This document shows, piece after piece, positions 1 through 64,000 of a DNA stretch of 64,000 bases. The notes beneath the pieces are model-generated. The model was not told the origin of the DNA. It searched no databases and was given only the letters and a program-made list of their open reading frames with translations. The stretch comes from Albidovulum aestuarii (lineage in GTDB: Bacteria; Pseudomonadota; Alphaproteobacteria; Rhodobacterales; Rhodobacteraceae). A program made the position numbers and the translations under genes. The stretch lies in assembly GCF_029961185.1 (NCBI RefSeq), contig NZ_JASBQQ010000002.1, positions 558,001-622,000 of the forward strand, given 5' to 3'. Each line of letters opens with the position of its first letter. Position 1 is the first letter of the stretch.

Positions 1-336
1 GCATTGCGGGCGGCCCATCGCGCGGGCCTGCCCATTCCGGAACAGGTCCTGAGCCGCGATGTCGGTGCGCCCTGGACCCCGCATGAAGGCGTCGAAGCCG
101 CCTGGCGCCGCGTCTATGCCGATCCCGAGACTTACTGGACGCTCTACGACCTCGCCGAAAAGCTGGTTGATTTCGAAGACTATTTCCGTCGCTGGCGATT
201 CAATCATGTCACCACGGTCGAACGTGTGATCGGTCTGAAGCGCGGTACCGGTGGCACTGGCGGTGTGCCCTACCTTCGGCGCATGCTGGAGGTGGAGCTT
301 TTCCCCGAACTCTGGCGGCTCCGGACGGGCCTTTAG
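1..336 (+). CDS. kynA: tryptophan 2,3-dioxygenase, C-terminal part (5' truncated by window edge)
   Basis: This is the last 111 residues of a heme-dependent tryptophan 2,3-dioxygenase, which opens the indole ring of L-tryptophan to N-formylkynurenine in the cytosolic kynurenine pathway. The frame is open from base 1. The family signature is clear: [21 protein letters not shown], then [11 protein letters not shown] and [11 protein letters not shown], which match the conserved heme/substrate-site helices and the C-terminal FPELW motif of bacterial KynA. The N-terminal heme ligand region lies outside the window. Two GC-rich hairpins follow the stop codon. Confidence 0.9.
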
Positions 337-343
337 TCTATTG

Positions 344-430
344 CTGACCCCGTCTTGCATGTGTGCCGAAGCGGGGTCAGGCACCCTATGAGGCTGGGCA
401 TTGCTTCTCCGCCGCGAACAAAGCGGCGGA
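344..430 (+). terminator. two hairpins downstream of kynA, possible terminator region
   Basis: A 9-bp perfect inverted repeat (CTGACCCCG at 344-352 with CGGGGTCAG at 372-380) begins 7 nt after the kynA stop. A second 8-bp repeat follows (TCCGCCGC at 408-415 with GCGGCGGA at 423-430, 7-nt loop). Neither has a U-run, so intrinsic termination is uncertain. The rest of the 337-590 gap shows only a plausible ribosome site (AAAGG at about 577-581) for the next gene. Confidence 0.4.
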
Positions 431-590
431 AGGACCGCCCATAAAAGAATCTGCAGGACTATCTTCATGGTGCTGCCGCAGGCCTGTCTAATTTCCGCCT
501 TCCGCAATTTTTAACCAGTCCGCGTAATGGTGTGACGACTCGGTCCGGAGCCCGTGGTTCCGGCATGTTAAATGGTGAAAGGTCTGCGAT

Positions 591-3500
591 ATGCCCTCCG
601 GCTATCTCGTTTCCCTTGGCGGGAACAATGCCCTCAACAGCGGCGATGTGATCAGTGGCGGTACCGTCACCTTCACGACGCAAACATCGCTCGGCTCGGG
701 TCAGTGGACATGGAGCGGCACTTACCGCGGAACCACCTATACCAATGAGGTTGAGCCAGGGCAGTACTACCTGGCCAACGATGGCAACGTCTATTTCGTA
801 CCCGATTACGGGCCTGTCAGCACACTGACCTCGTCCAGTGTGATCTCGTCGCCGACATTTGCACCGACCATGGGCACATCGGGTGGCGATACGCTGGTTG
901 GTGGGATCGGTAACGATACGATCTATGGCGGGTCCACGACCAGCCAGACCGGTACCGGCAACGATGTGATCAGCGGTGGCAGCGGCAATGACGTGATCTT
1001 TGCCGGCGACGGCAACGACACGCTGCAGGGTGGCGCGGGTGCCGATACGCTTTACGGCGGCTCGGGCACCGATACGGTGAGCTATTCCGGCTCGGGCAGC
1101 GCGGTCAATGTCAACCTGTCCACGAACACCGCGGTCGGTGGCAACGCGACCGGCGACGTCCTGAATTCGATCGAAGGTGTCATCGGATCGGGCTTCGACG
1201 ACACGCTGACCGGCTCTGCCGGGCCCAACTACATCGATGGCGGGGCAGGCGCGGATTCTATCTCGGCGGGCGACGGCAACGACACCGTGCTGGGCGGGAA
1301 CGGCAATGACACGATCAATGCCGGAGCGGGCAACGATTCCGTCTCTGGTGAGAGTGGCAATGACTCGATCCTCGGCGGCACCGGCAACGACACGATCGAT
1401 GGCGGCAGCGGCACGGACACGATCCATGGCGGCGACGGCGCCGATTCCATCCTCGGCGGCGACGGCAACGACACGATCTATGGCGGCGCGCAGACCGCGA
1501 CTGCCACTCAGGAGCATCTGAGTTGGATCGGCCAGGGCGCGGGCGGAACCAACCTTGCCGGCGGGTTCACGCAGGATACCGGCCGCATGCATGTGACCGC
1601 CAGCTTCGTGAACGATGGCAGCAACACCGCGATCCAGACATCCGGAACAACCCAGTATGTCGGCGGGGGTGAGCCGTTCAGCACGACCTCCGGCCTCTAC
1701 CTGACCGGTACTGGCGGCCCCAACGTAACGGCATCGCTGACATTCGATGCCGAAAGCGGCAGCGGGCTGACCAGTTCCGTGTCCAACGTGTCGTTCCGCA
1801 TCAATGACATCGACATGCAGGGCTGGCAGGACATCATCACTGTCACTGCCTACGACATCAACGGCAACCCGATCACCGTGAACATCACGATGACCGGAAA
1901 CGATTCCCTTTCCGGGAATACGATCACCGCTGCCTATAGCGACGACACGGCAAGCAGCGTGAACGGTTCGGCACTGATTTCCATTCCCGGCCCGGTCCAC
2001 TCGATCCAGATTTCCTATTCTAACGGCGGCACGGCCGGTCAGGCGCTCTGGGTCACCGATGTCCACTACACAACTGTGCCCGTCTCTAATGCTTCCGATA
2101 CCGGCGACACCATCGATGGCGGCACCGGGGCCGACCTCATCTATGGCCAGACGGGTGACGACACGATCAACCTGACCGGCACTTTCGGCAACGACACGAT
2201 TGTCGGTGGCGAGACGGGCGAAACCTCTGGCGATCTGATCAATTCGTCAACGGTGACGCAGGACACGACGCTGACATTCAGCGGCAATGAAACCGGCACG
2301 CTGACAGACGGCGTGTCGACCGCCGGCTTCAGCGAGATTGAGCGTTTCCAGCTCGGTTCAGGCGATGACGTCGTCAACGCAACGGCTACGACAGTCGGCG
2401 TCAATGTCGATGGCGGGGCCGGAGGCGACACGATGACCGGCGGCAGCAGTGCGGACAGCCTGACCGGCGGCAGCGGCGCAGACAGCCTGTCGGGCGGCGC
2501 GGGCAAAGACACTTTGATTGGCGGAGATGGCAACGACACCCTCACCGGAGGTGCCGGAAATGACAGCCTGTCGGGCGGTGACGATCAGGATGTTTTCATC
2601 CTCGGTGACGGGTTCGGCAACGACACGATCGATGGCGGATCGGGTGGCGCGGACTGGGATAGGATCGACCTCGGCCCGGCCACGACCGGCGTCACCGTCA
2701 CCGCGACCGGAAATGAAAGCGGAACAATCTCCGCCGGGTCCGACACCACGACCTACAGCGACATTGAAGAACTGCACCTCGGCAGTGGCGACGACATCTT
2801 TGACGGAACCGCCGATACAGACGGTGCGATTGTCGAAGGCGCGGCGGGCGATGATACTCTGATCGGCGGCAGTGGCGACGATCAGTTCAGCGGTGGTGCC
2901 GGGGCCGACAGCATCACAGGCGGCGCCGGGGACGACACGATCGATCTGGGGCTGAATGACGGCGTAGCCGATACTGTCGATCTTGATGACGGCAGCGGCA
3001 GTGACGTCATCACCAACTTCGTCGCGCCGACCGATAACGGCGACGGCACCTATACTGGCTATGACCAGTTCGACGTCTCTGACCTGACCGATGCCGGCGG
3101 CGATCCGGTCAATGCCTGGGACGTGACAGTTTCCGATACGAATGGCGACGGCACCGGCGATGCGATCCTGACCTTCCCCAACGGGGAAAGCGTAACGCTT
3201 GTCGGCGTGACCCCGAGCCAGGTTGATAGCGCGGCCAAGCTGAATGCCATGGGCATCCCGTGTTTCACCCGGGGGGCCATGATCGAAACGCCGCGCGGTG
3301 AAATCGCGGTTGAGGACCTGCAGGTCGGCGACACGGTCTGGACCCGCGACAGCGGCGCACAGACAATCCGCTGGATCGGCTCGAAACGCATTGCCGCCAT
3401 CGGACCGCTGGCACCGGTTCTGATCCCCGAAGGAGTGTTGGGAAACACGCGTGACATCAAGGTTTCACCCCAGCACCGCATGCTGATCGGCGGCTGGAAA

Positions 3501-3866
3501 GCCGAACTCTACTATGGCGAGCCCGAGGTGCTTGTGGCCTCGAAACACCTCGTGGACGGCTCAGTGATCCGTTTTGTCCCGGGCGGCGAGGTGGAATATT
3601 TCCACATCCTCTTCGACCGGCACGAAATCGTCGTCGCCGATGGCGCTCCAAGCGAGAGCTTTCATCCCGGAGATCAGGGTCTGAGCGTTCTGGACCAAGA
3701 AGCGCGCCGCGAAGTGTTAACGCTCTTCCCCGAGCTAGAGACGAAAGGGCTCGCATCTTATGGCCCGGCCGCTCGGCGCAGCCTGAAGGCGCATGAAGCG
3801 GTCCTGCTTCGCATGGAACCTGCACAATCCGCATCCGCCTTGGACCTTCGCAGAGCGTCGGGCTGA
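591..3866 (+). CDS. RTX calcium-binding secreted protein with C-terminal Hint domain
   Basis: A 1091-residue acidic protein built of many GGxGxDxxx nonapeptides. One block spans about residues 100-305 and a second about 505-800. Such repeats bind calcium after export and usually mark type I secretion substrates; there is no N-terminal Sec signal. Between the blocks (about 308-500) lies a non-RTX, beta-rich insert of unknown fold. Residues 891 to about 1035 form a Hint module (CFTRGAMIETPRGE start with Cys891, VEDLQVGDTVWT, then SPQHRMLI), the type common at the end of Rhodobacterales RTX proteins. The Hint tail lacks an intein-like final HN pair, so splicing is not expected. ATG follows AAAGG at 9 nt. 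The role may be adhesion or surface layer; the substrate is unknown. Confidence 0.9.
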   Translation: MPSGYLVSLGGNNALNSGDVISGGTVTFTTQTSLGSGQWTWSGTYRGTTYTNEVEPGQYYLANDGNVYFVPDYGPVSTLTSSSVISSPTFAPTMGTSGGDTLVGGIGNDTIYGGSTTSQTGTGNDVISGGSGNDVIFAGDGNDTLQGGAGADTLYGGSGTDTVSYSGSGSAVNVNLSTNTAVGGNATGDVLNSIEGVIGSGFDDTLTGSAGPNYIDGGAGADSISAGDGNDTVLGGNGNDTINAGAGNDSVSGESGNDSILGGTGNDTIDGGSGTDTIHGGDGADSILGGDGNDTIYGGAQTATATQEHLSWIGQGAGGTNLAGGFTQDTGRMHVTASFVNDGSNTAIQTSGTTQYVGGGEPFSTTSGLYLTGTGGPNVTASLTFDAESGSGLTSSVSNVSFRINDIDMQGWQDIITVTAYDINGNPITVNITMTGNDSLSGNTITAAYSDDTASSVNGSALISIPGPVHSIQISYSNGGTAGQALWVTDVHYTTVPVSNASDTGDTIDGGTGADLIYGQTGDDTINLTGTFGNDTIVGGETGETSGDLINSSTVTQDTTLTFSGNETGTLTDGVSTAGFSEIERFQLGSGDDVVNATATTVGVNVDGGAGGDTMTGGSSADSLTGGSGADSLSGGAGKDTLIGGDGNDTLTGGAGNDSLSGGDDQDVFILGDGFGNDTIDGGSGGADWDRIDLGPATTGVTVTATGNESGTISAGSDTTTYSDIEELHLGSGDDIFDGTADTDGAIVEGAAGDDTLIGGSGDDQFSGGAGADSITGGAGDDTIDLGLNDGVADTVDLDDGSGSDVITNFVAPTDNGDGTYTGYDQFDVSDLTDAGGDPVNAWDVTVSDTNGDGTGDAILTFPNGESVTLVGVTPSQVDSAAKLNAMGIPCFTRGAMIETPRGEIAVEDLQVGDTVWTRDSGAQTIRWIGSKRIAAIGPLAPVLIPEGVLGNTRDIKVSPQHRMLIGGWKAELYYGEPEVLVASKHLVDGSVIRFVPGGEVEYFHILFDRHEIVVADGAPSESFHPGDQGLSVLDQEARREVLTLFPELETKGLASYGPAARRSLKAHEAVLLRMEPAQSASALDLRRASG

Positions 3867-3898
3867 TCATTCAAGGCAGTTTTCCCGGCGGATCCGCC

Positions 3899-4678
3899 TC
3901 AGGCGATCCGGCGGGATGACGCAGTCCCCGCGCCCGCGGCCCAGTCGTGCACGGCCGCACCGAAAGCCTCAAACAGAGGTCGTGACACCGGGTCCGCGGC
4001 GGCGTTCCATTCGGGATGCCACTGTACCGACAGGGTAAATCCCGTCGCACCTTCGACATATAGCGCCTCGGGCGTCCCATCCGGCGCCCAGCCATCGACG
4101 ACGATCCGGCGCCCCTCGGTCTTGATGCCCTGACCGTGGAGCGTGTTGGTCATAACCTCGGATGCGCCGAACAGCCCGTTGAACACGCCGCCCTCTGTAA
4201 AACGCACCGCATGGCGCAGGGCGAATTTCTCCCCCAACGTACCGTCCGGTGGCATCCGGTGGTTCATCCGCCCGGGCAGGTCGCGGATTTCTGGGTAAAG
4301 CGTGCCGCCCATGGCGACATTGACCTCCTGAAACCCCCGGCAAACCCCCAGAAAGGGCTGTCCACGCTCCACACAGGCGCGGATCAGCGGAAGCGTGATG
4401 GCGTCCCGGCAACGGTCAAACGCCCCATGCGCCTCGGTCGCGGTCTCGCCATATTCCTCGGGATGCACATTGGGCCGCCCGCCGGTCAGGAGGAACCCGT
4501 CGCAGGCCTCCATCAGTTCTGCAACACTCACCAGCCGTGGATCGGCAGGGATCAGCAGCGGCATGCAGCCCGAAACCTGCGCCACCGCCTCGGAATTGAT
4601 CACGCCCCCGGCATGAACGGGATACTCGTCATTGATAAGGTTCATGTTGCCGATGATGCCGACAATGGGCCGTGTCAT
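3899..4678 (-). CDS. gamma-glutamyl-gamma-aminobutyrate hydrolase-like class I glutamine amidotransferase
   Basis: A 259-residue cytosolic peptidase C26 / PuuD-type protein. MTRPIVGIIGN at the start and FLGVCRGFQEVNVAMGG carry the nucleophile elbow with the catalytic Cys. The downstream VQWHPEWN supplies the catalytic His region of the triad. PuuD hydrolyses gamma-glutamyl-GABA in putrescine breakdown, but the exact substrate here is inferred. The start at 4678 is preferred over an in-frame ATG 14 codons upstream because AGGA lies just before it and the family begins here. It lies downstream of, and in the same direction as, an XRE/cupin regulator, as in puuDR-type loci. It converges on the RTX gene with 32 bp between stops, which include a GGCGGATCCGCC palindrome. 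Confidence 0.85.
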   Translation of the reverse strand: MTRPIVGIIGNMNLINDEYPVHAGGVINSEAVAQVSGCMPLLIPADPRLVSVAELMEACDGFLLTGGRPNVHPEEYGETATEAHGAFDRCRDAITLPLIRACVERGQPFLGVCRGFQEVNVAMGGTLYPEIRDLPGRMNHRMPPDGTLGEKFALRHAVRFTEGGVFNGLFGASEVMTNTLHGQGIKTEGRRIVVDGWAPDGTPEALYVEGATGFTLSVQWHPEWNAAADPVSRPLFEAFGAAVHDWAAGAGTASSRRIA

Positions 4679-4762
4679 GTCCGTCCTATCCCGCTGCCCC
4701 GTGTCCAGAATAGACCGCAAGTCCGGCAGGGTCGAGTATAGCTGTGCGCAATAGGCCGCGCG

Positions 4763-5347
4763 TCACTGCACAACGCTCACCACTACCATCGCCTCGCAAC
4801 CGGTGTCATCCGATACGCCGTAGCGGTGCGGGAAACCCGCTTCAAAATACATCGAATCCCCGGCTTCAAGGCGATGTGTGCGGCCGTGAATCAGCACATC
4901 CAGACAACCTTCGATGACATAAATCACCTCATCCCCGGCATGCTGGTGTGGCTCGGTCATCGCGGCCCCGGCGTCGAACCGCGCCCGGTACGCTTCCATC
5001 TGCCGCCGGGTGACCGGGAAGTCGAGACTCTCGAAATGAAACGCGGGCTGCCCGTCGGGCCGGTTCGGCAGGCTCAGGCGTTCGTCCCGTCGCACAACCG
5101 CCAGAACCGGCGCGGCGCTATCGGCGAAGAAGTGTTCAAGCCCGACGCCGAACACCATGGCGATGCGCATCAGCGTCGGCAGAGTGGGTACCACCTGACC
5201 GGTTTCGATCCTGGACAGCATGCCCGCCGAATAGCCGGAATGCTCGCCCAACTGCGCCAGGCCAAGCCCCTTCGCAAGCCGCAGCGCTCGAATCTTTGCG
5301 CCGAGTCGGTAGCTTCCAAGCCGCGTGTCCAGTGTATCCGAAAGCAC
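4763..5347 (-). CDS. XRE-family transcriptional regulator with C-terminal cupin sensor
   Basis: A 194-residue DNA-binding regulator. Residues about 15-70 form an XRE helix-turn-helix ([33 protein letters not shown]). Residues about 115-190 form a cupin ([18 protein letters not shown] with metal-type His/Glu ligands, then [17 protein letters not shown]). This HTH-cupin layout is that of PuuR-like regulators. It is followed on the same strand, after 84 bp, by the PuuD-like hydrolase, which it probably controls. It is divergent from the fasciclin gene across a 164-bp AT-rich spacer. Confidence 0.85.
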
Positions 5348-5511
5348 GTGAGTACCCCCCCTTTTTGCCTGTAGAGCATGGTCATCGCCAAAATTTTCAC
5401 CAGCGACAATTAAAGTTCATATCACGAAATCGTTCCTTTTGTGAAAAACTTTTTAATGATCTGAACATGGCAGTCGCCCACCCCCGGGCTTTGGAAATGA
5501 AAGGAAAGATC

Positions 5512-6003
5512 ATGAACTTCCGTCTTCCGTCCCTTGCCGCCGCCGCGTTCGGCGCGTTCGCGTTTCTCACCCCTGCGGTCCACGCCGCCGACATGGATAT
5601 CGTCGACACTGCAGTTGAAGCCGGCAGCTTCACGACGCTCGCAGCAGCGCTTGAAGCTGCGGACCTTGTCGGCACCCTGAAGGGCGAAGGTCCGTTCACA
5701 GTCTTCGCTCCGACCGACGACGCCTTTGCGGCGCTGCCCGCGGGCACAATCGACGACCTTCTGAAGCCCGAGAACAAGGACAAGCTCGTCGCGGTGTTGA
5801 CTTACCATGTGGTGCCGGGCGCGGTGATGTCGGGCAACCTGACCAATGGCATGACGGCCACCACCGTGAACGGTGCGAGCGTCACCATCATGACCGAAGG
5901 CGGCGTCACCGTGAACGGCGCCAACGTAACCGCCGCCGACATCGGGGCCACCAACGGCGTCATCCACGTCATCGACGCGGTCATCCTGCCGCCCGCGCAA
6001 TAA
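5512..6003 (+). CDS. exported fasciclin (FAS1) domain protein
   Basis: A 163-residue periplasmic or surface protein with a cleavable signal peptide ([19 protein letters not shown], cleavage near AVHA-AD). A single FAS1 domain fills the rest: H1 box [15 protein letters not shown], central YHVVPG, and H2 box [14 protein letters not shown]1 domains act in adhesion or protein-protein contact; the ligand is unknown. ATG 5512 is chosen because GGAAAG precedes it and it begins the signal peptide; an ATG five codons upstream (5497) is less likely. A DUF378 membrane protein follows 54 bp downstream and is probably co-transcribed. Confidence 0.9.
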
Positions 6004-6057
6004 TCCCGAACGCGCCGGGGTCACCCTCGGCGCGTTACCCCCAAGGTGACCAATGAC

Positions 6058-6261
6058 ATGCAGATGCTGAACACAGTGACGCTCGTGCTCGTCATCGTGG
6101 GTACGCCAAACTGGGGCCTCGTTGGGCTGGTGAATGTCGATCTGGTCGCCGCAATATTCGCCGACGGCACCATTCTCGCGTGGCCTATTTATGTGCTGGT
6201 CGCACTATCCGGCCTTTATCAGGCACGGAACCTGACTTCGGCCCGCGCGCTCGCCCACTGA
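6058..6261 (+). CDS. DUF378 small inner-membrane protein
   Basis: A 67-residue protein with two predicted membrane helices (NTVTLVLVIVGTPNWGLVGL and WPIYVLVALSGLYQA). The PNWGLVGL segment is the hallmark of DUF378. The function is unknown. ATG 6058 is chosen because AAGGTGA lies about 9 nt upstream; an in-frame GTG at 6046 is inside that ribosome site. It follows the fasciclin gene. Confidence 0.8.
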   Translation: MQMLNTVTLVLVIVGTPNWGLVGLVNVDLVAAIFADGTILAWPIYVLVALSGLYQARNLTSARALAH

Positions 6262-6283
6262 TTGCCACCGCGCGGCGGCGAAA

Positions 6284-6706
6284 TCAGGCTTCGCCGACAA
6301 AACCCGCCGCCACAATCCCTGCCAAAGCCGCCTCGGCATCGTTGTCCGACGTGTCACCGGTGACACCCACAGCCCCCACGATTGCGCCCACCGCATCGCG
6401 GACCAGCACGCCGCCCGGCACCGGAAGGATTTTCCCTTCATAGACCCCACTGAGCGCGGCCATGAAATAGGGTTGCGCTTCGGCCCGTGACATCTGCGCC
6501 CGCCCACCGAGGCCAAGCATCACAGCGCCGTGCGCCTTGGCCCGGGCAATGTCAAACCGCCCAGGCGAGGACCCATCGGACCTCTCAAAGGCCAAAACAT
6601 GTCCACCCGCATCCAGAACCACCACGGACAAAGGTTTCATCCCCGCCGCCTGCCCGGCCTTCAGCGCCTCGGCGATGATTACCCGTGCCGCCTCAATTCC
6701 CAACAT
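6284..6706 (-). CDS. HbpS/GlcG family protein (DUF336)
   Basis: A 140-residue protein of the GlcG/HbpS family: PLSVVVLDAGGHVLAFERSDG, RFDIARAKAHGAVMLGLGG, then LPVPGGVLVRDAVGAIVGAVGVTGDTS. Some relatives bind heme; GlcG is encoded in the glycolate-oxidase operon of enteric bacteria. It lies 70 nt downstream of malate synthase G on the same strand, the same association as glcG-glcB. ATG 6706 is preferred over one eight codons upstream because AAGAGG sits 6 nt before it. There is no signal peptide, so it is probably cytosolic. The biochemical role is not established from sequence. Confidence 0.8.
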   Translation of the reverse strand: MLGIEAARVIIAEALKAGQAAGMKPLSVVVLDAGGHVLAFERSDGSSPGRFDIARAKAHGAVMLGLGGRAQMSRAEAQPYFMAALSGVYEGKILPVPGGVLVRDAVGAIVGAVGVTGDTSDNDAEAALAGIVAAGFVGEA

Positions 6707-6730
6707 GACCAGCCTCTTCTTCTTGTCCAA

Positions 6731-6776
6731 AATACTCCGGGGGAAAGGGCCGTCAGGCCCTTGGGGGCAGCGCCCC
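6731..6776 (+). repeat. structured intergenic repeat, copy A
   Basis: The head AATACTCCGGGGGAA (6731-6745) is followed by hairpin AAGGGCC (6745-6751), loop GTCA, GGCCCTT (6756-6762). A second hairpin follows, GGGGC (6764-6768), loop AGC, GCCCC (6772-6776). It abuts the malate synthase stop codon (6777-6779) and fills the spacer to the HbpS-like gene, antisense to their transcript. The same plan recurs at 59878-59932 and 59961-60027. Confidence 0.7.
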
Positions 6777-8921
6777 TTATCCTGCCGCCTTCACCTCGAT
6801 CCGCCGCCGGTGAAGAACAGGTTCAGTGTAGCCCGACGGCTGCTCCCGCCCAAGAAAGATCAGATCGCAGGCGGCCTGAAAGGCGATGCCCTGAAATCCG
6901 GGCGCCATCGGACGGTAGGACGGATCGCCGGCGTTCTGACGGTCGACAACCGCAGCCATCTTGCGCAGGGCCTCCATCACGTCTTCACGGCTGACCACGC
7001 CATGGTGCAGCCAGTTCGCGACGTGCTGGGCCGAAATACGGCAGGTCGCGCGGTCCTCCATCAGGCCCACGTCGTTGATATCGGGCACCTTGGAACAACC
7101 GACGCCCTGATCGACCCAGCGCACGACATAGCCGAGGATACCCTGACAGTTGTTCTCCACCTCTCGCGTTACTTGCGCCGGGTTCCATTTGCGGTAGGCC
7201 GCCAAGGGAATGTCGAGGATCGTATCAACATAGGCCCGCCGCCCGCCTTTCCGCAGCTTTTCTTGCACCGCGAAAACATCGACGCGGTGATAATGCAGCG
7301 CATGAAGTGTCGCCGCCGTCGGCGAGGGTACCCAGGCGCAATTGGCGCCGGATTTCGGGTGGTCGATCTTCTGTTCCAGCATCGCCGACATCAGGTCGGG
7401 CATCGCCCACATGCCCTTGCCGATCTGAGCCTTGCCCGACAGCCCGCATTCGAGGCCAATATCGACATTCTGGTTTTCGTAGCCGCCGATCCAGGCCTTG
7501 CGCTTGATGAAATCCTTGCGGCTGAACGGACCCGCCTCCATCGAGGTGTGGATCTCATCCCCTGTCCGGTCAAGGAAACCGGTATTGATGAAGGCTACCC
7601 GGTGCTTCGCCGCACGGATGCATTCCTTGAGGTTGACAGACGTCCGGCGTTCCTCATCCATGATGCCGATCTTGACGGTGTATTGCGGCAGGCCCAGCGC
7701 GGCTTCAACGCGGGTGAAAATCTCGTCGGCGAAGGCGACTTCCTCAGGCCCGTGCATCTTCGGTTTCACGACATAAACCGAGCCCTTGACCGAATTCCGG
7801 GCCCCGCCGGTTTTCTTCAGGTCATGCATCGCGATCATCACCGTGACCATCGCATCCATCAGCCCCTCGAAGACCTCCGCGCCCTCTTCATCCAGAATGG
7901 CTGGATTGGTCATCAGATGGCCGACGTTACGAACGAGCATCAGCGCCCGGCCCTTGACGGTAAACTCCGACCCGTCCGGTGCGATCCAGACGTGATCGGG
8001 CTCCAGCCGCCGGGTCAGGGTCCGCCCACCCTTTTCGAACGTATCATCCAGATCGCCCTTCATCAGGCCCAGCCAGTTGGCATAGGCTCCGACCTTGTCC
8101 TCGGCATCAACGCATGCGACGGAATCCTCACAATCCATGATCGCGGAAATCGCGCTTTCCATCCTGACATCAGCCAAACAAGCCTGATCGCGGGCGCCGA
8201 TGAAATGGGCTCGGTCGAAGACCAGTTCGACATGCAGCCCATTATTGCGCAACAAAACCGCTTCGGGCGCGCGAGGATTGCCGCGGTAGCCTGCGAATTT
8301 CTCGGGGCTGACGAGCGGCATATCGTCGATCAGAAGGACGCCGTCCTTGACGTAATAGCGCCGGACGTCGGCATGGCTGGTGCCCTGAATCGGAAAGGCC
8401 TCATCCAGAAAAACCCGTGACCGCGCCACGACCCGCGCCCCGCGGCCACGCTCGTAACCACCTTTCGGCGGCAGCGAGCCCATCGCATCGGTGCCGTAAA
8501 GACAATCGTAGAGGCTGCCCCACCGGGCATTGGCGGCGTTCAGCGCGTAGCGCGCATTTGTGATCGGCACCACGAGTTGGGGACCAGGGACGCTCGCGAT
8601 CTCCGGATCGGTATTCGAGGTTTCGATCTGAAAATCCGGCCCTTCGGGCAACAGGTAGCCGATCTCGGTCAGATACGCCTTGTAACCTTCATGATCATGC
8701 GGCTTACCGGCCCGGTCCCGATGCCACTGGTCGATCTGCGCCTGCAACTCGTCCCGCCGCGCAAGCAGCGCGCGGTTCTTCAGGGTCAGGTCGGCAAGGA
8801 TTCCGGCAAAACCTTCCCAGAACTGCTCAACCCCGACCCCGGTCCCAGGCAGTGCTTGATCTTCAATAAAGACGGCGAGCTCCTTCGCCACTTTCAACCT
8901 GTTGCGTTCCACCCTCGTCAT
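6777..8921 (-). CDS. glcB: malate synthase G
   Basis: A 714-residue cytosolic enzyme condensing glyoxylate with acetyl-CoA to malate; E. coli GlcB has 723 residues. Diagnostic segments are [20 protein letters not shown], the active-site segment [12 protein letters not shown], and near the C-terminus [21 protein letters not shown], which carries the catalytic aspartate of isoform G. ATG 8921 is chosen because the family starts here and GGGAG lies upstream; a 28-codon upstream extension has no family counterpart. It pairs with the downstream HbpS/GlcG-like gene. Glyoxylate could come from glycolate or purine breakdown. Confidence 0.95.
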
Positions 8922-9030
8922 ATGTGCCCCACTCACTCCCGTATGCCGCCGTATGCCATGCTTCCATGACCTATCGCAGCGGTGTGCATGCAGCAACATA
9001 GTCACGGTTGAAAATAGTCATGATCAAAAA

Positions 9031-9050
9031 AGTTAGGAGATCGCCTAAGT
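9031..9050. promoter_or_regulatory. ArsR operator, distal copy
   Basis: The palindrome TTAGG-N6-CCTAA (9033-9048, centre GATC) lies within a 20-bp unit that matches the copy at 9081-9100 in 17 positions. It sits 110 bp from the glcB start and 54 bp before arsR. ArsR-family proteins bind such palindromes, so this is the probable second site of the downstream repressor. Confidence 0.65.
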
Positions 9051-9080
9051 TTTAGTTGCGACTCACTCCGCAAACCAGAT

Positions 9081-9100
9081 AGTTAGGAGATGACCTAACT
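9081..9100. promoter_or_regulatory. ArsR operator, proximal copy overlapping the ribosome site
   Basis: A palindrome with 7-bp arms, AGTTAGG and CCTAACT, around a 6-bp centre. It ends 3 bp before the arsR ATG and contains AGGAGA, the only Shine-Dalgarno-like sequence for that gene. It starts exactly 50 bp after the distal copy. Repressor binding, or an RNA hairpin of the same arms, would block expression. Confidence 0.7.
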
Positions 9101-9103
9101 AAT

Positions 9104-9460
9104 ATGACGACGATGAACCTTTCTCCCGGCCAACTCGACCTTCTGTTCCAGGCACTCGGTGATCCGACCCGCCGCGCAATCCTCGAACGCCTGGCGCGGG
9201 GACCGGCCTCGGTCAGTGAGCTTGCGGCACCATTTGATATGGCCCTGCCCTCGCTAATGGGCCATGTGCGGCGACTGGAAGAGTCCGGGCTGGTGACGAG
9301 TACGAAAGACGGCCGCATACGCACGGTTCAATTGGTAACCGGCGCTTTCACACCCGTACGGTCATGGCTCGATGAACAGCGCGCGATCTGGGAAGGGCGA
9401 CTCGACCGTCTGGACGATTATGTAACCCGCCTCATGAAGGACCGCGAAGATGGATCTTGA
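9104..9460 (+). CDS. ArsR-family transcriptional regulator
   Basis: A 118-residue winged-helix repressor: LFQALGDPTRRAILERLARG, ASVSELAAPFDMALPSLMGHVRRLEESGLV (recognition helix), then the wing STKDGRIRTVQL. It lacks the ELCVCDL metal motif of arsenic and cadmium sensors. It is the type that precedes SRPBCC (AHSA1) genes. The downstream SRPBCC gene starts 11 nt before this stop codon, so translation is probably coupled. Twin palindromes upstream suggest autoregulation of the three-gene operon. Confidence 0.88.
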   Translation: MTTMNLSPGQLDLLFQALGDPTRRAILERLARGPASVSELAAPFDMALPSLMGHVRRLEESGLVTSTKDGRIRTVQLVTGAFTPVRSWLDEQRAIWEGRLDRLDDYVTRLMKDREDGS

Positions 9461-9920
9461 TCCGGAAACTGACCTCAGCTTCACCCGCACGCTTGCCGTG
9501 CCCCGAAGCCTCGTCTGGGAATGTTGGACATCGCCCGTACATATCCCGCATTTCTTCGTACCCCGCCCCCACAAGGTGACCGCGTGCGACATCGATTTGA
9601 ATGTCGGCGGCCGGTTCAACACGACGTTTGAGGTGGACGGCAACCTGATGGACAACAAGGGCGTCTTCCTTGAGCTCATCCCCGACGAAAAACTCGTCTT
9701 TACTGACACCTATTCCGAAGGCTGGAAACCTGCGCCCGACCCGTTCATGACCGCGATTCTGCTCCTGTCGGATGCTCCGGGCGGCGGCACAACCTATACC
9801 GCCATCGCCCGTCACCGTTCGCCCGAGACCCGCAAGACGCATGAGGAGATGGGGTTCTACGGCGGTTGGGGCACAGTCGTTGATCAGTTGGAAACGTATG
9901 CGCGCGGTTTGCTGAAATGA
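9450..9920 (+). CDS. SRPBCC (AHSA1-like) domain protein 1
   Basis: A 156-residue START-like/Bet v1-fold protein. DLSFTRTLAVPRSLVWECWTS opens the domain, with the family pattern of a short beta strand then a helix carrying VWxxWT. It continues with GGRFNTTFEVDG and ends with GWGTVVDQLETY. Such proteins have a hydrophobic ligand cavity; the ligand is unknown. It overlaps arsR by 11 nt and the second SRPBCC gene by 4 nt (ATGA), so the three form one operon. Confidence 0.85.
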   Translation: MDLDPETDLSFTRTLAVPRSLVWECWTSPVHIPHFFVPRPHKVTACDIDLNVGGRFNTTFEVDGNLMDNKGVFLELIPDEKLVFTDTYSEGWKPAPDPFMTAILLLSDAPGGGTTYTAIARHRSPETRKTHEEMGFYGGWGTVVDQLETYARGLLK

Positions 9921-10366
9921 CCGATGCCAACCGCACAATGGTGATCGAGCGGATCATCGCCGCCCCCGTCGCAACCATCTGGGCGGCGTGGACCGATCCG
10001 AAGGCCCTGCCGGAATGGTGGGGGCCGGACGGCTTTTCCTGCCGCACCACGCGCATCGACCTGCGGGACGGCGGCGAATGGGTTTTTGACATGATCGGGC
10101 CCGATGGCACGGTCTATCCGAACCATCACAAAGGCATCAGGCACCGCCCGATGGAACGGATCGACTACACGCTCCTGTGGGGAGAGAACGGCCCAAAACA
10201 TGCCGATGCTTCCGTCCGTTTCGAGGATCTGGGTGACCGTACCAAGGTTACCTTGTCGATGACCTTCGTGACGGTCGAGGAATACGAGACGGCCAAGGGT
10301 TTCGGCGCCGCTGAACTGGGCCAACAGACACTCAGCAAGCTCTCTGCCCATATCGGGGTCGCCTGA
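9917..10366 (+). CDS. SRPBCC (AHSA1-like) domain protein 2
   Basis: A 149-residue paralogue of the preceding gene: MVIERIIAAPVATIWAAWTDPKALPEWWGPDGFSC is the classical AHSA1 opening with the WTDPxxLxxWWGP motif. LSMTFVTVEEYE and the C-terminal helix close the fold. Its start overlaps the previous stop as ATGA. Two diverged copies in one ArsR-controlled operon may form a heterodimer or have split ligand range; that is inference. Confidence 0.87.
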   Translation: MTDANRTMVIERIIAAPVATIWAAWTDPKALPEWWGPDGFSCRTTRIDLRDGGEWVFDMIGPDGTVYPNHHKGIRHRPMERIDYTLLWGENGPKHADASVRFEDLGDRTKVTLSMTFVTVEEYETAKGFGAAELGQQTLSKLSAHIGVA

Positions 10367-10433
10367 CATCGGCCCGGTTGCGGCGCGGGGTCTTAGCGCC
10401 TAACGTCCGCTCCGAGATCACCCGGAGCACCTG

Positions 10434-13004
10434 ATGAAAGACGCCGCCCCGCAGCCGACGCTGCTTGCCGATTACGCCCCCTACCCGTTCACAATATCCG
10501 ACGTCGCACTGACCTTCCGCCTCGATCCTGACGCCACCCGGGTCATCGCGCGGATCGCCTTTGCGCCCAATCCTGAACGGCCCGGGCGCCATGACCTTCG
10601 ACTGGATGGCGAACATCTGAAGCTGATTTCGGCAAAGGTCGATGGCAAGGCGGTGAAACCGGTGCAGGACGGAACCGGCCTGACGCTATCGGCGGACCAG
10701 TTGCCTGAGGGCGCATTCGTCTGGGAGGCCGAGGTGGAGACCGCCCCAAAGGCGAACACCGCCCTGGAAGGGCTTTACATGTCGGGCGGCATGTACTGCA
10801 CCCAGTGCGAGGCCGAGGGCTTCCGTCGCATCACCTTCTACCCCGACCGGCCCGACGTGATGGCCCCCTTCAAAGTGAGGATCGAAAGCGACCTGCCGGT
10901 CCTGCTGTCGAACGGAAACCCGGCGGCAGCTAGCCCCGGCTGGGCGGAATGGCATGACCCCTGGCCAAAGCCCGCCTATCTCTTCGCGCTGGTGGCCGGC
11001 GACCTGAAGGCGGTCTCCGACACCTTCACCACATTGTCGGGCCGCAAGGTCGACCTTAACATATGGGTCCGTGACGGCGATCAGGACCGTTGCGCTTATG
11101 CAATGGATAGTCTCATCCGCTCGATGAAATGGGATGAGGAGGTGTACGGCCGAGAATACGACTTGGACATTTTCAACATTGTTGCCGTCGATGACTTCAA
11201 TATGGGCGCGATGGAGAACAAGGGATTGAACATTTTCAACTCCAAGCTCGTTCTGGCCAGCCCGGAAACCGCAACGGACCTCGATTTCGAGCGGATCGAG
11301 GGTGTCATCGCGCATGAGTATTTCCACAACTGGACCGGCAACCGCATCACCTGCCGCGACTGGTTCCAGCTGTGCCTGAAAGAGGGGCTGACGGTCTTCC
11401 GTGATCAGCAGTTCACCTCCGACATGCGCTCGGAACCCGTGAAGCGGATCGACGACGTGCTGACGCTCCGCGCCCGCCAGTTCCGCGAAGATATGGGCCC
11501 CTTGGCCCATCCCGTTCGGCCCGACAGCTATATCGAGATCAACAATTTCTATACCGCGACGGTCTATGAAAAGGGTGCCGAGGTGATCGGCATGCTGAAG
11601 CGGCTCGTCGGCGATGACGGCTACCGCAAGGCGCTCGACCTCTATTTTGACCGCCATGACGGTGACGCCGCCACGATCGAGGATTGGCTGAAGGTTTTCG
11701 AGGATGCGACGGGCCGCGATCTGACCCAGTTCAAACGCTGGTACACCGATGCTGGCACCCCGCGCCTGACAGTATCCGAGGCGTGGTCGGATGGCACCTA
11801 TACGCTGACATTCATCCAGAAGACATCGCCGACGCCGGGGCAGGACCAGAAACCGCCCCGCGTCATTCCCATCGCTGTCGGCCTCCTGAACCCCAACGGC
11901 GACGAGGTGGTCCCGACCACCGTTCTGGAGATGACCGAGGCCACCCAAAGCTTCCGTTTCGACAATCTGGCCGCCCGCCCCACCCCGTCGATCCTGCGCG
12001 GATTCTCGGCACCGGTCGTTCTGGACCGCAATGTCAGCGCGAAGGAACGCGCGTTCCTTCTGGCGCACGACACCGACCCCTTTAACAAATGGGAGGCAGG
12101 CCGGGCGCTGGCCAAGGATGTACTGATCCGCATGATCACGGATGAGGAGGCACCCGCCGACAGCCTGACCGACGGGCTCGGCCACGTTCTGGACGACGAA
12201 ACCCTCGACCCCGCTTTCCGCGCACTCTGCCTGCGCCTGCCGTCCGAGGACGATCTGGCGCAGACGCTGCATGATGCGGGCCGCACGCCTGATCCCGAGC
12301 GCATTTCGTCCGAACGGACGGCACTTTCCAAGATCATCGCCCGACAATTGCAGAAACAGCTGACCCAGACTTATGACGGCATGTCGACCGACGCCCCCTT
12401 CTCGCCCGACGCCGCCTCGGCCGGGCGGCGGGCGCTGCGGCTCGCCTGTCTCGGACTTCTCAACAAGAACGACAACGGCACCCGCGCCGCTTCGCTCTTC
12501 GCCATGGCCGACAACATGACCGATAGCCATGGCGCGCTGGCCTGCCTGATCGACGGCGGCCGCGGCGCACGCGAAATTGCAGCCTTCTATGATCGATGGA
12601 GCGGGAACCGACTGGTCATCGACAAGTGGTTCGCAGTGCAGGTCGCCCATGCCGAACCCGACAAGGCCGCCCAGATCGCCGACCGCCTGTCGCAGCACCC
12701 GGATTTCGAATGGAAAAACCCCAACCGGTTTCGCGCGTTGATGGGTGCGCTTTCCGCCAACCATGCCGGATTCCACCATGTCTCGGGCGCAGCCTATCGG
12801 TTTTATGCCGACTGGCTGCTTAAGCTCGACACCGTGAACCCGCAGACCACCGCCCGCATGTCCACCGCGTTCGAGACCTGGACGCGTTACGATGGCAACC
12901 GCAAGGCGTTGATCCGGGCTGAACTGGAACGTATCGCCGCCGCGCCCGACCTGTCGCGCGACACGTCAGAGATGGTGACACGCATTCTCGCGGCCGATGC
13001 GTAA
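10434..13004 (+). CDS. pepN: aminopeptidase N (M1 metallopeptidase)
   Basis: An 856-residue cytosolic zinc aminopeptidase of the E. coli PepN size class, removing N-terminal residues from peptides. GAMEN (258-262) binds the substrate N-terminus. HEYFH (294-298) plus Glu317 in LKEG form the zinc site HExxH-x18-E. The N-terminal beta domain (about 1-185) and the long C-terminal helical domain (about 450-856) are intact. Start ATG 10434 follows GGAG at about 8 nt. It overlaps the downstream SDR gene by 8 nt. Confidence 0.95.
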   Translation: MKDAAPQPTLLADYAPYPFTISDVALTFRLDPDATRVIARIAFAPNPERPGRHDLRLDGEHLKLISAKVDGKAVKPVQDGTGLTLSADQLPEGAFVWEAEVETAPKANTALEGLYMSGGMYCTQCEAEGFRRITFYPDRPDVMAPFKVRIESDLPVLLSNGNPAAASPGWAEWHDPWPKPAYLFALVAGDLKAVSDTFTTLSGRKVDLNIWVRDGDQDRCAYAMDSLIRSMKWDEEVYGREYDLDIFNIVAVDDFNMGAMENKGLNIFNSKLVLASPETATDLDFERIEGVIAHEYFHNWTGNRITCRDWFQLCLKEGLTVFRDQQFTSDMRSEPVKRIDDVLTLRARQFREDMGPLAHPVRPDSYIEINNFYTATVYEKGAEVIGMLKRLVGDDGYRKALDLYFDRHDGDAATIEDWLKVFEDATGRDLTQFKRWYTDAGTPRLTVSEAWSDGTYTLTFIQKTSPTPGQDQKPPRVIPIAVGLLNPNGDEVVPTTVLEMTEATQSFRFDNLAARPTPSILRGFSAPVVLDRNVSAKERAFLLAHDTDPFNKWEAGRALAKDVLIRMITDEEAPADSLTDGLGHVLDDETLDPAFRALCLRLPSEDDLAQTLHDAGRTPDPERISSERTALSKIIARQLQKQLTQTYDGMSTDAPFSPDAASAGRRALRLACLGLLNKNDNGTRAASLFAMADNMTDSHGALACLIDGGRGAREIAAFYDRWSGNRLVIDKWFAVQVAHAEPDKAAQIADRLSQHPDFEWKNPNRFRALMGALSANHAGFHHVSGAAYRFYADWLLKLDTVNPQTTARMSTAFETWTRYDGNRKALIRAELERIAAAPDLSRDTSEMVTRILAADA

Positions 13005-13743
13005 GGCGGCACTCATCACCGGCGCCTCAAGCGGGATCGGCCAGGAAACCGCACGGCAGTTCGCCCGTTCGGGCTGGGATGTTGCCATTCACTACAACAG
13101 CAATCGCGCCGGTGCCGATCTGACCGCCCAGGCCGTGACCGAGGCGGGGGGGCGTGCGGTCATCCTTCAGGCCGATCTCTCCGATCCGATGAACGCCCAG
13201 CGGCTCATGGCGGACTACGATGCCGCGTTCGACCGCATGGACGCGCTGATCAACAACGCGGGCATCGTCGATGTCGCGCGCCGGGTGGAAGAGATGTCGC
13301 CGGAACGGCTGATGCGGATGTTCACGGTCAACCTGACCGTGCCGTTCCTTCTCGCCGGGCTGGGGGCAAAGCGCATGTCCACGCGCCACGGCGGCAAGGG
13401 CGGCGTGATCGTCAACGTCTCATCGGTTGCCGCGCGCCTTGGCTCTGCCGGGCAGTATGTCGACTATGCCTCAGCCAAGGCGGGGCTCGATACGCTGACC
13501 AAGGGGCTTGCCGGAGAGGTCGCGGGCGAGGGCGTTCGCGTCATCTCTGTGCGTCCGGGCATCGTCGACACCGAAATTCATGCCAAAGGTGGCGAACCTG
13601 ATCGCGTGAAACGTCTGGCATCGGTGATCCCGCTCGGGCGGGCGGGTCATCCTTACGAAATCGGTCGCACCATTCTGTGGCTTGCCTCCGACGATGCATC
13701 CTACATCACCGGCACCGTCATTGATGTCAGTGGCGGCCGCTAA
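12997..13743 (+). CDS. SDR-family oxidoreductase (3-oxoacyl-ACP reductase-like)
   Basis: A 248-residue classical short-chain dehydrogenase. TGASSGIG (8-15) binds the dinucleotide, followed by ALINNAGIV, the catalytic Ser in NVSSVAARLGSAG, and YASAK with the catalytic Tyr/Lys. ASYITGTVIDVSGG is the usual C-terminus. The HYNSNR segment after strand 2 suggests an NADPH-type reductase. The substrate cannot be read from sequence. It starts inside the last codons of pepN (8-nt overlap), so it is probably co-transcribed. Confidence 0.88.
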   Translation: MRKAALITGASSGIGQETARQFARSGWDVAIHYNSNRAGADLTAQAVTEAGGRAVILQADLSDPMNAQRLMADYDAAFDRMDALINNAGIVDVARRVEEMSPERLMRMFTVNLTVPFLLAGLGAKRMSTRHGGKGGVIVNVSSVAARLGSAGQYVDYASAKAGLDTLTKGLAGEVAGEGVRVISVRPGIVDTEIHAKGGEPDRVKRLASVIPLGRAGHPYEIGRTILWLASDDASYITGTVIDVSGGR

Positions 13744-13863
13744 CCCGAATCAAGGAAAAAACGCAGATCCACGCGCCAGACCGGCGGAATTGCGGGCCAA
13801 GGCGCGGCAAGTCCGGGGCGAAAATGTGGCATTGTTCACGAAATAGGCCTCACAGCCCTTCGA

Positions 13864-13896
13864 CGGAGCGTTTGTACTGTTCGCAAAGACGCTCCG
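13864..13896 (+). repeat. inverted repeat before the PH-like membrane protein gene
   Basis: CGGAGCGT (13864-13871) pairs with ACGCTCCG (13889-13896) around 17 nt. It lies in the 169-bp gap after the SDR gene and 17 nt before the next possible start. There is no U-run. It is a candidate operator or 5' UTR hairpin; nothing else is recognisable in the gap. Confidence 0.35.
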
Positions 13897-13912
13897 GTAT
13901 TATCCTCAGTGT

Positions 13913-14374
13913 GTGGTGGCTGGATTTAATGCGATGGTACTTGTTGAAACATTTGAATCCCGTGGTCAGGCCCGCCGTGGCCGGACCTATCTCGCGCTCG
14001 GGCTGGGCATGGCCGCGCTCTATTACGCGCTCAAGCATGACATGGACCCGATCGTTCCCGCGCTCGCCGGTGTCTACGTGGCCCTTGTCCTTGTGCGTCT
14101 CATCCTTAATCCGACACGCGGGTTCCGACTCGGTGAGAACCGGCTGACCTGGTATGCGGGCCTGCGCCGTTACAGCCTGTCATATGATGATCTCGACACG
14201 GTCAGTATCGGCCGCAATCCGAACGGCAAGACGATCTGCGTGGTGACGACGCGGGATGGCCAGACGCTCTCGCTGCCGGGTGTGGAACGCTCCGACCCGG
14301 GTAAGCTGATGCGCGAATTCGGGCTTCATGGCGTTCCGATCATGGGCCTTTCGCCTCGTCCGATGGCGGTCTGA
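13913..14374 (+). CDS. membrane protein with possible PH-like domain, function unknown
   Basis: Up to 153 residues (GTG 13913; ATG 13934 is an alternative). Two membrane helices lie at about 27-41 and 47-64 (TYLALGLGMAALYYAL and VPALAGVYVALVLVRLIL). A soluble C-terminal part follows, FRLGENRLTWYAGLRRYSLS..IGRNPNGKTICVVTTRDG, which resembles bacterial PH-like domains in strand pattern; this is a weak resemblance. No enzyme motif was seen. It is bounded downstream by a strong hairpin shared with the convergent transglycosylase gene. Confidence 0.65.
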   Translation: MVAGFNAMVLVETFESRGQARRGRTYLALGLGMAALYYALKHDMDPIVPALAGVYVALVLVRLILNPTRGFRLGENRLTWYAGLRRYSLSYDDLDTVSIGRNPNGKTICVVTTRDGQTLSLPGVERSDPGKLMREFGLHGVPIMGLSPRPMAV

Positions 14375-14400
14375 AACCTACAGCGGCCTGAGTTCTCATT

Positions 14401-14439
14401 GCTTCAGAATTCGAACCATTTTCGTTCGGATTCTGAGGC
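14401..14439. terminator. bidirectional terminator hairpin
   Basis: A 16-bp stem (14401-14416 with 14424-14439; core TCAGAATTCGAAC and GTTCGGATTCTGA) includes two G-U pairs and has a 7-nt loop. It lies exactly between two convergent genes. Downstream U content is modest (TTAG..TTTC), but position and strength favour termination in both directions. Confidence 0.6.
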
Positions 14440-14467
14440 TTAGCGTTTCAAGCAAACTCGGAAAGCG

Positions 14468-15070
14468 TTACCCGCAATAAGACTGCGCGCGCGTCCATGC
14501 TGCGATATCGTCGCGCTTCTTTTCGCTGCGCATCGGGGCCCAGTCGCGGGCAATGCCGCGCCAGCCATCGCCATCGCTGACAATGGCCCCGTCGCGCCCG
14601 ACCTGCACCGCCGCAATCTTCACCGCACAGGCGAGGTTGGCCTTGCCGTCCGTCAGGCCCTTGCCCTCCGGCAGATCGCAGTCATAGGCATCGGCCGTGC
14701 GGGGCGCGATCTGCATCAGCCCGATCCAGCGACCGCCACCGCCCTTGGCCTTCGGGTTCCAGGTGCTTTCATGCTTGGCCAGGGCCGAAAAGAGCCCCGC
14801 CCAGAAGGCCCGCCGCTCGGGCAGGGTCGCATCCGCGTATTTCGGGCAGAACTCGTCCACATCAACCGGCACGGTCGAGGCCAGCACCGCGCCTTCCGAA
14901 CGCAACGCCGCAAGCGTCGCTGCGGTCCAGTCGTCGGCCTCGGGTCTGTGATCCCAGCGCATCGCCGGCAGAAAGGCCTGTTGCGTCACCTCCGGCGCCT
15001 CGGCCGTCATGCAGCCAAGGGGCAGAAGAAGAAAGGCAAAGGCCAGCGGCCGGACCGGGCGAAAAGGCAT
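14468..15070 (-). CDS. lytic transglycosylase-like lipoprotein
   Basis: A 200-residue protein with a lipoprotein signal: a hydrophobic run followed by the lipobox LPLGC at about residues 16-20. The domain at about 78-170 is SLT-like: LAKHESTWNPKA holds the catalytic Glu (ES motif), followed by WIGLMQIAPRTA and later ALACAVKIAA-type helices. It would cleave peptidoglycan glycan strands from the outer membrane or periplasm. There is one domain only, smaller than Slt70 or MltC. It is divergent from the gene at 15257. Confidence 0.82.
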   Translation of the reverse strand: MPFRPVRPLAFAFLLLPLGCMTAEAPEVTQQAFLPAMRWDHRPEADDWTAATLAALRSEGAVLASTVPVDVDEFCPKYADATLPERRAFWAGLFSALAKHESTWNPKAKGGGGRWIGLMQIAPRTADAYDCDLPEGKGLTDGKANLACAVKIAAVQVGRDGAIVSDGDGWRGIARDWAPMRSEKKRDDIAAWTRAQSYCG

Positions 15071-15160
15071 GGGGACTTCAGCCAGTTACACCGGACCTGC
15101 GCGCCGGCGGGGGGAACGTCCGCTAAAAGCAGAAACCGCGCAATATGGCCTGACAATCAT

Positions 15161-15212
15161 AGGCGGAACCCCGCCTGATTTTCGCCGCTTTGTCGCGCAA
15201 CTATTCGCGACA
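15161..15212. promoter_or_regulatory. hairpin and palindrome in divergent intergenic region
   Basis: In the 186-bp divergent gap, AGGCGG/CCGCCT (15161-15166 and 15171-15176, 4-nt loop) is followed by GATTTT. TGTCGCG/CGCGACA (15191-15197 and 15206-15212, 8-nt spacer) looks like an operator. The assignment to either gene is unknown. Confidence 0.35.
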
Positions 15213-15256
15213 GCAGCCACTTTGGCCACCACGTTATTTAAGTTCAGGAGCGCTTC

Positions 15257-15790
15257 ATGCCCGTCATTCTCGGCCTTCTCGGCGCAATTACCTTGGCCTT
15301 CATCTGGATCATGCGCATGCGCAATGCCGCTGAAATGACACATGAAATTGCCGGTGTCGCGCAGGATGTTCTGTCCGCCGCCCGCCGCCTCGGCTTCCGG
15401 CGCAAGCTCAACACCCACCCGGTCGACTCGCTGGACGAGCCGAAGCTGGCCATCGGGGCGCTTGGCATCGCGTTCCTTGAGCTTGGCGGCCTGCCCACGG
15501 CCGAACAGCAGAACGCGCTTTTGAAATCCTTGCAGGCCCATACCGGACAAAACCTGAGTGACGCTGAAGAGACGCTGATTCTCGGCCGCTGGCTGGTCAA
15601 TGAAGCGAACGGGCCTGAACCGGCGATCACCCGGCTGTCGCGCCGGTTGGCGAAACTCGATCGCGCGGGAAGTTTCACGCCGCTGATGGCGGTCCTGAAC
15701 GATGTCGCCAAGGCCAGCCGCGACGGCTCGGTCTCGGACCGCCAGCGCGATGCGCTGACCGAAATCGCCCGGGCCTTCAAACTGTCCTGA
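15257..15790 (+). CDS. conserved hypothetical membrane-anchored protein
   Basis: A 177-residue protein not assigned to a family. An N-terminal helix (PVILGLLGAITLAFIWIM) would anchor it in the inner membrane. The rest is helical and soluble, with a middle portion, PKLAIGALGIAFLELGGLPTAEQQNALLKSLQ, that has the look of TerB-like or EF-hand-less helical bundles, but this is not proven. AGGAG precedes the ATG by 8 nt. Codon use is like its neighbours. It is followed after 70 bp by a small exported protein gene. Confidence 0.7.
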   Translation: MPVILGLLGAITLAFIWIMRMRNAAEMTHEIAGVAQDVLSAARRLGFRRKLNTHPVDSLDEPKLAIGALGIAFLELGGLPTAEQQNALLKSLQAHTGQNLSDAEETLILGRWLVNEANGPEPAITRLSRRLAKLDRAGSFTPLMAVLNDVAKASRDGSVSDRQRDALTEIARAFKLS

Positions 15791-15860
15791 CCGCTCGCCA
15801 GAACGTGAAGCCCCTAAGGCGCTGGTCGCGCTATGAAGGGGGAAACCGAAAAGGTCCCCG

Positions 15861-16412
15861 ATGCGCCGCCTTGCCCTGCTCGTCTGCCTCGCCGCCCTGC
15901 CCGCCCCGGCGCAGGATCGGGACGGCAACGACACGCCCGGCGACTGGGTGGTGACGCATCAGAAGCATTTCGGCCTTTGGGATTCCGTCTGCGACGAACG
16001 GATGGAAGGCGAGGCGATGCATCAACGCTGCTACATCCGCTATGTCGATGTCTTCTCCCCCCGCCCCGATTTCGCCGCGCATTTCCTCTTTGTCACGCCC
16101 GGACCGGACGGGGTGCGGGTCGAATACGGGTCAGAACCCGGCACCCGCTTCGTGCGGGATGGCAACCGGATCGAAACCGATGCCGCGCCGCTCTGGACCG
16201 CGACCCAGAACGGGTGCCTGACCGGCGGGTCCTGCGTGTTCGTGGGGGTCGAGGCGGCGTTTCTCTACGAAGCGCTGAAATCCGCAGAAAGCTGGCGTTT
16301 CCAGTTTGCCGACCGCCACGGCAAGACACAGGACCTGACCTGGGACCTTGCCCCATTTGCCGCTGCCGCCGAGGATTTCGAGGCCGAGGCAGCCGCACGC
16401 GGGCTGCGCTGA
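15861..16412 (+). CDS. small periplasmic protein, possibly IalB-like
   Basis: A 183-residue protein with a signal peptide (MRRLALLVCLAALPAPAQ). The mature part has GDWVVTHQKHFGLWDSVCDE and four cysteines (in DSVCDE, HQRCYI, NGCLTG and GSCVFV), compatible with two disulfides. The WxV..C..C spacing and later strands recall the invasion-associated locus B family, but similarity is too weak for a firm call. AAAGG precedes the ATG. The function is unknown. Confidence 0.65.
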   Translation: MRRLALLVCLAALPAPAQDRDGNDTPGDWVVTHQKHFGLWDSVCDERMEGEAMHQRCYIRYVDVFSPRPDFAAHFLFVTPGPDGVRVEYGSEPGTRFVRDGNRIETDAAPLWTATQNGCLTGGSCVFVGVEAAFLYEALKSAESWRFQFADRHGKTQDLTWDLAPFAAAAEDFEAEAAARGLR

Positions 16413-16417
16413 CCGGC

Positions 16418-16759
16418 TCAATCTCCGATCACGTCCGGGGTGTGTTCAATCCCCCAGTCATAAAGCGCATTCATGACCGGGCCGAAAGCACGCCCCTTTT
16501 CGGTCAACGCATATTCGGCGCGCGGCGGATGCTGCGTGTAGACATGACGCGACAAAAGCCCCGCCTCTTCCAGCTTCTTCAGCCGCGCTGACAGCGTATT
16601 GGGCGACAGGCCCAATTCCGCCTGCAAATCAGCAAAGCGCCGTTTTCCCTCAAGAAAGAACTCCCTGAGGATCAGAAGCGACCACTGGTCGCCAACGATA
16701 TTCGTTGCCCTGAGGATCGGGCAGTTTTGCCGCGTCACGCGTTTCATGAGAACGAGCAT
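16418..16759 (-). CDS. HxlR-family transcriptional regulator
   Basis: A 113-residue winged-helix protein: CPILRATNIVGDQWSLLILREFFL is the HxlR opening with the Cys near the N-terminus. FADLQAELGLSPNTLSARLKKLEEAGLL is the recognition helix and PPRAEYALTEKG the wing. The family often senses electrophiles or quinones through this Cys. It is divergent from a membrane protein gene across 76 bp holding a palindrome within a sigma70-like promoter, so that gene is the likely target. ATG 16759 is used; 16747 is an in-frame alternative. Confidence 0.88.
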   Translation of the reverse strand: MLVLMKRVTRQNCPILRATNIVGDQWSLLILREFFLEGKRRFADLQAELGLSPNTLSARLKKLEEAGLLSRHVYTQHPPRAEYALTEKGRAFGPVMNALYDWGIEHTPDVIGD

Positions 16760-16783
16760 ATCAGCCTAATTACGGATTCGGAA

Positions 16784-16812
16784 TTGACTACTATATTTAT
16801 AGTTACTACGAA
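16784..16812 (+). promoter_or_regulatory. promoter with palindromic operator (HxlR-type) in its spacer
   Basis: TTGACT (16784-16789) and TACGAA (16807-16812) are 17 bp apart and resemble a sigma70 promoter firing toward 16836. Between them lies ACTATA-TT-TATAGT (16790-16803), a perfect palindrome. A repressor bound there would block the promoter. AAAGGAGA (16822-16829) is the ribosome site. Confidence 0.6.
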
Positions 16813-16835
16813 ATATGAACGAAAGGAGATTCGTC

Positions 16836-17570
16836 ATGTTCCAGCTTTTCCTCGAATTCTATGTCCACGCATTTGCGGTTCTGTTGCCCGCTGGTGCGAC
16901 CGCCATCATTGCGATCTATGCCCTGCGCGCGGGTCTGCCACGGCGCATGATCGTGACGGCCACCCTTGGCCTCGCCACACTATTCGCCCTCTGGCATGCC
17001 GGCGCCGCCGCCATGACCGAGGCCGGATTGATCATGCCCCCGCCCACCCTTTTGGATCCGCCCTATGTGATGATGTTCCTCATCGGTGGTGCCGTCCTGC
17101 TTTGGGCCCTCGCACGCCTGACGTCGGCCGGCCGCAGCATCACTGATACGATGGGACAGGACGTTCTGATCGGCGTCCAGAGTTTCCGCGTCATGGGATG
17201 GGTCTTTGTCCTTGGCTGGGCGCTCGGCGCGATCCCGTGGCAGTTTGCCCTGCCTGCAGGTCTTGGTGATATCTGGGCGGGAGTTGCGGGCTACCGCGCC
17301 ATGCGGGCCGTGAACCGGGGCGCCCCGGATGCCGACGCGATGGTCTTCCGCGCCAACATCATCGGCCTTGCCGATTTTGCGGTCGCGGTTTTCACGGGCC
17401 TCATTACGTCGCAGGGCTTCCTGCACCTTTTGGCACAAGACAACCCCAACATCATCAATGCCTGGCCGCTTGGCCTCTTCCCGGCGTTCTTCGTGCCGAT
17501 CTTCATCGCCTTCCACCTCTTGTCGCTTGGCCGCCTTCGGGCAGCACGGCACCTGCCCGCAGCGGCCTGA
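16836..17570 (+). CDS. polytopic membrane protein, function unknown
   Basis: A 244-residue inner-membrane protein with about seven hydrophobic helices and no recognised catalytic motif. ATG 16836 follows a strong AAAGGAGA at 6 nt; an upstream ATG at 16815 lies before that site and is rejected. It is divergent from an HxlR repressor whose operator-like palindrome sits in its promoter, so it is probably induced by the same stress signal. The family could not be named. Confidence 0.75.
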   Translation: MFQLFLEFYVHAFAVLLPAGATAIIAIYALRAGLPRRMIVTATLGLATLFALWHAGAAAMTEAGLIMPPPTLLDPPYVMMFLIGGAVLLWALARLTSAGRSITDTMGQDVLIGVQSFRVMGWVFVLGWALGAIPWQFALPAGLGDIWAGVAGYRAMRAVNRGAPDADAMVFRANIIGLADFAVAVFTGLITSQGFLHLLAQDNPNIINAWPLGLFPAFFVPIFIAFHLLSLGRLRAARHLPAAA

Positions 17571-17644
17571 CAGCGTGACACTGGCCCTTGCCGCTTCCGG
17601 CCCGCTCCCTTAGAAAGCGGGCCGGACAGCCGAAGGACCGCCCC

Positions 17645-19156
17645 ATGCTCGATCTGACCTATGAAGCCCCGAAACCCAAGGTGATTTCCGGCGCCAAGGA
17701 AGACTGGGAACTCGTGATTGGGCTTGAGGTCCATGCGCAGGTCGCCTCCAACGCCAAGCTTTTCTCCGGCGCCTCGACCGAATTCGGGATGGAACCGAAC
17801 TCCAACGTCTCCTTCGTCGATGCTGCCATGCCCGGCATGCTGCCCGTGATCAACGAGTTCTGCGTGGCGCAGGCGGTCAAGACCGGTCTGGGGCTGAAGG
17901 CGAAGATCAACCTGACCTCTGCCTTCGACCGCAAGAACTATTTCTACCCCGACCTGCCGCAGGGCTATCAGATTTCCCAGCTTTACCACCCGATCGTGGG
18001 CGAGGGCGAGGTGATCGTCGACATAGCCCCGGGCATCGCCCGCCGGGTGCGCATTGAGCGCATTCACATGGAGCAGGATGCGGGCAAGTCGATCCACGAC
18101 CTTGACCCGACCATGTCCTTCGTTGACCTAAACCGCACCGGCGTCGCGCTGATGGAAATCGTCTCGCGCCCGGACATCCGGGGGCCCGAGGAAGCCGCCG
18201 CCTATGTCGGCAAGCTGCGTCAGATCATGCGCTACCTCGGCACCTGCGACGGCAATATGCAGAACGGCAACCTGCGGGCCGACGTCAACGTCTCGGTCTG
18301 CCGCCCCGGCGATTATGAGAAATATCAGGCGACGCAGGATTTCAGCCATCTCGGCACGCGCTGCGAGATCAAGAACATGAACTCCATGCGCTTTATCCAG
18401 CAGGCCATCGAATATGAGGCGCGGCGCCAGATCGCCATCATAGAGGATGGCGGCAAGGTGGTGCAGGAAACCCGTCTCTACGATCCCGACAAGGGTGAGA
18501 CGCGGTCGATGCGCTCGAAGGAAGAGGCGCATGATTACCGCTACTTCCCCTGCCCTGACCTCCTGCCCCTGGAGATCGAACAGGCATGGGTCGATGACAT
18601 CGCCAAATCGATGCCGGAACTGCCCGACGCCAAGAAGGCGCGGTTTGTCACCGATTACGGCATGACCGAATATGACGCCAACGTCCTGACCGCCGAGGTT
18701 GAGAACGCCGCCTTCTTTGAAGAAGTGGCGAAAGGCCGCGACGGCAAACAGGCCGCGAACTGGGTGATCAATGAACTTTTCGGACGCCTAAACAAGGAAG
18801 GCCATTCGATCGGCGATAGCCCGATCTCAGCGGCCCAATTGGGCGGCGTCCTCGACCTCATCGGCAAGGGCGAGATTTCCGGCAAGATGGCCAAGGACCT
18901 GTTCGAGATCCTCTGGACTGAAGGCGGCGACCCGGCCGAGGTGGCCGCGCAGCATGGCATGAAGCAGGTCACCGACACCGGCGCAATCGAAGCTGCGGTG
19001 GACGAGGTGATCGCCGCGAACCCCGCGCAGGTCGAAAAGGCCAAGGCCAATCCCAAACTCGCGGGCTGGTTCGTCGGTCAGGTTCTGAAGGCGACCGGCG
19101 GTAAGGCAAACCCGGCAGCTGTCAACGAACTGGTGGCGAAAAAGCTCGGCCTCTGA
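17645..19156 (+). CDS. gatB: aspartyl/glutamyl-tRNA(Asn/Gln) amidotransferase subunit B
   Basis: A 503-residue subunit of the GatCAB complex, which converts mischarged Glu-tRNA(Gln) and Asp-tRNA(Asn) to the amide forms. [24 protein letters not shown] opens the cradle domain. [11 protein letters not shown] and [14 protein letters not shown] are signature blocks. The YqeY-like tail ([28 protein letters not shown]) is intact. ATG 17645 fits family length; an upstream in-frame start at 17588 only adds non-conserved residues. gatA and gatC are not in the window. Confidence 0.96.
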
Positions 19157-19236
19157 GGGTCGAAGCGGCATCGCCACCGGTTCACCACCGACATGTGAAA
19201 TGCGCCATAGCCTGACAGGCGGCTCTCTGAAAACGA

Positions 19237-19254
19237 CAGGATTTCAAAATCCTG
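19237..19254 (+). repeat. hairpin downstream of gatB
   Basis: CAGGATTT and AAATCCTG flank a 2-nt centre. It lies in the 219-bp gap between gatB and the first DUF4177 gene and may help end the gatB transcript, although no U-run follows. Nothing else is recognisable in the gap except the start-site hairpin at 19361-19375. Confidence 0.35.
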
Positions 19255-19360
19255 CCGCTCATTTCTCAGATCAGAACAGCACCTTTCCGCCAGAGGCCCT
19301 CTTCCGTCATACTTGCCCGACACCCCCGTTTCCTTTAAGGGCGGGGTCCGGGAAGGCAGG

Positions 19361-19375
19361 CGAAAGAGGCTTTCG
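19361..19375 (+). promoter_or_regulatory. start-site hairpin with Shine-Dalgarno sequence in its loop
   Basis: CGAAAG (19361-19366) and CTTTCG (19370-19375) pair perfectly around the loop AGG, and the ATG follows immediately at 19376. The ribosome site AGAGG straddles the loop. This could reduce translation until the hairpin melts. Confidence 0.5.
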
Positions 19376-19759
19376 ATGCAGCTATATGAATACAGGGTGA
19401 TCCCCGCCCCGAACCGGGGCGAGAAGGCGCCGGGCGTCAAGACCGGGCCGGATCGTTTTGCCCATGCCCTCGCCTCTGCCATGAACGACCTCGCGCGCGA
19501 TGGATGGGAATATCTGCGCGCCGACACTTTGCCATCCGAGGAACGGTCGGGCCTGACCAAGCGGACCACAGTCTATCACTCTGTCCTCGTCTTCCGCCGG
19601 GCCGTCCCGCGCGTGGCCGACGATGCGCCGCGCCGCGTCCTGACCTCTGCGCAGCCGCAGGGGCGCGCGCCTGCGCTCACACTTGAGCCCAGCGCGCGAC
19701 AAGACCATCCTGCGGAACCGCAAAGCCAGCCCACGGGTTCAGAGTCCGAATCCCGCTAA
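19376..19759 (+). CDS. DUF4177 domain protein, copy 1
   Basis: A 127-residue protein. MQLYEYRVIPAP begins the DUF4177 beta-strand, with DLARDGWEYLRADTLP as the conserved GWE motif and VYHSVLVFRR the closing strand (about residues 1-75). The C-terminal 50 residues are Pro/Gln/Ser-rich and look disordered. The function is unknown. The start at 19376 is set by the MQLYEY family start. A paralogue lies 272 bp downstream on the same strand. Confidence 0.82.
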   Translation: MQLYEYRVIPAPNRGEKAPGVKTGPDRFAHALASAMNDLARDGWEYLRADTLPSEERSGLTKRTTVYHSVLVFRRAVPRVADDAPRRVLTSAQPQGRAPALTLEPSARQDHPAEPQSQPTGSESESR

Positions 19760-19824
19760 ACGGGGCGAAACGACGACCGGACCCTGCCCGCCGGGTTCCG
19801 TCAGCAATAAACAGCCAGATGAAT

Positions 19825-19849
19825 CGTTGTTTACATTCGAAAAACAACG
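19825..19849 (+). repeat. hairpin and AT-rich gap between the DUF4177 paralogues
   Basis: CGTTGTTT (19825-19832) pairs with AAACAACG (19842-19849). The surrounding 19760-20031 gap turns AT-rich at about 19870-19920, which may hold the promoter of copy 2. TAGCGGTGG occurs twice (19938 and 20011). No gene is seen here. Confidence 0.35.
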
Positions 19850-20031
19850 CCGCCCATGGCCGGTCACTTCGCTCAAGTCATACTTATTATTTTAGAAACA
19901 TATATTTACACAGCACTCCGCAAGCACTGCGACCCAATAGCGGTGGCAATCGGACACCTTTTTGCCGCATTTCCTTTTCCGCCGCCGCCGCAGGGTACAT
20001 AATGGCTCGGTAGCGGTGGTGAGAACCAGAC

Positions 20032-20391
20032 ATGTATGAGTACAAATTCATTCCGACCCCTCAGCAGGTCAACCTCAATGGAAAACTGAAGAGCGAACGC
20101 GGTGGACTTGCGGGCACGCTCGACAGCGAGGCGACATTCCTGTCTGCCTCTGGATGGGAGTTCATGCGCTTTGACCGGGTGCCGGTCATACGCCGCCGCA
20201 TGCTTGTCCTAAAAGTCAGCGATGAGGAACAGGTCATGGTGTTCCGTCGTCCGGTGAACGAAAACCAGCCAAGCAATATCCCGGCCGCCCCGGCGCCCTT
20301 GCCCGAACCTCAAGTTCGGCCGCATCGCCTGTCGCGTGGCCGCAAACGCTATATCCCAGAACGGCTGATGGTTCCCGGTCCGGAAGCGTAA
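20032..20391 (+). CDS. DUF4177 domain protein, copy 2
   Basis: A 119-residue paralogue of the preceding gene. MYEYKFIPTPQQ and LSASGWEFMRFDRVPV match the YEY start and GWE motif, and VMVFRRPV is the last strand. It has a longer loop after strand 1 and a basic tail (RPHRLSRGRKRYIPE) instead of the acidic, Gln-rich tail of copy 1. The function is unknown; diverged tails on a shared small domain suggest different partners. An 11-bp hairpin follows the stop. Confidence 0.8.
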   Translation: MYEYKFIPTPQQVNLNGKLKSERGGLAGTLDSEATFLSASGWEFMRFDRVPVIRRRMLVLKVSDEEQVMVFRRPVNENQPSNIPAAPAPLPEPQVRPHRLSRGRKRYIPERLMVPGPEA

Positions 20392-20418
20392 TTCCGCGCG
20401 AAACCCGGTCGTCCAGGC

Positions 20419-20447
20419 GGGCTGGAACCGTCAGGTTCCGGCCCTTT
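20419..20447 (+). terminator. hairpin terminator after DUF4177 copy 2
   Basis: An 11-bp stem (GGGCTGGAACC at 20419-20429 with GGTTCCGGCCC at 20434-20444, one G-U pair, loop GTCA) is followed by TTT. It lies 27 bp after the stop codon. Confidence 0.55.
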
Positions 20448-20531
20448 GATATGCACAGCCCTATGCGGATATTCTCACAACCCGGTATTTTTCTGCTTCT
20501 CCCCCTTCTCTGCGCCGGGAAATAGCCTAAA

Positions 20532-20573
20532 CTCTGGCCCCCGAGTCGAAAAAGCCAAAGTCCGAGGCCAGAG
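20532..20573 (+). promoter_or_regulatory. 5' UTR inverted repeat abutting the J-domain gene start
   Basis: CTCTGGCC (20532-20539) pairs with GGCCAGAG (20566-20573), ending one base before the ATG at 20575. The right arm covers part of the CCGAGG ribosome site. It could be a translational control hairpin; a role as a thermosensor is speculation. Confidence 0.4.
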
Positions 20574-20574
20574 C

Positions 20575-21204
20575 ATGACCAGACCCGATCCTTTCGGTTT
20601 CGATATTTCCGCCGCCTCCGACAAGAAGAAGCGGGCGAAGGGACGGCGTGGCATGTCGGGCGCGTTCGAGACATCGACGCGGGCCTGCGACCATGCAGGT
20701 TGCGAAGAGGCGGGCCAGTACCGCGCCCCGAAATCACCAGATCAGCTTGAGGACTATTTCTGGTTCTGCAAGGAGCATATCCGGGAATACAATCTCAAAT
20801 GGAACTTCTTCCACGGCACCAGTGATGAGGAGTTTCAGAAGTTTCTCGACAAGGACCGGGTCTGGGGGCGTGAGACCAAGCCCTTCGCCAAGAAGGGCGA
20901 CGAGGATCGCGCATGGGCGCGGCTGGGCATCGAGGACCCGATGGAGATCCTCGGCGCCAATGCGACGCAGAATCCCGGCCGCGCCGTGGTCGGCCGCAAG
21001 CTGCCGCCGACCGAGCGTAAGGCGCTGGATATCCTTGAGGCGAAGGACAGCTGGACCAAGCCCGAGATCCGCAAGCAGTACAAATCGCTGGTCAAGGACC
21101 TGCATCCTGACATGAACGACGGCAACCGCGACGACGAGGAAAGGCTGCAGGAAGTGGTCTGGGCCTGGGACCAGATCAAGGACAGCCGCAACTTCCGCGA
21201 CTGA
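20575..21204 (+). CDS. J-domain (DnaJ-like) protein
   Basis: A 209-residue cytosolic protein with its J domain at the C-terminus, not the N-terminus. ALDILEAKDSWTKPEIRKQYKSLVKDLHPDMNDG holds the HPD tripeptide that stimulates Hsp70 ATPase, followed by the last J helix EERLQEVVWAWDQIKD. The N-terminal part has CDHAGCEEAGQYRAP and WFCKEHI, a possible Cys/His metal site. There is no Gly/Phe or zinc domain of true DnaJ, so it is a type III J protein; the client is unknown. In Rhodobacterales this gene is typically found near cobS, which lies about 2.3 kb downstream here. Confidence 0.88.
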   Translation: MTRPDPFGFDISAASDKKKRAKGRRGMSGAFETSTRACDHAGCEEAGQYRAPKSPDQLEDYFWFCKEHIREYNLKWNFFHGTSDEEFQKFLDKDRVWGRETKPFAKKGDEDRAWARLGIEDPMEILGANATQNPGRAVVGRKLPPTERKALDILEAKDSWTKPEIRKQYKSLVKDLHPDMNDGNRDDEERLQEVVWAWDQIKDSRNFRD

Positions 21205-21206
21205 CC

Positions 21207-21401
21207 TCAGCCCTCCTTGATAAGTTCACCAATGAACTTGCGATCTTCGTCGCTCCATGCCGAAGGATCCTCACCGTGGGCAATTCGGGCGTGGGTTTCC
21301 AAAAGCTGCCAAACCTCAGCCTCCGTTGCGGCGGTCACCTTGCCGGGGCAGTCCTCCATTCCTTCGTAATCAGCGCAGGCATAACTGTAGGTCTTGGCCA
21401 T
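21207..21401 (-). CDS. DUF1059 small protein
   Basis: A 64-residue protein: YSYACADYEGMEDCPGKVTA and HARIAHG match DUF1059, a small family with two conserved Cys and an (A/H)xxxH segment suggesting metal or redox chemistry. The function is unknown. AAAGGAGG precedes the ATG. It converges on the J-domain gene with 2 bp between stops. Confidence 0.8.
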   Translation of the reverse strand: MAKTYSYACADYEGMEDCPGKVTAATEAEVWQLLETHARIAHGEDPSAWSDEDRKFIGELIKEG

Positions 21402-21438
21402 TTCGGGCCTCCTTTCCTGTTGCGGGATCGAACGATTG

Positions 21439-21837
21439 TCAGGGAAACTTCGGAAATGCTTTCAAGGCTTCGTCGAGCACGACCCATGGCTGCTTGTGGT
21501 CAAGGTAAACGTTTGTCGTCGGCACTGCGGCAGCCGGATCGTCGAGCGTCGCGGTCATGACGGCGGTATCGGTCCAGTCCTCCCCGGCATAGGTGAGGGA
21601 TGTGCCGCATTTGCCGCAAAACCCGCGCTCCACACCGGGCGAGGATCGGTAGATCGCAAGCTTGCCCTTGGTGACGGCAAAGTTTTCCGGCGCGACAGCC
21701 GAATAGGTGACAAATCCGGCCCCGACAGCACGCTGGCACGAGCGGCAATGGCAATGGGCCGAGTAGGTAAAGGCTCCGGTTAGCCGGTAGCGCACAGCAC
21801 CACACATACAGCCCCCGTCGTGTACATCGATCGCCAT
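21439..21837 (-). CDS. GFA-family zinc protein
   Basis: A 132-residue member of the glutathione-dependent formaldehyde-activating (Gfa/CENP-V) fold. Zinc ligands appear as GGCMCGAVRY, AHCHCRSCQRAVG and GFCGKCGTSLTY. Most members are not true formaldehyde-glutathione synthases, so the reaction is unassigned. ATG 21837 is preferred because the family begins MAIDVHDGGCMCG; an upstream ATG adds eight residues. It is divergent from a LysR regulator across 97 bp, which may control it. Confidence 0.85.
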   Translation of the reverse strand: MAIDVHDGGCMCGAVRYRLTGAFTYSAHCHCRSCQRAVGAGFVTYSAVAPENFAVTKGKLAIYRSSPGVERGFCGKCGTSLTYAGEDWTDTAVMTATLDDPAAAVPTTNVYLDHKQPWVVLDEALKAFPKFP

Positions 21838-21913
21838 GATCACCCCCGGTTCCCACTTCACGCCCGCAAGTTTTCCAGACCACCCGAAAGAAAGCGATTA
21901 AGTAATTTTTGAT

Positions 21914-21936
21914 ATCTGTTAGATTATCTGACAGAT
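21914..21936. promoter_or_regulatory. LysR-type operator (T-N11-A) overlapping the lysR start codon
   Basis: ATCTGT (21914-21919) and ACAGAT (21931-21936) are perfect arms separated by 11 bp, giving the classical T-N11-A LysR-type motif. The right arm covers the first two bases of the regulator's ATG (21935). It lies between divergent lysR and GFA genes. Confidence 0.65.
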
Positions 21937-22825
21937 GAACTGGACCGATATGCCCCCTTTAAACAGCCTGCGCGCCTTTCTCGCTCTGGCCGAGAACGAC
22001 AGCTACACTGCCGCCGGACGTAAACTGAACGTCTCGCACGGCGCGGTGATGCAGCAGGTTCGAGCGCTTGAGCGCCGACTTGGCGTGGTTCTCGTCGAAC
22101 GCAGGGGCCGGGGCGTGATCCTGACCGCCGAGGGCCGGACACTGGCACGGGATCTGGCGGACGGGTTCGCGATCATAGAGCGCGGAATCGCTCATCTGAC
22201 CGGCGATGAGGATCGACGTCCGGTAACGGTGTCGATGTCACCGGCATTCGCCACCAGCTGGCTGATGCCCCGGCTTCCCGACTTCAAGCGCCGCCATCCG
22301 GGCATCGCGCTTACGCTGATGCCAACCTCCGAAATTCTCGAGCTCCAGCACGGCGGTGTCGAGCTTGCGGTGCGATACACGGATCGCCGTAACCTTTCCG
22401 ATCTCGCCGGGGTCGACTTGCTGCTCCTCGCTGACATGGTGGCGGTCTGCACGCCTGACATAATTGGTGGACGCGAGATCACCCGACCCAGCCAACTGGC
22501 CGACCTGCCCTGGCTCGAAGAGCTGGGTACCGACGAGGCATCGGACTGGATGCGACGCAAGGCGGGCGAGACCGCCAAACCACCCGCGACATCGCAGATG
22601 CCGGGCAACCTGATCATGGAAGCCGTGCGGCGAGGAGACGGCGTTACCTATACGGCACGACCATTCGTCGAGGCTGAGCTACGCGCTGGTACTCTTGTCG
22701 AGTTCTTCCCCGATCCACATTTCGGCGTCTATTTCCTCGAGACCGTTCCGGAACCGTACCGTGCTCCGGTCCGAACATTCCTGCGTTGGCTTCGCCGGCA
22801 GACCGGCCCGGTCAAGCGGGTTTGA
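21935..22825 (+). CDS. LysR-family transcriptional regulator (GcvA-like)
   Basis: A 296-residue regulator. The HTH at about 7-65 (LNSLRAFLALAENDSYTAAGRKLNVSHGAVMQQVRALE) is followed by an effector-binding domain (about 93-295) with VTVSMSPAFATSWLMPRL and ELAVRYTDR, typical of the GcvA/AmpR branch. The effector is unknown. The gene is divergent from the GFA gene, and its 3' end overlaps the convergent msrB by 14 bp. Confidence 0.9.
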   Translation: MNWTDMPPLNSLRAFLALAENDSYTAAGRKLNVSHGAVMQQVRALERRLGVVLVERRGRGVILTAEGRTLARDLADGFAIIERGIAHLTGDEDRRPVTVSMSPAFATSWLMPRLPDFKRRHPGIALTLMPTSEILELQHGGVELAVRYTDRRNLSDLAGVDLLLLADMVAVCTPDIIGGREITRPSQLADLPWLEELGTDEASDWMRRKAGETAKPPATSQMPGNLIMEAVRRGDGVTYTARPFVEAELRAGTLVEFFPDPHFGVYFLETVPEPYRAPVRTFLRWLRRQTGPVKRV

Positions 22826-23288
22826 ACACCATTGCCAGACCATTCATGCAATAGCGTTTGCCGGTCGGTTTCGGGCCGTCATTGAAGACATGGCCCAGAT
22901 GCCCGCCACAGCGTCGGCAGTGAACCTCGGTCCTCTTGCCAAGGATGCCCCAGTCGGGCTTGGTGCCGATGGCATTCGGCAGAGGCTCCCAGAAGCTCGG
23001 CCAGCCGGTGCCGCTGTCATACTTGGTCTTGGATGAATAGAGCGGCAGGTCGCAACCCGCGCAGTGGAAAGTGCCCTTGCGCTTTTCGCGGTCAAGCGGG
23101 CTGGAGCCTGCCCGCTCGGTATCCTCCTCGCGCAGAACCCGGTACTGGGCGGGCGTCAGGATCTTGCGCCACTCCGCCTCGCTTTTCATCACTTCGAAAC
23201 CTTCGGCGGCGGTCATCCGCTTAGCCCCCGCCATCACGGCGAGCGCCCCGACGCTGAAAGCCAGCATAGCCCTGCGTGTCACCATCAT
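22812..23288 (-). CDS. msrB: exported peptide-methionine (R)-S-oxide reductase
   Basis: A 158-residue enzyme reducing methionine-R-sulfoxide in oxidised proteins. FHCAGCD and HCRRCGGHLGHVF give the four zinc Cys. GTGWPSFWEP and RYCMNG carry the substrate site and catalytic Cys. The N-terminus MMVTRRAMLAFSVGALAVMAG has a twin Arg and hydrophobic run, so it is probably exported by Tat or Sec and repairs envelope proteins. The start codons at 23288 and 23285 are equivalent in context; GGAG lies upstream. It converges on and overlaps lysR by 14 bp. Confidence 0.92.
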   Translation of the reverse strand: MMVTRRAMLAFSVGALAVMAGAKRMTAAEGFEVMKSEAEWRKILTPAQYRVLREEDTERAGSSPLDREKRKGTFHCAGCDLPLYSSKTKYDSGTGWPSFWEPLPNAIGTKPDWGILGKRTEVHCRRCGGHLGHVFNDGPKPTGKRYCMNGLAMVFKPA

Positions 23289-23535
23289 TCCACTCCATCT
23301 CTCATCCCGGGCATGATCGGACCGACTATGCCCTGAACCACGGCTGCCCTGCGGTAAAAGATACCCCCGATCAGATAGCAATCGCGTGATCACGGGAAAT
23401 GGCTGGCCCTATCAAATGTCGGAAATTGGCAGCCCGACTTCGCCCCCTGCCCTTGCACCCCAAGCCGTTATGCTCCATCAAAGCGCGGTGGCGCCCGGGG
23501 CCCGTCCGGGGCGCGTTTTGGACATGGGCAGGACG

Positions 23536-24510
23536 ATGCTGGATACGACCGCGAAACCCACCGAGGAAATCTCCGTCCGCGAGGTCTTCGGGATCGACAC
23601 CGAGATGAAGGTCAAGGGCTTCGCCGACCGCTCCGACCGCGTGCCTGAAATCGACCCGACCTACAAGTTCGACCCTGACACGACCTTGGCCATCCTCGCG
23701 GGCTTTGCCTATAACCGCCGCGTCATGATCCAGGGCTATCACGGCACCGGCAAGTCGACCCATATCGAACAGGTGGCCGCGCATCTCAACTGGCCCTGCG
23801 TGCGCGTGAACCTCGACAGCCATATCAGCCGGATCGACCTCATCGGCAAGGACGCGATCAAGCTGCGCGACGGCAAACAGGTAACTGAGTTCCACGAGGG
23901 CATCCTGCCCTGGGCGCTCCGCAACCCAGTCGCCATCGTTTTTGACGAATACGATGCAGGCCGCGCAGATGTCATGTTCGTGATCCAGCGCATTCTGGAA
24001 CATGACGGCAAGCTGACGCTTCTCGACCAGAACGAGATCATCACCCCGAACCCGGCCTTCCGGCTTTTCGCCACCTCTAACACCGTGGGTCTTGGCGATA
24101 CGACCGGGCTTTATCACGGCGTCCAGCAGATCAACCAGGCGCAGATGGACCGCTGGTCGCTTGTCGCCACGCTGAACTACCTCAGCCACGATGCCGAGGC
24201 CGCGATTGTTCTGGCCAAGAACCCGCATTACAACACCGAGAAGGGCCGCAAGCAGATCGGCCAGATGGTGACGGTCGCCGACATGACGCGCACCGCCTTC
24301 ATGAACGGCGATCTTTCCACCGTCATGTCGCCCCGGACCGTGATCAACTGGGCCCAGAACGCCGAGATCTTCCGCAATCTGGGCTATGCGTTCCGGCTGA
24401 CCTTCCTCAACAAATGCGATGAGCTTGAGCGGCAGACGGTGGCCGAGTTCTACCAGCGCTGCTTTGACGAGGAACTGCCGGAAAGCGCGGCAAGCCAGAG
24501 CATAAGGTGA
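23536..24510 (+). CDS. cobS: cobaltochelatase subunit CobS
   Basis: A 324-residue AAA+ ATPase of the aerobic cobaltochelatase CobNST, which inserts cobalt into hydrogenobyrinate a,c-diamide. Walker A is GYHGTGKST, Walker [12 protein letters not shown], and sensor 1 RLFATSNT. The family N-terminus is [21 protein letters not shown], which fixes the start at 23536; in-frame upstream ATGs give non-conserved extensions. The 247-bp gap before it has a CGTGATCACG palindrome (23385) and a GC hairpin but no recognisable cobalamin riboswitch. cobT follows after one inserted small gene. Confidence 0.95.
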
Positions 24511-24929
24511 TGGGAGTGCGCGGCGGGACATGGGCATTCTGCCTGTCCTGCCTTGCGGCATCGTTCGTGCAGGCGGGTGGCAACGCAGCCCTGTTTGAAG
24601 CACAACAGGCCTGCTCGGCCCATTTTGAGGCCAGATCAGATTGGCTGGCGGCCATTGAGGGCAACGAAACGACAGTGGCAATGCTCGCCGGATATTCTGA
24701 CGAACTGCTCAGTGCTGCGGAGTTCTGGCAGCCCGGTGAAGACTGGGACATGGTCGTGGGGGCACAGGAGGCAGCGGGACACACGCTCGCGGCGCGAAAG
24801 AGGGACGCGGCAATGGAGATCATGACCGATTTCGCCCTGCGCGGCTTCAGCGGTCGTGACGTTCCCCTCTGCATGGAAGACGAAGACTGCACTCGGTGCA
24901 TGGGTGTATTGAAGGCGGCACGAGAATGA
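24510..24929 (+). CDS. small exported protein between cobS and cobT, function unknown
   Basis: About 139 residues with a signal-peptide-like N-terminus ([24 protein letters not shown]) and four further Cys ([18 protein letters not shown], twice in the last motif). The start ATG 24510 shares one base with the cobS stop, and the stop overlaps the cobT start as ATGA, so it is fully embedded in the operon. I do not recognise the family. The C-terminal [12 protein letters not shown] may bind a metal or form disulfides. A periplasmic protein in a cytosolic chelatase operon is unexpected. Confidence 0.7.
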
Positions 24930-26794
24930 CCCAACGCTCCGACAACCCAGCCGATCCGTTCAAGAAGGCGCTCGCCGAGGCCACCAAGACCATGGCCGAC
25001 GACCCGGACCTGACGGTCTCCTACTCCGTCGATCCGCCGGGCATTGCGGGCGAGAATATGCGCCTGCCGCAGGTCTCGCGGCGGATGACGCGGGATGAGG
25101 TGCTGATTGCGCGCGGCACGGCCGACGCCTTCGCTCTCCGCCACCGCTACCACAACCCCAAGACCGCCGCGAAATACCTGCCGCAGGGCCAGATGGCTCG
25201 CGATCTTTACGAGGCGATGGAAACCGCGCGGTGCGAGGCCGTAGGCGCCCGCGACATGCCCGGCACCTTGGGCAATATCGACGCCAAGATCGGGGCCGAG
25301 GCCGCCAAACGCGGTTATGACCAGATCCGCGCCGCGCAGGACGCGCCGCTGCCGCAGGCGGCGGGCTACCTCGTCCGCCACCTCGCCACGGGCCGTCCGA
25401 TGCCCGGCGGCGCGCAGAACGTGATGGAGCTTTGGCGCCCCTTTATCGAGGAACAGGCGGGCGGCACGCTTGACCATGTGGGCGACGTTCTGGCCGATCA
25501 GGCCGCCTTCGCCCGCCTTGCCCGGCAGGTGATCAGGGATCTCGGCTACGGCGACCAGCTTGGCGACGACCCCGACATGGAGGACGAAGCCGAAGGCGAC
25601 GAGGCCGACACCGAAGAACAGGAAACGCCCGAAAGCGAAGAGGGCGACGACCAGTCCGAGGAATCGGAAGCCAGCCCCGAACAGTCCCAGGAAGATCAGG
25701 ACGACCAGAGCCAGGCCGAAGTCTCGATGGACGAGATGGCCGAGATGGAGGACGGCGACGAGGCCGAGATGCCCGAGGGCGAAGCGCCATTGGAGCCGCC
25801 ACCCCCCGCCCCCTATTCGGATGCCGACCCGAACTACACCGTCTACACGACTGATTTCGATGAGGAAATCAAGGCAGAAGAGTTGGCCGAACCGGCAGAA
25901 CTGGAGCGCCTCCGCGCCTATCTCGATCAGCAGTTGGAGCCCCTGAAGGGCGCCGTATCGCGTCTGGCCAACAAGCTTCAGCGCCGCCTTCAGGCACAGC
26001 AGAACCGGTCATGGGAGTTTGACCGCGAGGAAGGCATTCTGGATGCCGGCCGCCTTGCCCGCGTGGTCGCGAACCCGACAACGCCCCTCAGCTTCAAGGT
26101 CGAGAAGGACACCGAGTTCCGCGACACCTGCGTGACGCTTCTCTTGGACAATTCCGGCTCCATGCGCGGTCGCCCCATCTCTATCGCCGCGATCTGCGCC
26201 GATGTTCTGGCCCGCACGCTGGAACGCTGTCAGGTCAAGGTGGAGATCCTCGGCTTCACCACCCGCGCCTGGAAGGGCGGGCAGGCGCGTGAACGCTGGC
26301 TGGCGGCGGGGCGTGAACAGCAGCCGGGGCGACTCAATGACTTGCGCCACATCATCTACAAAGGCGCCGATGCCCCATGGCGGCGCGCCCGGCCCAACCT
26401 GGGGCTGATGATGAAAGAGGGCCTCCTGAAGGAAAACATCGACGGCGAGGCGCTGGAATGGGCGCATCGCCGCGTGGTCGGTCGCCCCGAACAGCGCAAG
26501 ATCCTGATGGTGATATCCGATGGGGCGCCGGTGGACGACTCAACTTTGTCCGTCAACCCCGCTAATTATTTGGAAAAACACCTGCGCGACGTGATCGCTA
26601 TGGTCGAAAGACGCAAGGCGGTGGAACTGATCGCGATCGGCATCGGCCACGACGTGACGCGCTATTACCAGCGGGCTGTCACTATTACCGATGTGGAGCA
26701 GCTTGCAGGTGCGATGACCGAACAGCTTGCCAGCCTCTTCGACAGCGATCCACGAGCGCGGGCGCGCGTGATGGGGATGCGCAAGGCCGGGTAA
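24926..26794 (+). CDS. cobT: cobaltochelatase subunit CobT
   Basis: A 622-residue partner of CobS in aerobic cobaltochelatase. The N-terminal domain (about 1-200) is followed by a very acidic Glu/Asp/Gln linker (about 210-295). A C-terminal VWA domain (about 400-615) has the MIDAS motif [12 protein letters not shown] and later [10 protein letters not shown]. The ATG 24926 overlaps the upstream stop as ATGA. Length and order match Rhodobacterales CobT. CobN is not in the window. Confidence 0.95.
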
Positions 26795-26839
26795 ACCCGG
26801 CGACCGTTTACGGTTTTTCCAGCTTGCGACCATAGGATT

Positions 26840-26854
26840 GGTGCGAATCGCACC
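26840..26854. promoter_or_regulatory. palindrome upstream of membrane protein gene
   Basis: GGTGCGA-A-TCGCACC, 7-bp perfect arms around one base, lies 17 bp before the ATG at 26872 in the 77-bp gap after cobT. It is a candidate operator or short hairpin. Confidence 0.35.
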
Positions 26855-26871
26855 CTGTCCGAATCCGACCC

Positions 26872-27465
26872 ATGATGCATCCGGCCTATATTCTTCTGCG
26901 GTGGTTTGAATCCTCGCTATGTTATCTGGTGCAGTTCGCAACAGGATTCCTGCTGCTTGCGGTCAGCCTGCTGAACACCGATGTCGCCGTGATCACTCTG
27001 CGGGACGGTCCGTCAGCTTTGAACGGCGCGATGAGAGTCGCCGACTGGCTCGGTGCGGGTCTCACGGGGGCCGTCTTTCTGACCTATGACCGCTTCGAAC
27101 GGCTTCTGACCCGCCTGCGTTACGGCCCGGGTCGGCTCATCCTCGATATTCTGATGGTCACGATCTTCGTCCGGGGTGCGGTTTTCGCCTTTCACGTCGT
27201 CCTGAGCCCGAATTCACCGTTGAGTGGACGTCTTGACCATCCATTCTTCTTTGCCGCCGCGTGTGGCTGGCTCGTGATGTTCTTCATCGCGTTCCTTTTG
27301 CCCGGACTGGCCTATCGCCGGGTGGAGCCCCTGCCGACCCTGCGCGAGGCGTGGGATGACTATCTCCGGTCACATGATTTCAGCTATGTGCGCATCGTGG
27401 TCGTCGGGTCGCTCCTGATCGGCCCGGCCGCACTCGTCATGCCCTCGCTCCAGCTTCTGCCCTGA
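26872..27465 (+). CDS. polytopic membrane protein, function unknown
   Basis: A 197-residue protein with about five hydrophobic segments, including LVQFATGFLLLAVSLL, LILDILMVTIFVRGAVFAFHVV, FFFAAACGWLVMFFIAFLLPGL and IVVVGSLLIGPAALVM. It has no charged catalytic motif or known domain. Codon use matches its neighbours. It follows cobT by 77 bp and may or may not belong to that operon. Confidence 0.7.
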   Translation: MMHPAYILLRWFESSLCYLVQFATGFLLLAVSLLNTDVAVITLRDGPSALNGAMRVADWLGAGLTGAVFLTYDRFERLLTRLRYGPGRLILDILMVTIFVRGAVFAFHVVLSPNSPLSGRLDHPFFFAAACGWLVMFFIAFLLPGLAYRRVEPLPTLREAWDDYLRSHDFSYVRIVVVGSLLIGPAALVMPSLQLLP

Positions 27466-27562
27466 ACGCGCCTATTCGGCCAGCGCCGCTTGCCCGTCAG
27501 GGCGCTGTCTTGCTAGGAAGGAGCGTTCCGGCCCCAGGGGGCCGATCCACAACGGGGTGCCC

Positions 27563-29371
27563 ATGTTCCAGAGTTTCGAAAACACCGCTCGTCCCGAACA
27601 GGGACCACCCCGGCTTGCTGCTCTTCGGAACGAAATCACCCGCGCCGGGCTCGACGGGTTCATCGTGCCCCGGGCGGATGCCCATCAGGGCGAATACGTG
27701 GCCCCGGCGGATGAGCGGCTGGCCTGGCTGACCGGTTTCACAGGGTCCGCCGGCTTCTGCATCGTCCTGCCGAAAATCGCTAGCGTCTTCATCGATGGCC
27801 GGTACCGGACCCAGGTCAAGGCGCAGGTCGATCTTGCAAGCTACACGCCCGTGCCCTGGCCCGATATCAAGCCCGGTAGCTGGCTGAAGGAGCAACTGAA
27901 ATCAGGCGGCCGCATCGGTTTCGACCCCTGGCTGCACACGAAGAAAGAAATCGCCGATCTGGAAGCGGTACTTGAGGGCAGCGGAATCACGCTTTGGCCC
28001 GGGCGCAACCTCGTCGATGCAATCTGGGCCGATCAGCCCCAGCCACCGAAGGGGCCGGTCGCCGTTCAGCCCCTCGACCTTGCGGGCGAAAGCGCCGAGG
28101 CGAAACGTATCCGCATCGGTGCCGAACTGGCCGCCGCCGGACAGGACGCCGTTGTCCTGACCCTGCCCGACTCGATCTCGTGGCTCCTGAACATCCGGGG
28201 TGCGGATATCGAACGTAATCCGGTCGTACAGGCCTTCGCGATCCTTCATGCGACCGGGCGGCTTACGCTCTTCATCGCACCCGAGAAATTGTCGGATACG
28301 GTCCGGGCGCATCTCGGTCCCGAAGTGACGCTGCGCCCGCCATCGGCGTTTTCGGCGGCTCTGCGGACGCTGACTGGCCCGGTCCGCATCGACCGCGCAA
28401 CCGCTCCGCTGCAGGTCGCGCGTGAACTCGAAGACGCGAATATTGTCATCAGCTGGGGCCCAGATCCCTGCCTTCTGCCAAAGGCAAAAAAGAACGCGGC
28501 CGAAATCGCCGGGATGGAAGAGGCGCATCTGACCGATGGCGCGGCGATGGTCGAGTTCCTCGCCTGGCTCGATGCAGAACTGCCGGGCGGCGGATTGACC
28601 GAGATTGACGTGGTCCGGGCTTTGGAAGGGTTCCGGCGGGCGACGAACCAGCTGAAGGAAATCAGCTTCGAGACGATCTGCGGCACTGGTCCGCACGGCG
28701 CGATCATGCATTACCGCGTGACGGAAGACACGAACCAGTCATTGCGTCCCGGCGAGATCGTGGTCATCGATTCCGGTGGCCAGTACCTGAACGGCACGAC
28801 CGATATCACCCGTACCGTCGCCGTCGGCCCGGTCGACGCGGACGCAAGGGCCGCCTTCACCCGTGTGCTGCAAGGCATGATCGCCATATCCCGCCTGCGC
28901 TGGCCGAAAGGCATTGCCGGTCAGCACCTCGACGCAATTGCGCGCTACAACCTCTGGCTCGCCGGGCAGGATTTTGACCATGGCACCGGCCATGGCGTCG
29001 GCTGCTATCTTTCTGTCCACGAAGGTCCGCAGCGCCTGTCGCGCACGGGCGATGTCGTGCTGGAAGCCGGAATGATCCTGTCGAACGAACCCGGCTATTA
29101 CCGCGAAGGCGCGTTCGGCATCCGAATCGAGAACCTCGTACTTGTCGAGGATGCGCCCAACCTGCCCGGCGGCGACGATCACCGAACGATGCTGCGGTTT
29201 CGGACCCTGACCTTCGCCCCCATCGATCGGCGGCTGATCGACGCAGGGGCCTTGACCGAAGCCGAGCGGGCATGGCTCAATGCCTATCACGCCGAGGTGG
29301 CGGAGCGGATCGGCCCGCGCGTCTCAGCGCCGGCGCGCGACTGGCTCGGCGAGGCGACGAAACCGGTCTGA
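27563..29371 (+). CDS. M24-family Xaa-Pro aminopeptidase
   Basis: A 602-residue cytosolic metallopeptidase of the three-domain aminopeptidase P type: two creatinase-like N-terminal domains (about 20-310) and a C-terminal pita-bread domain (about 320-545). The five metal ligands are visible: VVIDSGGQY, GTTDITRT, HGTGHGVG, SNEPGYY and GIRIEN. It removes an N-terminal residue preceding proline. ATG 27563 is chosen over a GTG two codons upstream. The same layout is seen in eukaryotic XPNPEP1. Confidence 0.92.
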   Translation: MFQSFENTARPEQGPPRLAALRNEITRAGLDGFIVPRADAHQGEYVAPADERLAWLTGFTGSAGFCIVLPKIASVFIDGRYRTQVKAQVDLASYTPVPWPDIKPGSWLKEQLKSGGRIGFDPWLHTKKEIADLEAVLEGSGITLWPGRNLVDAIWADQPQPPKGPVAVQPLDLAGESAEAKRIRIGAELAAAGQDAVVLTLPDSISWLLNIRGADIERNPVVQAFAILHATGRLTLFIAPEKLSDTVRAHLGPEVTLRPPSAFSAALRTLTGPVRIDRATAPLQVARELEDANIVISWGPDPCLLPKAKKNAAEIAGMEEAHLTDGAAMVEFLAWLDAELPGGGLTEIDVVRALEGFRRATNQLKEISFETICGTGPHGAIMHYRVTEDTNQSLRPGEIVVIDSGGQYLNGTTDITRTVAVGPVDADARAAFTRVLQGMIAISRLRWPKGIAGQHLDAIARYNLWLAGQDFDHGTGHGVGCYLSVHEGPQRLSRTGDVVLEAGMILSNEPGYYREGAFGIRIENLVLVEDAPNLPGGDDHRTMLRFRTLTFAPIDRRLIDAGALTEAERAWLNAYHAEVAERIGPRVSAPARDWLGEATKPV

Positions 29372-29431
29372 CATATTCCTGAAAGACTGTTCGGCGAATG
29401 TACCCGCAAGGGGCAACAAAAGAGGTGCGAG

Positions 29432-29773
29432 ATGGCAGGACAAATCCGGATCAGGGAAGCGGGCGGCACGTGGGTGGTACGCGCAGGTGGCGCGGTGATC
29501 GGCGAGTCGAAACGGGCGCTGGAGCTTTCTGAAGGCAGCTATGACCCGGTGATCTACTTTCCCCGCGATGACATCGCGATGGCCTTTCTCGACCCGAGCA
29601 CGAAGCAGACGGTCTGCCCGCACAAGGGCACGGCGAGCTATTTCACCATCGCCGCCAAAAGCGGGCCCATCGCCGATGCCGCATGGAGCTACGAGACCCC
29701 GAAAACGGGAATGGAGGCCATCGCAGGCCACCTCGCCTTCTACCCAGACAAGGTCACGGTCGAGAGGCTGTAA
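29432..29773 (+). CDS. DUF427 domain protein
   Basis: A 113-residue protein: [45 protein letters not shown] and YPDKVTVE are the DUF427 blocks. The conserved C-P-H-K-G segment may be an active or metal site, but no activity is established. GAGGTG precedes the ATG. It follows the aminopeptidase by 60 bp. Confidence 0.85.
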
Positions 29774-29785
29774 GAGGGCCGGCGG

Positions 29786-31480
29786 TCAGCTGTGTTCCTC
29801 GGCGGCTGTATCCGCCAGCGCCTTGGCATAGGCGCGCAGCGCATCGGTCTGGAATACCGCGCCCAGCAGCTCCGGCTCATCCTCGCCCGGTGATTTCCGG
29901 ATAATCGGGATGAAATCGGCCCCGGTTGCCTCGAAGGTCCGCAAGGCCGTCTCAAGCGTCTGGTTCTCTCCCAGCATCGTGCCCTCGCCGATCATTTCGC
30001 GGCAAAGGGCTTGGGGCGCGGCCCGCCGATGGTCCATCCCGCGCAGGATCGCCGACAGCCGGATCGTGTCGGCAAGATAGGCCTGCGGCCCCGCCGCCAG
30101 ATGCACACCCCGGCGTTCAAGCTGAGTCAGGAAGAACGAGCGGTCGACCAGACGCGAGGCAAGCGCCGTTGACAAAGACACGGCGGTCATGACGGCAAGT
30201 CCAGTTTCCCAATCCCCCGTCAGTTCGAAAACAATCAGCGTGGTGGAGATCGGCGCGCCGAGAACCGCTGCCGCAACCGCACCCATTCCAGCCAGTGCAT
30301 AGATCGTCTCCGCCCCGGACACTTCCGGCAGGACACTTGTCGCGATCAGGCCATAGGCAAGGCCCGTCAGGGCCCCGACGACGAGCGCGGGCGAAAACAT
30401 GCCACCGCCCATGCGCCCCCCCATCGTCACCGCAACGGCCACGACCTTGACCACCGCGTAAAGCACCGCCGCACCCAGCCCGATCTGGCCTGTCAACGCG
30501 GCAGAGGTCGTCTCGTACCCGACCCCGATGATATGCGGGAATGGGATCGCGATGGCGCCAAGAACGGCCCCCGCAAGCATCGGCCTTAGGTATCGCGGAA
30601 TGCCGAGCGCTTTTTGAACGGAGTTGCCAACGTCCTCGGCAAAGATCACCGACTTCATCAAAGCCACCGCGACGAGACCCGAGACGAGACCAAGAAGCAG
30701 GAAGGCAGGCAATTCGGCATAGAAGGCCAACCCACCCTCGGCGGGCAGCATGAACTCGGTGACACCACCGAATTCCAGCCGGTTGATCACGGTTCCGGCG
30801 ACCGAGGCGATGGCGATGGGGGCAAAGGCGTGGACGGCAAAGTGGCGCAGGACCACCTCCAGCGCAAAGATCGCCCCGGCGATCGGGGCGTTGAAGCTGG
30901 CCGATACGGCCGCCGCGACGGCGCAGCCCAGCAAATCCCGCCCGGTAATCCCGTTCGCATTGATCCGGTTCGACACCCAGGTCGATATCACGGCGGCCAG
31001 ATGCACCACCGGCCCTTCGCGCCCCGACGATCCGCCAGAGCTCAGCGTGATCAGCGATGCCGCTGCCGAGGCAAGTCCCGCGCGCCGCTCCACCCGCCCG
31101 GCATTCAGCGCCGCGCCCTCGATCACATCGGCCACCGCCCTGACCCGCCCGTCCGGCGTGAACCGGTCAAGGATCAGCCCCACGATCAACCCGCCAAGGA
31201 TCGGCAGGCTGAGAACCCACCACCACGGCAATTCGCCCGCGACCGAGGCCAGGCGCAGATCATCACTGCCGTAAAGAAAGGTCTGGAGTGCCGAGATCCC
31301 CTTGCGGAAGGCCAAGGCCGCTACCCCCGCCGCGATCCCGATGGCCAGAGCGATGAACCAGAACTGGATCTGGCTCGGCCCCCGCTTCCGCATCACGCTC
31401 AACGCCCGCGCCAGTTCGGCGCGGACCGCCGACATCTGCCGGCGGGTCCAGTTCGGGGTCTCTTCCGTCACCCGGCACAT
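29786..31480 (-). CDS. ClC-family chloride channel/transporter with CBS region
   Basis: A 564-residue inner-membrane protein with about 10-12 helices. SGGSSGREGPVVH (148-160) has the gating Glu155 in the GREGP motif. GGGMFSPALVVGA is the third selectivity motif. The first motif (GSGIP in EcClcA) is not recognisable, as in a diverged subgroup. The C-terminal 110 residues (from about 455) look like a CBS pair, a regulatory adenosine-binding module. It could be an anion channel or an H+/Cl- antiporter. It converges on the DUF427 gene. Confidence 0.88.
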   Translation of the reverse strand: MCRVTEETPNWTRRQMSAVRAELARALSVMRKRGPSQIQFWFIALAIGIAAGVAALAFRKGISALQTFLYGSDDLRLASVAGELPWWWVLSLPILGGLIVGLILDRFTPDGRVRAVADVIEGAALNAGRVERRAGLASAAASLITLSSGGSSGREGPVVHLAAVISTWVSNRINANGITGRDLLGCAVAAAVSASFNAPIAGAIFALEVVLRHFAVHAFAPIAIASVAGTVINRLEFGGVTEFMLPAEGGLAFYAELPAFLLLGLVSGLVAVALMKSVIFAEDVGNSVQKALGIPRYLRPMLAGAVLGAIAIPFPHIIGVGYETTSAALTGQIGLGAAVLYAVVKVVAVAVTMGGRMGGGMFSPALVVGALTGLAYGLIATSVLPEVSGAETIYALAGMGAVAAAVLGAPISTTLIVFELTGDWETGLAVMTAVSLSTALASRLVDRSFFLTQLERRGVHLAAGPQAYLADTIRLSAILRGMDHRRAAPQALCREMIGEGTMLGENQTLETALRTFEATGADFIPIIRKSPGEDEPELLGAVFQTDALRAYAKALADTAAEEHS

Positions 31481-31560
31481 TTCCGCGGGGCCGCTTCCTC
31501 AGGGCTTCCCCGGGCGGCCCGCTTGGCCTAGGGTCGCCGCGCCCACCCCCCGAGGTTTTC

Positions 31561-32937
31561 ATGCCCCACGACGCAGCGCTTGCCGAACTTGCAACCTTCT
31601 TAGGAGATCGCCTCGCGCGGTCCAAGGCCGAACGTGACCAGCATGGAAAGAACGAGGCCTGGTTTCCCGACGCGCCCCCCGATGCCGTGGCTTACCCTGA
31701 GACGACCGAAGAGGTCGCTCGTATTGTCGGCACCTGTGCGCGCCACAACTGCCCGGTGACCGCCTGGGGCACCGGGACCTCGCTCGAAGGCCACGCGCTG
31801 GCGATCCGGGGCGGGGTCACAATCGACCTCATGCGCATGAACCGCGTGTTGCAGGTCCGGGCCGAGGACATGCAGGCCGTCGTCCAGCCGGGACTGACGC
31901 GCGAGGCGCTGAATACCGACCTGCGCGCCACGGGGCTGATGTTCTCGGTCGATCCCGGTGCCGACGCCTCACTCGGCGGCATGGCCGCGACGCGGGCCTC
32001 GGGCACCACCGCCGTGCGCTACGGCACGATGCGCGACAATGTCATGGGGCTTGAGGTGGTGCTGGCTGACGGGCGCATCATCCGCACCGGGTCTGGCGCG
32101 CGCAAATCCTCGGCAGGCTACGACCTCACCGGCCTCTTCGTCGGCTCCGAGGGCACGCTTGGCATCATCACCGAACTGACATTGAAGCTCCACGGCCAGC
32201 CCGAGGCGATTTCAGCCGCCGTCTGCGCCTTCGAGGATTTCGAGGCCGCCGTCCAGACCGTCATCACGACGATCCAGATGGGCATCCCCATGGCCCGGAT
32301 CGAGTTCCTCGACGAAACCGCCGCCGCCGTCTTCAACGCCGCCAATGGCACCGCCCTGCCCGAAAAGCCCCACCTGATGGTGGAATTCCACGGCTCCGAA
32401 ACCTCCGCCGCCGAGGATGCGAAACGGTTCGGCGAGGTCGTGGCCGAAATGGGCGGCGCGCATTTCGACTGGGCGACGACGACCGAGGACCGCAACCGGC
32501 TCTGGAAGATGCGCCACGGCGCCTATCCCGCCTGCCTCGCCTTCCGCCCCGGCTCCCTCGGTCTTGTCACCGATATCTGCGTCCCGATCTCGCGGCTCGC
32601 TCAGGCCGTGCGGGAAACCCGGGCCGATATCGCGGCAAGCGGCCTGACCGGGCCGATTCTTGGCCATGTTGGCGACGGCAATTTCCATGCGATCCTGCTG
32701 ATCGAACGCGGCAATGAGGCGGAGCTGAAAACCGCCAAGGCGCTGGCACGGAAGATGGCGGAACGCGCGCTCAGCCTCGGCGGCACGATCACCGGCGAAC
32801 ATGGAATTGGCTTCGGCAAGAAGGACCTGATGGCGATGGAACATGGTGAGGCTTGGGAGGTGATGGCGCAGATCAAGCGGGCGCTCGATCCCGACGGTAT
32901 CCTGAACCCCGGCAAGGTGGTGGAGGTGAACCAGTGA
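31561..32937 (+). CDS. FAD-linked D-lactate dehydrogenase / glycolate oxidase-type
   Basis: A 458-residue VAO-fold flavoprotein. The PP-loop region VTAWGTGTSLEGH and VDPGADASLGGMAATRASGT bind FAD. SAGYDLTGLFVGSEGTLGIITE is the second FAD block. The C-terminal domain ends GEHGIGFGKKDLM..LDPDGILNPGK, the signature of cytochrome-linked D-lactate dehydrogenase and GlcD. Length and lack of GlcE/F neighbours favour D-lactate dehydrogenase; glycolate is the main alternative. It overlaps the next gene by 4 nt. Confidence 0.88.
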   Translation: MPHDAALAELATFLGDRLARSKAERDQHGKNEAWFPDAPPDAVAYPETTEEVARIVGTCARHNCPVTAWGTGTSLEGHALAIRGGVTIDLMRMNRVLQVRAEDMQAVVQPGLTREALNTDLRATGLMFSVDPGADASLGGMAATRASGTTAVRYGTMRDNVMGLEVVLADGRIIRTGSGARKSSAGYDLTGLFVGSEGTLGIITELTLKLHGQPEAISAAVCAFEDFEAAVQTVITTIQMGIPMARIEFLDETAAAVFNAANGTALPEKPHLMVEFHGSETSAAEDAKRFGEVVAEMGGAHFDWATTTEDRNRLWKMRHGAYPACLAFRPGSLGLVTDICVPISRLAQAVRETRADIAASGLTGPILGHVGDGNFHAILLIERGNEAELKTAKALARKMAERALSLGGTITGEHGIGFGKKDLMAMEHGEAWEVMAQIKRALDPDGILNPGKVVEVNQ

Positions 32938-33323
32938 CCCTGCCCGCCCCCGACGCCTTCCCCCGCGCCTTCGCCAATGCCTGGGCCGGGCACGACGTAA
33001 AGGCCATTGCCGCACTCTTTGCCGAAGATGCCGATTTCCTAACCCTGACCGGCCATTGGGCCGAGGGGCGGAAGGCGATTGCCGAAACGCTGGCGGGTGA
33101 ACTTGCCGGAGCCTTTGCGCGGGCGAAACTCGTGACCGGGCGGACCAAGCAGCGCACACTCGCGCCCGGCGCCGCACAGGTGATGCAGCGCTTCGTGCTT
33201 TCCGGCATCCTCCACCCCGATGGCAGCGATGCGGGTCGGGTCGGCGCGATCCTGTCGGCTGTGCTGGTCGAGGGGCCGCAGGGCTGGACGGTGGCGGCGG
33301 CGCAGTTCACCGCCGAAGGCTGA
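32934..33323 (+). CDS. SnoaL-like / SgcJ-type NTF2-fold protein
   Basis: A 129-residue protein: AFANAWAGHDVKAIAALFAEDADFLTLTGHWAEGRKAI is the typical NTF2-like opening, and the C-terminal strands end GWTVAAAQFT. The GTG start (32934) overlaps the dehydrogenase stop as GTGA, indicating translational coupling. The function is unknown; the fold is used by many small hydrolases and isomerases and by ligand-binding proteins. Confidence 0.8.
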   Translation: MTLPAPDAFPRAFANAWAGHDVKAIAALFAEDADFLTLTGHWAEGRKAIAETLAGELAGAFARAKLVTGRTKQRTLAPGAAQVMQRFVLSGILHPDGSDAGRVGAILSAVLVEGPQGWTVAAAQFTAEG

Positions 33324-33337
33324 GCACCCCTCATCGT

Positions 33338-33409
33338 CGCCCGTTCCGGGCGCTCTTCGGGAGTGCGCCCCGACGAGAAGCGAAGCGCACGAGGAGGGTT
33401 CAGCCCTCC
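33338..33409. terminator. hairpins between convergent genes
   Basis: CGCCCG-TTC-CGGGCG (33338-33352) and GGAGGG/CCCTCC (33393-33398 and 33404-33409, overlapping the glyS stop) lie between convergent transcription units. The spacer also carries a locally repetitive GAAGCGAAGCGC. Weak U-runs make this a moderate call. Confidence 0.4.
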
Positions 33410-35604
33410 AGCTTCGTCAGATCGGCGACGCTGAGGCAGATCGTGCGGATGCGGCTGAGCAGGTTCAGCCGGTTGCGCCGGACGATTTCATTGTCGGTAT
33501 TGACCTGCACCGCCTCGAAGAACGCGTCGATGGGCGCGCGGAGGGAGGCCATGGCCGACATGGCCGCGCCGAAATCCTCGGCCTTCATCGCGGGCTGGAT
33601 GGCGGCCTCGGCCGTGTCGAGCGCGGCAAAGAGTGTGCGTTCGGTCTCATCCTCGGCAAACTTCGGATCGGCCCCGAAGCTGTATTCGACCCCGTCCTTT
33701 TCCTCGGCCTGGCTCAGGATGTTGTTCGCGCGCTTGAAGCCCTGAATGAGGTTGCCGCCGTCATCGGTCTTGAGGAAGGCGCTGAGCGCCTCGGCGCGTT
33801 TGACCAGCAGCGTCAGGTCGTCATTGCCGGGCATGGCGAGGCAGGCGTCGATGACGTCATGGCGGATGCCCTCATCGCGGAGATGGACCTTGAGGCGGTC
33901 GTGGAAGAAGGCGAGGAGGTCGGGAGAACGGGCATCTACCTTTCGACCATCAAGCTCACGCGTAACGGTCGCAACACCCAAGGAGAAGCTTGTTACTCCT
34001 GAAGCCGTTTCCTCTTTGAATTTTTTTGCCTTTTCGTCGTGATGTCGCTTCTGCGCGGTCGCGATTGCCATATCGTTTCTCAGCAACTGTTCCGAGAAAT
34101 GATCGTGAAGGGCCATCCTTCTCTTATTCGCCAGCACCAACCGGATCACGCCCAACGCCGCCCTTCTCAGCGCAAAGGGGTCTTTTGATCCCGTGGGCTT
34201 CTCGTCGATGGCCCAGAATCCGGTCAGTGTGTCGACCTTGTCGGCGAGCGCCACAGCGACGGAAACCGGATCGCTCGGCACGGCGTCGGAGGGGCCGAGT
34301 GGCTGGTAGTGTTCCTTGCAGGCATTGGCCACGGCGTCGGGCAGACCGGCGGCCTTGGCGTAGTAGACGCCCATCGTGCCCTGAAGCTCGGGGAATTCCC
34401 CGACCATCGCCGATTGCAGGTCGGCCTTGGCCACCCGTGCCGCCTCTGCCGCCAGGTCGGGCTTGGCCCCGACCAAAGGTGCGATCTCGCGCGCCAGCGC
34501 CTCGATCCGGTCGATGCGGTCCTTCTGCGACCCGAGCTTGTTGTGGAAGGTGACATTGGCCAGCCCTTCGGCCATGCCTTCCAAGCCCGTATGAGCAACG
34601 GTCCGCAAGTCATTCTCCCAAAAGAACTTTGCGTCGCTGAGCCGCGCCGACAGAACCTTCTGGTTCCCCGCAAGGATCGTGGCCCCGTGGTCCGCCGGTT
34701 CGTTGTTCGCGACCGTGATGAAGCCCTCGATCCGCCCGGTCTTGGGGTTCCGGCAAGAGAAGAACTTCTGGTGTTCCTTCATCGAGGCCTGCAACACCTC
34801 GGGCGGCAGGCCGAGGAAGTCCTCACCGATCCGGCCCATCAGCACGACCGGCCATTCAACGAGCCCCGCAACCTCGGTCAGCAGGCCCTTGTCCTCGACC
34901 ACTTCCAGCCCGGCGGCAAAGGCCGCATTGGTGGCGTCGTGCCAGATATGTTCGGCCCGCTCCTCGGGGTCGAGCATCACCTTCGCACGCTTCAGCTTCG
35001 CCGCGTAATCCTCAAAAGACGTTACCGAAAATGCCTCCGGAGCAAGAAAGCGGTGGCCCCGCGTGGTATTGCCGGACGCGATGCCGTCCACATCAAGCGG
35101 TACGACCTCGGCCCCGCCCTCATCGCTCAGGATGCAGAGGATCGAATGCAAGGGCCGCACCCAGCGCAAACTGCCCGACCCCCAGCGCATCGATTTCGGC
35201 CAGGGGAAAGTGCGGATCGCCCCCTCCAGCACTTCGGCGACGATATCAGCTGCCTTGCGGCCCGGCTTTTCGATCACCGCGAAATAGGCCTGCCCCTTGC
35301 CCGCATCGCGGACCTCAAGCTGATCCATCGTCAGCCCGGTCGAGCGCAGGAAGCCCTGCACCGCCTGCTCCGGCGCGGTCGTCGCAGGGCCTTTCCGTTC
35401 CTCGCGCACCGACTTGCTTTCCGCGGTCAGCCCCTCCACCGCCAGCGTCAGGCGGCGCGGGGTGGAAAGCGCGTGGGCGCCTGCATAGGTCAGCCCGGCC
35501 TCGACCAGCCCGTCGGTAATCAGTTTCTTCAGGTCCTCGCGGGCCTTGCCTTGCATCCGGGCGGGGATTTCCTCGGAGAAGAGTTCGATGAGAAGGTCGG
35601 GCAT
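33400..35604 (-). CDS. glyS: glycyl-tRNA synthetase beta subunit
   Basis: A 734-residue subunit of the alpha2-beta2 enzyme that charges tRNA(Gly). MPDLLIELFSEEIPARMQ is the universal GlyS start. FITVANNEP, the HD-like region and the C-terminal anticodon-binding domain (about 600-734) are intact; the length is somewhat above E. coli GlyS (689). It follows glyQ with one small membrane protein gene between, and its ATG directly follows that gene's stop. Confidence 0.96.
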   Translation of the reverse strand: MPDLLIELFSEEIPARMQGKAREDLKKLITDGLVEAGLTYAGAHALSTPRRLTLAVEGLTAESKSVREERKGPATTAPEQAVQGFLRSTGLTMDQLEVRDAGKGQAYFAVIEKPGRKAADIVAEVLEGAIRTFPWPKSMRWGSGSLRWVRPLHSILCILSDEGGAEVVPLDVDGIASGNTTRGHRFLAPEAFSVTSFEDYAAKLKRAKVMLDPEERAEHIWHDATNAAFAAGLEVVEDKGLLTEVAGLVEWPVVLMGRIGEDFLGLPPEVLQASMKEHQKFFSCRNPKTGRIEGFITVANNEPADHGATILAGNQKVLSARLSDAKFFWENDLRTVAHTGLEGMAEGLANVTFHNKLGSQKDRIDRIEALAREIAPLVGAKPDLAAEAARVAKADLQSAMVGEFPELQGTMGVYYAKAAGLPDAVANACKEHYQPLGPSDAVPSDPVSVAVALADKVDTLTGFWAIDEKPTGSKDPFALRRAALGVIRLVLANKRRMALHDHFSEQLLRNDMAIATAQKRHHDEKAKKFKEETASGVTSFSLGVATVTRELDGRKVDARSPDLLAFFHDRLKVHLRDEGIRHDVIDACLAMPGNDDLTLLVKRAEALSAFLKTDDGGNLIQGFKRANNILSQAEEKDGVEYSFGADPKFAEDETERTLFAALDTAEAAIQPAMKAEDFGAAMSAMASLRAPIDAFFEAVQVNTDNEIVRRNRLNLLSRIRTICLSVADLTKLEG

Positions 35605-36078
35605 TTACTTCTCCGCCGTTTCATTGAGTTCGTGCCAGGCAAAGGCCTGGCCGTCGGCATAAACCGCGACAACGCGGTCGACACCGGGATGGATGTTCTT
35701 TTCCGCCAGGAACGCCAAGGCCGCGCCGGATTGCAGGTCGGCGCCGATCCGTTCCGCATCGAAGCAGGGGAACTGGCGCGGGCCGATCAGGGGTTCGGCA
35801 CCGGGATAGTCGGCATAGGTCTCACTCATCAGCGCGAGCGACATCGGCACCTTGAAACAGGCGCGGAAGCGCAGGGGGGAACTGTCGGAATCGATCCCCT
35901 CGAAACCGTCCGTCGGCACCGGCTCTACTGCGCCCGACAAAGCGGTCAGGCGGATTTCAGCGGCGGCAGAGGCGGGCTCCACCGGCGCGTAATACGCGTA
36001 TTCCTGCACATAATAGAGGCCGATGCCGGCCAGAAGCGCCGTTACCACGATGAACCCCGCAACGATCTTGCCGTTCAC
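35605..36078 (-). CDS. small membrane-anchored protein between glyQ and glyS (DUF6446-like)
   Basis: A 157-residue protein starting at a GTG that overlaps the glyQ stop (GTGA). One N-terminal helix ([21 protein letters not shown]) anchors a periplasmic domain with two Cys (FRACFKV and FPCFDA). [16 protein letters not shown] closes it. I recall this as the Rhodobacterales DUF6446 family, always in this operon position; the name is from memory. The function is unknown. Its stop abuts the glyS start. Confidence 0.8.
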
Positions 36079-37007
36079 GCCGCCCGGCCTTCCGAAGCGC
36101 CGCCCGCTTCGGTCGTCACGAACGCATCGGCGCATTTTTTCGCAAGCGCGCGGACCCGGCCGATATAGGCCTGCCGCTCGGTGACCGAGATCACGCCCCG
36201 CGCGTCGAGAAGGTTGAAGAGGTGGCTGGCCTTGATGCACTGGTCATAGGCGGGATGCGCCATGACGATCCTGCGGCCTGCCCCGTCGGTCTCATCCGCG
36301 GCAAGGATGCGGGTGCATTCGGCCTCGGCATCCTCGAAGTGCTTGAGAAGCATCCCGGTATCGGCCTGATCAAAGTTCCAGCGCGAATATTCCTGTTCGG
36401 TCTGGCGGAAGATGTCGCCGTATTTCAGGGGGATCGGCGCGTCGGGATCGTTGAACGGCATGTCCATCACATGATCGACGCCCAGAACATACATCGCCAG
36501 ACGCTCCAACCCATAGGTCAGTTCGCCCGAAACCGGGTGGCAGTCATGGCCGCCGACCTGCTGGAAATAGGTGAACTGGCTGACCTCCATCCCGTCACAC
36601 CAGACCTCCCACCCGAGCCCCCATGCGCCAAGCGTCGGGCTTTCCCAGTCATCCTCCACAAAGCGGATATCATGGACCGAGGCATCGACACCGATTGCGG
36701 CGAGCGAGCCGAGATAGAGCGCCTGAAGATCGGGCGGCGAGGGTTTGATGATGACCTGATACTGGTAGTAGTGCTGCAGCCGGTTGGGGTTCTCGCCATA
36801 GCGCCCGTCGGTCGGGCGGCGCGAGGGCTGAACATAGGCCGCAGCCCAGGGACGCGAGCCCAAGGCACGCAGGGTCGTTGCCGGATGGAAGGTGCCCGCT
36901 CCCACCTCCATGTCATAGGGTTGCAGCACCGCGCAGCCCTTCGAGGCCCAGTAGGTCTGAAGCCTCAGGATGATCTCCTGGAACGAACGGGGGGCTGTGG
37001 TGGTCAT
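36075..37007 (-). CDS. glyQ: glycyl-tRNA synthetase alpha subunit
   Basis: A 310-residue catalytic subunit. [37 protein letters not shown] is the class II motif region. [29 protein letters not shown] and [16 protein letters not shown] follow. ATG 37007 fits the family start; an upstream ATG adds 20 non-conserved residues. It is the first gene of glyQ-membrane protein-glyS and divergent from the gene at 37164. Confidence 0.96.
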
Positions 37008-37163
37008 GTCTGGCCTGTCCTCGGGCGAAAGCGCGTTCTCAATAGGCAACAGGTGCGGGGCGGTCAATCGGCGGCGAGGCGATTGTGACGTGACGCCGCC
37101 AGCGAGACTGCTAGGTTTGGGACCGGATTCGTTCCGATAAGAAACGACAAGGGGTTTTTAGGA

Positions 37164-38888
37164 ATGCGTTTTACGGGCCTGGTTGCCGGATTTCTGATGA
37201 TGATTGCCGCTGTTGCGGCCGAGGCTCAGGAAACATGGGTGCAGATCGAGGCGCAGCCGTCCCTGCGCGAGGGCGAAGAACGCGCCCGCGCCTATTCGGG
37301 CGTCTTTCCCAATGTGAACGGATTTGCGATGACGACCGGCTGGTATGCGGTCGTGCTGGGCCCCTTCACACCTGAGGAGGCTGAGCGCCAGCTCTTCCTG
37401 CTGAAAAGCGAACGGCTGATCCCGGCGGACAGCTACATCGCCACCGGCTCCCGCTTCCAGAGCCAGTTCTGGCCCGTTGGCGGCACCGCCGCCTTGCCGC
37501 AACCCGAAGCGCCCGCTGTCGACACCCTGACGGCGACCCAGCCCTCGACTCTGCCGGACGAAACCCCGAACGAGGCGCGCCGGTCCGAGGCGCTGCTCTT
37601 GGCCGAGGAACGCCGTGCGCTGCAGGAAGCCCTGCAATGGGAAGGCTTTTATACCGGTGCCATCGACGGTGCCTTCGGTGCCGGCACCCGCCGCTCGATG
37701 GGCGCGTGGCAGGCCGCGATGGGATACGAGGCGTCCGGCATTCTCACGACCGCCCAGCGCGCCGAACTCATGGCGGCCTATCAGGCTGACCTTGCAGCGA
37801 TCGGGCTTGAAACCGTGACCGAGGACGAGGCCGGGATCGAGATTGCCCTGCCCCTCGCGCTGATATCCTTCGACCGCTATCAGCCGCCCTTCGTCCATTA
37901 CGGCGAAAAGGACGGGTCCGGGTTCCGCGCATTGCTGATTTCGCAAAAGGGCGATCGGGCGACGCTGTCGGGGCTCTATGACATCATGCAGACGCTGGAA
38001 ATCGTTCCCGTCTCGGGCGACCGCCAGCTGAACGCGACATCGTTCGTGCTGACCGGCCAGAATGACCGCCTGCAATCCTACAGCCAGGCCGAACTGGCGG
38101 GTGGGACGATCAAGGGCTTTACCCTTGTCTGGCCCACTGCCGAAGCAGACCGGGCGGCCCGCGTAGTCGACGCGATGAAGGCGTCCTTCCGGTCCATCGG
38201 CGATACCGCCTTGGATGAGGGGCTCGGCACGCCATTGGCCGAGGATCATGCGACCCTGATGTCCGGTCTGGAAATCCGCCGCCCGGCGCTGTCGCGGTCC
38301 GGGTTCTATCTCGACGGGACCGGGCTGGTCGCGACGACGGACGAGGTGATCGCCGAATGCCGCCGTCTGACGCTCGATGGCGGGATCGAGGCCGACACGG
38401 TACTGCATGATGCAGCGACCGGCCTTGCCGTTCTCAAGCCCCGCACATCCCTTGCGCCCCGGGCACAGGCCAATCTCAGCTCCGGTCGGGTCAATTCTGA
38501 AATCGCCGTTGCAGGGTTCTCCTATCAGGATGCGCTCGACACCGCCGTGATGAGCTTCGGCACGCTTGCCGATACGCGCGGACTCGGCGGTGAGGAACAG
38601 CTGACCCGGCTCTCGGTCCGGACGCTCGACGGCGATGCGGGCGGCCCGGTTCTCGACGCGACGGGCGCCGTCGTGGGCATGCTCCTGCCGCGCGACAAGG
38701 ATGGCAGCCGGGTATTGCCGGAGGATGTCGGCCTCGCGCTCGACGGAACCACGATCCGGGCGGCGCTCGCCGGGGCGGGGCTTGTCGCCGAACCGGTGGC
38801 GGAGACGGCAAGCACCGCCGCCCTTGCCCCTGAGGACCTGACCATGCTCGGGCGCGACATGACCGTGCTCGTCTCCTGCTGGAACTGA
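37164..38888 (+). CDS. exported peptidoglycan-binding protein with degenerate trypsin-like domain
   Basis: A 574-residue periplasmic protein with a signal peptide (MRFTGLVAGFLMMIAAVAAEA). Residues about 24-98 look SPOR-like (WYAVVLGPFTPEEAERQL). Residues about 147-206 are a PG-binding fold (LQEALQWEGFYTGAIDGAFG). The C-terminal part (about 365-545) has the HtrA/trypsin layout, but the nucleophile motif is GDAGGP (Ala492 in place of Ser), and the His and Asp positions (ATTDEVIAEC and DAATGLAVL) also lack the catalytic residues. It is therefore probably a binding protein and not a protease. It is divergent from glyQ. Confidence 0.82.
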   Translation: MRFTGLVAGFLMMIAAVAAEAQETWVQIEAQPSLREGEERARAYSGVFPNVNGFAMTTGWYAVVLGPFTPEEAERQLFLLKSERLIPADSYIATGSRFQSQFWPVGGTAALPQPEAPAVDTLTATQPSTLPDETPNEARRSEALLLAEERRALQEALQWEGFYTGAIDGAFGAGTRRSMGAWQAAMGYEASGILTTAQRAELMAAYQADLAAIGLETVTEDEAGIEIALPLALISFDRYQPPFVHYGEKDGSGFRALLISQKGDRATLSGLYDIMQTLEIVPVSGDRQLNATSFVLTGQNDRLQSYSQAELAGGTIKGFTLVWPTAEADRAARVVDAMKASFRSIGDTALDEGLGTPLAEDHATLMSGLEIRRPALSRSGFYLDGTGLVATTDEVIAECRRLTLDGGIEADTVLHDAATGLAVLKPRTSLAPRAQANLSSGRVNSEIAVAGFSYQDALDTAVMSFGTLADTRGLGGEEQLTRLSVRTLDGDAGGPVLDATGAVVGMLLPRDKDGSRVLPEDVGLALDGTTIRAALAGAGLVAEPVAETASTAALAPEDLTMLGRDMTVLVSCWN

Positions 38889-38897
38889 GCCGGGCCG

Positions 38898-40346
38898 TCA
38901 GGCCCGCCAGAACCGCGGCAGGAAAAGCACCAGAACGACCAGGAGCTCGAGCCGGCCGAGCAGCATCGCAACGGTCAGGATCCACTTCGCCAGATCATTG
39001 ATCGCGGCAAAGTTTCCAGCCGGCCCTATGATCTCGCCCAGCCCTGGGCCGATATTGGCAATGGCAGTCGCCGCGCCCGAGATCGACGTCGTGAAATCAA
39101 GCCCGGTTAGCGCAAGCGACACGGCAATGAGGCCAAGGCTGACGACGAAAAGCCCCAGAAAGCTCATAACCGAGGACAGGACCTCATCCGTCACCGGCTG
39201 CCCGGCGTAACGCGGCGCGAAAACCCCGTTCGGCGAGTGGATGCGGCGGATCTGGGCGCTGACCGCTGCAATCAAAAGCTGATAGCGGAAGATCTTGACC
39301 GAGCAACAGGTCGATCCGGCGCAGCCGCCGATGAGGCCGATGAAGAAAAAGAGAACGATCGAAAACGGCCCCCAAAGCTGGTAGTCGGCGCTGGCATAGC
39401 CTGTCCCGGTGATGATCGAGGTTACGTTGAAAACCGCCTCGCGCAGCGCATGCAGGACGCTGTCCGCGCGCACGAACACGCGATAGGCCCAGATCACCGC
39501 GATAAGAACGGCGAGCGTCCACAGAAAGCCCCGCACCTGTGCATCCTGCCAGAGCGGCCGCGCGCTGCCAGCCACAAGCTGGACGTAGCGCACGAATGGC
39601 AGCGCCGCGACGACCATGAAAAAGGATGACACATATTCCGGCGCGCCCTGAAAGAGCCCGAAGGATGCGTCCGAGGTTGAGAACCCTCCGGTGGCGATGG
39701 TTGTCATCGCATGGTTCACGGCCTCGAACCCGGTCATGCCGACGGCAACATAGGCCAGCCCACAGGCGATGGTCAGGCCGACATAGATCCCCATGATCTG
39801 CGCCGCGATCTGGGCGGCACGCGGCAGGACCTTGCCACCGGTGTCGAACCCTTCGGACCGGAAGATCTGCATGCCACCGACCCTGAGTTCGGGCAGGAAG
39901 ACCATGGCAACGACGATGATCCCGACGCCCCCAAACCATTGCAGCATCGACCGCCAAAGCAGGAGCCCGGCCGGAAAGTCGTCGAGCCCGATGAAAACCG
40001 TGGCCCCGGTCGTGGTCAGACCGGACATCGCTTCGAAAACGGCATCCACCACCCGCGCACCGGTCGCGCCGAAATAAAAGGGCAACGCCCCGAAAAGCGG
40101 CAGAACCATCCAGACACCGGTCGCCAGAAGGAAGGTCTGCTGAAGCGACAGCCGCCGCTGAACCCCATTGGCGCAGGCCACCGCCATGAAGCCGCCGCCA
40201 AGCCCGGCGATCAATGCGCTTTGCCCGAATGCCTGCCAATGGCCATTGGCATAGGCAAGATCGACCGCCATGGGAACGATCATCGTCACCCCAAGCACGG
40301 CGGTCAGCAGGCCGATCACATATCCGACGGGGCGCAGATCCAACAT
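38898..40346 (-). CDS. TrkH-family potassium uptake protein, copy 1
   Basis: A 482-residue inner-membrane K+ translocating subunit with four pore repeats. The filter loops are GLTTTGATVF, TTIATGGFS, SIITGTGYA and AIANIGPGLG, each with the filter Gly. The family end LGRLELLVVLVLFLPRFWRA is present. ATG 40346 (MLDLRPVGYVIG) matches the start of the adjacent paralogue. Trk systems need the TrkA NAD-binding subunit, which is not in the window. It lies 61 bp downstream of copy 2 on the same strand. Confidence 0.92.
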   Translation of the reverse strand: MLDLRPVGYVIGLLTAVLGVTMIVPMAVDLAYANGHWQAFGQSALIAGLGGGFMAVACANGVQRRLSLQQTFLLATGVWMVLPLFGALPFYFGATGARVVDAVFEAMSGLTTTGATVFIGLDDFPAGLLLWRSMLQWFGGVGIIVVAMVFLPELRVGGMQIFRSEGFDTGGKVLPRAAQIAAQIMGIYVGLTIACGLAYVAVGMTGFEAVNHAMTTIATGGFSTSDASFGLFQGAPEYVSSFFMVVAALPFVRYVQLVAGSARPLWQDAQVRGFLWTLAVLIAVIWAYRVFVRADSVLHALREAVFNVTSIITGTGYASADYQLWGPFSIVLFFFIGLIGGCAGSTCCSVKIFRYQLLIAAVSAQIRRIHSPNGVFAPRYAGQPVTDEVLSSVMSFLGLFVVSLGLIAVSLALTGLDFTTSISGAATAIANIGPGLGEIIGPAGNFAAINDLAKWILTVAMLLGRLELLVVLVLFLPRFWRA

Positions 40347-40407
40347 GCCAGAGCCATGGCGGGGCATCGCGAATCTGTCAAGCGTGACAGGATGGGACGT
40401 GAAAGGT

Positions 40408-41856
40408 TCAGGCCCGCCAGAAGCGCGGCAGTGCCACAACGAATATCGACAGAAGCGACAGACGGCCCATGATCATCGCTAGGATCATCAGAAGTTTCGC
40501 GGGGTCGGGAAAATCGATGAACGTGCCCGTCGGCGCTACCATCGGGCCATAGCCGTAACCGATATTCCCGATGGAGGTCCACGAGGCGAAGATCGCGGAT
40601 TCGATATCGACGCCCGTATCGAGGATCAGCACCGCGACAACGCCGAAGGTCAGGATATAGGCGCCGAGATAAAGCGTTATCGCGTCCAGCGTATCGCGGT
40701 CCACGGTGCGGCGGTCGTATCGCAAGGGTACGATCCGGCTGGAAGAATGGATGCGCCGGATCTCGGCCATCAGCCCGTTCAGCAGTACCTGGACCCGGAA
40801 CACCGACAGGCCCGCCGCGCTCGACCCCGAACAGGCACCGATAATACCAAGCCAGAGTGCGACCATGATTGCATAGCCCCCCCAGCTCGGGAAGCTTCCG
40901 GTTCCGAAACCGGTGGACGACATGATCGAGACAAGGTTGAACAGTGCCTCGCGAAAGGCAGGTTCCACCGACTGGTCGCTGGTCAGCACCCGCCAGAGCG
41001 TGACCGATGCCACCGCCGCGGCGATCCAGCCCAGATAGGCCCGCACCTGTGCATCACGATACAGAGGCTTGGCGGTGCCGTGCACGAGCTGCACGTACCG
41101 GATGTAAGGCAGACTGCCGAGGATCATGAACAGGACAGTGGTATACTCGATCGGTGCTGAATAGCCCGCGAAGGAAGCCGCGCGCGGAGAGAAACCACCT
41201 GTCGCGATCGTTGCAAAACCATGTGCCACGGCTTCGAAAACGGGCATCCCGAGCAGCGAATAACTTTCCATGCACAGGATGGTCAGCCCGGCATAGACGA
41301 AAAACAGGTCACGTGCAATGTCGGTCGCGCGCGGCAGAACCTTGCCGAACGTGTCGAACCCCTCGGCCCGGAAGAACTGCATGCCACCGACCCGCATCAC
41401 CGGCAAGAAAATCATGGCAATGAAGGCAATCCCAAGTCCGCCGAGCCAGTTGAGCATTCCGCGCCAAAGAAGAACCCCGGCGGGCAGGCGGTCGACGTCC
41501 ACGAAGACGGAGGCTCCGGTCGTCGTGATACCGGAGACTGCTTCGAAATACGCATCGATCAGGCTGACTTCCGGCTCACCTATGACGAAGGGCAAAGCGC
41601 CAAAGAACGGCACGAACAGCCAGATCCCGACCGTCAAAAGAAATGCCTGCCGTATCGACAGGCTGTTCCCGGCACGGTTCTGGCAGGCGAGCGCGGTCAA
41701 GCCACCTGCACCGATGCTGAACAAGGCCGCCTCTCCAAAGGCATCGGCGTTGCCGGTGTTCAACGCAAGGTCGGTGATAAACGGGGCGACCATCGTCAGG
41801 CCCAGACAGGCGATGACGAGTCCGACGACGTAACCAACGGGGCGCAGATCGACCAT
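40408..41856 (-). CDS. TrkH-family potassium uptake protein, copy 2
   Basis: A 482-residue paralogue of the neighbouring TrkH. The pore loops are GITTTGASVF, ATIATGGFS, SIMSSTGFG and TSIGNIGYGYG. The same MVDLRPVGYVVG start and LPRFWRA end show a tandem duplication. Filters 3 and 4 differ from copy 1, which may tune ion affinity or selectivity. Copies 2 and 1 are probably one operon, transcribed in that order. Confidence 0.92.
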   Translation of the reverse strand: MVDLRPVGYVVGLVIACLGLTMVAPFITDLALNTGNADAFGEAALFSIGAGGLTALACQNRAGNSLSIRQAFLLTVGIWLFVPFFGALPFVIGEPEVSLIDAYFEAVSGITTTGASVFVDVDRLPAGVLLWRGMLNWLGGLGIAFIAMIFLPVMRVGGMQFFRAEGFDTFGKVLPRATDIARDLFFVYAGLTILCMESYSLLGMPVFEAVAHGFATIATGGFSPRAASFAGYSAPIEYTTVLFMILGSLPYIRYVQLVHGTAKPLYRDAQVRAYLGWIAAAVASVTLWRVLTSDQSVEPAFREALFNLVSIMSSTGFGTGSFPSWGGYAIMVALWLGIIGACSGSSAAGLSVFRVQVLLNGLMAEIRRIHSSSRIVPLRYDRRTVDRDTLDAITLYLGAYILTFGVVAVLILDTGVDIESAIFASWTSIGNIGYGYGPMVAPTGTFIDFPDPAKLLMILAMIMGRLSLLSIFVVALPRFWRA

Positions 41857-41892
41857 GACGGGGCGAAGCCATGCGCCTCGTCCCGCAAAGTG

Positions 41893-42834
41893 TCAAGGGT
41901 GGCCGTTCCGCGTCGCCGCGCGCTGGAACAGCACTGTTCCGGCCACGATGAGCATGACGGCAGGCCAGAAAGCGGGTGGCAAAGCCTCGCCCAGGGCCAC
42001 AACGGCAAGGACGGCTCCGACCATGGCGGCAACCCCGCCGATCTGGCTCATATAGACCGGGCCTGCCTGCGCCTGCAGGCGGAATTGCAGAACATATTGC
42101 GCCGCCACCACGGCAGATCCCGTCAGGATCAGAAGCAGGATGTCATGATCGGTCCAGAGCATGGAAAGCCGGCGACCTTCGCTGACCACGGCCATCGGCA
42201 GGACCAAAGCCGCGCCAATCAGGACCGACAGAGCAGCAAGCGTCAGCGGCGCTTCTCCAACGGGCCAGAACCGTGTGCGAAAGATGTTGCCCAATGCCAA
42301 AGCTACCGGAATGGCCGCCGCGACACCTACCCAGAGCGCCCCGTCGCCGGGCCCGCCGGTCTCGGCCAGCTTGCCGGATGCCAGGACCACGCCACCAACC
42401 AGTGCCGCAGCGACGCCCAGCCCCTGACCGCGTCTTGCGCCATCCATCCGCAATACCCGCGCGATGACCCATGTGATCAGGACTGGAAATGCGAATGTCA
42501 GCGAGACGAAGCCAGCACCGACATGGCCAACAGCAAGATATCCGGCGGCACTCGGCGCCATCATCAGCGCGCCCGCGCCCAAACTGTAGGGCAAGAGCCG
42601 GCCAAGACCAGCCACACCCCGTCCGATCAGAACCGGCAGGATCAGGATTGCTCCGGCCCCGACCCAGACCGCGCCGAGATAGCCAAGCATCGGGGCCCCT
42701 GCGGCTGCGGCAAGTTTCGACAACGCGACCGCCGTCGCGATCAGCGAACCGACCGCGATCAGAAGAAGCGGCGCGGCAAGGGACGACCCCATGACGCGGG
42801 GGGGCATCCCCGCGCGGGAAACAGCATCCGCCAT
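41893..42834 (-). CDS. EamA/DMT-family transporter
   Basis: A 313-residue inner-membrane protein with about ten helices in two EamA halves (about 20-150 and 165-305). Typical segments are the Gly-rich GQGLGVAAALVGGVVLASG and the second-half end PPAFWPAVMLIVAGTVLF. Substrates of this family are metabolites or drugs and cannot be read here. GGAG precedes the ATG. It is divergent from a MarR regulator with operator-like repeats in the 29-62 bp between starts. Confidence 0.87.
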   Translation of the reverse strand: MADAVSRAGMPPRVMGSSLAAPLLLIAVGSLIATAVALSKLAAAAGAPMLGYLGAVWVGAGAILILPVLIGRGVAGLGRLLPYSLGAGALMMAPSAAGYLAVGHVGAGFVSLTFAFPVLITWVIARVLRMDGARRGQGLGVAAALVGGVVLASGKLAETGGPGDGALWVGVAAAIPVALALGNIFRTRFWPVGEAPLTLAALSVLIGAALVLPMAVVSEGRRLSMLWTDHDILLLILTGSAVVAAQYVLQFRLQAQAGPVYMSQIGGVAAMVGAVLAVVALGEALPPAFWPAVMLIVAGTVLFQRAATRNGHP

Positions 42835-42857
42835 TTGATTTCACTCCGAATTGAATT

Positions 42858-42896
42858 AGTATCTTGTCGGAAACTAACTTAGTGAAAAGTATCTTG
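42858..42896. promoter_or_regulatory. repeat cluster, probable MarR operator
   Basis: AGTATCTTG occurs at 42858-42866 and again at 42888-42896, 30 bp apart. Between them lies ACTAA-C-TTAGT (42873-42883), a perfect inverted repeat. The cluster sits between divergent transporter and regulator genes, where a MarR dimer would repress both. Confidence 0.55.
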
Positions 42897-43403
42897 ATGT
42901 CAAGACAAATGGATCGTGCGGCCTTCGCCGTATCTCAATGGCGTCAGGAAATGCCTGACCTCGACCTCAGTGCGATGGAGGTTCTGGGCCGGTTGTCCGA
43001 ACTTGCACTGGTGATCCGCCGCGATCATCTGGTGCCGGTTTTCGCCGAGTTCGGCCTTCAGGACGGCGAATTCGACGTGCTGGCCGCGCTCCGGCGCTCC
43101 GGTTCGCCCTACCGGATGACCCCGACCGAGCTTTATGGCGTCACGATGCTTTCTTCAGGCGGCATGACCGCAAGGCTCGACCGGCTGGAGAAATCGGGGC
43201 TGATCGAACGCCTGCCAAATCCCGCCGACCGGCGCGGCACGCTCGTCCAGCTCTCTGACAAGGGGCGCGGCCTGATCGAGCGGGCGCTCACCGCTCATTC
43301 GCAGAACGAAACGCGGATATTGTCGGCGTTGAGCGAAGACGAACAGGCCCAGTTGGGCGCCCTGATGGCAAAGCTGCTCTCCGGGCTTCCCTCCGGCACC
43401 TGA
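42897..43403 (+). CDS. MarR-family transcriptional regulator
   Basis: About 168 residues from ATG 42897; a TTG at 42864 gives 179 but would place the operator repeats inside the gene, so the ATG is preferred. The winged helix: MTPTELYGVTMLSSGGMTARLDRLEKSGLIERLPNPADRRGTLVQLSDKG with the DxRG wing typical of MarR. The N- and C-terminal helices form the dimer interface. The ligand is unknown. It is divergent from the EamA transporter, its probable target. Confidence 0.88.
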   Translation: MSRQMDRAAFAVSQWRQEMPDLDLSAMEVLGRLSELALVIRRDHLVPVFAEFGLQDGEFDVLAALRRSGSPYRMTPTELYGVTMLSSGGMTARLDRLEKSGLIERLPNPADRRGTLVQLSDKGRGLIERALTAHSQNETRILSALSEDEQAQLGALMAKLLSGLPSGT

Positions 43404-43466
43404 CCTGCGGCATTCTTTGCCGCGTTCAATGCGCCCCACCCGCAGACCAAGGACCAGACTGACCCA

Positions 43467-44084
43467 ATGACACGGATATCAAAGGAAGCGCTTGTTAAGG
43501 AAATCGAAGCGCGCACGCACAGCCACGACCGCCTGCTGGTCGGCTTTGCAGGCGCACCCGGCTCGGGCAAGTCGACGATCGCCGAAGATCTGGCTGCCCG
43601 TCTGGGACCCACAGCGACGGTGCTGCCGATGGACGGGTTCCATCTCGACAATGATCGCTTGCGGCAAATGGGGCTCCTGCATCGCAAAGGCGCGCCTGAA
43701 ACCTTTGACGCAGACGGTTTCGTCGCTCTCGTCCGCAAGCTGCGCCAGAAGGGCACCGTTGAATTTCCCACTTTCGACCGGGAAGCTGACAGCACCGTGC
43801 CCGGCGCAGGCCGGATCGGCGAAGACATCCGTATCGTCCTGATCGAAGGGAACTACCTGCTGCTTAATACGCATCCATGGTCGGATCTGGCGGGGCTTCT
43901 CGATCTGCAAATCCGTCTGGAGGTCAGCCGCGACGAGCTTGAGGCCCGGCTGATCAGACGGTGGCTCGATCACGGGCTTTCCCCGGATGCGGCGCGCACG
44001 CGCACCCGTGACAACGACATGGCGAATGTCGATTACATCGCCCAGCATTCCCGGGAACCCGACTACGTGTTGGCGGACGGATAG
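43467..44084 (+). CDS. P-loop nucleoside/sugar kinase-like protein
   Basis: A 205-residue cytosolic kinase of the phosphoribulokinase/uridine kinase superfamily. Walker A is GFAGAPGSGKST; LPMDGFHLDN is the acceptor-site motif; VLIEGNYLLL is the Walker B-type strand; and IRRWLDHGLSPDAA.TRTRDND is the lid. It resembles E. coli YggC and bacterial fructose-kinase-like annotations. The substrate is not determined. It lies 63 bp after marR and may be in the same transcript. Confidence 0.82.
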   Translation: MTRISKEALVKEIEARTHSHDRLLVGFAGAPGSGKSTIAEDLAARLGPTATVLPMDGFHLDNDRLRQMGLLHRKGAPETFDADGFVALVRKLRQKGTVEFPTFDREADSTVPGAGRIGEDIRIVLIEGNYLLLNTHPWSDLAGLLDLQIRLEVSRDELEARLIRRWLDHGLSPDAARTRTRDNDMANVDYIAQHSREPDYVLADG

Positions 44085-44202
44085 CGGAACGGCTTAGGCC
44101 CCGGGCGCGACCACCTCTCAGACAGGCTCCGATCCAATCCCAATTGTCGCTGGTCTCCTGCTATGCTAGCGCGGCACCGAACGCGAACGGGGGAGTGGAA
44201 TC

Positions 44203-45462
44203 ATGAAAGTCGTCGTCATGGGCGCCGGGGTGATTGGCGTCACCACCGCCTATTACCTCGCCCGTCAGGGTGCCGAAGTCGTGGTGCTGGACCGCCAGCC
44301 GGGCCCCGGCATGGAGACGAGCTATGCCAATGCGGGCGAGCTTTCCTACGGCATGACCTCGCCCTGGGCCGCGCCCGGCATCCCGATGAAGGCGCTGAAA
44401 TGGCTCTTCATGAAACGTCGTCCGCTGTTCATCTGGCCGCTGATCAGCCCCACTATGTGGAAATGGGGCGCTCAGATGCTCTCCAACTGTACCGAAGACG
44501 CCTATGCGCTGAACAAGTCCCGCATGGTCCGCGTCTCGAACTATTCGCGCGACGTGATGCCCGACCTGATCGCCGAGACCGGAATCGACTATGACGGTCG
44601 CGAGCAGGGTACACTCCAGCTTTTCCGCACCGACAAGCAGCTCAAGGCGTCGAAAGCCGATCAGGCGATCCTCGCCGAGTTCGACAGCCCCTACGAGGTC
44701 CTCGACCGCGACGGTTGTATCGAGGTCGAACCCGCACTGGCCGAGGTCAAGGACAAGTTCGTGGGCGGGCTGCGCCTGACCGCCGACCGCACCGGCGATT
44801 GCCGGATGTTCACCATGGCGCTCGCCGAAAAGGCCGCGGCCCTTGGCGTCACCTTCCATTACGGCCAGAAAATCAGGCTGATCCAGACCCGCGGCGAAGA
44901 GGTGATCGGCGTCCTGACCGAAAGCCTCGGCCGGGTCGAGGGCGATCGCTATGTCTGCGCGCTGGGATCGTTCGGGCCAAAGCTGCTCAATCCTATCGAC
45001 ATCCGCCTGCCGGTCTATCCGGTCAAGGGATACTCAGTCACCCTGCCCGTCACCGACGACGCCTTCGCGCCGCAATCGACGATCATGGACGAAACCCACA
45101 AGGTCGCGATCACCCGGCTCGGCGACCGTATCCGGGTGGCGGGCACCGCCGAGATCGCCGGCTATTCCGACCGGCTCGGGCCCCATGCGACCGATACGGT
45201 GCGCCATGTCATCGGCGATCTCTTCCCCAAGGGCGGCGATCTTTCGCAGGCCGAAGGCTGGACTGGTCTTCGGCCGATGACGCCCGACGGCACGCCCGTT
45301 CTTGGCCCCACCCGCTACCGCAACCTCTACCTGAACACAGGCCACGGCACGCTCGGCTGGACCATGGCCGCCGGTTCGGGCCGCGCGGTCGCCGATCTGG
45401 TCATGGGCAAGAAGCCCGAGATCGACTTCGACGGCCTCACCGCCGCGCGCTACGGGATCTGA
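44203..45462 (+). CDS. dadA: D-amino acid dehydrogenase
   Basis: A 419-residue membrane-associated FAD enzyme oxidising D-amino acids to 2-oxo acids with electron transfer to the quinone pool. KVVVMGAGVIGVTTAYYLARQG binds FAD. TSYANAGELSYGMTSPWAAPG is the DadA signature. The C-terminus has GLRPMTPDGTPVLGPT and NTGHGTLGWTMA. GGGGGAG lies upstream of the ATG. No alanine racemase (dadX) is adjacent. Confidence 0.94.
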   Translation: MKVVVMGAGVIGVTTAYYLARQGAEVVVLDRQPGPGMETSYANAGELSYGMTSPWAAPGIPMKALKWLFMKRRPLFIWPLISPTMWKWGAQMLSNCTEDAYALNKSRMVRVSNYSRDVMPDLIAETGIDYDGREQGTLQLFRTDKQLKASKADQAILAEFDSPYEVLDRDGCIEVEPALAEVKDKFVGGLRLTADRTGDCRMFTMALAEKAAALGVTFHYGQKIRLIQTRGEEVIGVLTESLGRVEGDRYVCALGSFGPKLLNPIDIRLPVYPVKGYSVTLPVTDDAFAPQSTIMDETHKVAITRLGDRIRVAGTAEIAGYSDRLGPHATDTVRHVIGDLFPKGGDLSQAEGWTGLRPMTPDGTPVLGPTRYRNLYLNTGHGTLGWTMAAGSGRAVADLVMGKKPEIDFDGLTAARYGI

Positions 45463-45468
45463 GCCGGT

Positions 45469-46935
45469 TTATTTGCGGACGTATTTCCGGGTGGTGTCAT
45501 CCTCCACCCGGTAGTCCCATGCCGTTCCGTTCGCCGCCATCGCGGCGTTGACGACCGCCTTTTGCGGCAGCCGCGCCCAGACATCGGCCTCGATCGCGTC
45601 GAGGTCGAAGCGCCCGCTGGTGATCACGGCGTTCAACTCGGCCTCGATTTCGGCCACGGCAGGGTCGCCCGCGCGGTTCACCCACTCGCCGGGATCTTCG
45701 TCGATGTTGAACAGCTGCGGCGCCGAACGGTGGCAGTAGATGTACTTCCACGGCCCCTTCCGCACCATGAAGCTCGACCGCATGATGCCCTCGCCGTGAT
45801 ACTCGGCGATGACCGGAACCTCCTCCAGCGCCCCGCCCCGCAGCGCGGGCAGAAGCGACCGCCCCTCCATCGGCCGCGCCAGTTCCTGCCCGGCCAGATC
45901 GGCCAATGTCACGGGCAGGTCCATCAAGGAAACGGGTGTCGCCACATCGCGCCGAGTGCCGCCCGGAATTGCCACGATCAGCGGAATGCGTGCCGACCAT
46001 TCGTATAGGCTGCGCTTCTGGATCAGCCCCTTCTCGCCCAGCATCTCGCCATGATCCGAGGTGACGATGACGATGGTGTCCTCGACCAGCCCCTGCTCAT
46101 CCAGCACATCCATCAATTCGCCGACCTTATCGTCGACGTAATGGGCAAGTGCTGCAAAACCCCGCCGCATGGCGATCAGATGTTCGGGGTCACGGATCGA
46201 CTTGCGGTCGAGCCCGTACCAGCGCAGGAAGGCACGATCGAAGTCGGAATACTTCGCGTCCATGTCATCGGGATAAAACGGCAATGGCAGGTCGGCGTCC
46301 TTGTACATCTCCCAGTACTTGCGCGGCACCACATAGGGCGGATGGGGATTGGTGAAGCTCACTGTCAGCATCCACGGCCGGTCCTTCGGCGCATGGCGCA
46401 GATATTCCAGCGACCGGAACTGGGTTTCCTCATCATATTGCAATTCGGCCGTCCAGCCCGGCCCGATATTCTCCGCCCGGTATTGTGGCGCGAAGTCGAA
46501 GGCCATCGCCTCCGGATCATCCTCAGGCAAAAGCGGATAGGACCAGAGGAAACCCGATGGATAGATGTCGGTGTTCAGCCGCCTTGCATAGCCATGCAGC
46601 TGGTCGGCACCGATGAAATGCATCTTGCCCGACAAGACCGTGTCATAGCCCGCATTGGTCAGGTAATGCGCGAAGGTGGGGATGAAGCTCGGGTACGGGT
46701 CGCCGTTGTCATAGCACCCCGTCGTCGAGGTCAGAAGCCCGGTCATCAGGCAGGACCGGGCAGGCACGCAGATCGGGCTTGGCGTATAGGCATTGGTGAA
46801 ATTCACCGCCCGGTCGGCAAGCGCCGAGATATGCCGGGTGCGGGCACCGGGATAGCCACATGCCTCCAGCATGAAGGGTGTCATCTGATCGGCAATGATC
46901 AAGAGAATGTTCGGCAGGCCGGTTTTTCCAGTCAT
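45469..46935 (-). CDS. betC: choline-sulfatase
   Basis: A 488-residue type I sulfatase that hydrolyses choline-O-sulfate to choline and sulfate. LLIIADQMTPFMLEACGYPG opens with the metal Asp. CVPARSCLMTG holds the Cys converted to formylglycine (CxPxR). LSGKMHFIGADQLHGY and RRLNTDIYPSGF are close to BetC-type sequences rather than aryl-sulfatases. The choline-sulfatase C-terminal tail is present (DYRVEDDTTRKYV). There is no signal peptide, consistent with a cytosolic enzyme after uptake. The formylglycine-generating enzyme is not in the window. It converges on dadA with 6 bp between stops. Confidence 0.88.
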   Translation of the reverse strand: MTGKTGLPNILLIIADQMTPFMLEACGYPGARTRHISALADRAVNFTNAYTPSPICVPARSCLMTGLLTSTTGCYDNGDPYPSFIPTFAHYLTNAGYDTVLSGKMHFIGADQLHGYARRLNTDIYPSGFLWSYPLLPEDDPEAMAFDFAPQYRAENIGPGWTAELQYDEETQFRSLEYLRHAPKDRPWMLTVSFTNPHPPYVVPRKYWEMYKDADLPLPFYPDDMDAKYSDFDRAFLRWYGLDRKSIRDPEHLIAMRRGFAALAHYVDDKVGELMDVLDEQGLVEDTIVIVTSDHGEMLGEKGLIQKRSLYEWSARIPLIVAIPGGTRRDVATPVSLMDLPVTLADLAGQELARPMEGRSLLPALRGGALEEVPVIAEYHGEGIMRSSFMVRKGPWKYIYCHRSAPQLFNIDEDPGEWVNRAGDPAVAEIEAELNAVITSGRFDLDAIEADVWARLPQKAVVNAAMAANGTAWDYRVEDDTTRKYVRK

Positions 46936-47033
46936 CGCTGTCTCCGTGTGACGTCCGACCCGGTTCAGGCCCTACGTCAACCTGCGGTCGGCATCGGCGA
47001 ACCGCGCGCCCGTTTGCGACAGTTTTTTGGAGT

Positions 47034-48506
47034 TCAACTGCCGTAAACCGCCGCCCAGCGCTCGATCAGTTGCTGCTGCATCTTCCGAGACCGGCCCGCC
47101 CATGCTTTGCCACCCTCGGGCCGCTCTTTCTGATTGTCGGGCACCGCGTCGCGCCGGGCGATATCGCCGGTGAAAATCGCGAAGGCGAGATTGCTGCCAC
47201 CGGCCGAGACGTAACCGGCAAGCGCCGAGACGAAGTTCAGTGTGCCGGTCTTGGCCAGCACCTGCACATGCGACAACGGCTTGCCCCCGCTGTCCTTGTA
47301 ACGGATTTCCTTCATCAGCCCGCCCAACTGCCCGCCGGGGCCGAGTTTCACCAGAATCCGCACCATATCGGCCGCCGAGATGCGCGAGGCGCCGGCAAGG
47401 CCCGAATGATCGGCAAAACGCGGCGTGGTGACCCCGGCGCGCGCCTTGGCCCAGTCCGACATGGCCCGGCCCGAGGCGACATGGCTCGTGACGCCACCGC
47501 GGACCGAGGCCGCCATGCCAACCGCCTCGGCGGTCATGTTTGTCGAATACTTCATCATGCCGCGCAGGATCGAGCGCAGTTCCGAACTGCCATGCTGGGC
47601 AATGACCGTCCCCCCCGGAAGGCCCTGCACCGCCTCCGGTGCGGGCAAGGGCACACCCTGCGCACGCGCCAGCGTCTGGAACACATCGCCCGCGTAAAGG
47701 TCAGGCCGACGGACCGGCAACCAGCGGCTTCCGCCCTTGCCCAGCGCGCCCTTTGCGACGGTCCATTCCTCGACCTTGCCGCCGTTTCTGTAGGTATAGA
47801 CCGGAAGGCTGCGGTCGGCGATCGTCACCCGTGCCGAGTAGACCTGCGGCGCAAAGCGCGTATCGCGGGCATCCATGCCCACCTCATAGCCCGATCCCGC
47901 CCGTTTCCAGACGAAATTCACCCGGTTGAAATTGAGGTTCAGCCCAGAGACGGCGGGATTGTAGCCCAGCCATTCCGGCTGGCTGCGGTCGATCGCCTCC
48001 AGATACGGAAGCGCCCCGCCCCAGACAAGGAACCGACCGGTGATCCCGGTCACGCCCGCCTTTCGCAGCTGGGCAGCCAGATCGCCCAGATCGTCGGTCG
48101 ACAGAACCGGATCGCCGCCGCCCGCCAGCACCAGATCGCCCTGCACCTTGCCACCGGAAACCGGGCCGGTCGCGATCAGCCGCGTACCGAAACGGTGCCC
48201 CGGCCCGAGATGATCCAGCGCATAAAGCGAAGTGATGATTTTTGCCGTCGAGGCGGGCGGCATCGGCAGATCGGCCTCCGAAGCCTCCAGCACCAGACCG
48301 GTCCGTGCATCGGCCACGACAAAGCCCACGCGCCCGCCAAGCCCCGCCGCCCGGATCAGTTCCTCCGCCGGGGGGGCCGAAACTGCGCCAACCCGCAGTG
48401 GCCGCGCCTTTGGCCGTGGCGACACGAGAGGCGCCTCGGCCAATGCCCGGCCCGCAAGCCCACCCATCATGCCCGTCAGAATAAACCGCCGCGTCAGCCG
48501 CGTCAT
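47034..48506 (-). CDS. dacB: D-alanyl-D-alanine carboxypeptidase/endopeptidase (PBP4 type)
   Basis: A 490-residue periplasmic class C penicillin-binding protein. The signal MTRLTRRFILTGMMGG has a twin Arg, suggesting Tat export. The active-site motifs are PASTAKII (SxxK), YSTNMTAE (SxN) and AKTGTLNF (KTG), with the long domain inserted after SxxK typical of DacB. It trims stem peptides and cross-links in peptidoglycan. ATG 48506 fits the signal; an upstream in-frame start lies within the region next to nadD and adds no conserved residues. Confidence 0.92.
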   Translation of the reverse strand: MTRLTRRFILTGMMGGLAGRALAEAPLVSPRPKARPLRVGAVSAPPAEELIRAAGLGGRVGFVVADARTGLVLEASEADLPMPPASTAKIITSLYALDHLGPGHRFGTRLIATGPVSGGKVQGDLVLAGGGDPVLSTDDLGDLAAQLRKAGVTGITGRFLVWGGALPYLEAIDRSQPEWLGYNPAVSGLNLNFNRVNFVWKRAGSGYEVGMDARDTRFAPQVYSARVTIADRSLPVYTYRNGGKVEEWTVAKGALGKGGSRWLPVRRPDLYAGDVFQTLARAQGVPLPAPEAVQGLPGGTVIAQHGSSELRSILRGMMKYSTNMTAEAVGMAASVRGGVTSHVASGRAMSDWAKARAGVTTPRFADHSGLAGASRISAADMVRILVKLGPGGQLGGLMKEIRYKDSGGKPLSHVQVLAKTGTLNFVSALAGYVSAGGSNLAFAIFTGDIARRDAVPDNQKERPEGGKAWAGRSRKMQQQLIERWAAVYGS

Positions 48507-48564
48507 CGCCACCTGTCCTCCCGCGCCGGAATCTCGCCGATGGGCAGGCCGGAGGCAACCCCCT

Positions 48565-49164
48565 TCAGGCCCGCCAATCCCCACGTGCGCGGATTGCCGT
48601 CGAGGACAGGTTCACCATCGGCACGTCGAGGAAAGCCCAGACCGGCGGCCGCATCCGGGGCAACAGGAGCGCCGCTTGCGATGGCAGCCGGAACCGCGCA
48701 AATTCCTCCGCCGTCCGCGCGCCCCGCGCCTCAAGCCGCGCGCCGGGCCGGGCAAAGACCCCGACCGGCACGTTATGCATGATCCATTCCCAGTCCTGCC
48801 ACAGATGGAACTGCGCCAGATTGTCTGCACCCATCAGCCAGACGAACCGCACCCCGGGGTAAAGCGCCATCAGGCGCTGCAGGGTCTCGGCCGTATAACG
48901 CGTGCCAAGCCGCGCCTCGATATCGCTGATCACCACACGCGGATGGCCCATCACCTGCCTGCCCTTCGCGATCCGGGTCTCCATCGGCGCGGGCTGGCGC
49001 GTCTTCAGCGGATTGCCGGGGCTGACCAGCCACCACACCCGGTCAAGCCCGAAGCGCTTCAGCGCCTCTCGCGTGATATGGGCATGACCCTCATGCGCCG
49101 GATCGAACGACCCGCCGAGAAGACCGATGCTCATACCGGGATATGCGACGGGAAAGCCTTGCAC
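48565..49164 (-). CDS. nadD: nicotinate-nucleotide adenylyltransferase
   Basis: A 199-residue cytosolic enzyme forming deamido-NAD from NaMN and [21 protein letters not shown] carries the (H/T)xGH nucleotide-binding motif. [21 protein letters not shown] and [11 protein letters not shown] (the ISSTxIR motif) complete it. The GTG start at 49164 is supported by AAGGAG 7 nt upstream; the internal ATG ten codons later lacks such a site. It is upstream of dacB by 58 bp. Confidence 0.93.
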
Positions 49165-49241
49165 GTCCTGCTCCTTGCCTGCCCGCCCTTTGTTCCCGCC
49201 GCCCTTGCCGCTGTCAACGCGGACTTGCGCCTGAAATTTAT

Positions 49242-49255
49242 CTGACTAAAGTCAG
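49242..49255. promoter_or_regulatory. palindromic operator between nadD and the MarR-GNAT gene
   Basis: CTGACT-AA-AGTCAG is a perfect palindrome ending 5 bp before the ATG at 49261, in a 96-bp divergent spacer. It is probably the autoregulatory site of the MarR-type protein that follows. Confidence 0.55.
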
Positions 49256-49260
49256 CTATC

Positions 49261-50145
49261 ATGATCAGCGCATCCGCACGCATCCGCCGCTTCAACCGCG
49301 CCGTTACGCAGGAAATCGGCGCTCTCGACAACTCCTACCTCGGGCGCGGTCGTCCGTTGGGCGCCGCGCGCCTTCTTTGTTCGATCGGCCCTGACGGGGC
49401 CGAGGTCGGCGCGCTCCGCGATCTGCTCAGCCTCGACAGCGGACTCCTCAGCCGCCTTCTGCGGGGACTGGAAGAGGAAGGGCTGATCGTGACCGAACCC
49501 GACCCCGCCGACCGCCGCCGCCGCATTGCCCACCCGACGGCGCGCGGCAAACGCGAAATCGCCGCTTACGACCGGCTGTCCGACGCCCGCGCCGATGCGC
49601 TCATGTCCCGCCAGTCGCGGGGGGCAGACGCGCTTCTGGCCGCGATGGACCTTGTGGCGACCGCCCTCACCCGGCACCGGATCACCGTGAGCCGGATCGA
49701 CCCGGAAACGCCCGAGGCACGCTACTGCCTGAACGAATACTACGCCGAACTGGCCCGCCGTTTTGAGACGGGCTTCGACGTCACGACCAGCCTCGATCCC
49801 GAAGCCCTGAACCTGCGTCCGCCGCTTGGCAGCTTCCTTGTCGCGCTGTCGGACGGCCTGCCTCTCGGCTGCGTCGCTCTGAAAGGCAACGGCAGCGAGA
49901 CGGGCGAGATCAAGCGCCTCTGGATCGCCCCCGCCGCGCGCGGTCTCGGGCTGGCCCGCCGCCTGATGAAAAGGGCCGAGACAGAGGCCCGCGCTTTGGG
50001 CATCCGAACGCTCCGGCTCGACACCAACCGGACACTGACAGAGGCAATCGCGCTGTACCACCGCCTTGGCTGGCACGAGATCCCGGCCTTCAACACCGAA
50101 CCCTACGCGCATCACTGGTTCGAAAAGCGACTGTCAGAACATTAG
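49261..50145 (+). CDS. MarR-type HTH fused to GNAT acetyltransferase
   Basis: A 294-residue fusion. Residues about 1-140 are a MarR winged helix (RLLCSIGPDGAEVGALRDLLSLDSGLLSRLLRGLEEEGLI and the DPADRRRRIAHPT wing). Residues about 160-290 are a GNAT domain with the acetyl-CoA loop IKRLWIAPAARGLGLARRLM and final ALYHRLGWHEIPAF. It could acetylate a small molecule and sense it, or modify itself; this is inference. It has no clear Shine-Dalgarno site, and the palindrome sits immediately upstream. Confidence 0.88.
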   Translation: MISASARIRRFNRAVTQEIGALDNSYLGRGRPLGAARLLCSIGPDGAEVGALRDLLSLDSGLLSRLLRGLEEEGLIVTEPDPADRRRRIAHPTARGKREIAAYDRLSDARADALMSRQSRGADALLAAMDLVATALTRHRITVSRIDPETPEARYCLNEYYAELARRFETGFDVTTSLDPEALNLRPPLGSFLVALSDGLPLGCVALKGNGSETGEIKRLWIAPAARGLGLARRLMKRAETEARALGIRTLRLDTNRTLTEAIALYHRLGWHEIPAFNTEPYAHHWFEKRLSEH

Positions 50146-50283
50146 TATTCGCACATAGAATAGCCATGTATCCAATATCAGTGCGCCTGCGCACATTTCC
50201 TGTTTGACTTCACCGAATTGCCCCAAAGGTCCACTGGCCTCAATTTGCGGCGCAGCGAAACACAGTCCGCAAAGGAGACTGAC

Positions 50284-50712
50284 ATGACGACCAATACGCT
50301 CGCCGCCCTGCCCGGCACCGCCGCAGACCGCACCGACCTCGCCGCTCTGATCCTGCGCGTGACGAACGGGGTCTTCTTCATCATCCACGCGCTTCTCAAG
50401 ATCGTGGTCTTCACGCCCGCAGGCACGGCAGGCTTCTTCGAAAGCATCGGCCTGCCCGGCCCCCTCGCCTATCTCGTGATCGCGGCAGAACTCTTCGGCG
50501 GCATCGCCCTGATCGTGGGCTTCAAGACCCGCCTCGTCTCGCTCGCCCTCGTTCCCGTCCTCCTCGGCGCGATCTTCACCGCCCACTGGTCCGCGGGCTT
50601 CATCTTCTCGAACCAGGGCGGCGGCTGGGAATATCCCGCTTACTGGGCCGTGGCCCTCATCGTACAAGCCCTGATCGGCAGCGGCCTCTATTCGCTCGAC
50701 AACCGGGAATGA
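50284..50712 (+). CDS. DoxX-family membrane protein
   Basis: A 142-residue inner-membrane protein with four helices: ALILRVTNGVFFIIHALLK, YLVIAAELFGGIALIVGF, LVSLALVPVLLGAIFTAH and WAVALIVQALIGSGLY. The family pattern of LRxxxGxxFxxHxxxK and E in helix 2 is present. Relatives serve in respiratory or redox complexes; the role here is unknown. ATG 50284 follows AAAGGAG at 7-8 nt. A textbook terminator follows. Confidence 0.85.
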   Translation: MTTNTLAALPGTAADRTDLAALILRVTNGVFFIIHALLKIVVFTPAGTAGFFESIGLPGPLAYLVIAAELFGGIALIVGFKTRLVSLALVPVLLGAIFTAHWSAGFIFSNQGGGWEYPAYWAVALIVQALIGSGLYSLDNRE

Positions 50713-50732
50713 GCCCTGACCCATCGAACAAG

Positions 50733-50758
50733 GGCCGCCTTCGGGCGGCCTTTTTTTT
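50733..50758 (+). terminator. Rho-independent terminator after doxX
   Basis: Stem GGCCGCC/GGCGGCC (50733-50739 and 50744-50750) with a TTCG tetraloop, followed by eight Ts (50751-50758). This is the clearest intrinsic terminator in the window. Confidence 0.92.
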
Positions 50759-50826
50759 CGCCGCCAATTGCCCTTCCCGGCACTCTTGACTAGAGGAGAA
50801 GGCCACATCGGATCGCGGAGGGAAAA

Positions 50827-52482
<1,656 letters not shown>

Positions 52483-52635
52483 GGCGGCTGGATTGCTTGG
52501 ATTTCGCTCGCGGGTTCAACGAGTGCGCGAAAGCGATTGCGAAGCAAACGCGTGCGGCACCCGGTGAAGGTAACGTTCTGTCGCTGGCACCGAAGCTGGT
52601 GAAGTGCCAGAAATCCACGAGGCAAGTCGAACCAG

Positions 52636-53322
52636 ATGTCTCCACCTTTTAAAATCCCACCAAGGAACGACAATGGAATATTCATATTTTTTAGCGCACC
52701 GCCGGTTTGCCTTTTAAGTAATTCTCAAAAGAGTTTTATACGAAATTTCTTTCGTCAGTGTAACTCTGTCGTGAACTTGCATTCCGCGACTAGAGAAAAC
52801 CGCGGGAACACGTTCTTTTTTACACTTGCGCGGGCGTTGGTATCGGAACTTGACATCTTAAGGTATGCAGTGAGCCGCATGCCGTACCAAAATTTCACCG
52901 CAGACAGCTCTACAAAGGAAAGCCTTTCCGACCTACTAATCACTTTCAAGGAACTATTTGGGAACGTTCGAGAATTGCGCAACGTGATTCAACACCATGG
53001 TGAGTTCGTTTTTGGAGACATGCGTGCGGCAAAAGTACGAGTATCCGAGATAAAACGCGTTGGCTTGCCTATTGACGTTCACCCCGGCGGATCAATTGGT
53101 GCCATATCGGATTTTTTTTACAATGATTCACTGCTTGTTAGCTCTGATCAATCAGGAAACCTACACGAGGTTTACATCGGGAAGGACTTTCCCTTACGTA
53201 TCGCAATGGTGGCAGCGCATTTCTGCGAAGGCGTTACAAAAAGCGGCTTAGTGGATCTAAAGCTGGTATCGGGATTGACAGAGTTAGAAGTTCGACAAAT
53301 TTCGAATAATAATGGCTGGTGA
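52636..53322 (+). CDS. low-GC orphan protein, possible HEPN-like
   Basis: Up to 228 residues; a GTG at 52771 is a plausible alternative start, because the first 45 residues are translated from an AT-rich, promoter-like stretch. The GC content and codon choice (many A/T third bases) differ sharply from both neighbours, suggesting transfer. A helical part (about 60-125) ends in VRELRNVIQHHGE, where R115-N-V-I-Q-H120 fits the Rx4-6H motif of HEPN ribonucleases, with the usual Asn after Arg. No nucleotidyltransferase partner is adjacent. The rest is unrecognised. The family call is a hypothesis only. Confidence 0.55.
   Translation: MSPPFKIPPRNDNGIFIFFSAPPVCLLSNSQKSFIRNFFRQCNSVVNLHSATRENRGNTFFFTLARALVSELDILRYAVSRMPYQNFTADSSTKESLSDLLITFKELFGNVRELRNVIQHHGEFVFGDMRAAKVRVSEIKRVGLPIDVHPGGSIGAISDFFYNDSLLVSSDQSGNLHEVYIGKDFPLRIAMVAAHFCEGVTKSGLVDLKLVSGLTELEVRQISNNNGW
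52740..52755. promoter_or_regulatory. palindrome in the 5' region of the orphan gene
   Basis: ACGAAA-TTTC-TTTCGT lies 16 bp before the alternative GTG start at 52771, in an AT-rich stretch containing TTATAC. If translation starts at 52771 this would be the promoter/operator. Confidence 0.35.
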
Positions 53323-53335
53323 AATCCAGCAAGCC

Positions 53336-53568
53336 GTAGGGTGGGGTTCTACCCCACCATTTCCCTCGCCAATGCATGCTGCAGTCCGACCCGGCATGTG
53401 GTGGGTTGAAAACCCCGGGGCTCCACCCGTTTGGCGCTGAAGTCGTGCCACTGGCGCGATTTCCGGGCGCGCCTCACCCCTACTCCCCAAAACAAGCGTA
53501 GGGTGGGTGCCAACCCACCATGCCGACCCGTCAACTCTCGCAACACTGGTGCGTTTCACCCACCCTAC
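53336..53568. repeat. REP cluster downstream of the RAYT gene
   Basis: Three GTAGG-headed palindromes occur in this gap. 53336-53358, plus strand: GTAG then stem GGTGGGGT/ACCCCACC. 53498-53519, plus strand: GTAG then GGTGGGT/ACCCACC. 53548-53568, minus strand: GTAG then GGTGGGT/ACGCACC, imperfect. A partial hairpin GGGTT/AACCC lies at 53403-53415. The 5' GTAG plus imperfect palindrome is the hallmark of REPs associated with tyrosine transposases. The third REP's GTAG contains the RAYT stop codon. Confidence 0.75.
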
Positions 53569-54161
53569 TCCCCGAACGCACCGTCGGTGATGATCCCTGA
53601 CCATTCGGGCTCCGCGATGCCGCGCGCGATATCCCGATGAATCGACGAATACGGCCAATCCACTGCCCGCTCGACGAACCCATGTTTGACGGGGTTGATC
53701 CAGCAATACCGGACATGGGCGGCGTAATCGGCCTCGTCCCGGATATGGTGTTCCCAAAACCGCCGCTGCCATATCGCCTGCTCACGCTTGTTCCGGCGTA
53801 GGCCGGGCTTCAGCCCGGCATATTTTCCGGATTGTACGATGGGTAACTCCGTCGGAAGGGGGGCCGGGCTGAAGCCCGGCCTACCGTCTGCCTGACGGAG
53901 GGACATCGTGAACCGCGCCTTGATCGCACCCCAACGCACCGAATAATCCGCATCATCTTTCGGCAACGTCCAGACACAATGCAAATGATCCGGCATCACC
54001 ACCCATGCGTCGATCCCGAACGGCCTCTCCCTTCTCGTCGCCGCCACCGCCGCCCGGAGTCGCCCGATCTCCCGCACCAAGAGATCCGACCCACGCTCGG
54101 CGAGCGCCACGGTGAAGAAGACGGTTGCGCCGGGCGCATGGGGGCGGAGGTAGCGGGACAT
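53565..54161 (-). CDS. REP-associated tyrosine transposase (RAYT)
   Basis: A 198-residue member of the IS200-like Y1 transposase family. WVVMPDHLHCVWTLP is the HUH metal/His motif (HxH) and RYCWINPVKHGFVERAVDWPYSSIHRD holds the Tyr-bearing C-terminal region. The ATG 54161 has AAGGG 7 nt upstream. Between about residues 90 and 125 the protein has a variable insert (GRPGFSPAP..YAGLKPGLRR) encoded by two inverted REPs. RAYTs are thought to move or maintain REP sequences; here REPs lie inside and just downstream of the gene. It is a single copy with no inverted-repeat IS ends. Confidence 0.9.
   Translation of the reverse strand: MSRYLRPHAPGATVFFTVALAERGSDLLVREIGRLRAAVAATRRERPFGIDAWVVMPDHLHCVWTLPKDDADYSVRWGAIKARFTMSLRQADGRPGFSPAPLPTELPIVQSGKYAGLKPGLRRNKREQAIWQRRFWEHHIRDEADYAAHVRYCWINPVKHGFVERAVDWPYSSIHRDIARGIAEPEWSGIITDGAFGE
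53798..53884. repeat. inverted REP pair (BIME-like) inside the RAYT gene
   Basis: Two 22-bp REPs, identical in sequence and opposite in orientation, at 53798-53819 (plus) and 53863-53884 (minus). Each is GTAGG entering an 8-bp stem GCCGGGCT/AGCCCGGC. They are 43 bp apart and stay in frame, encoding the GRPGFSPAP and YAGLKPGLRR segments of the transposase. Confidence 0.85.
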
Positions 54162-54266
54162 GGCGCACCCTTGCCTGCCCATGGTTAACGGGTGATCAAC
54201 GGGCCGGGTGTCCCTGCCATACGTTTTGCCGACGGAATGCCGACCGTTGGCCGACGCCCTGCCCGC

Positions 54267-54650
54267 CTACCCTTCCGGCACCACCCGCGGCCGCCCGGCC
54301 TCGTCGATCGCGACGAAGGTAAAGACCGCCTCGGTCACCTTCTCGCGCTGCCCATGGCGGTCGCGCAGAACCCAGGCCTCGATTTCCAGGGCCATCGAGG
54401 TGCGGCCGATCCGGGCGATTTTCACATAGATACAAAGGACATCGCCGACCTTGACCGGCCGGATGAACTTCATCGCATCGACGGCGACAGTGGCCACCCG
54501 CCCCCTCGCCCGGGCGCCTGCAACGATCCCGGCAGCGATATCCATCTGGCTCAGCACCCAGCCGCCGAAGATATCGCCGTTCACATTGACATCGCGCGGC
54601 ATCGCCAGCGTTCGGAGGGTCAGTTCCCCCTCGGGTGCGTCCTGCTTCAT
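54267..54650 (-). CDS. YciA-type acyl-CoA thioesterase
   Basis: About 127 residues, hot-dog fold. LRTLAMPRDVNVNGDIFGGWVLSQMDIAAG is the catalytic block with the N-x3-D-x-FGG-W pattern of YciA and BACH. VAVDAMKFIRPVKVGDVLCIY and EAVFTFVAIDEAGRPR follow. It hydrolyses acyl-CoA esters in the cytosol. ATG 54650 is favoured because GGGGGA lies 8 nt upstream; ATG 54656 is only 2 nt from it. Confidence 0.88.
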   Translation of the reverse strand: MKQDAPEGELTLRTLAMPRDVNVNGDIFGGWVLSQMDIAAGIVAGARARGRVATVAVDAMKFIRPVKVGDVLCIYVKIARIGRTSMALEIEAWVLRDRHGQREKVTEAVFTFVAIDEAGRPRVVPEG

Positions 54651-54739
54651 TCTCATTCCCCCGGAACCATTTGCGGCCAGACTAACGCAAGCCGCGGGCC
54701 CCGCAAGCGCGGTGTGGTGGCTCCCGGGAACCGTTCGGC

Positions 54740-55015
54740 CTAGTTGAAAATGGACTCGCCCTGCTGGTCGATGAGCGATTTGGCCTTGCGGAGCGTCATC
54801 TCCGCCGCGGCCTCGGCGGTGGAGACGGTGTCGGCCCGCACCATCCGGTGTACCCTCACCTCGCCGCCGATCTCCTTCTCGATCCGCGCCGCGACCCGGA
54901 AGCCCGCGCTTTCCTTGATCGGATCGACGAAGATGCGAAAGCCCTCGTGAAGAACCGGCTCGGCTTCGGGTTTATCGCCAGAGGAGCCGGCAAAGAGGCG
55001 GGACAACCATGACAT
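54740..55015 (-). CDS. HlyU-family protein
   Basis: A 91-residue protein of the alphaproteobacterial HlyU family: MSWLSRLFAG start, then EGFRIFVDPIKESAGFRVAARIEKEIGGEVRVHRMVRADTVSTAEAAAEMTLRKAKSLIDQQGE. The family is named after the Vibrio hemolysin activator, but these short versions lack the winged helix and their function is not proven. ATG 55015 matches the family start. Upstream lies a 216-bp gap with nested inverted repeats. Confidence 0.85.
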   Translation of the reverse strand: MSWLSRLFAGSSGDKPEAEPVLHEGFRIFVDPIKESAGFRVAARIEKEIGGEVRVHRMVRADTVSTAEAAAEMTLRKAKSLIDQQGESIFN

Positions 55016-55100
55016 GGGGACACTCCGTGTTTCCCCGATTCTACTACGGGAAGGGCGGGCTGGCCAGACGTGCGACAGGCGACGGAAGCGGCGCAACCGA

Positions 55101-55189
55101 GGGCAGCGCCCGGCCCGGGGGTGGGCGCCAGAAGCGCCCGCCCATGGGGGCGGGTCGGGCGCTGCCCGGTTCGCAGGCGAACCGGGCAG
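55101..55189. repeat. nested, mutually exclusive inverted repeats
   Basis: GGGCAGCGCCCG (55101-55112) pairs with CGGGCGCTGCCC (55156-55167), enclosing a further GC-rich hairpin. CTGCCCGGTTCGC (55162-55174) pairs with GCGAACCGGGCAG (55177-55189). Both use the CTGCCC at 55162-55167, so only one can form in full. It lies between hlyU and the gene upstream on the minus strand. Confidence 0.75.
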
Positions 55190-55231
55190 TCACATGTGAA
55201 TTTAAGGCAAGCAACCTCAAGTCGCCGGCAT

Positions 55232-55813
55232 CTACAACCGCTGGACCGAGAGCACGAAGACACCCAAGTCTGAACCCACGGCGAATATTCGCAGGCTTTG
55301 GGGTGCCGTTGACGCAAGCAGACCCCTGCCAGGACCAAGAGGAAATGGGCTCCAATAGGACGGCACTGTGATGCAGCCTTCAATGGAAGCGCTGTGAAGA
55401 TGTGCTCCTGCGGGGCAGTGACCGATTTCCGCATTTGTCTCGATCGTGCTGAACTGGGCTACAAACTTCGCTGAAACAAATGGAACACCGACTAAAACAA
55501 TGGCGTTCATCGACGCGGCTGCGAGGATTGGAAACACCACCCACGCAGTAGCGAAACTCTGATTGAATAACAAAGGCGGAGTTGGTGGTTTTGACCGCGC
55601 CACCTTGCACTCGAAGCGATAGACAAACACACCAAACAGCAGCGAAACCAAAAGACTTGGCGGAAGGGCAACCGAAAGCCAGCGACGGCTGATCAAGAAG
55701 TCACCCGAAAGCGCAATTCCAACGATGACCATGAGCGCCAAACCGCAGCTTACGACCACCAGCCACGGCAACTTAGCGTTTAACTTTGTGAGGAAAAGCC
55801 TCCCAGACCTCAC
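55232..55813 (-). CDS. low-GC membrane protein coupled to rpoD, function unknown
   Basis: A 193-residue protein with three hydrophobic helices (about 16-36, 43-67 and 85-113: [65 protein letters not shown]) and a C-terminal soluble part with two Cys (GHCPAG, EGCITV). Its GTG start overlaps the rpoD stop as GTGA. Base composition is lower in GC than rpoD, hinting at recent insertion behind the sigma factor gene. No family recognised; an antisense artefact is unlikely given the helices. Confidence 0.55.
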
Positions 55814-57798
55814 TGATCCAAGAAACTCCGGAGCTTCCGCGACCGCGACGGATGCTTCAGCTTCCTCAAGGCCTTCGCCTCGATCTGGCGGATGCGTTCG
55901 CGGGTGACGCTGAACTGCTGGCCCACCTCCTCCAGCGTATGATCAGTGTTCATGCCGATGCCGAAACGCATGCGCAGGACGCGTTCCTCGCGCGGCGTCA
56001 GCGAGGCCAGCACCCGCGTCGTCGTCTCTTTCAGGTTTTCCTGAATGGCCGAATCCAAGGGCAGGATCGCGTTCTTGTCCTCAATGAAATCGCCGAGCTG
56101 GCTGTCTTCCTCGTCGCCGATGGGCGTTTCGAGCGAAATCGGTTCCTTGGCGATCTTCATCACCTTGCGGACCTTCTCGAGCGGCATCTGCAGCTTTTCG
56201 GCCAGTTCCTCGGGCGTCGGCTCGCGGCCGATCTCGTGCAGCATCTGGCGGCCGGTGCGCACCAGCTTGTTGATCGTCTCGATCATATGGACCGGGATGC
56301 GGATCGTGCGGGCCTGATCGGCGATCGACCGGGTGATCGCCTGGCGGATCCACCATGTCGCATAAGTGGAAAACTTGTAGCCGCGGCGGTATTCGAACTT
56401 ATCCACGGCCTTCATCAGGCCGATATTGCCTTCCTGAATGAGATCAAGGAACTGCAGGCCGCGGTTGGTGTATTTCTTGGCGATGGAGATGACCAGACGC
56501 AGGTTCGCTTCTACCATTTCCTTCTTGGCCTGCCGGGCTTCCTTCTCGCCCTTCTGGACCTGATTCACGATGCGGCGGAATTCCGAAATGTCGACACCGA
56601 CATACTGGCCGACCTGCGCCATCTCGGCGCGCAAAGCCTCCACCTTGTCCTGCGACTTCTCGATCAGCCCCTGCCAGCCGCGCCCGGCCTTTTCGGCCAT
56701 GCGGTCAAGCCATGTCGGGTCAAGCTCATAGCCACGGTATTCGTCGATGAATTCGCGCCGGTTGATGCGGGCCTGATCGGCGAGCTTCACCATGTTCGAG
56801 TCGATCGACATGATCTTGCGGTTGATGCCGTAAAGCTGGTCGATCAGCGCCTCGATCCGGTTGTTGTGCAGGTGAAGTTCGTTCACCAGCGTCACAATCT
56901 CTGAGCGCAGCTTCTGATAGGCGGTCTCATCGGCGAGCGAGAATGTCCCGTCCTCGTTCAGCGTCGCCGACATCCGCAGGTCCTGCATTTCCGAGAGCTG
57001 CACATAGTCGCGGGCGATGATTTCCAGCATCTCCAGCACGCGCGGCTTGAGGGCCGCTTCCATCGCGGCAAGCGACATGTTCGAGGCGTCGTCCTCATCG
57101 TCGTCGTCGTCATCGGCCTTGGCGATCGGATTGCCGTCAGCGTCCAGCTCGGGCTCATCGTCCCCGCTCTTCGTCTGGGGCGAGGTTGCGGCGCCCTCGA
57201 CGACCGGTTCGACCTGATCGTCATCTTCCATCGAGCGGCCGAAGGTCGCCTCAAGGTCGATGACATCGCGCAGCAGAATGTCTTCGTTCAGAAGTTCGTC
57301 GCGCCAGATGGTGATGGCCTGAAAGGTCAGCGGGCTTTCGCAGAGTCCCGCGATCATCGTGTTGCGGCCCGCCTCAATCCGCTTGGCGATGGCGATCTCG
57401 CCCTCGCGGCTCAGCAGTTCGACCGTGCCCATTTCGCGCAGATACATCCGCACCGGGTCATCGGTGCGATCCAGCGTCTCGCCCGAGGAGGTGGCAACAG
57501 TCACTTCGCGCGAGGTCGACGTTTCCACAACCGCGCTCGAGGAAGAATTGTCGGCCTCATCGGCCTCGTCATCCTCAATGACGTTGATGCCCATTTCCGA
57601 AAGCATCGACATGACGTCCTCGATCTGCTCGGAGGACACCTGTTCGGGCGGAAGCACCTGATTGAGCTGGTCATAGGTGATGTAGCCGCGCTCACGCGCA
57701 TCGGCGATCATCTTCTTGACCGCAGCCTGAGACATGTCGAGCGTATGCTCGTTGTCGTCGGTGGCGGGCTTCTGCTCGTCGGTGTCCTTGGCGGCCAT
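55810..57798 (-). CDS. rpoD: RNA polymerase primary sigma factor (sigma70)
   Basis: A 662-residue housekeeping sigma factor. Region 1.1 lies at about 20-95, region 1.2 has [21 protein letters not shown], and an acidic non-conserved region (about 195-245) carries DDDDDEDD. Regions 2.1-2.4 contain [42 protein letters not shown] and [15 protein letters not shown]. Region 4.2 has [30 protein letters not shown] 57798 follows AAAGGAG. It lies 109 bp downstream of dnaG, the conserved dnaG-rpoD order, with a cluster of GANTC sites in the spacer. Confidence 0.97.
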
Positions 57799-57818
57799 CG
57801 GGGCTCCTTTACGTCGCG

Positions 57819-57909
57819 GGCGAATCGCTGGGGCTGCGAATCGGTTCTGGTCTTGTAGCGAATCGCCGGACCGAATCACAGGGGCCGGGGTCCTGCGGGC
57901 GGGCGATTC
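57819..57909. promoter_or_regulatory. cluster of five GANTC (CcrM-type) sites upstream of rpoD
   Basis: GAATC at 57822, 57838, 57860 and 57873 and GATTC at 57905, four of them in the repeated context (G)CGAATC. They cover 24-111 bp upstream of the rpoD ATG. GANTC is the target of the alphaproteobacterial cell-cycle methylase CcrM, and promoters with such sites can be controlled by GcrA. The sites are seen; regulation is inferred. Confidence 0.6.
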
Positions 57910-59842
57910 AGTGTTTCTTCTTTTCCCAGGCGGCGGTGTCGATCAGGCGCTGCAATTCCGCTGAAAGGGCTGCACGGTCCTCGCCCATATCGCTGTCGTC
58001 GTCCAGCTTCGACCGGCCCGCCCTGTGCCGGGCTTCAGCGGCTTGTGACAGTCGCCAAGTCACACCCTCGTCAGCCAGTCCGCCAAGATCCTCCATCGCC
58101 TCGGCCACCTCCGCCTCAGCGCCACGCCGCGCCTCCAGCTTGGCCAGCTCCTCTGCCAGGCACATCGCCGCAAGTTCGGCATTGTCGGCATAACGCACCG
58201 GGGGGGCTGTCTGGACGTGGGCGAGGCCCATCAGCTTTTCAAGGTCCTGCCCAGCCAAGTCCACGATTTTCGTCCCGATATCGCCCGCCTCGTGCGCGGC
58301 GACCAGCAGCGCATGGCGCAGCCGTTCATGCCCCGCATCGCGCATCTCAACGGTCTCCAGCTGGCTTTCAAAACGCGAAATGCAACCGGGATGGGTAATG
58401 GCGATGGCAAGGATCATCGCCTCGCGCAGATAGTCCTCGACCTCCGCCCCCGATGCGGCGGCCAGAAGCGAGGCTTTCGTCACCGGCAGGGGCTGCTGCA
58501 GCATCGGTTTCCACTTGCCGCCGCGCGTCGAAGCGGGGCCACGGCCGACAGGACGGTTGGAGCCGAACAGGTCCCAGCGCAGCCGTTTGATTTCCTCGCC
58601 GTAATGGGCGCGGATCGAGGGGTCGGCGATGCGTCTGATGGCCTCTCGCAGAGACTTGTCGAGCGTCGCCTTCCGCTCGGGGCTGTCGAAGACGCGGCCC
58701 TCGGTCTCCCGCCGCCAGAGCAGATTGACCATCGGCTGCGCTGCCTCGACCAGCTTCGCCATCGCCTCGCGGCCACGAAGCTTGATCAGATCGTCGGGGT
58801 CCATGCCTTCGGGCAGGATGACGAAGCGCAGCCCCTGCCCCGCCTCCAGCATTGGCAGCGCAAGGTCGACCAGCCGGGTCGCCGCGCGAATACCAGCTGT
58901 ATCGCCGTCGAGCATGATCAGCGGTTCCGGCGACAGTCGCCACAAGAGCCGCAACTGATCCTCGGTGATCGCCGTGCCCAAAGGTGCCACGGCGGCCTCG
59001 AACCCCGCGCTGACAAGCGCGATCACGTCCATGTAGCCTTCGGCGACGATGAGCGGCTGGCCCTTGCCCGCCGCCTCGCGCGCCGGCCCGTGATTGTAGA
59101 GGCTGCGGCCCTTGTCGAAGAGGTCTGTCTCGGGCGAATTGAGGTATTTCGCGTTGTCATTCGGGTCCATCGCCCGCCCGCCAAAGGCGATGCAGCGGCC
59201 GCGCGGATCGCGGATCGGAAAGATGATGCGGTTGCGGAAGACGTCATAGGGCGCCTTGCCCTTGGTCGATGGCTTGGCAAGCCCCGCGCCAAGGATCAGG
59301 TCCTCGGCGATGCCCCGCGCACGGAGCGCATCCCAGAGCCCCTGCCAGCCTTCGGGCGCAAAGCCGATCTCGAACCGGTCCTGCGCCGCCTCGGAAAGCT
59401 TGCGCCGCGCCAGATAGTCCCGCGCCGCCGCCCCGGCTGCGGTCTTCAACTGCAGCCGGTAGTGACGAAGCGCCTCTTCCATCACCCCGGCCAGTTCGGT
59501 CCGCCGGTCGGCGCGCTCGGCCGCCTTCGGGTCGGCGACGGGCATCTGCATGCCCGCCTCGCGCGCAAGGGTTTCGACCGCCTCCATGAAGGACATGTTC
59601 TCGGCATCCTTCAGGAAGGAAATCGCGTCGCCCTTCGCGTGGCAGCCAAAGCAGTAAAAATAGCCCTTACGGTCATCGACGTGGAACGAAGCGGTCTTTT
59701 CCTGATGGAACGGGCACGGCGCCCAAAGATCGCCCTTGGCCTGATTGGACTTGCGGTTGTCCCATGTCACCTTGCGCCCGACCACGTGGGAAAGCGTGGT
59801 GCGGGTGCGGAGTTCGTCAAGGAAACCGGGCGGCAGACTCAT
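57908..59842 (-). CDS. dnaG: DNA primase
   Basis: A 644-residue replication primase. The N-terminal zinc domain is [29 protein letters not shown] (Cys/His/Cys/Cys). The catalytic core has [21 protein letters not shown], and the Toprim fold has [12 protein letters not shown] and [10 protein letters not shown]. The C-terminal helicase-binding domain (about 430-644) is diverged, as is usual. ATG 59842 ([14 protein letters not shown]) fits the family; the upstream extension runs through repeat copy C. Confidence 0.96.
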
Positions 59843-59877
59843 CCGGCGAATATCGGCCCTGAACCCTGCCGGGGCAA

Positions 59878-59932
59878 GGGGGCTGTCTGCCCCCTCTTGC
59901 CGCTTTCGCGGCAATTCACCCCCGAGAGTATT
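59878..59932 (-). repeat. structured intergenic repeat, copy C
   Basis: Read on the minus strand: head AATACTCTCGGGGGTGAA (59932-59915), hairpin TTGCCGC-GAAA-GCGGCAA (59914-59897), then GAGGGGGC..GCCCCC hairpin (59896-59878). It has the same order as copies A and B with a different stem sequence and a GAAA loop. It precedes the dnaG start by 35 bp in sense orientation. Confidence 0.7.
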
Positions 59933-59960
59933 TCCCGACAGAAAGTGAGCCCGGCCTGTC

Positions 59961-60027
59961 ACTTTCTGTCTGACAATACTCCGGGGGAATCCCCGCGGTT
60001 ACGCGGGGATGGGGGCAGCGCCGCCCC
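59961..60027 (+). repeat. structured intergenic repeat, copy B
   Basis: Head AATACTCCGGGGGAA (59975-59989, identical to copy A), hairpin ATCCCCGCG-GTTA-CGCGGGGAT (59989-60010), tail GGGGGCAGCGCC..GCCCC (60011-60027). Upstream TCACTTTCTGTC (59959-59970) is the exact inverse of GACAGAAAGTGA (59937-59948) beside copy C, so B and C form one long inverted repeat between soxG and dnaG. Confidence 0.7.
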
Positions 60028-60040
60028 GCGCTTCGGTGTA

Positions 60041-60589
60041 TCAAAGCGCCGCAGTGCGTGCGGCGATTGCTTTCATGGCGTGGTGCAGTTCATGCACCGC
60101 CGAAGCAGCCATGGAGCGGAAGACCATGATCTCGAACGCCGCGTCTTCAGTCCGACACAGCACCATCATCATATGATTGAGCCCGGTCCGTGCGGCACTG
60201 CCGACCGGAAACGCCGTGGCCCGCAGGTCAAGCGGCACGAGCCGTGCCAGCACGGCCTCGGTCCCCGGCCCCTCCAGGCGCATCCGCGCCCAACCGTCCG
60301 ACTGGTCCGTCATTGCCGCGAGGTCATCAAGTCCGTCCGGTGTCACACCGATCAGGAAGGCCTGATCCCGGCCGCTCCAGACCGTCTTCGCCTCACCGTT
60401 CGCAAGCGACTGGCCCGGCTTCGGCCAACCGAGCCCCATCGCTTTCAACGCAGCGCCAAAAGCCCGGTCCTTGCCCGCGAGAGGGGCTACGGAAGTGATG
60501 CGCAAGGGGACGCATTCGCTCAGGGTCATTCCGGCTTCGGTGACGGGCAGCAGGCCGTCACAGGCGGTTTTCTCGATCAGGCTAGGCAC
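60041..60589 (-). CDS. soxG: sarcosine oxidase gamma subunit
   Basis: A 182-residue subunit of the cytosolic heterotetrameric sarcosine oxidase. PLAGKDRAFGAALKAMGLGWPKPGQSLANGEAKTVWSGRDQAFLIG resembles the folate-binding YgfZ/GcvT-like fold of SoxG, and FEIMVFRSMAASAVHELHHAM is the typical C-terminus. Its start overlaps the soxA stop by 8 nt. It is the last gene of soxBDAG. Confidence 0.9.
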   Translation of the reverse strand: MPSLIEKTACDGLLPVTEAGMTLSECVPLRITSVAPLAGKDRAFGAALKAMGLGWPKPGQSLANGEAKTVWSGRDQAFLIGVTPDGLDDLAAMTDQSDGWARMRLEGPGTEAVLARLVPLDLRATAFPVGSAARTGLNHMMMVLCRTEDAAFEIMVFRSMAASAVHELHHAMKAIAARTAAL

Positions 60590-63521
60590 GGGCGCGTCCT
60601 CCCTCCGGGTCGAAGAAGACCGGGTTCATCACTTCGCAGATCACATCCGTCCCCCTGAGATGATCAACCAGCCGGATGCGTTCGCCATGCCGGGCGCGGC
60701 CATTCTTCAGGAAGGCGAGCCCGAGATATGTCTTAAGCACGGGCGAGTAACCGACAGACGTGACATATCCCTGATCGTTCACGCGCACCGGATCGGCACC
60801 TTCGTTGAAGAGATGCGCGCCCGCGCCGATCTGGCGCGACATCGGAATGGGTCGCAGGCCGACCAATTGTTCGCGTTCCGGACCGACAAGGCCCGGGCGT
60901 TGGCTTGCCCCTTTGCCGATGCAGTCCTTCTTGCCCGAAATCATACCCTCCATGCCGATATCGAAGGCCGTCACGCGGCCATGAATTTCGGCATGGGTGA
61001 TGAAGCCCTTCTCTATCCGAAGGACATTCAGAGCCTCCATTCCATAGGCGCCACCACCGAGGCTTTCTGCCCGGGCGACAAGATCGCGGTAAAGCGCTTC
61101 GCCATAGCGGGCGGGTACGGCGATTTCATAGCCAAGCTCGCCCGAGAAGGAGATGCGGAAGAGCCGTGCGTTCACATCCATCAGCCGGACATCAGTGACC
61201 CCAAGGAAAGGCGGCGTGGTCACATCGATCGGGGTTTCAAGGACCGAGTTCAGAAGCTCGCGCGCGAGCGGCCCGGCGACCGCGAACTGCGCCCACTGCT
61301 CGGTGACCGAGATCATGCGGACATCCCAACCCGGGCAATGCGCCTGCTGGACAAATTCCAGATGCCGCATCACCTGCCCTGCCGCCGCCGTGGTGGTGGT
61401 CATCAGGTAGTGCCCCTCGGCCAGACAGGCCGTGGTGCCGTCATCCATGATCAGCCCGTCCTCGCGCAGCATCAGCCCATAGCGCACGCGGCCCGGCTTC
61501 AGCGTCGAGAAGGTGTTGGTGTAGACGAGGTCAAGGAATCGCGCCGTGTCCTTGCCCTGAAGGTCGATCTTGCCGAGCGTCGAGACGTCGCAAATGCCGA
61601 CCCGGTCGCGCACCATCATAACCTCGCGGTCGCAACTGTCGCGCCAGGTCTTCTCGCCCGGACGCGGGAAGTACGAGGGCCGGTACCAGAGCCCCGCCTC
61701 GATCATCGGCGCGCCGCGTTCGCGGGCGGCCTTGTCGGAGGTCGTGAAGCGCTGTGGGGCAAAGCCCGCGCCCTGCCCGCCTGCGCCCATCGCGGCGATG
61801 GAGACGGGCGTATAGGGTGGGCGGAAGGTTGTCGTTCCGGTTTCCGGGATACCGCGCCCGGTCGCATCGGCAAGGATCGCGAGGGCCGCGACGTTGGAGT
61901 TCTTGCCCTGATCGGGCGCCATTCCTTGCGTCGTGTAGCGCTTCATATGCTCGACAGAGCGGAAATTTTCCTGCGCCGCCAGCCGCACGTCCTTTGTCGT
62001 CACGTCATTGGCGAAATCGAGCCAGGCGCGGTGCTTCGGTTCCGGCACTTCCCAATAGGCGCGCATCCTGACCGCACCATCCTCGGCCTCGGGCATGTCC
62101 ACCTTCTTCGGTTTCCGGCCCAGAGCCTCCAGCGCCGCCTCTGCCGCCGCCACACCTTGGGCAAGACAGGCACGGGTGGAAAACGCTCCGTTCGCAGAAC
62201 CCGCCGCCTCCAGCCCCGGCACCATGCCGGGCTTCGGCACGAAAGCCGCGATATCCTCGCGCCACACGGGACGGCCATTCATATGGCAGGTCAGATGAAG
62301 CGCGGGGTTCCAGCCGCCCGAAACGGCAAGGCAATCGCTGACGATCCGCGAAATCTGGCCCGATTTGTCGGCGATAACCACGTCCCGTAGCCCCTTGCGG
62401 CCGACCGTGTCGATGATCCTGTAACCTGCATAGACGGGGAAGTCGCCCGCAACCTCTACATCCTCGCGCACGTCGATCAGGGCGGCGATGCGGACCCCAG
62501 CGGCAGAGAGGTCGCGGGCGGTGCGGTGGGCATCGTCGTTGTTGGCGAAGATCGTGACAGCATGGCCGGGCGCCACGCCCCAGCGGTTCAGATAGGCCCT
62601 GACCGCGCCCGCCGTCATGATGCCGGGCCTGTCGTTGTTGGAGAACGCGATCTGGCGTTCATGCGCGCCCGAGGCGAGCACCGCCCGTTTCGCCACGATC
62701 CGCCAGAAGCATTCGCGCGGCAGATCCTTCGGCGGGTTGGCGACATGCAGCCCAACCCGTTCCAGCGCGCCATAAGTGCCGTCGTCATAGGCGCCGGTCA
62801 CCGTGGTGCGTGTCATCAGCCGGACATTCGGCATGGCATCCAGTTCGGCCACGATCCCGGCAGCCCAGTCTGCAGCGGGTTTGCCCGCGATTTCGAACGT
62901 CTCGGACAGGCAGCGGCCACCCATGCGGTGGTCTTCCTCGGCAAGGATCACTTCGGCCCCCGCACGAGCCGCCGTCAAAGCCGCCATGAGACCTGCGGGG
63001 CCGGAGCCGATGATCAGCAGGTCGCAGTGGGCCCAGGCCTTTTCATAGCTCTCGTCGTTATGCTTGCCGGAAAGGGCACCGAGCCCCGCCGCGCGGCGGA
63101 TCGCGGGTTCATAGAGCTTTTCCCAGAATGCACGCGGCCACATGAAGGTCTTGTAGTAAAAGCCCGCGCTGAAGAACGGTGCGAAGAGGTCGTTGACCGC
63201 CATCACGTCCATGTTAACCGAGGGCCATGCGTTTTGGCCCCGCGCTTCCAGTCCGTCATGGATCTCCTGCACCGTCGCGCGGACGTTCGGCACCTGCGCG
63301 GCGCCTTTACCTACTGTCACCAGCGCGTTCGGCTCCTCCGACCCTGCGGTCATCACGCCCCTCGGGCGGTGATACTTGAAGGACCGGCCAAAGACCTTCA
63401 CGTCCGAGGCCAGAAGCGCCGAGGCGAGCGTATCGCCCTCGAACCCGGTATAGTCCTTGCCGTCGAAGCGGAAGCCGACCGTCTTTGCGCGGTCGATCAG
63501 CCCCTTGCCCGCGATCCTCAT
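60582..63521 (-). CDS. soxA: sarcosine oxidase alpha subunit
   Basis: A 979-residue subunit that, with SoxB, oxidises sarcosine to glycine, transferring the methyl group to tetrahydrofolate and electrons to O2. An N-terminal 2Fe-2S-like fold (about 10-95, FEGDTLASALLASDVKVFGRSFKYHRPRG) is followed by an NAD+-binding domain (LLIIGSGPAGLMAALTAARAG at about 170). The C-terminal half (about 590-970) is the GcvT-like folate domain (GICDVSTLGKIDLQGKDTARFLD, YEIAVPARYGEALY). It overlaps soxD by 4 nt. Confidence 0.96.
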   Translation of the reverse strand: MRIAGKGLIDRAKTVGFRFDGKDYTGFEGDTLASALLASDVKVFGRSFKYHRPRGVMTAGSEEPNALVTVGKGAAQVPNVRATVQEIHDGLEARGQNAWPSVNMDVMAVNDLFAPFFSAGFYYKTFMWPRAFWEKLYEPAIRRAAGLGALSGKHNDESYEKAWAHCDLLIIGSGPAGLMAALTAARAGAEVILAEEDHRMGGRCLSETFEIAGKPAADWAAGIVAELDAMPNVRLMTRTTVTGAYDDGTYGALERVGLHVANPPKDLPRECFWRIVAKRAVLASGAHERQIAFSNNDRPGIMTAGAVRAYLNRWGVAPGHAVTIFANNDDAHRTARDLSAAGVRIAALIDVREDVEVAGDFPVYAGYRIIDTVGRKGLRDVVIADKSGQISRIVSDCLAVSGGWNPALHLTCHMNGRPVWREDIAAFVPKPGMVPGLEAAGSANGAFSTRACLAQGVAAAEAALEALGRKPKKVDMPEAEDGAVRMRAYWEVPEPKHRAWLDFANDVTTKDVRLAAQENFRSVEHMKRYTTQGMAPDQGKNSNVAALAILADATGRGIPETGTTTFRPPYTPVSIAAMGAGGQGAGFAPQRFTTSDKAARERGAPMIEAGLWYRPSYFPRPGEKTWRDSCDREVMMVRDRVGICDVSTLGKIDLQGKDTARFLDLVYTNTFSTLKPGRVRYGLMLREDGLIMDDGTTACLAEGHYLMTTTTAAAGQVMRHLEFVQQAHCPGWDVRMISVTEQWAQFAVAGPLARELLNSVLETPIDVTTPPFLGVTDVRLMDVNARLFRISFSGELGYEIAVPARYGEALYRDLVARAESLGGGAYGMEALNVLRIEKGFITHAEIHGRVTAFDIGMEGMISGKKDCIGKGASQRPGLVGPEREQLVGLRPIPMSRQIGAGAHLFNEGADPVRVNDQGYVTSVGYSPVLKTYLGLAFLKNGRARHGERIRLVDHLRGTDVICEVMNPVFFDPEGGRARA

Positions 63522-63805
63522 GTCTTCTTTCCCCTCTTCGCGGGTTTTTTGCGGTCCGTCAGGAGGCGGGTCGCGGATATCTCATGCGTGACGGTGTTGC
63601 GCGTGACCTCAATCCAGGCCGAACAGCCAAGCTCGTGATACCAAAGATCGCGCGTCTCGCCTGCCGGGTTGTCACGCAGATGCAGGTAATCGTCCCATGC
63701 CTCGATGGGCGCACCTTCCGCCGGGCGGTTGGCATAGACAGCATCGCCATAATAGGTGAATTCACGCCGGTCGCGGGTGCCGCAGAGGGGACAGTTGATG
63801 CGCAT
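63518..63805 (-). CDS. soxD: sarcosine oxidase delta subunit
   Basis: A 95-residue zinc-binding subunit: INCPLCGTRDRREFTYYGDA gives two Cys and WYHELGCSAWIEVTRNTVTHEI gives His/Cys ligands. The basic tail KKPAKRGKK is usual. GGGAG lies upstream of the ATG. It is preceded by soxB after 9 bp and overlaps soxA as ATGA. Confidence 0.95.
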   Translation of the reverse strand: MRINCPLCGTRDRREFTYYGDAVYANRPAEGAPIEAWDDYLHLRDNPAGETRDLWYHELGCSAWIEVTRNTVTHEISATRLLTDRKKPAKRGKKT

Positions 63806-63814
63806 GGTTCTCCC

Positions 63815-64000
63815 TCAATGCAAATTGTGCTGCGACCCGGTGCCTTCTTCATCCAGAAGATGGCCCGTGACGAAACGGTTCAGGCGGAAGCGTCGGGCGT
63901 ACTCGTGGCTATCGCCGGTCGCCATCAGATGGGCCATGCACCAGCCCGAGGCAGGCACCGCCTTGAAGCCGCCGTAGTTCCAGCCGCAGTCGATATAGAG
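63815..64000 (-). CDS. soxB: sarcosine oxidase beta subunit, C-terminal part (truncated by window edge)
   Basis: The last 61 residues of SoxB, open to the right edge. DCGWNYGGFKAVPASGWCMAHLMATG is the conserved C-terminal part of the FAD-binding subunit, followed by FRLNRFVTGHLLDEEGTGSQHNLH and a TGA at 63815-63817. It is the first gene of the soxBDAG order on the minus strand; its start and promoter lie beyond the window. Confidence 0.95.
   Translation of the reverse strand, partial: LYIDCGWNYGGFKAVPASGWCMAHLMATGDSHEYARRFRLNRFVTGHLLDEEGTGSQHNLH

Follow-up and report, generated by a model that had tools for sequence, protein, structure and literature searches.

Why should a bacterial protein keep a trypsin-like domain whose catalytic residues are gone, and what may such a domain do at the cell wall? 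This question is raised by a gene in the window, i.e. the whole stretch of 64,000 nucleotides of Albidovulum aestuarii DNA that was analysed. The gene occupies positions 37164-38888 on the plus strand, on which all its features given below lie, starts with ATG, encodes a protein of 574 aa and has orthologues in other genomes. A first-pass annotation had described its product as a periplasmic pseudoprotease with two modules for cell-wall binding.

Loss of the catalytic triad in a trypsin fold

The trypsin-like domain (residues 372-542, positions 38277-38789) is recognized by Pfam, Foldseek, VIA-align and alignment of the family profile with the solved protease HhoA. In the window protein Pfam matches Trypsin_2 (PF13365) to residues 379-506 (E 6.4e-12), Foldseek finds DegS (E 1.3e-10), and VIA-align superimposes HtrA1 with Z 19.5 and an rmsd of 2.7 over 162 residues and DegS with Z 19.4, i.e. 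the trypsin fold assumed in the first-pass annotation is retained. In the profile alignment the His of the HhoA motif TNAHVV corresponds to Glu394 (38343-38345), the Asp of TDLAV to Gly420 (38421-38423) and the Ser of GNSGGP to Ala492 (38637-38639), which lies within GDAGGP (residues 490-495). GDAGGP indeed takes the place of GDSGGP, as had been noticed before, and the His and Asp positions, also said to be lost, are replaced as well. The 574-aa protein is almost certainly not a classical serine protease. It shares the trypsin fold with the HtrA/Deg proteins (DegS, HhoA, HtrA1), but lacks the triad and, in Pfam at E <= 10, any match to PDZ. MarP (Rv3671c), a periplasmic serine protease that is active and membrane-bound, has the same fold (3k6z, Z 17.9); the match of the window protein to the MarP family NF033740 is weak (28.6 bits, cut-off 250) and does not make it a member.

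The named relatives are the best 80 of at least 564 confirmed ones, and their loci represent the nearest part of the family. They were found by two peptide patterns located outside the triad and the sample was, thus, not chosen for triad loss. In the window protein and these 80 loci residue 394 is Glu in 53 cases, Asp in 21, Ala in four, Gln in two and Ser in one; residue 420 is Gly in 80 and Asp in one; and residue 492 is Ala in 66, Val in seven, Thr in three, Ser in two and Met, Glu or Ile in one each. A larger set, including orthologues from further genomes beyond the best 80, was derived from 150 rows, which were reduced to 134 by collapsing sequences with identical last 230 residues and to 126 by removing eight intact relatives; L027, a fragment without trypsin domain, and L037, which is not an orthologue, were excluded. 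Among these 126 orthologues position 394 is acidic in 112 (80 Glu, 32 Asp), the others having Ala (7), Gln (3) or Lys, Met, Thr and Ser (one each), and never His. Position 420 is Gly in 123 and Asn, Pro or Asp in one each, and position 492 is Ala in 104, Val in 11, Thr in five, Ser in two and Glu, Trp, Met or Ile in one each. No orthologue (0/126) carries more than one triad residue, and both carriers of Ser492 lack His and Asp. Alignment of homologues around Ala492, which the first-pass annotation had proposed as a check, hence reveals a loss common to the clade, with no His, one Asp and two Ser among the 126.

Close homologues with an intact triad, regarded in the annotation as counter-evidence, do not occur among the 126 orthologues, and an intact triad is only present in paralogues and more distant proteases. 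This intact set consists of 28 distinct non-orthologous relatives, taken from among the matches listed, and includes same-family paralogues such as L031, relatives in other alphaproteobacteria and HtrA-like proteins (L168, which repeats L031, was excluded). His and Asp are kept in 28/28 and Ser in 27/27, as the contig of L185 stops short of the Ser.

Around the former triad, several positions are constrained to residues that differ from those in the active relatives. Residue 378 (38295-38297) is Arg in 116/126 orthologues and Gly in 28/28 intact relatives; residue 482 (38607-38609) is Arg in 98% of the 126 orthologues, and the intact relatives have Gln in 25/27, the two exceptions having Met and Thr; and residue 491, Asp in the window protein, is Asn in 26/27 intact relatives. 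When the changes per column were counted on a tree of the 126 sequences, the median column required 29 changes, position 420 three, positions 482 and 491 two each, position 378 eight, position 492, which varies among mostly small residues, 17, and position 394 31. If only the label acidic or non-acidic is counted, position 394 crosses this line 13 times, and together with its ordinary rate this implies that an acid is preferred there, not required. We take residue 378 to correspond approximately to position 41 in chymotrypsin numbering, near His57. A salt bridge between Arg378 and Glu394, proposed from this numbering, was not adopted as the covariation is no proof: Arg is combined with an acid in 105/126 sequences, Arg with Ala in six and Gly with Asp in three.

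Domain setting of the trypsin-like part

The AlphaFold model calculated with 56 orthologues has a mean pLDDT of 89.7 and a pTM of 0.60 and comprises a SPOR-like unit (residues 24-94), the helices of the peptidoglycan-binding (PGB) domain, an alpha/beta unit (215-341), the beta-rich trypsin-like part and a C-terminal strand (567-573). This strand contains Cys572 (38877-38879) within the terminal VSCWN. Cys572 and Cys399 (38358-38360) are invariant in the orthologue alignments and probably form a disulfide; Cys is also found in 19/28 intact relatives at position 399 and in 18/28 at position 572, the remaining ten having a gap in the latter column. Residues 1-22 (37164-37229) probably constitute a signal peptide, judged by inspection of the sequence (...AAEA-QE) and modelled as a helix at residues 2-18, so that the protein is likely to be secreted.

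The SPOR-like domain (residues 23-106, 37230-37481) is defined by the topology of the model, as residues 24-94 are arranged as beta-alpha-beta-beta-alpha-beta (strands 24-31, 51-56, 61-68 and 91-94, helices 34-45 and 70-82). The window protein itself gives no match to PF05036 (SPOR) at E <= 10, and 40 of the 56 orthologues match at E <= 1, the best with E 1.9e-7. PG_binding_1 is matched at residues 148-200 (E 2.4e-10; 40.9 bits against a curated cut-off of 23) within a structured region at 135-213 (37566-37802) and is present in 56/56 orthologues.

A further module, absent from the first-pass annotation, is a PsbP/Mog1-fold domain at about residues 214-345 (37803-38198), for which neither the window protein nor the 56 orthologues show a PsbP or Mog1 family match in Pfam. 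Residues 206-356, predicted alone, reach a pLDDT of 92.0, and this model matches PsbP in Foldseek (2xb3, E 2.9e-6) and VIA-align (7pi0_P, Z 12.4, rmsd 3.8, 133 residues aligned), followed by Mog1 (1eq6, Z 10.5, rmsd 3.8, 135 aligned), with LpqN and DcrB scoring lower (Z 8.9 and 8.8). The sequence identity of the module to PsbP structures is about 10%.

Spread, origin and selection

Matches at E <= 1e-139 occur in 56 of 61 genomes of the order; four genomes, all of one genus, have partial matches and one has none. In a class-wide draw of 192 genomes, searched at E <= 1e-25, full-length matches were found in three genomes only, which belong to the same family, and seven others matched in the trypsin domain only. 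The best 80 relatives include Defluviimonas, which provides the closest one with 98% identity, and Thalassovita, i.e. the NCBI families Paracoccaceae and Roseobacteraceae of the Rhodobacterales.

In the window the gene is preceded by glyS, a DUF6446 gene and glyQ and followed by two trkH genes, all on the minus strand. Among the best 80 loci glyQ lies divergently upstream in 74, at a distance of <=500 bases in 72, glyS and the DUF6446 gene are present in 70 and a trkH gene in 60. Two of the six loci without glyQ have little upstream sequence, and the other four (L051, L053, L056, L081) have room for it. The DUF6446 gene of the window (35605-36240, E 3.5e-44) is located between glyQ and glyS. 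The trkH-family genes form a tandem pair at 38898-41856, both matching PF02386, and other loci have one copy or two.

The SPOR-PGB-PsbP part can exist without the dead domain, and the whole gene can be absent. In the genus g46 (G066, G082, G108 and G114, 4/4 sampled genomes) the SPOR-PGB-PsbP part is found at the glyQ-trkH locus and the trypsin domain is missing; the proteins (L152, L153, L154, L156) contain apparently duplicated SPOR-like units, PGB and a PsbP-like part, with Pfam matches to SPOR in L153 (E 0.0005) and L152 (E 0.076) and no match in the other two. In G022 trkH adjoins glyQ and the gene between them is missing, and in G025, G035 and G068 there is no relative in the stretch fetched upstream of glyQ; the gene is, therefore, not indispensable. 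G029 has no full-length match, and its glyQ lies near a contig end.

The genome of the window also encodes an intact counterpart, L031 (contig C21:307000-309800), a paralogue with PGB, PsbP-like and Trypsin_2 domains that keeps His, Asp and Ser and thus serves as natural catalytic counterpart and control in the same genome. Proteases of this type have the same layout and Cys positions as the dead protein, but their triad is intact, residue 378 is Gly, and matches at E <= 1e-20 occur in only 6/61 genomes of the order. When the profile of the dead family was compared with that of eight intact paralogues, 538 homologous columns could be aligned, which extend from the SPOR region through the PsbP-like region as far as the terminal Cys (Prob 100, E 1.7e-46), and the intact paralogues therefore share the layout of the dead protein; a clear N-terminal SPOR-like part is present in only some of the eight. 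For L159 and L160, two proteases of this type, BLAST gives a match to the SPOR-PGB part of the window protein. In a midpoint-rooted tree of 21 intact domains and a sample of 43 from the 126 dead ones, 20 of them drawn at random and some selected for diversity, all 43 dead domains lie on one side of a branch of length 2.05 with a support of 100/100. The simplest account is a single loss of the triad before the sampled Rhodobacterales orthologues diverged, followed by long retention; as the tree is midpoint-rooted, the direction from intact to dead depends on the assumption that the triad is ancestral. The 951-aa open frame L034 (G052:C86:47500-50900) likewise contains an intact trypsin domain of this subfamily, together with a PGB-like stretch and many repeats that by eye resemble Sel1 repeats.

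Purifying selection acts on the dead trypsin domain, which is not decaying. Compared with the nearest orthologue, L042, dN is 0.008 and dS 0.246; for L043, L044, L045 and L050 dN/dS are 0.213/1.237, 0.244/0.794, 0.268/0.867 and 0.362/1.015, corresponding to ratios of about 0.17 to 0.36 at a dS that is high in all four. In every folded domain dN is lower than dS for the five orthologues compared. The dN of the dead domain is lower than that of the PsbP-like domain for L042, about equal for L043 and L044 and higher for L045 and L050. The mean majority fraction in 81 sequences is 0.636 for the dead domain, 0.638 for the PsbP-like domain, 0.653 for SPOR and 0.682 for PGB. With a clade-wide loss of the triad, a trypsin fold and purifying selection, the designation as pseudoprotease holds. 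It could be objected that the gene is decaying or misread, since an ORF of 416 aa overlaps it on the minus strand, but the matches in 56 of 61 genomes of the order, dN being below dS throughout and the absence of in-frame stops from the matched stretches of the best 80 loci, by which the coding strand is right, render the chance of this practically negligible.

Possible role at the cell wall

We believe with moderate confidence that the protein, taken as a whole, is a secreted, probably peptidoglycan-associated pseudoprotease which is kept as a wall-anchored binding adaptor or regulator. The narrower proposal that the dead trypsin domain is itself a partner-binding adaptor is tentative, being possible rather than probable. 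According to this scheme an ancestral protease with SPOR, PG_binding_1, PsbP-like and trypsin domains would have lost His, Asp and Ser, and the inactive copy would then have been retained as a binding module. SPOR and PG_binding_1 may hold the protein on the wall, as their domain types suggest, perhaps with a preference for the septum, as SPOR domains are known to attach to denuded glycan there (PMC6895207). A ligand, be it a protein, a peptide or something else, may be bound by the PsbP-like domain and, by analogy with MamO, by the dead trypsin cleft; the protein as a whole would then serve as adaptor or regulator, and a plausible target would be an active periplasmic protease or a wall enzyme. 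That the fold has been reused at the cell wall for binding or sensing, as suggested in the first-pass annotation, is plausible.

The nearest analogue is MamO of Magnetospirillum, likewise an alphaproteobacterial protein, whose trypsin-like domain no longer catalyses but still has another role (PMC4794232), and its structure (5hma) superimposes on the domain studied here with Z 17.9 and an rmsd of 2.4 over 161 residues (VIA-align). In our literature search, which covered titles and abstract openings, MamO was the sole bacterial pseudoprotease of trypsin fold for which both a solved structure and a tested role turned up. However, MamO has His116, Asp149 and a predicted nucleophile, Thr225, whereas all three residues are gone here; MamO has a transporter domain and a role in magnetosome formation, whereas the partners here are SPOR-like, PG_binding_1 and PsbP-like domains and the neighbouring genes glyQ, glyS and trkH. 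The dead protease domain of MamO binds a transition metal, and MamO promotes MamE-dependent proteolysis via its transporter domain, not its protease domain (PMC4794232), and it is therefore no direct precedent for a protease adaptor; such a role for the protein studied here would be a guess from the layout. What is new is a trypsin-fold pseudoprotease that has lost all three residues, in a SPOR-PGB-PsbP setting, in most sampled Rhodobacterales, i.e. a dead protease that most sampled genomes of a large order contain, as a rule in a single copy and at a conserved locus.

The adaptor reading has to be weighed against others. The trypsin domain might be a structural remnant, a stable spacer or dimer surface only, the work being done by SPOR, PG_binding_1 and PsbP-like domains; the proteins of g46, which do without it, and the variability of position 492 are in line with this, but a conservation equal to that of the PsbP-like domain and the near fixation of positions 378, 420, 482 and 491 to residues unlike those of active relatives make it a rather unlikely account. 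Retained enzymatic activity, at an active site that has moved or is non-canonical, might be deduced from the oxyanion loop, of which G490, G493, G494 and P495 are kept in >=96% of the 126 sequences, and from newly conserved hydroxyls at Thr392 (83%; Asn in 27/28 intact relatives) and Ser571 (88%). This is highly improbable, given that position 394 is His in none of the orthologues, that no His is found among the columns conserved to more than 80% and that the intact relatives, too, have the invariant Thr391 and the Cys pair.

We further speculate that the dead active site has turned into a new charged site, in which Arg378, Glu394, Arg482 and Asp491 surround Gly420, and that this site senses a wall-linked ligand and signals via the PsbP-like domain, making the protein a protease-derived receptor, although we regard this as distinctly unlikely. 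Candidate ligands would be a peptidoglycan stem peptide or the tail of an unfolded outer-membrane protein, and the signal would be passed on, at the site of division, to a protease of the periplasm or a wall hydrolase. If true, such a protease-derived cell-wall receptor would be widespread in the Rhodobacterales. As there are intact paralogues of the same layout and one sampled genus without the dead domain, the role of a dead protease at the wall is directly testable in laboratory species.

The analysis yielded no ligand or partner, no localisation and no phenotype for this protein, the titles and abstract openings searched contain no description of it, and the main text of a Tn-seq study of Rhodobacter sphaeroides (PMC5513736) lacks the terms sought concerning essentiality. 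RSP_1880 of R. sphaeroides, a peptidoglycan-binding protein that is a target of CenR (PMC9275681) and co-precipitates with DalA (PMC10470522), was provisionally set aside as a possible orthologue because of the neighbouring locus tags, which are not glyQ/trkH: nearby are the cytochrome oxidase genes RSP1876-1877 (PMC2908626) and potA (RSP_1882).

Follow-up and report, generated by a model that had tools for sequence, protein, structure and literature searches.

In the 64,000-nucleotide stretch of DNA analysed here (the window), a gene for a REP-associated tyrosine transposase (RAYT, also called TnpA-REP) most likely carries, in its own reading frame, cognate recognition sites for RAYT that are kept at the DNA level. 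Judging from the sequences, an insert in this protein consists of two REPs, stems and GTAG tags are conserved beyond what coding would need, and across related RAYT genes the type of the embedded REPs tracks that of the REPs flanking the same gene. As a fuller account, we give an even chance to the view that this RAYT, which resembles subclass 2.2, has a REPIN in a surface loop that tolerates it, and that the REPIN is retained as two working cognate GTAG hairpins while being translated.

The host gene and its embedded REPs

The product of the RAYT frame matches the NCBIfam model NF047646 REP_Tyr_transpos (E 4.6e-50) and E. coli TnpA-REP 4ER8 (E 3e-49), and a Pfam search of it returned nothing at 1e-3. 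The true start is likely at 54161, which gives a protein beginning MSRYLRP..., in register with residue 1 of E. coli TnpA-REP. The HuH motif DHLH and the single-tyrosine motif YCWINP are those of class 2 Y1 transposases, and GTAG REPs flank the gene 45 and 206 nt downstream, with a further one at the stop codon. The DHLH motif, the occurrence in Proteobacteria, an insertion between alphaC and beta4, and the likeness to E. coli TnpA-REP all agree with TnpA-Y1 subclass 2.2, a placement made from motifs judged by eye and from the E. coli TnpA-REP alignment. Subclass 2.4 does not fit, because the motifs are DHLH and YCWINP, not NH[IFV]H and YIxNNP, and the insert follows alphaC instead of lying between beta3 and alphaC.

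Table 1. Features of the RAYT locus, in window positions
Feature	Position	Strand	Remarks
RAYT gene	53565..54182	-	205-aa open frame
Loop insert (approximate extent)	53775..53900	-	window residues 95-135; from 4ER8 alignment and AlphaFold2 model
REP1, first in gene sense, GTAGGCCGGGCTTCAGCCCGGC	53863..53884	- (coding strand)	codons GRPGFSPA, residues ~100-107
Linker between REP1 and REP2 (43 nt)	53820..53862	-	holds part of the linker peptide LP[VI]VxSGRY, conserved in related cassettes
REP2, same 22-mer, GTAGGCCGGGCTTCAGCCCGGC	53798..53819	+ (template strand of the gene)	codons AGLKPGLR, residues ~122-129
Slightly decayed REP, GTAGGGTGGGTGAAACGCACC	53548..53568	-	its TAG is the RAYT stop codon (by eye)
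REP in the flank, type unlike the embedded pair, GTAGGGTGGGTGCCAACCCACC	53498..53519	+	
REP in the flank, type unlike the embedded pair, GTAGGGTGGGGTTCTACCCCACC	53336..53358	+	

A sequence-only reading of this DNA had described two 22-bp GTAG REPs, inverted and 43 bp apart, that keep the transposase frame open, and this description proved exact (Table 1). The arms formed by REP1 and REP2 are 100% complementary, and the rare leucine codon CTA in REP2 is a product of the tag. Matches to GTAGGCCGGGCTTCAGCCCGGC with at most three mismatches number two in the window, against 0.01 expected from window shuffles. Given the protein and the codon usage of the window, the exact codons of each REP have a probability of about 10^-4.3, and the pair arose in none of 100,000 codon-resampled loops, which rules out chance codon usage as its source.

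The GTAG tag, the perfect hairpin and the inverted arrangement are those of REPs and REPINs. Repetition across the genome, another mark of GTAG REPs, is not seen for the exact 22-mer: the genome scan that the sequence-only reading had proposed found it, in the whole genome to which the window belongs (G000), only at the two sites inside this gene. Pattern searches of the same genome recovered about 14 REPs of related patterns, of which four lie inside its two RAYT genes, and the 22-mer itself occurs outside RAYTs in the relatives G017 and G007. The second RAYT of G000 (C12:508917), 69% identical to the first, carries a different REP pair, GTAGGTCGGGGTTCACCCCGAC, in the same place, orientation and reading frame.

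Window residues 8-94 and 136-205 align without gaps to residues 1-87 and 92-161 of 4ER8, so 41 residues in the window RAYT stand for four in E. coli TnpA-REP. An AlphaFold2 model made with 51 sequences (mean pLDDT 82.6, with a confident core; numbered from the ATG at 54161) has a helix at 73-92, followed by some 40 residues of low confidence (pLDDT ~48-58) and then a strand at 136-139. With the elements named as in PMC6006769, the REP pair is thus predicted to fill a disordered connection from helix alphaC to strand beta4. In subclasses 2.2 and 2.6, that paper puts this connection close to the region that recognises the REP.

Loop length, REP content and history among relatives

Loci were drawn from named genomes and at the level of the window's genus, family, class and phylum, giving 140 distinct genes in a sample that is skewed toward relatives of the query, and whose counts are therefore not population frequencies. 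Loop length was counted in residues from the HuH motif to the W motif, and the genes were split into those with at most 53 and those with at least 54. A strict REP was found in 60 of the 70 genes with long loops; nine of the remaining ten have a decayed or double-footed REP by eye, and one (L124) has none. REPs or their remnants accordingly occur in 69 of 70 long loops, as against 2 of 70 short ones. Three congeners (L006, L007 and L008) share the REP pair of the window gene and two (L009 and L010) have the kind found in its paralogue; L014-L018 combine a short loop with no REP. One locus, L148 on a Methylomirabilis contig, contains two frames resembling RAYTs.

In the phylum-wide sample, inserts of such size (matched spans of at least 456 nt on a 146-position model) were confined to the family of the window, which by its named matches is Rhodobacteraceae/Paracoccaceae in the wide sense. 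We therefore rejected the idea that the feature is general across Proteobacteria, as all sufficiently long matches in this sample fell in that family.

The insert had been proposed to mark a past REP insertion, with an alignment of homologues as the check, and the survey bears this out. The segment is absent from short-loop relatives without REPs, and long loops coincide with REPs or remnants. A homologue encoding the same segment from DNA that is not REP-like, the contrary case, was sought among the relatives and none was found, the few long loops that lack a strict REP having decayed ones.

On a tree of the core with the loop left out, REP presence switches 23 times, a count to be read with the weak resolution of the tree, whose starred branches force only a few changes. 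The T1 cassette (24 genes) does not form one clade on this tree (AU p 0.0044, from few columns), and a single old insertion followed by vertical inheritance only is disfavoured on that ground, though the core tree is short. Given the 23 changes and the scattered T1 cassette, the loop is either often gained, lost or exchanged, or it descends from an old cassette with repeated losses. Because REPs come and go so often, no function of the embedded copies can be essential.

Conservation of stems, tags and REP type

In 23 cassettes with the linker LPVVxSGRYAGLKPGLR, pS reaches 0.75 in the linker and 0.74 in the tail, compared with 0.10 across the codons of REP2. In the four-gene clade of the window, whose embedded 22-mers are letter-identical, pS is 0.13 in REP1 and 0.06 in REP2, versus 0.43-0.59 elsewhere. 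Synonymous sites are about 5-8 times more conserved within REPs than alongside them. Codons forced by the tag behave similarly: CTA (Leu) is present in frame in 57 of 62 cases, compared with 1.6% of the other Leu codons in the same genes, and AGG (Arg) in 48 of 53, compared with 5.6% of the other Arg codons. REP1 of L105 and REP2 of L197 are intact as DNA and are translated in a different reading frame.

The hairpins were evaluated in 45 genes with two REPs, in which the local stems are paired in 713 of 720 cells, and in the 27 distinct 22-mers, in which 98.1% of cells are paired versus 83.6% after shuffling; these paired percentages are inflated, because REPs were picked partly by stem quality or threshold. 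The stem threshold does not bear in the same way on the results for codons and synonymous sites. Two-sided changes occur in the 45 genes at pairs 6-21, 11-16 and 12-15. Covariation in the distinct 22-mers is 0.392 versus 0.106 when shuffled, with none of 500 shuffles as high and slid versions reaching at most 0.147. The sequences are related by descent, so all such counts overstate independence. At pair 6-21 the encoded residues shift in step (RAGFTPP, RPGFSPA, RSGFTPT), a pattern that the needs of the protein would not produce. The pattern of covariation favours each REP's own hairpin, with its GTAG tag, as the site that the RAYT would recognise in DNA.

A long stem joining REP1 to REP2 differs at 31 of 720 positions in genes in which nearly all local stems are paired, and REP1 and REP2 are unlike in 24 of the 45 genes with the local stems retained. 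Although the coding-strand RNA of the window gene, when folded in isolation, pairs REP1 with REP2 (-63 kcal/mol, z -8.3), the long stem is thus disfavoured, and the tagged single REP is taken to be the conserved object.

Flanking REPs were compared with embedded ones in genes having REPs within 400 bp. The stem type agrees in 36 of 43 such genes, against 12.7 expected, and a value of 36 was not reached in any of 10,000 permutations. The window gene is among the seven mismatches. Its flanking REPs are of GTAGGGTGGG types, unlike its embedded pair, a difference also seen in L098 and L180, and they may belong to the family of another RAYT; in its sister L006 the matching type is present, 188 nt downstream. 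Since its own flanks differ, recognition of the embedded type by the window RAYT is inferred from its relatives. Linkers of embedded and flanking pairs are unrelated, and an origin of the embedded pairs as complete copies of flanking REPINs is therefore rejected. In L096 and L107, the asymmetric pair found in the gene (GGGCGGG.. then GGCCGGG..) recurs unchanged downstream.

A strict scan of 139 related genes found that the stop codon TAG derives from a REP in 60 of them. Two genes have an extra REP in the C-terminal coding end (L013 at gene nt 508, L118 at gene nt 517). At L005 (1516-2150), the paralogue is followed downstream by two longer REPs in inverted arrangement, GTAGGGTGCGCATTCATTGCGCACC, unlike the embedded type, and the tag supplies the stop codon. 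The RAYT at L020 (277-385) ends out of frame, and a single C is missing in its second embedded REP. Four copies of GTAGGGCGGGTCTCGACCCGCC lie about 920-980 bp apart in G019:C70:199-3035, a spacing that suggests a long tandem repeat.

Possible roles and relation to known systems

Many embedded copies change together with the surrounding repeats and remain perfect hairpins, and they consequently seem to be retained DNA sites of the enzyme and not a coincidence of protein coding. Both GTAG tags are retained despite lying on opposite strands, only REP1 reading as a REP in the mRNA. The embedded REPs, one per strand, may owe their retention to recognition by the RAYT when its own gene is single-stranded. 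Such recognition would mean that the enzyme always has a substrate linked to it and might also let it limit its own gene; the gene might thereby restrain itself or keep enzyme and substrate together for good, or the pair might be a by-product of the way in which REPs are cut and repaired. More tentatively, and at less than an even chance, Rhodobacteraceae RAYT genes would hold in-frame cognate sites, one per strand, that have been selected as a self-limiting or self-linking device for self-recognition in cis, with specificity and site co-evolving.

The main rival, which we consider rather unlikely, is concerted evolution without function, in which REPs are nicked by the RAYT and the embedded ones are then overwritten, through repair or template switching, with flanking or sister copies; they would thereby remain identical and of the flanking type even if nothing selected for those in the gene. 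It would account for embedded types that follow flanking types and for the matching asymmetric pairs of L096 and L107, and the unrelated linkers imply that homogenisation would end at the REP ends. However, the genomes G000, G006 and G019 (the latter two as assembled, 89% and 95% complete) contain no other exact copy to act as donor, yet their embedded REPs are unchanged, which favours selection over conversion, albeit not decisively. Mutual copying between REP1 and REP2 would permit joint drift and so leaves unexplained why both are unchanged in the clade. An improbable alternative is control through the transcript, with the inverted REPs forming a 22-bp mRNA stem that slows translation or decay, alone or bound by protein. 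The isolated RNA fold described above is what this predicts, but the two REPs are unlike in many genes that retain local stems, several genes have only one REP, and both tags are kept though one is on the complement strand in RNA. Purely transcript-based control is argued against because REP2 in the mRNA would be an unrecognised complement.

We regard it as highly improbable that the REPs are tolerated junk, landing often near RAYT genes and surviving, without maintenance, only as in-frame insertions in the loop. The frequent gain and loss, the stop codons derived from REPs and the copies in the C-terminal coding ends of L013 and L118 are what this would predict, whereas the synonymous conservation, covariation and tag codons argue for maintenance. 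Coding constraint only, in which the residues are required by the protein and the likeness to REP DNA merely follows from them, is refuted. The linker peptide is now, by the measure of its pN/pS (0.22 in related cassettes), a part of the protein under purifying selection; but relatives without the segment exist, pS drops sharply from the adjacent codons to REP2, and simulated codons never yield the REP pair.

The case bears on how RAYTs persist and on how each is matched to a REP type. A gene with cognate REPs inside it would let specificity be read from the gene sequence alone, and the stem types CCGGGC, GCGGGG, TCGGGG and GTGGGG would form a natural series of matched enzyme/site pairs. Embedded cognate REPs would also make it easy to test whether RAYTs act on the genes that encode them.

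Studied TnpA-REP proteins bind the folded single-stranded REP, and the REP strand only, and a group 3 TnpA-REP that was tested requires GTAG for cleavage (PMC8266576). The BIMEs/REPINs of E. coli TnpA-REP (4ER8; PMC8266576) likewise have the GTAG tag, the hairpin, the inverted pair and a RAYT gene flanked by REPs; unlike the window RAYT, the E. coli protein has a four-residue loop and no embedded REP. Intragenic GTAG/CGTC REPs have been reported in other genes (PMC3733652), and these, like the RPEs of Rickettsia, are palindromic repeats in frame within coding regions, as in the window RAYT. They are situated in repair, replication and other genes, whereas here the host is the transposase gene of the REP family itself, one loop is used recurrently and the type is cognate. 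The literature searched yielded no tests of DNA-level maintenance or cognate matching for embedded REPs. In-frame REPs inside tnpA-REP genes have been published for TnpA-Y1 subclass 2.4 and called unique there (Quentin et al. 2018, PMC6006769); in the part of that paper available to us, the inserts are described as variable in length, and no codon-level, covariation or flank-matching test of them was found. According to that paper, subclass 2.4 has NHxH and YIxNNP motifs, is found mainly in Cyanobacteria and Bacteroidetes, and carries its insert between beta3 and alphaC. The window RAYT differs in having DHLH and YCWINP, in being near E. coli TnpA-REP (2.2), in carrying its insert between alphaC and beta4 and in belonging to Rhodobacteraceae. 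Because in-frame REPs were already published for 2.4, what is new here is their presence in another subclass, at another structural site and in another clade.
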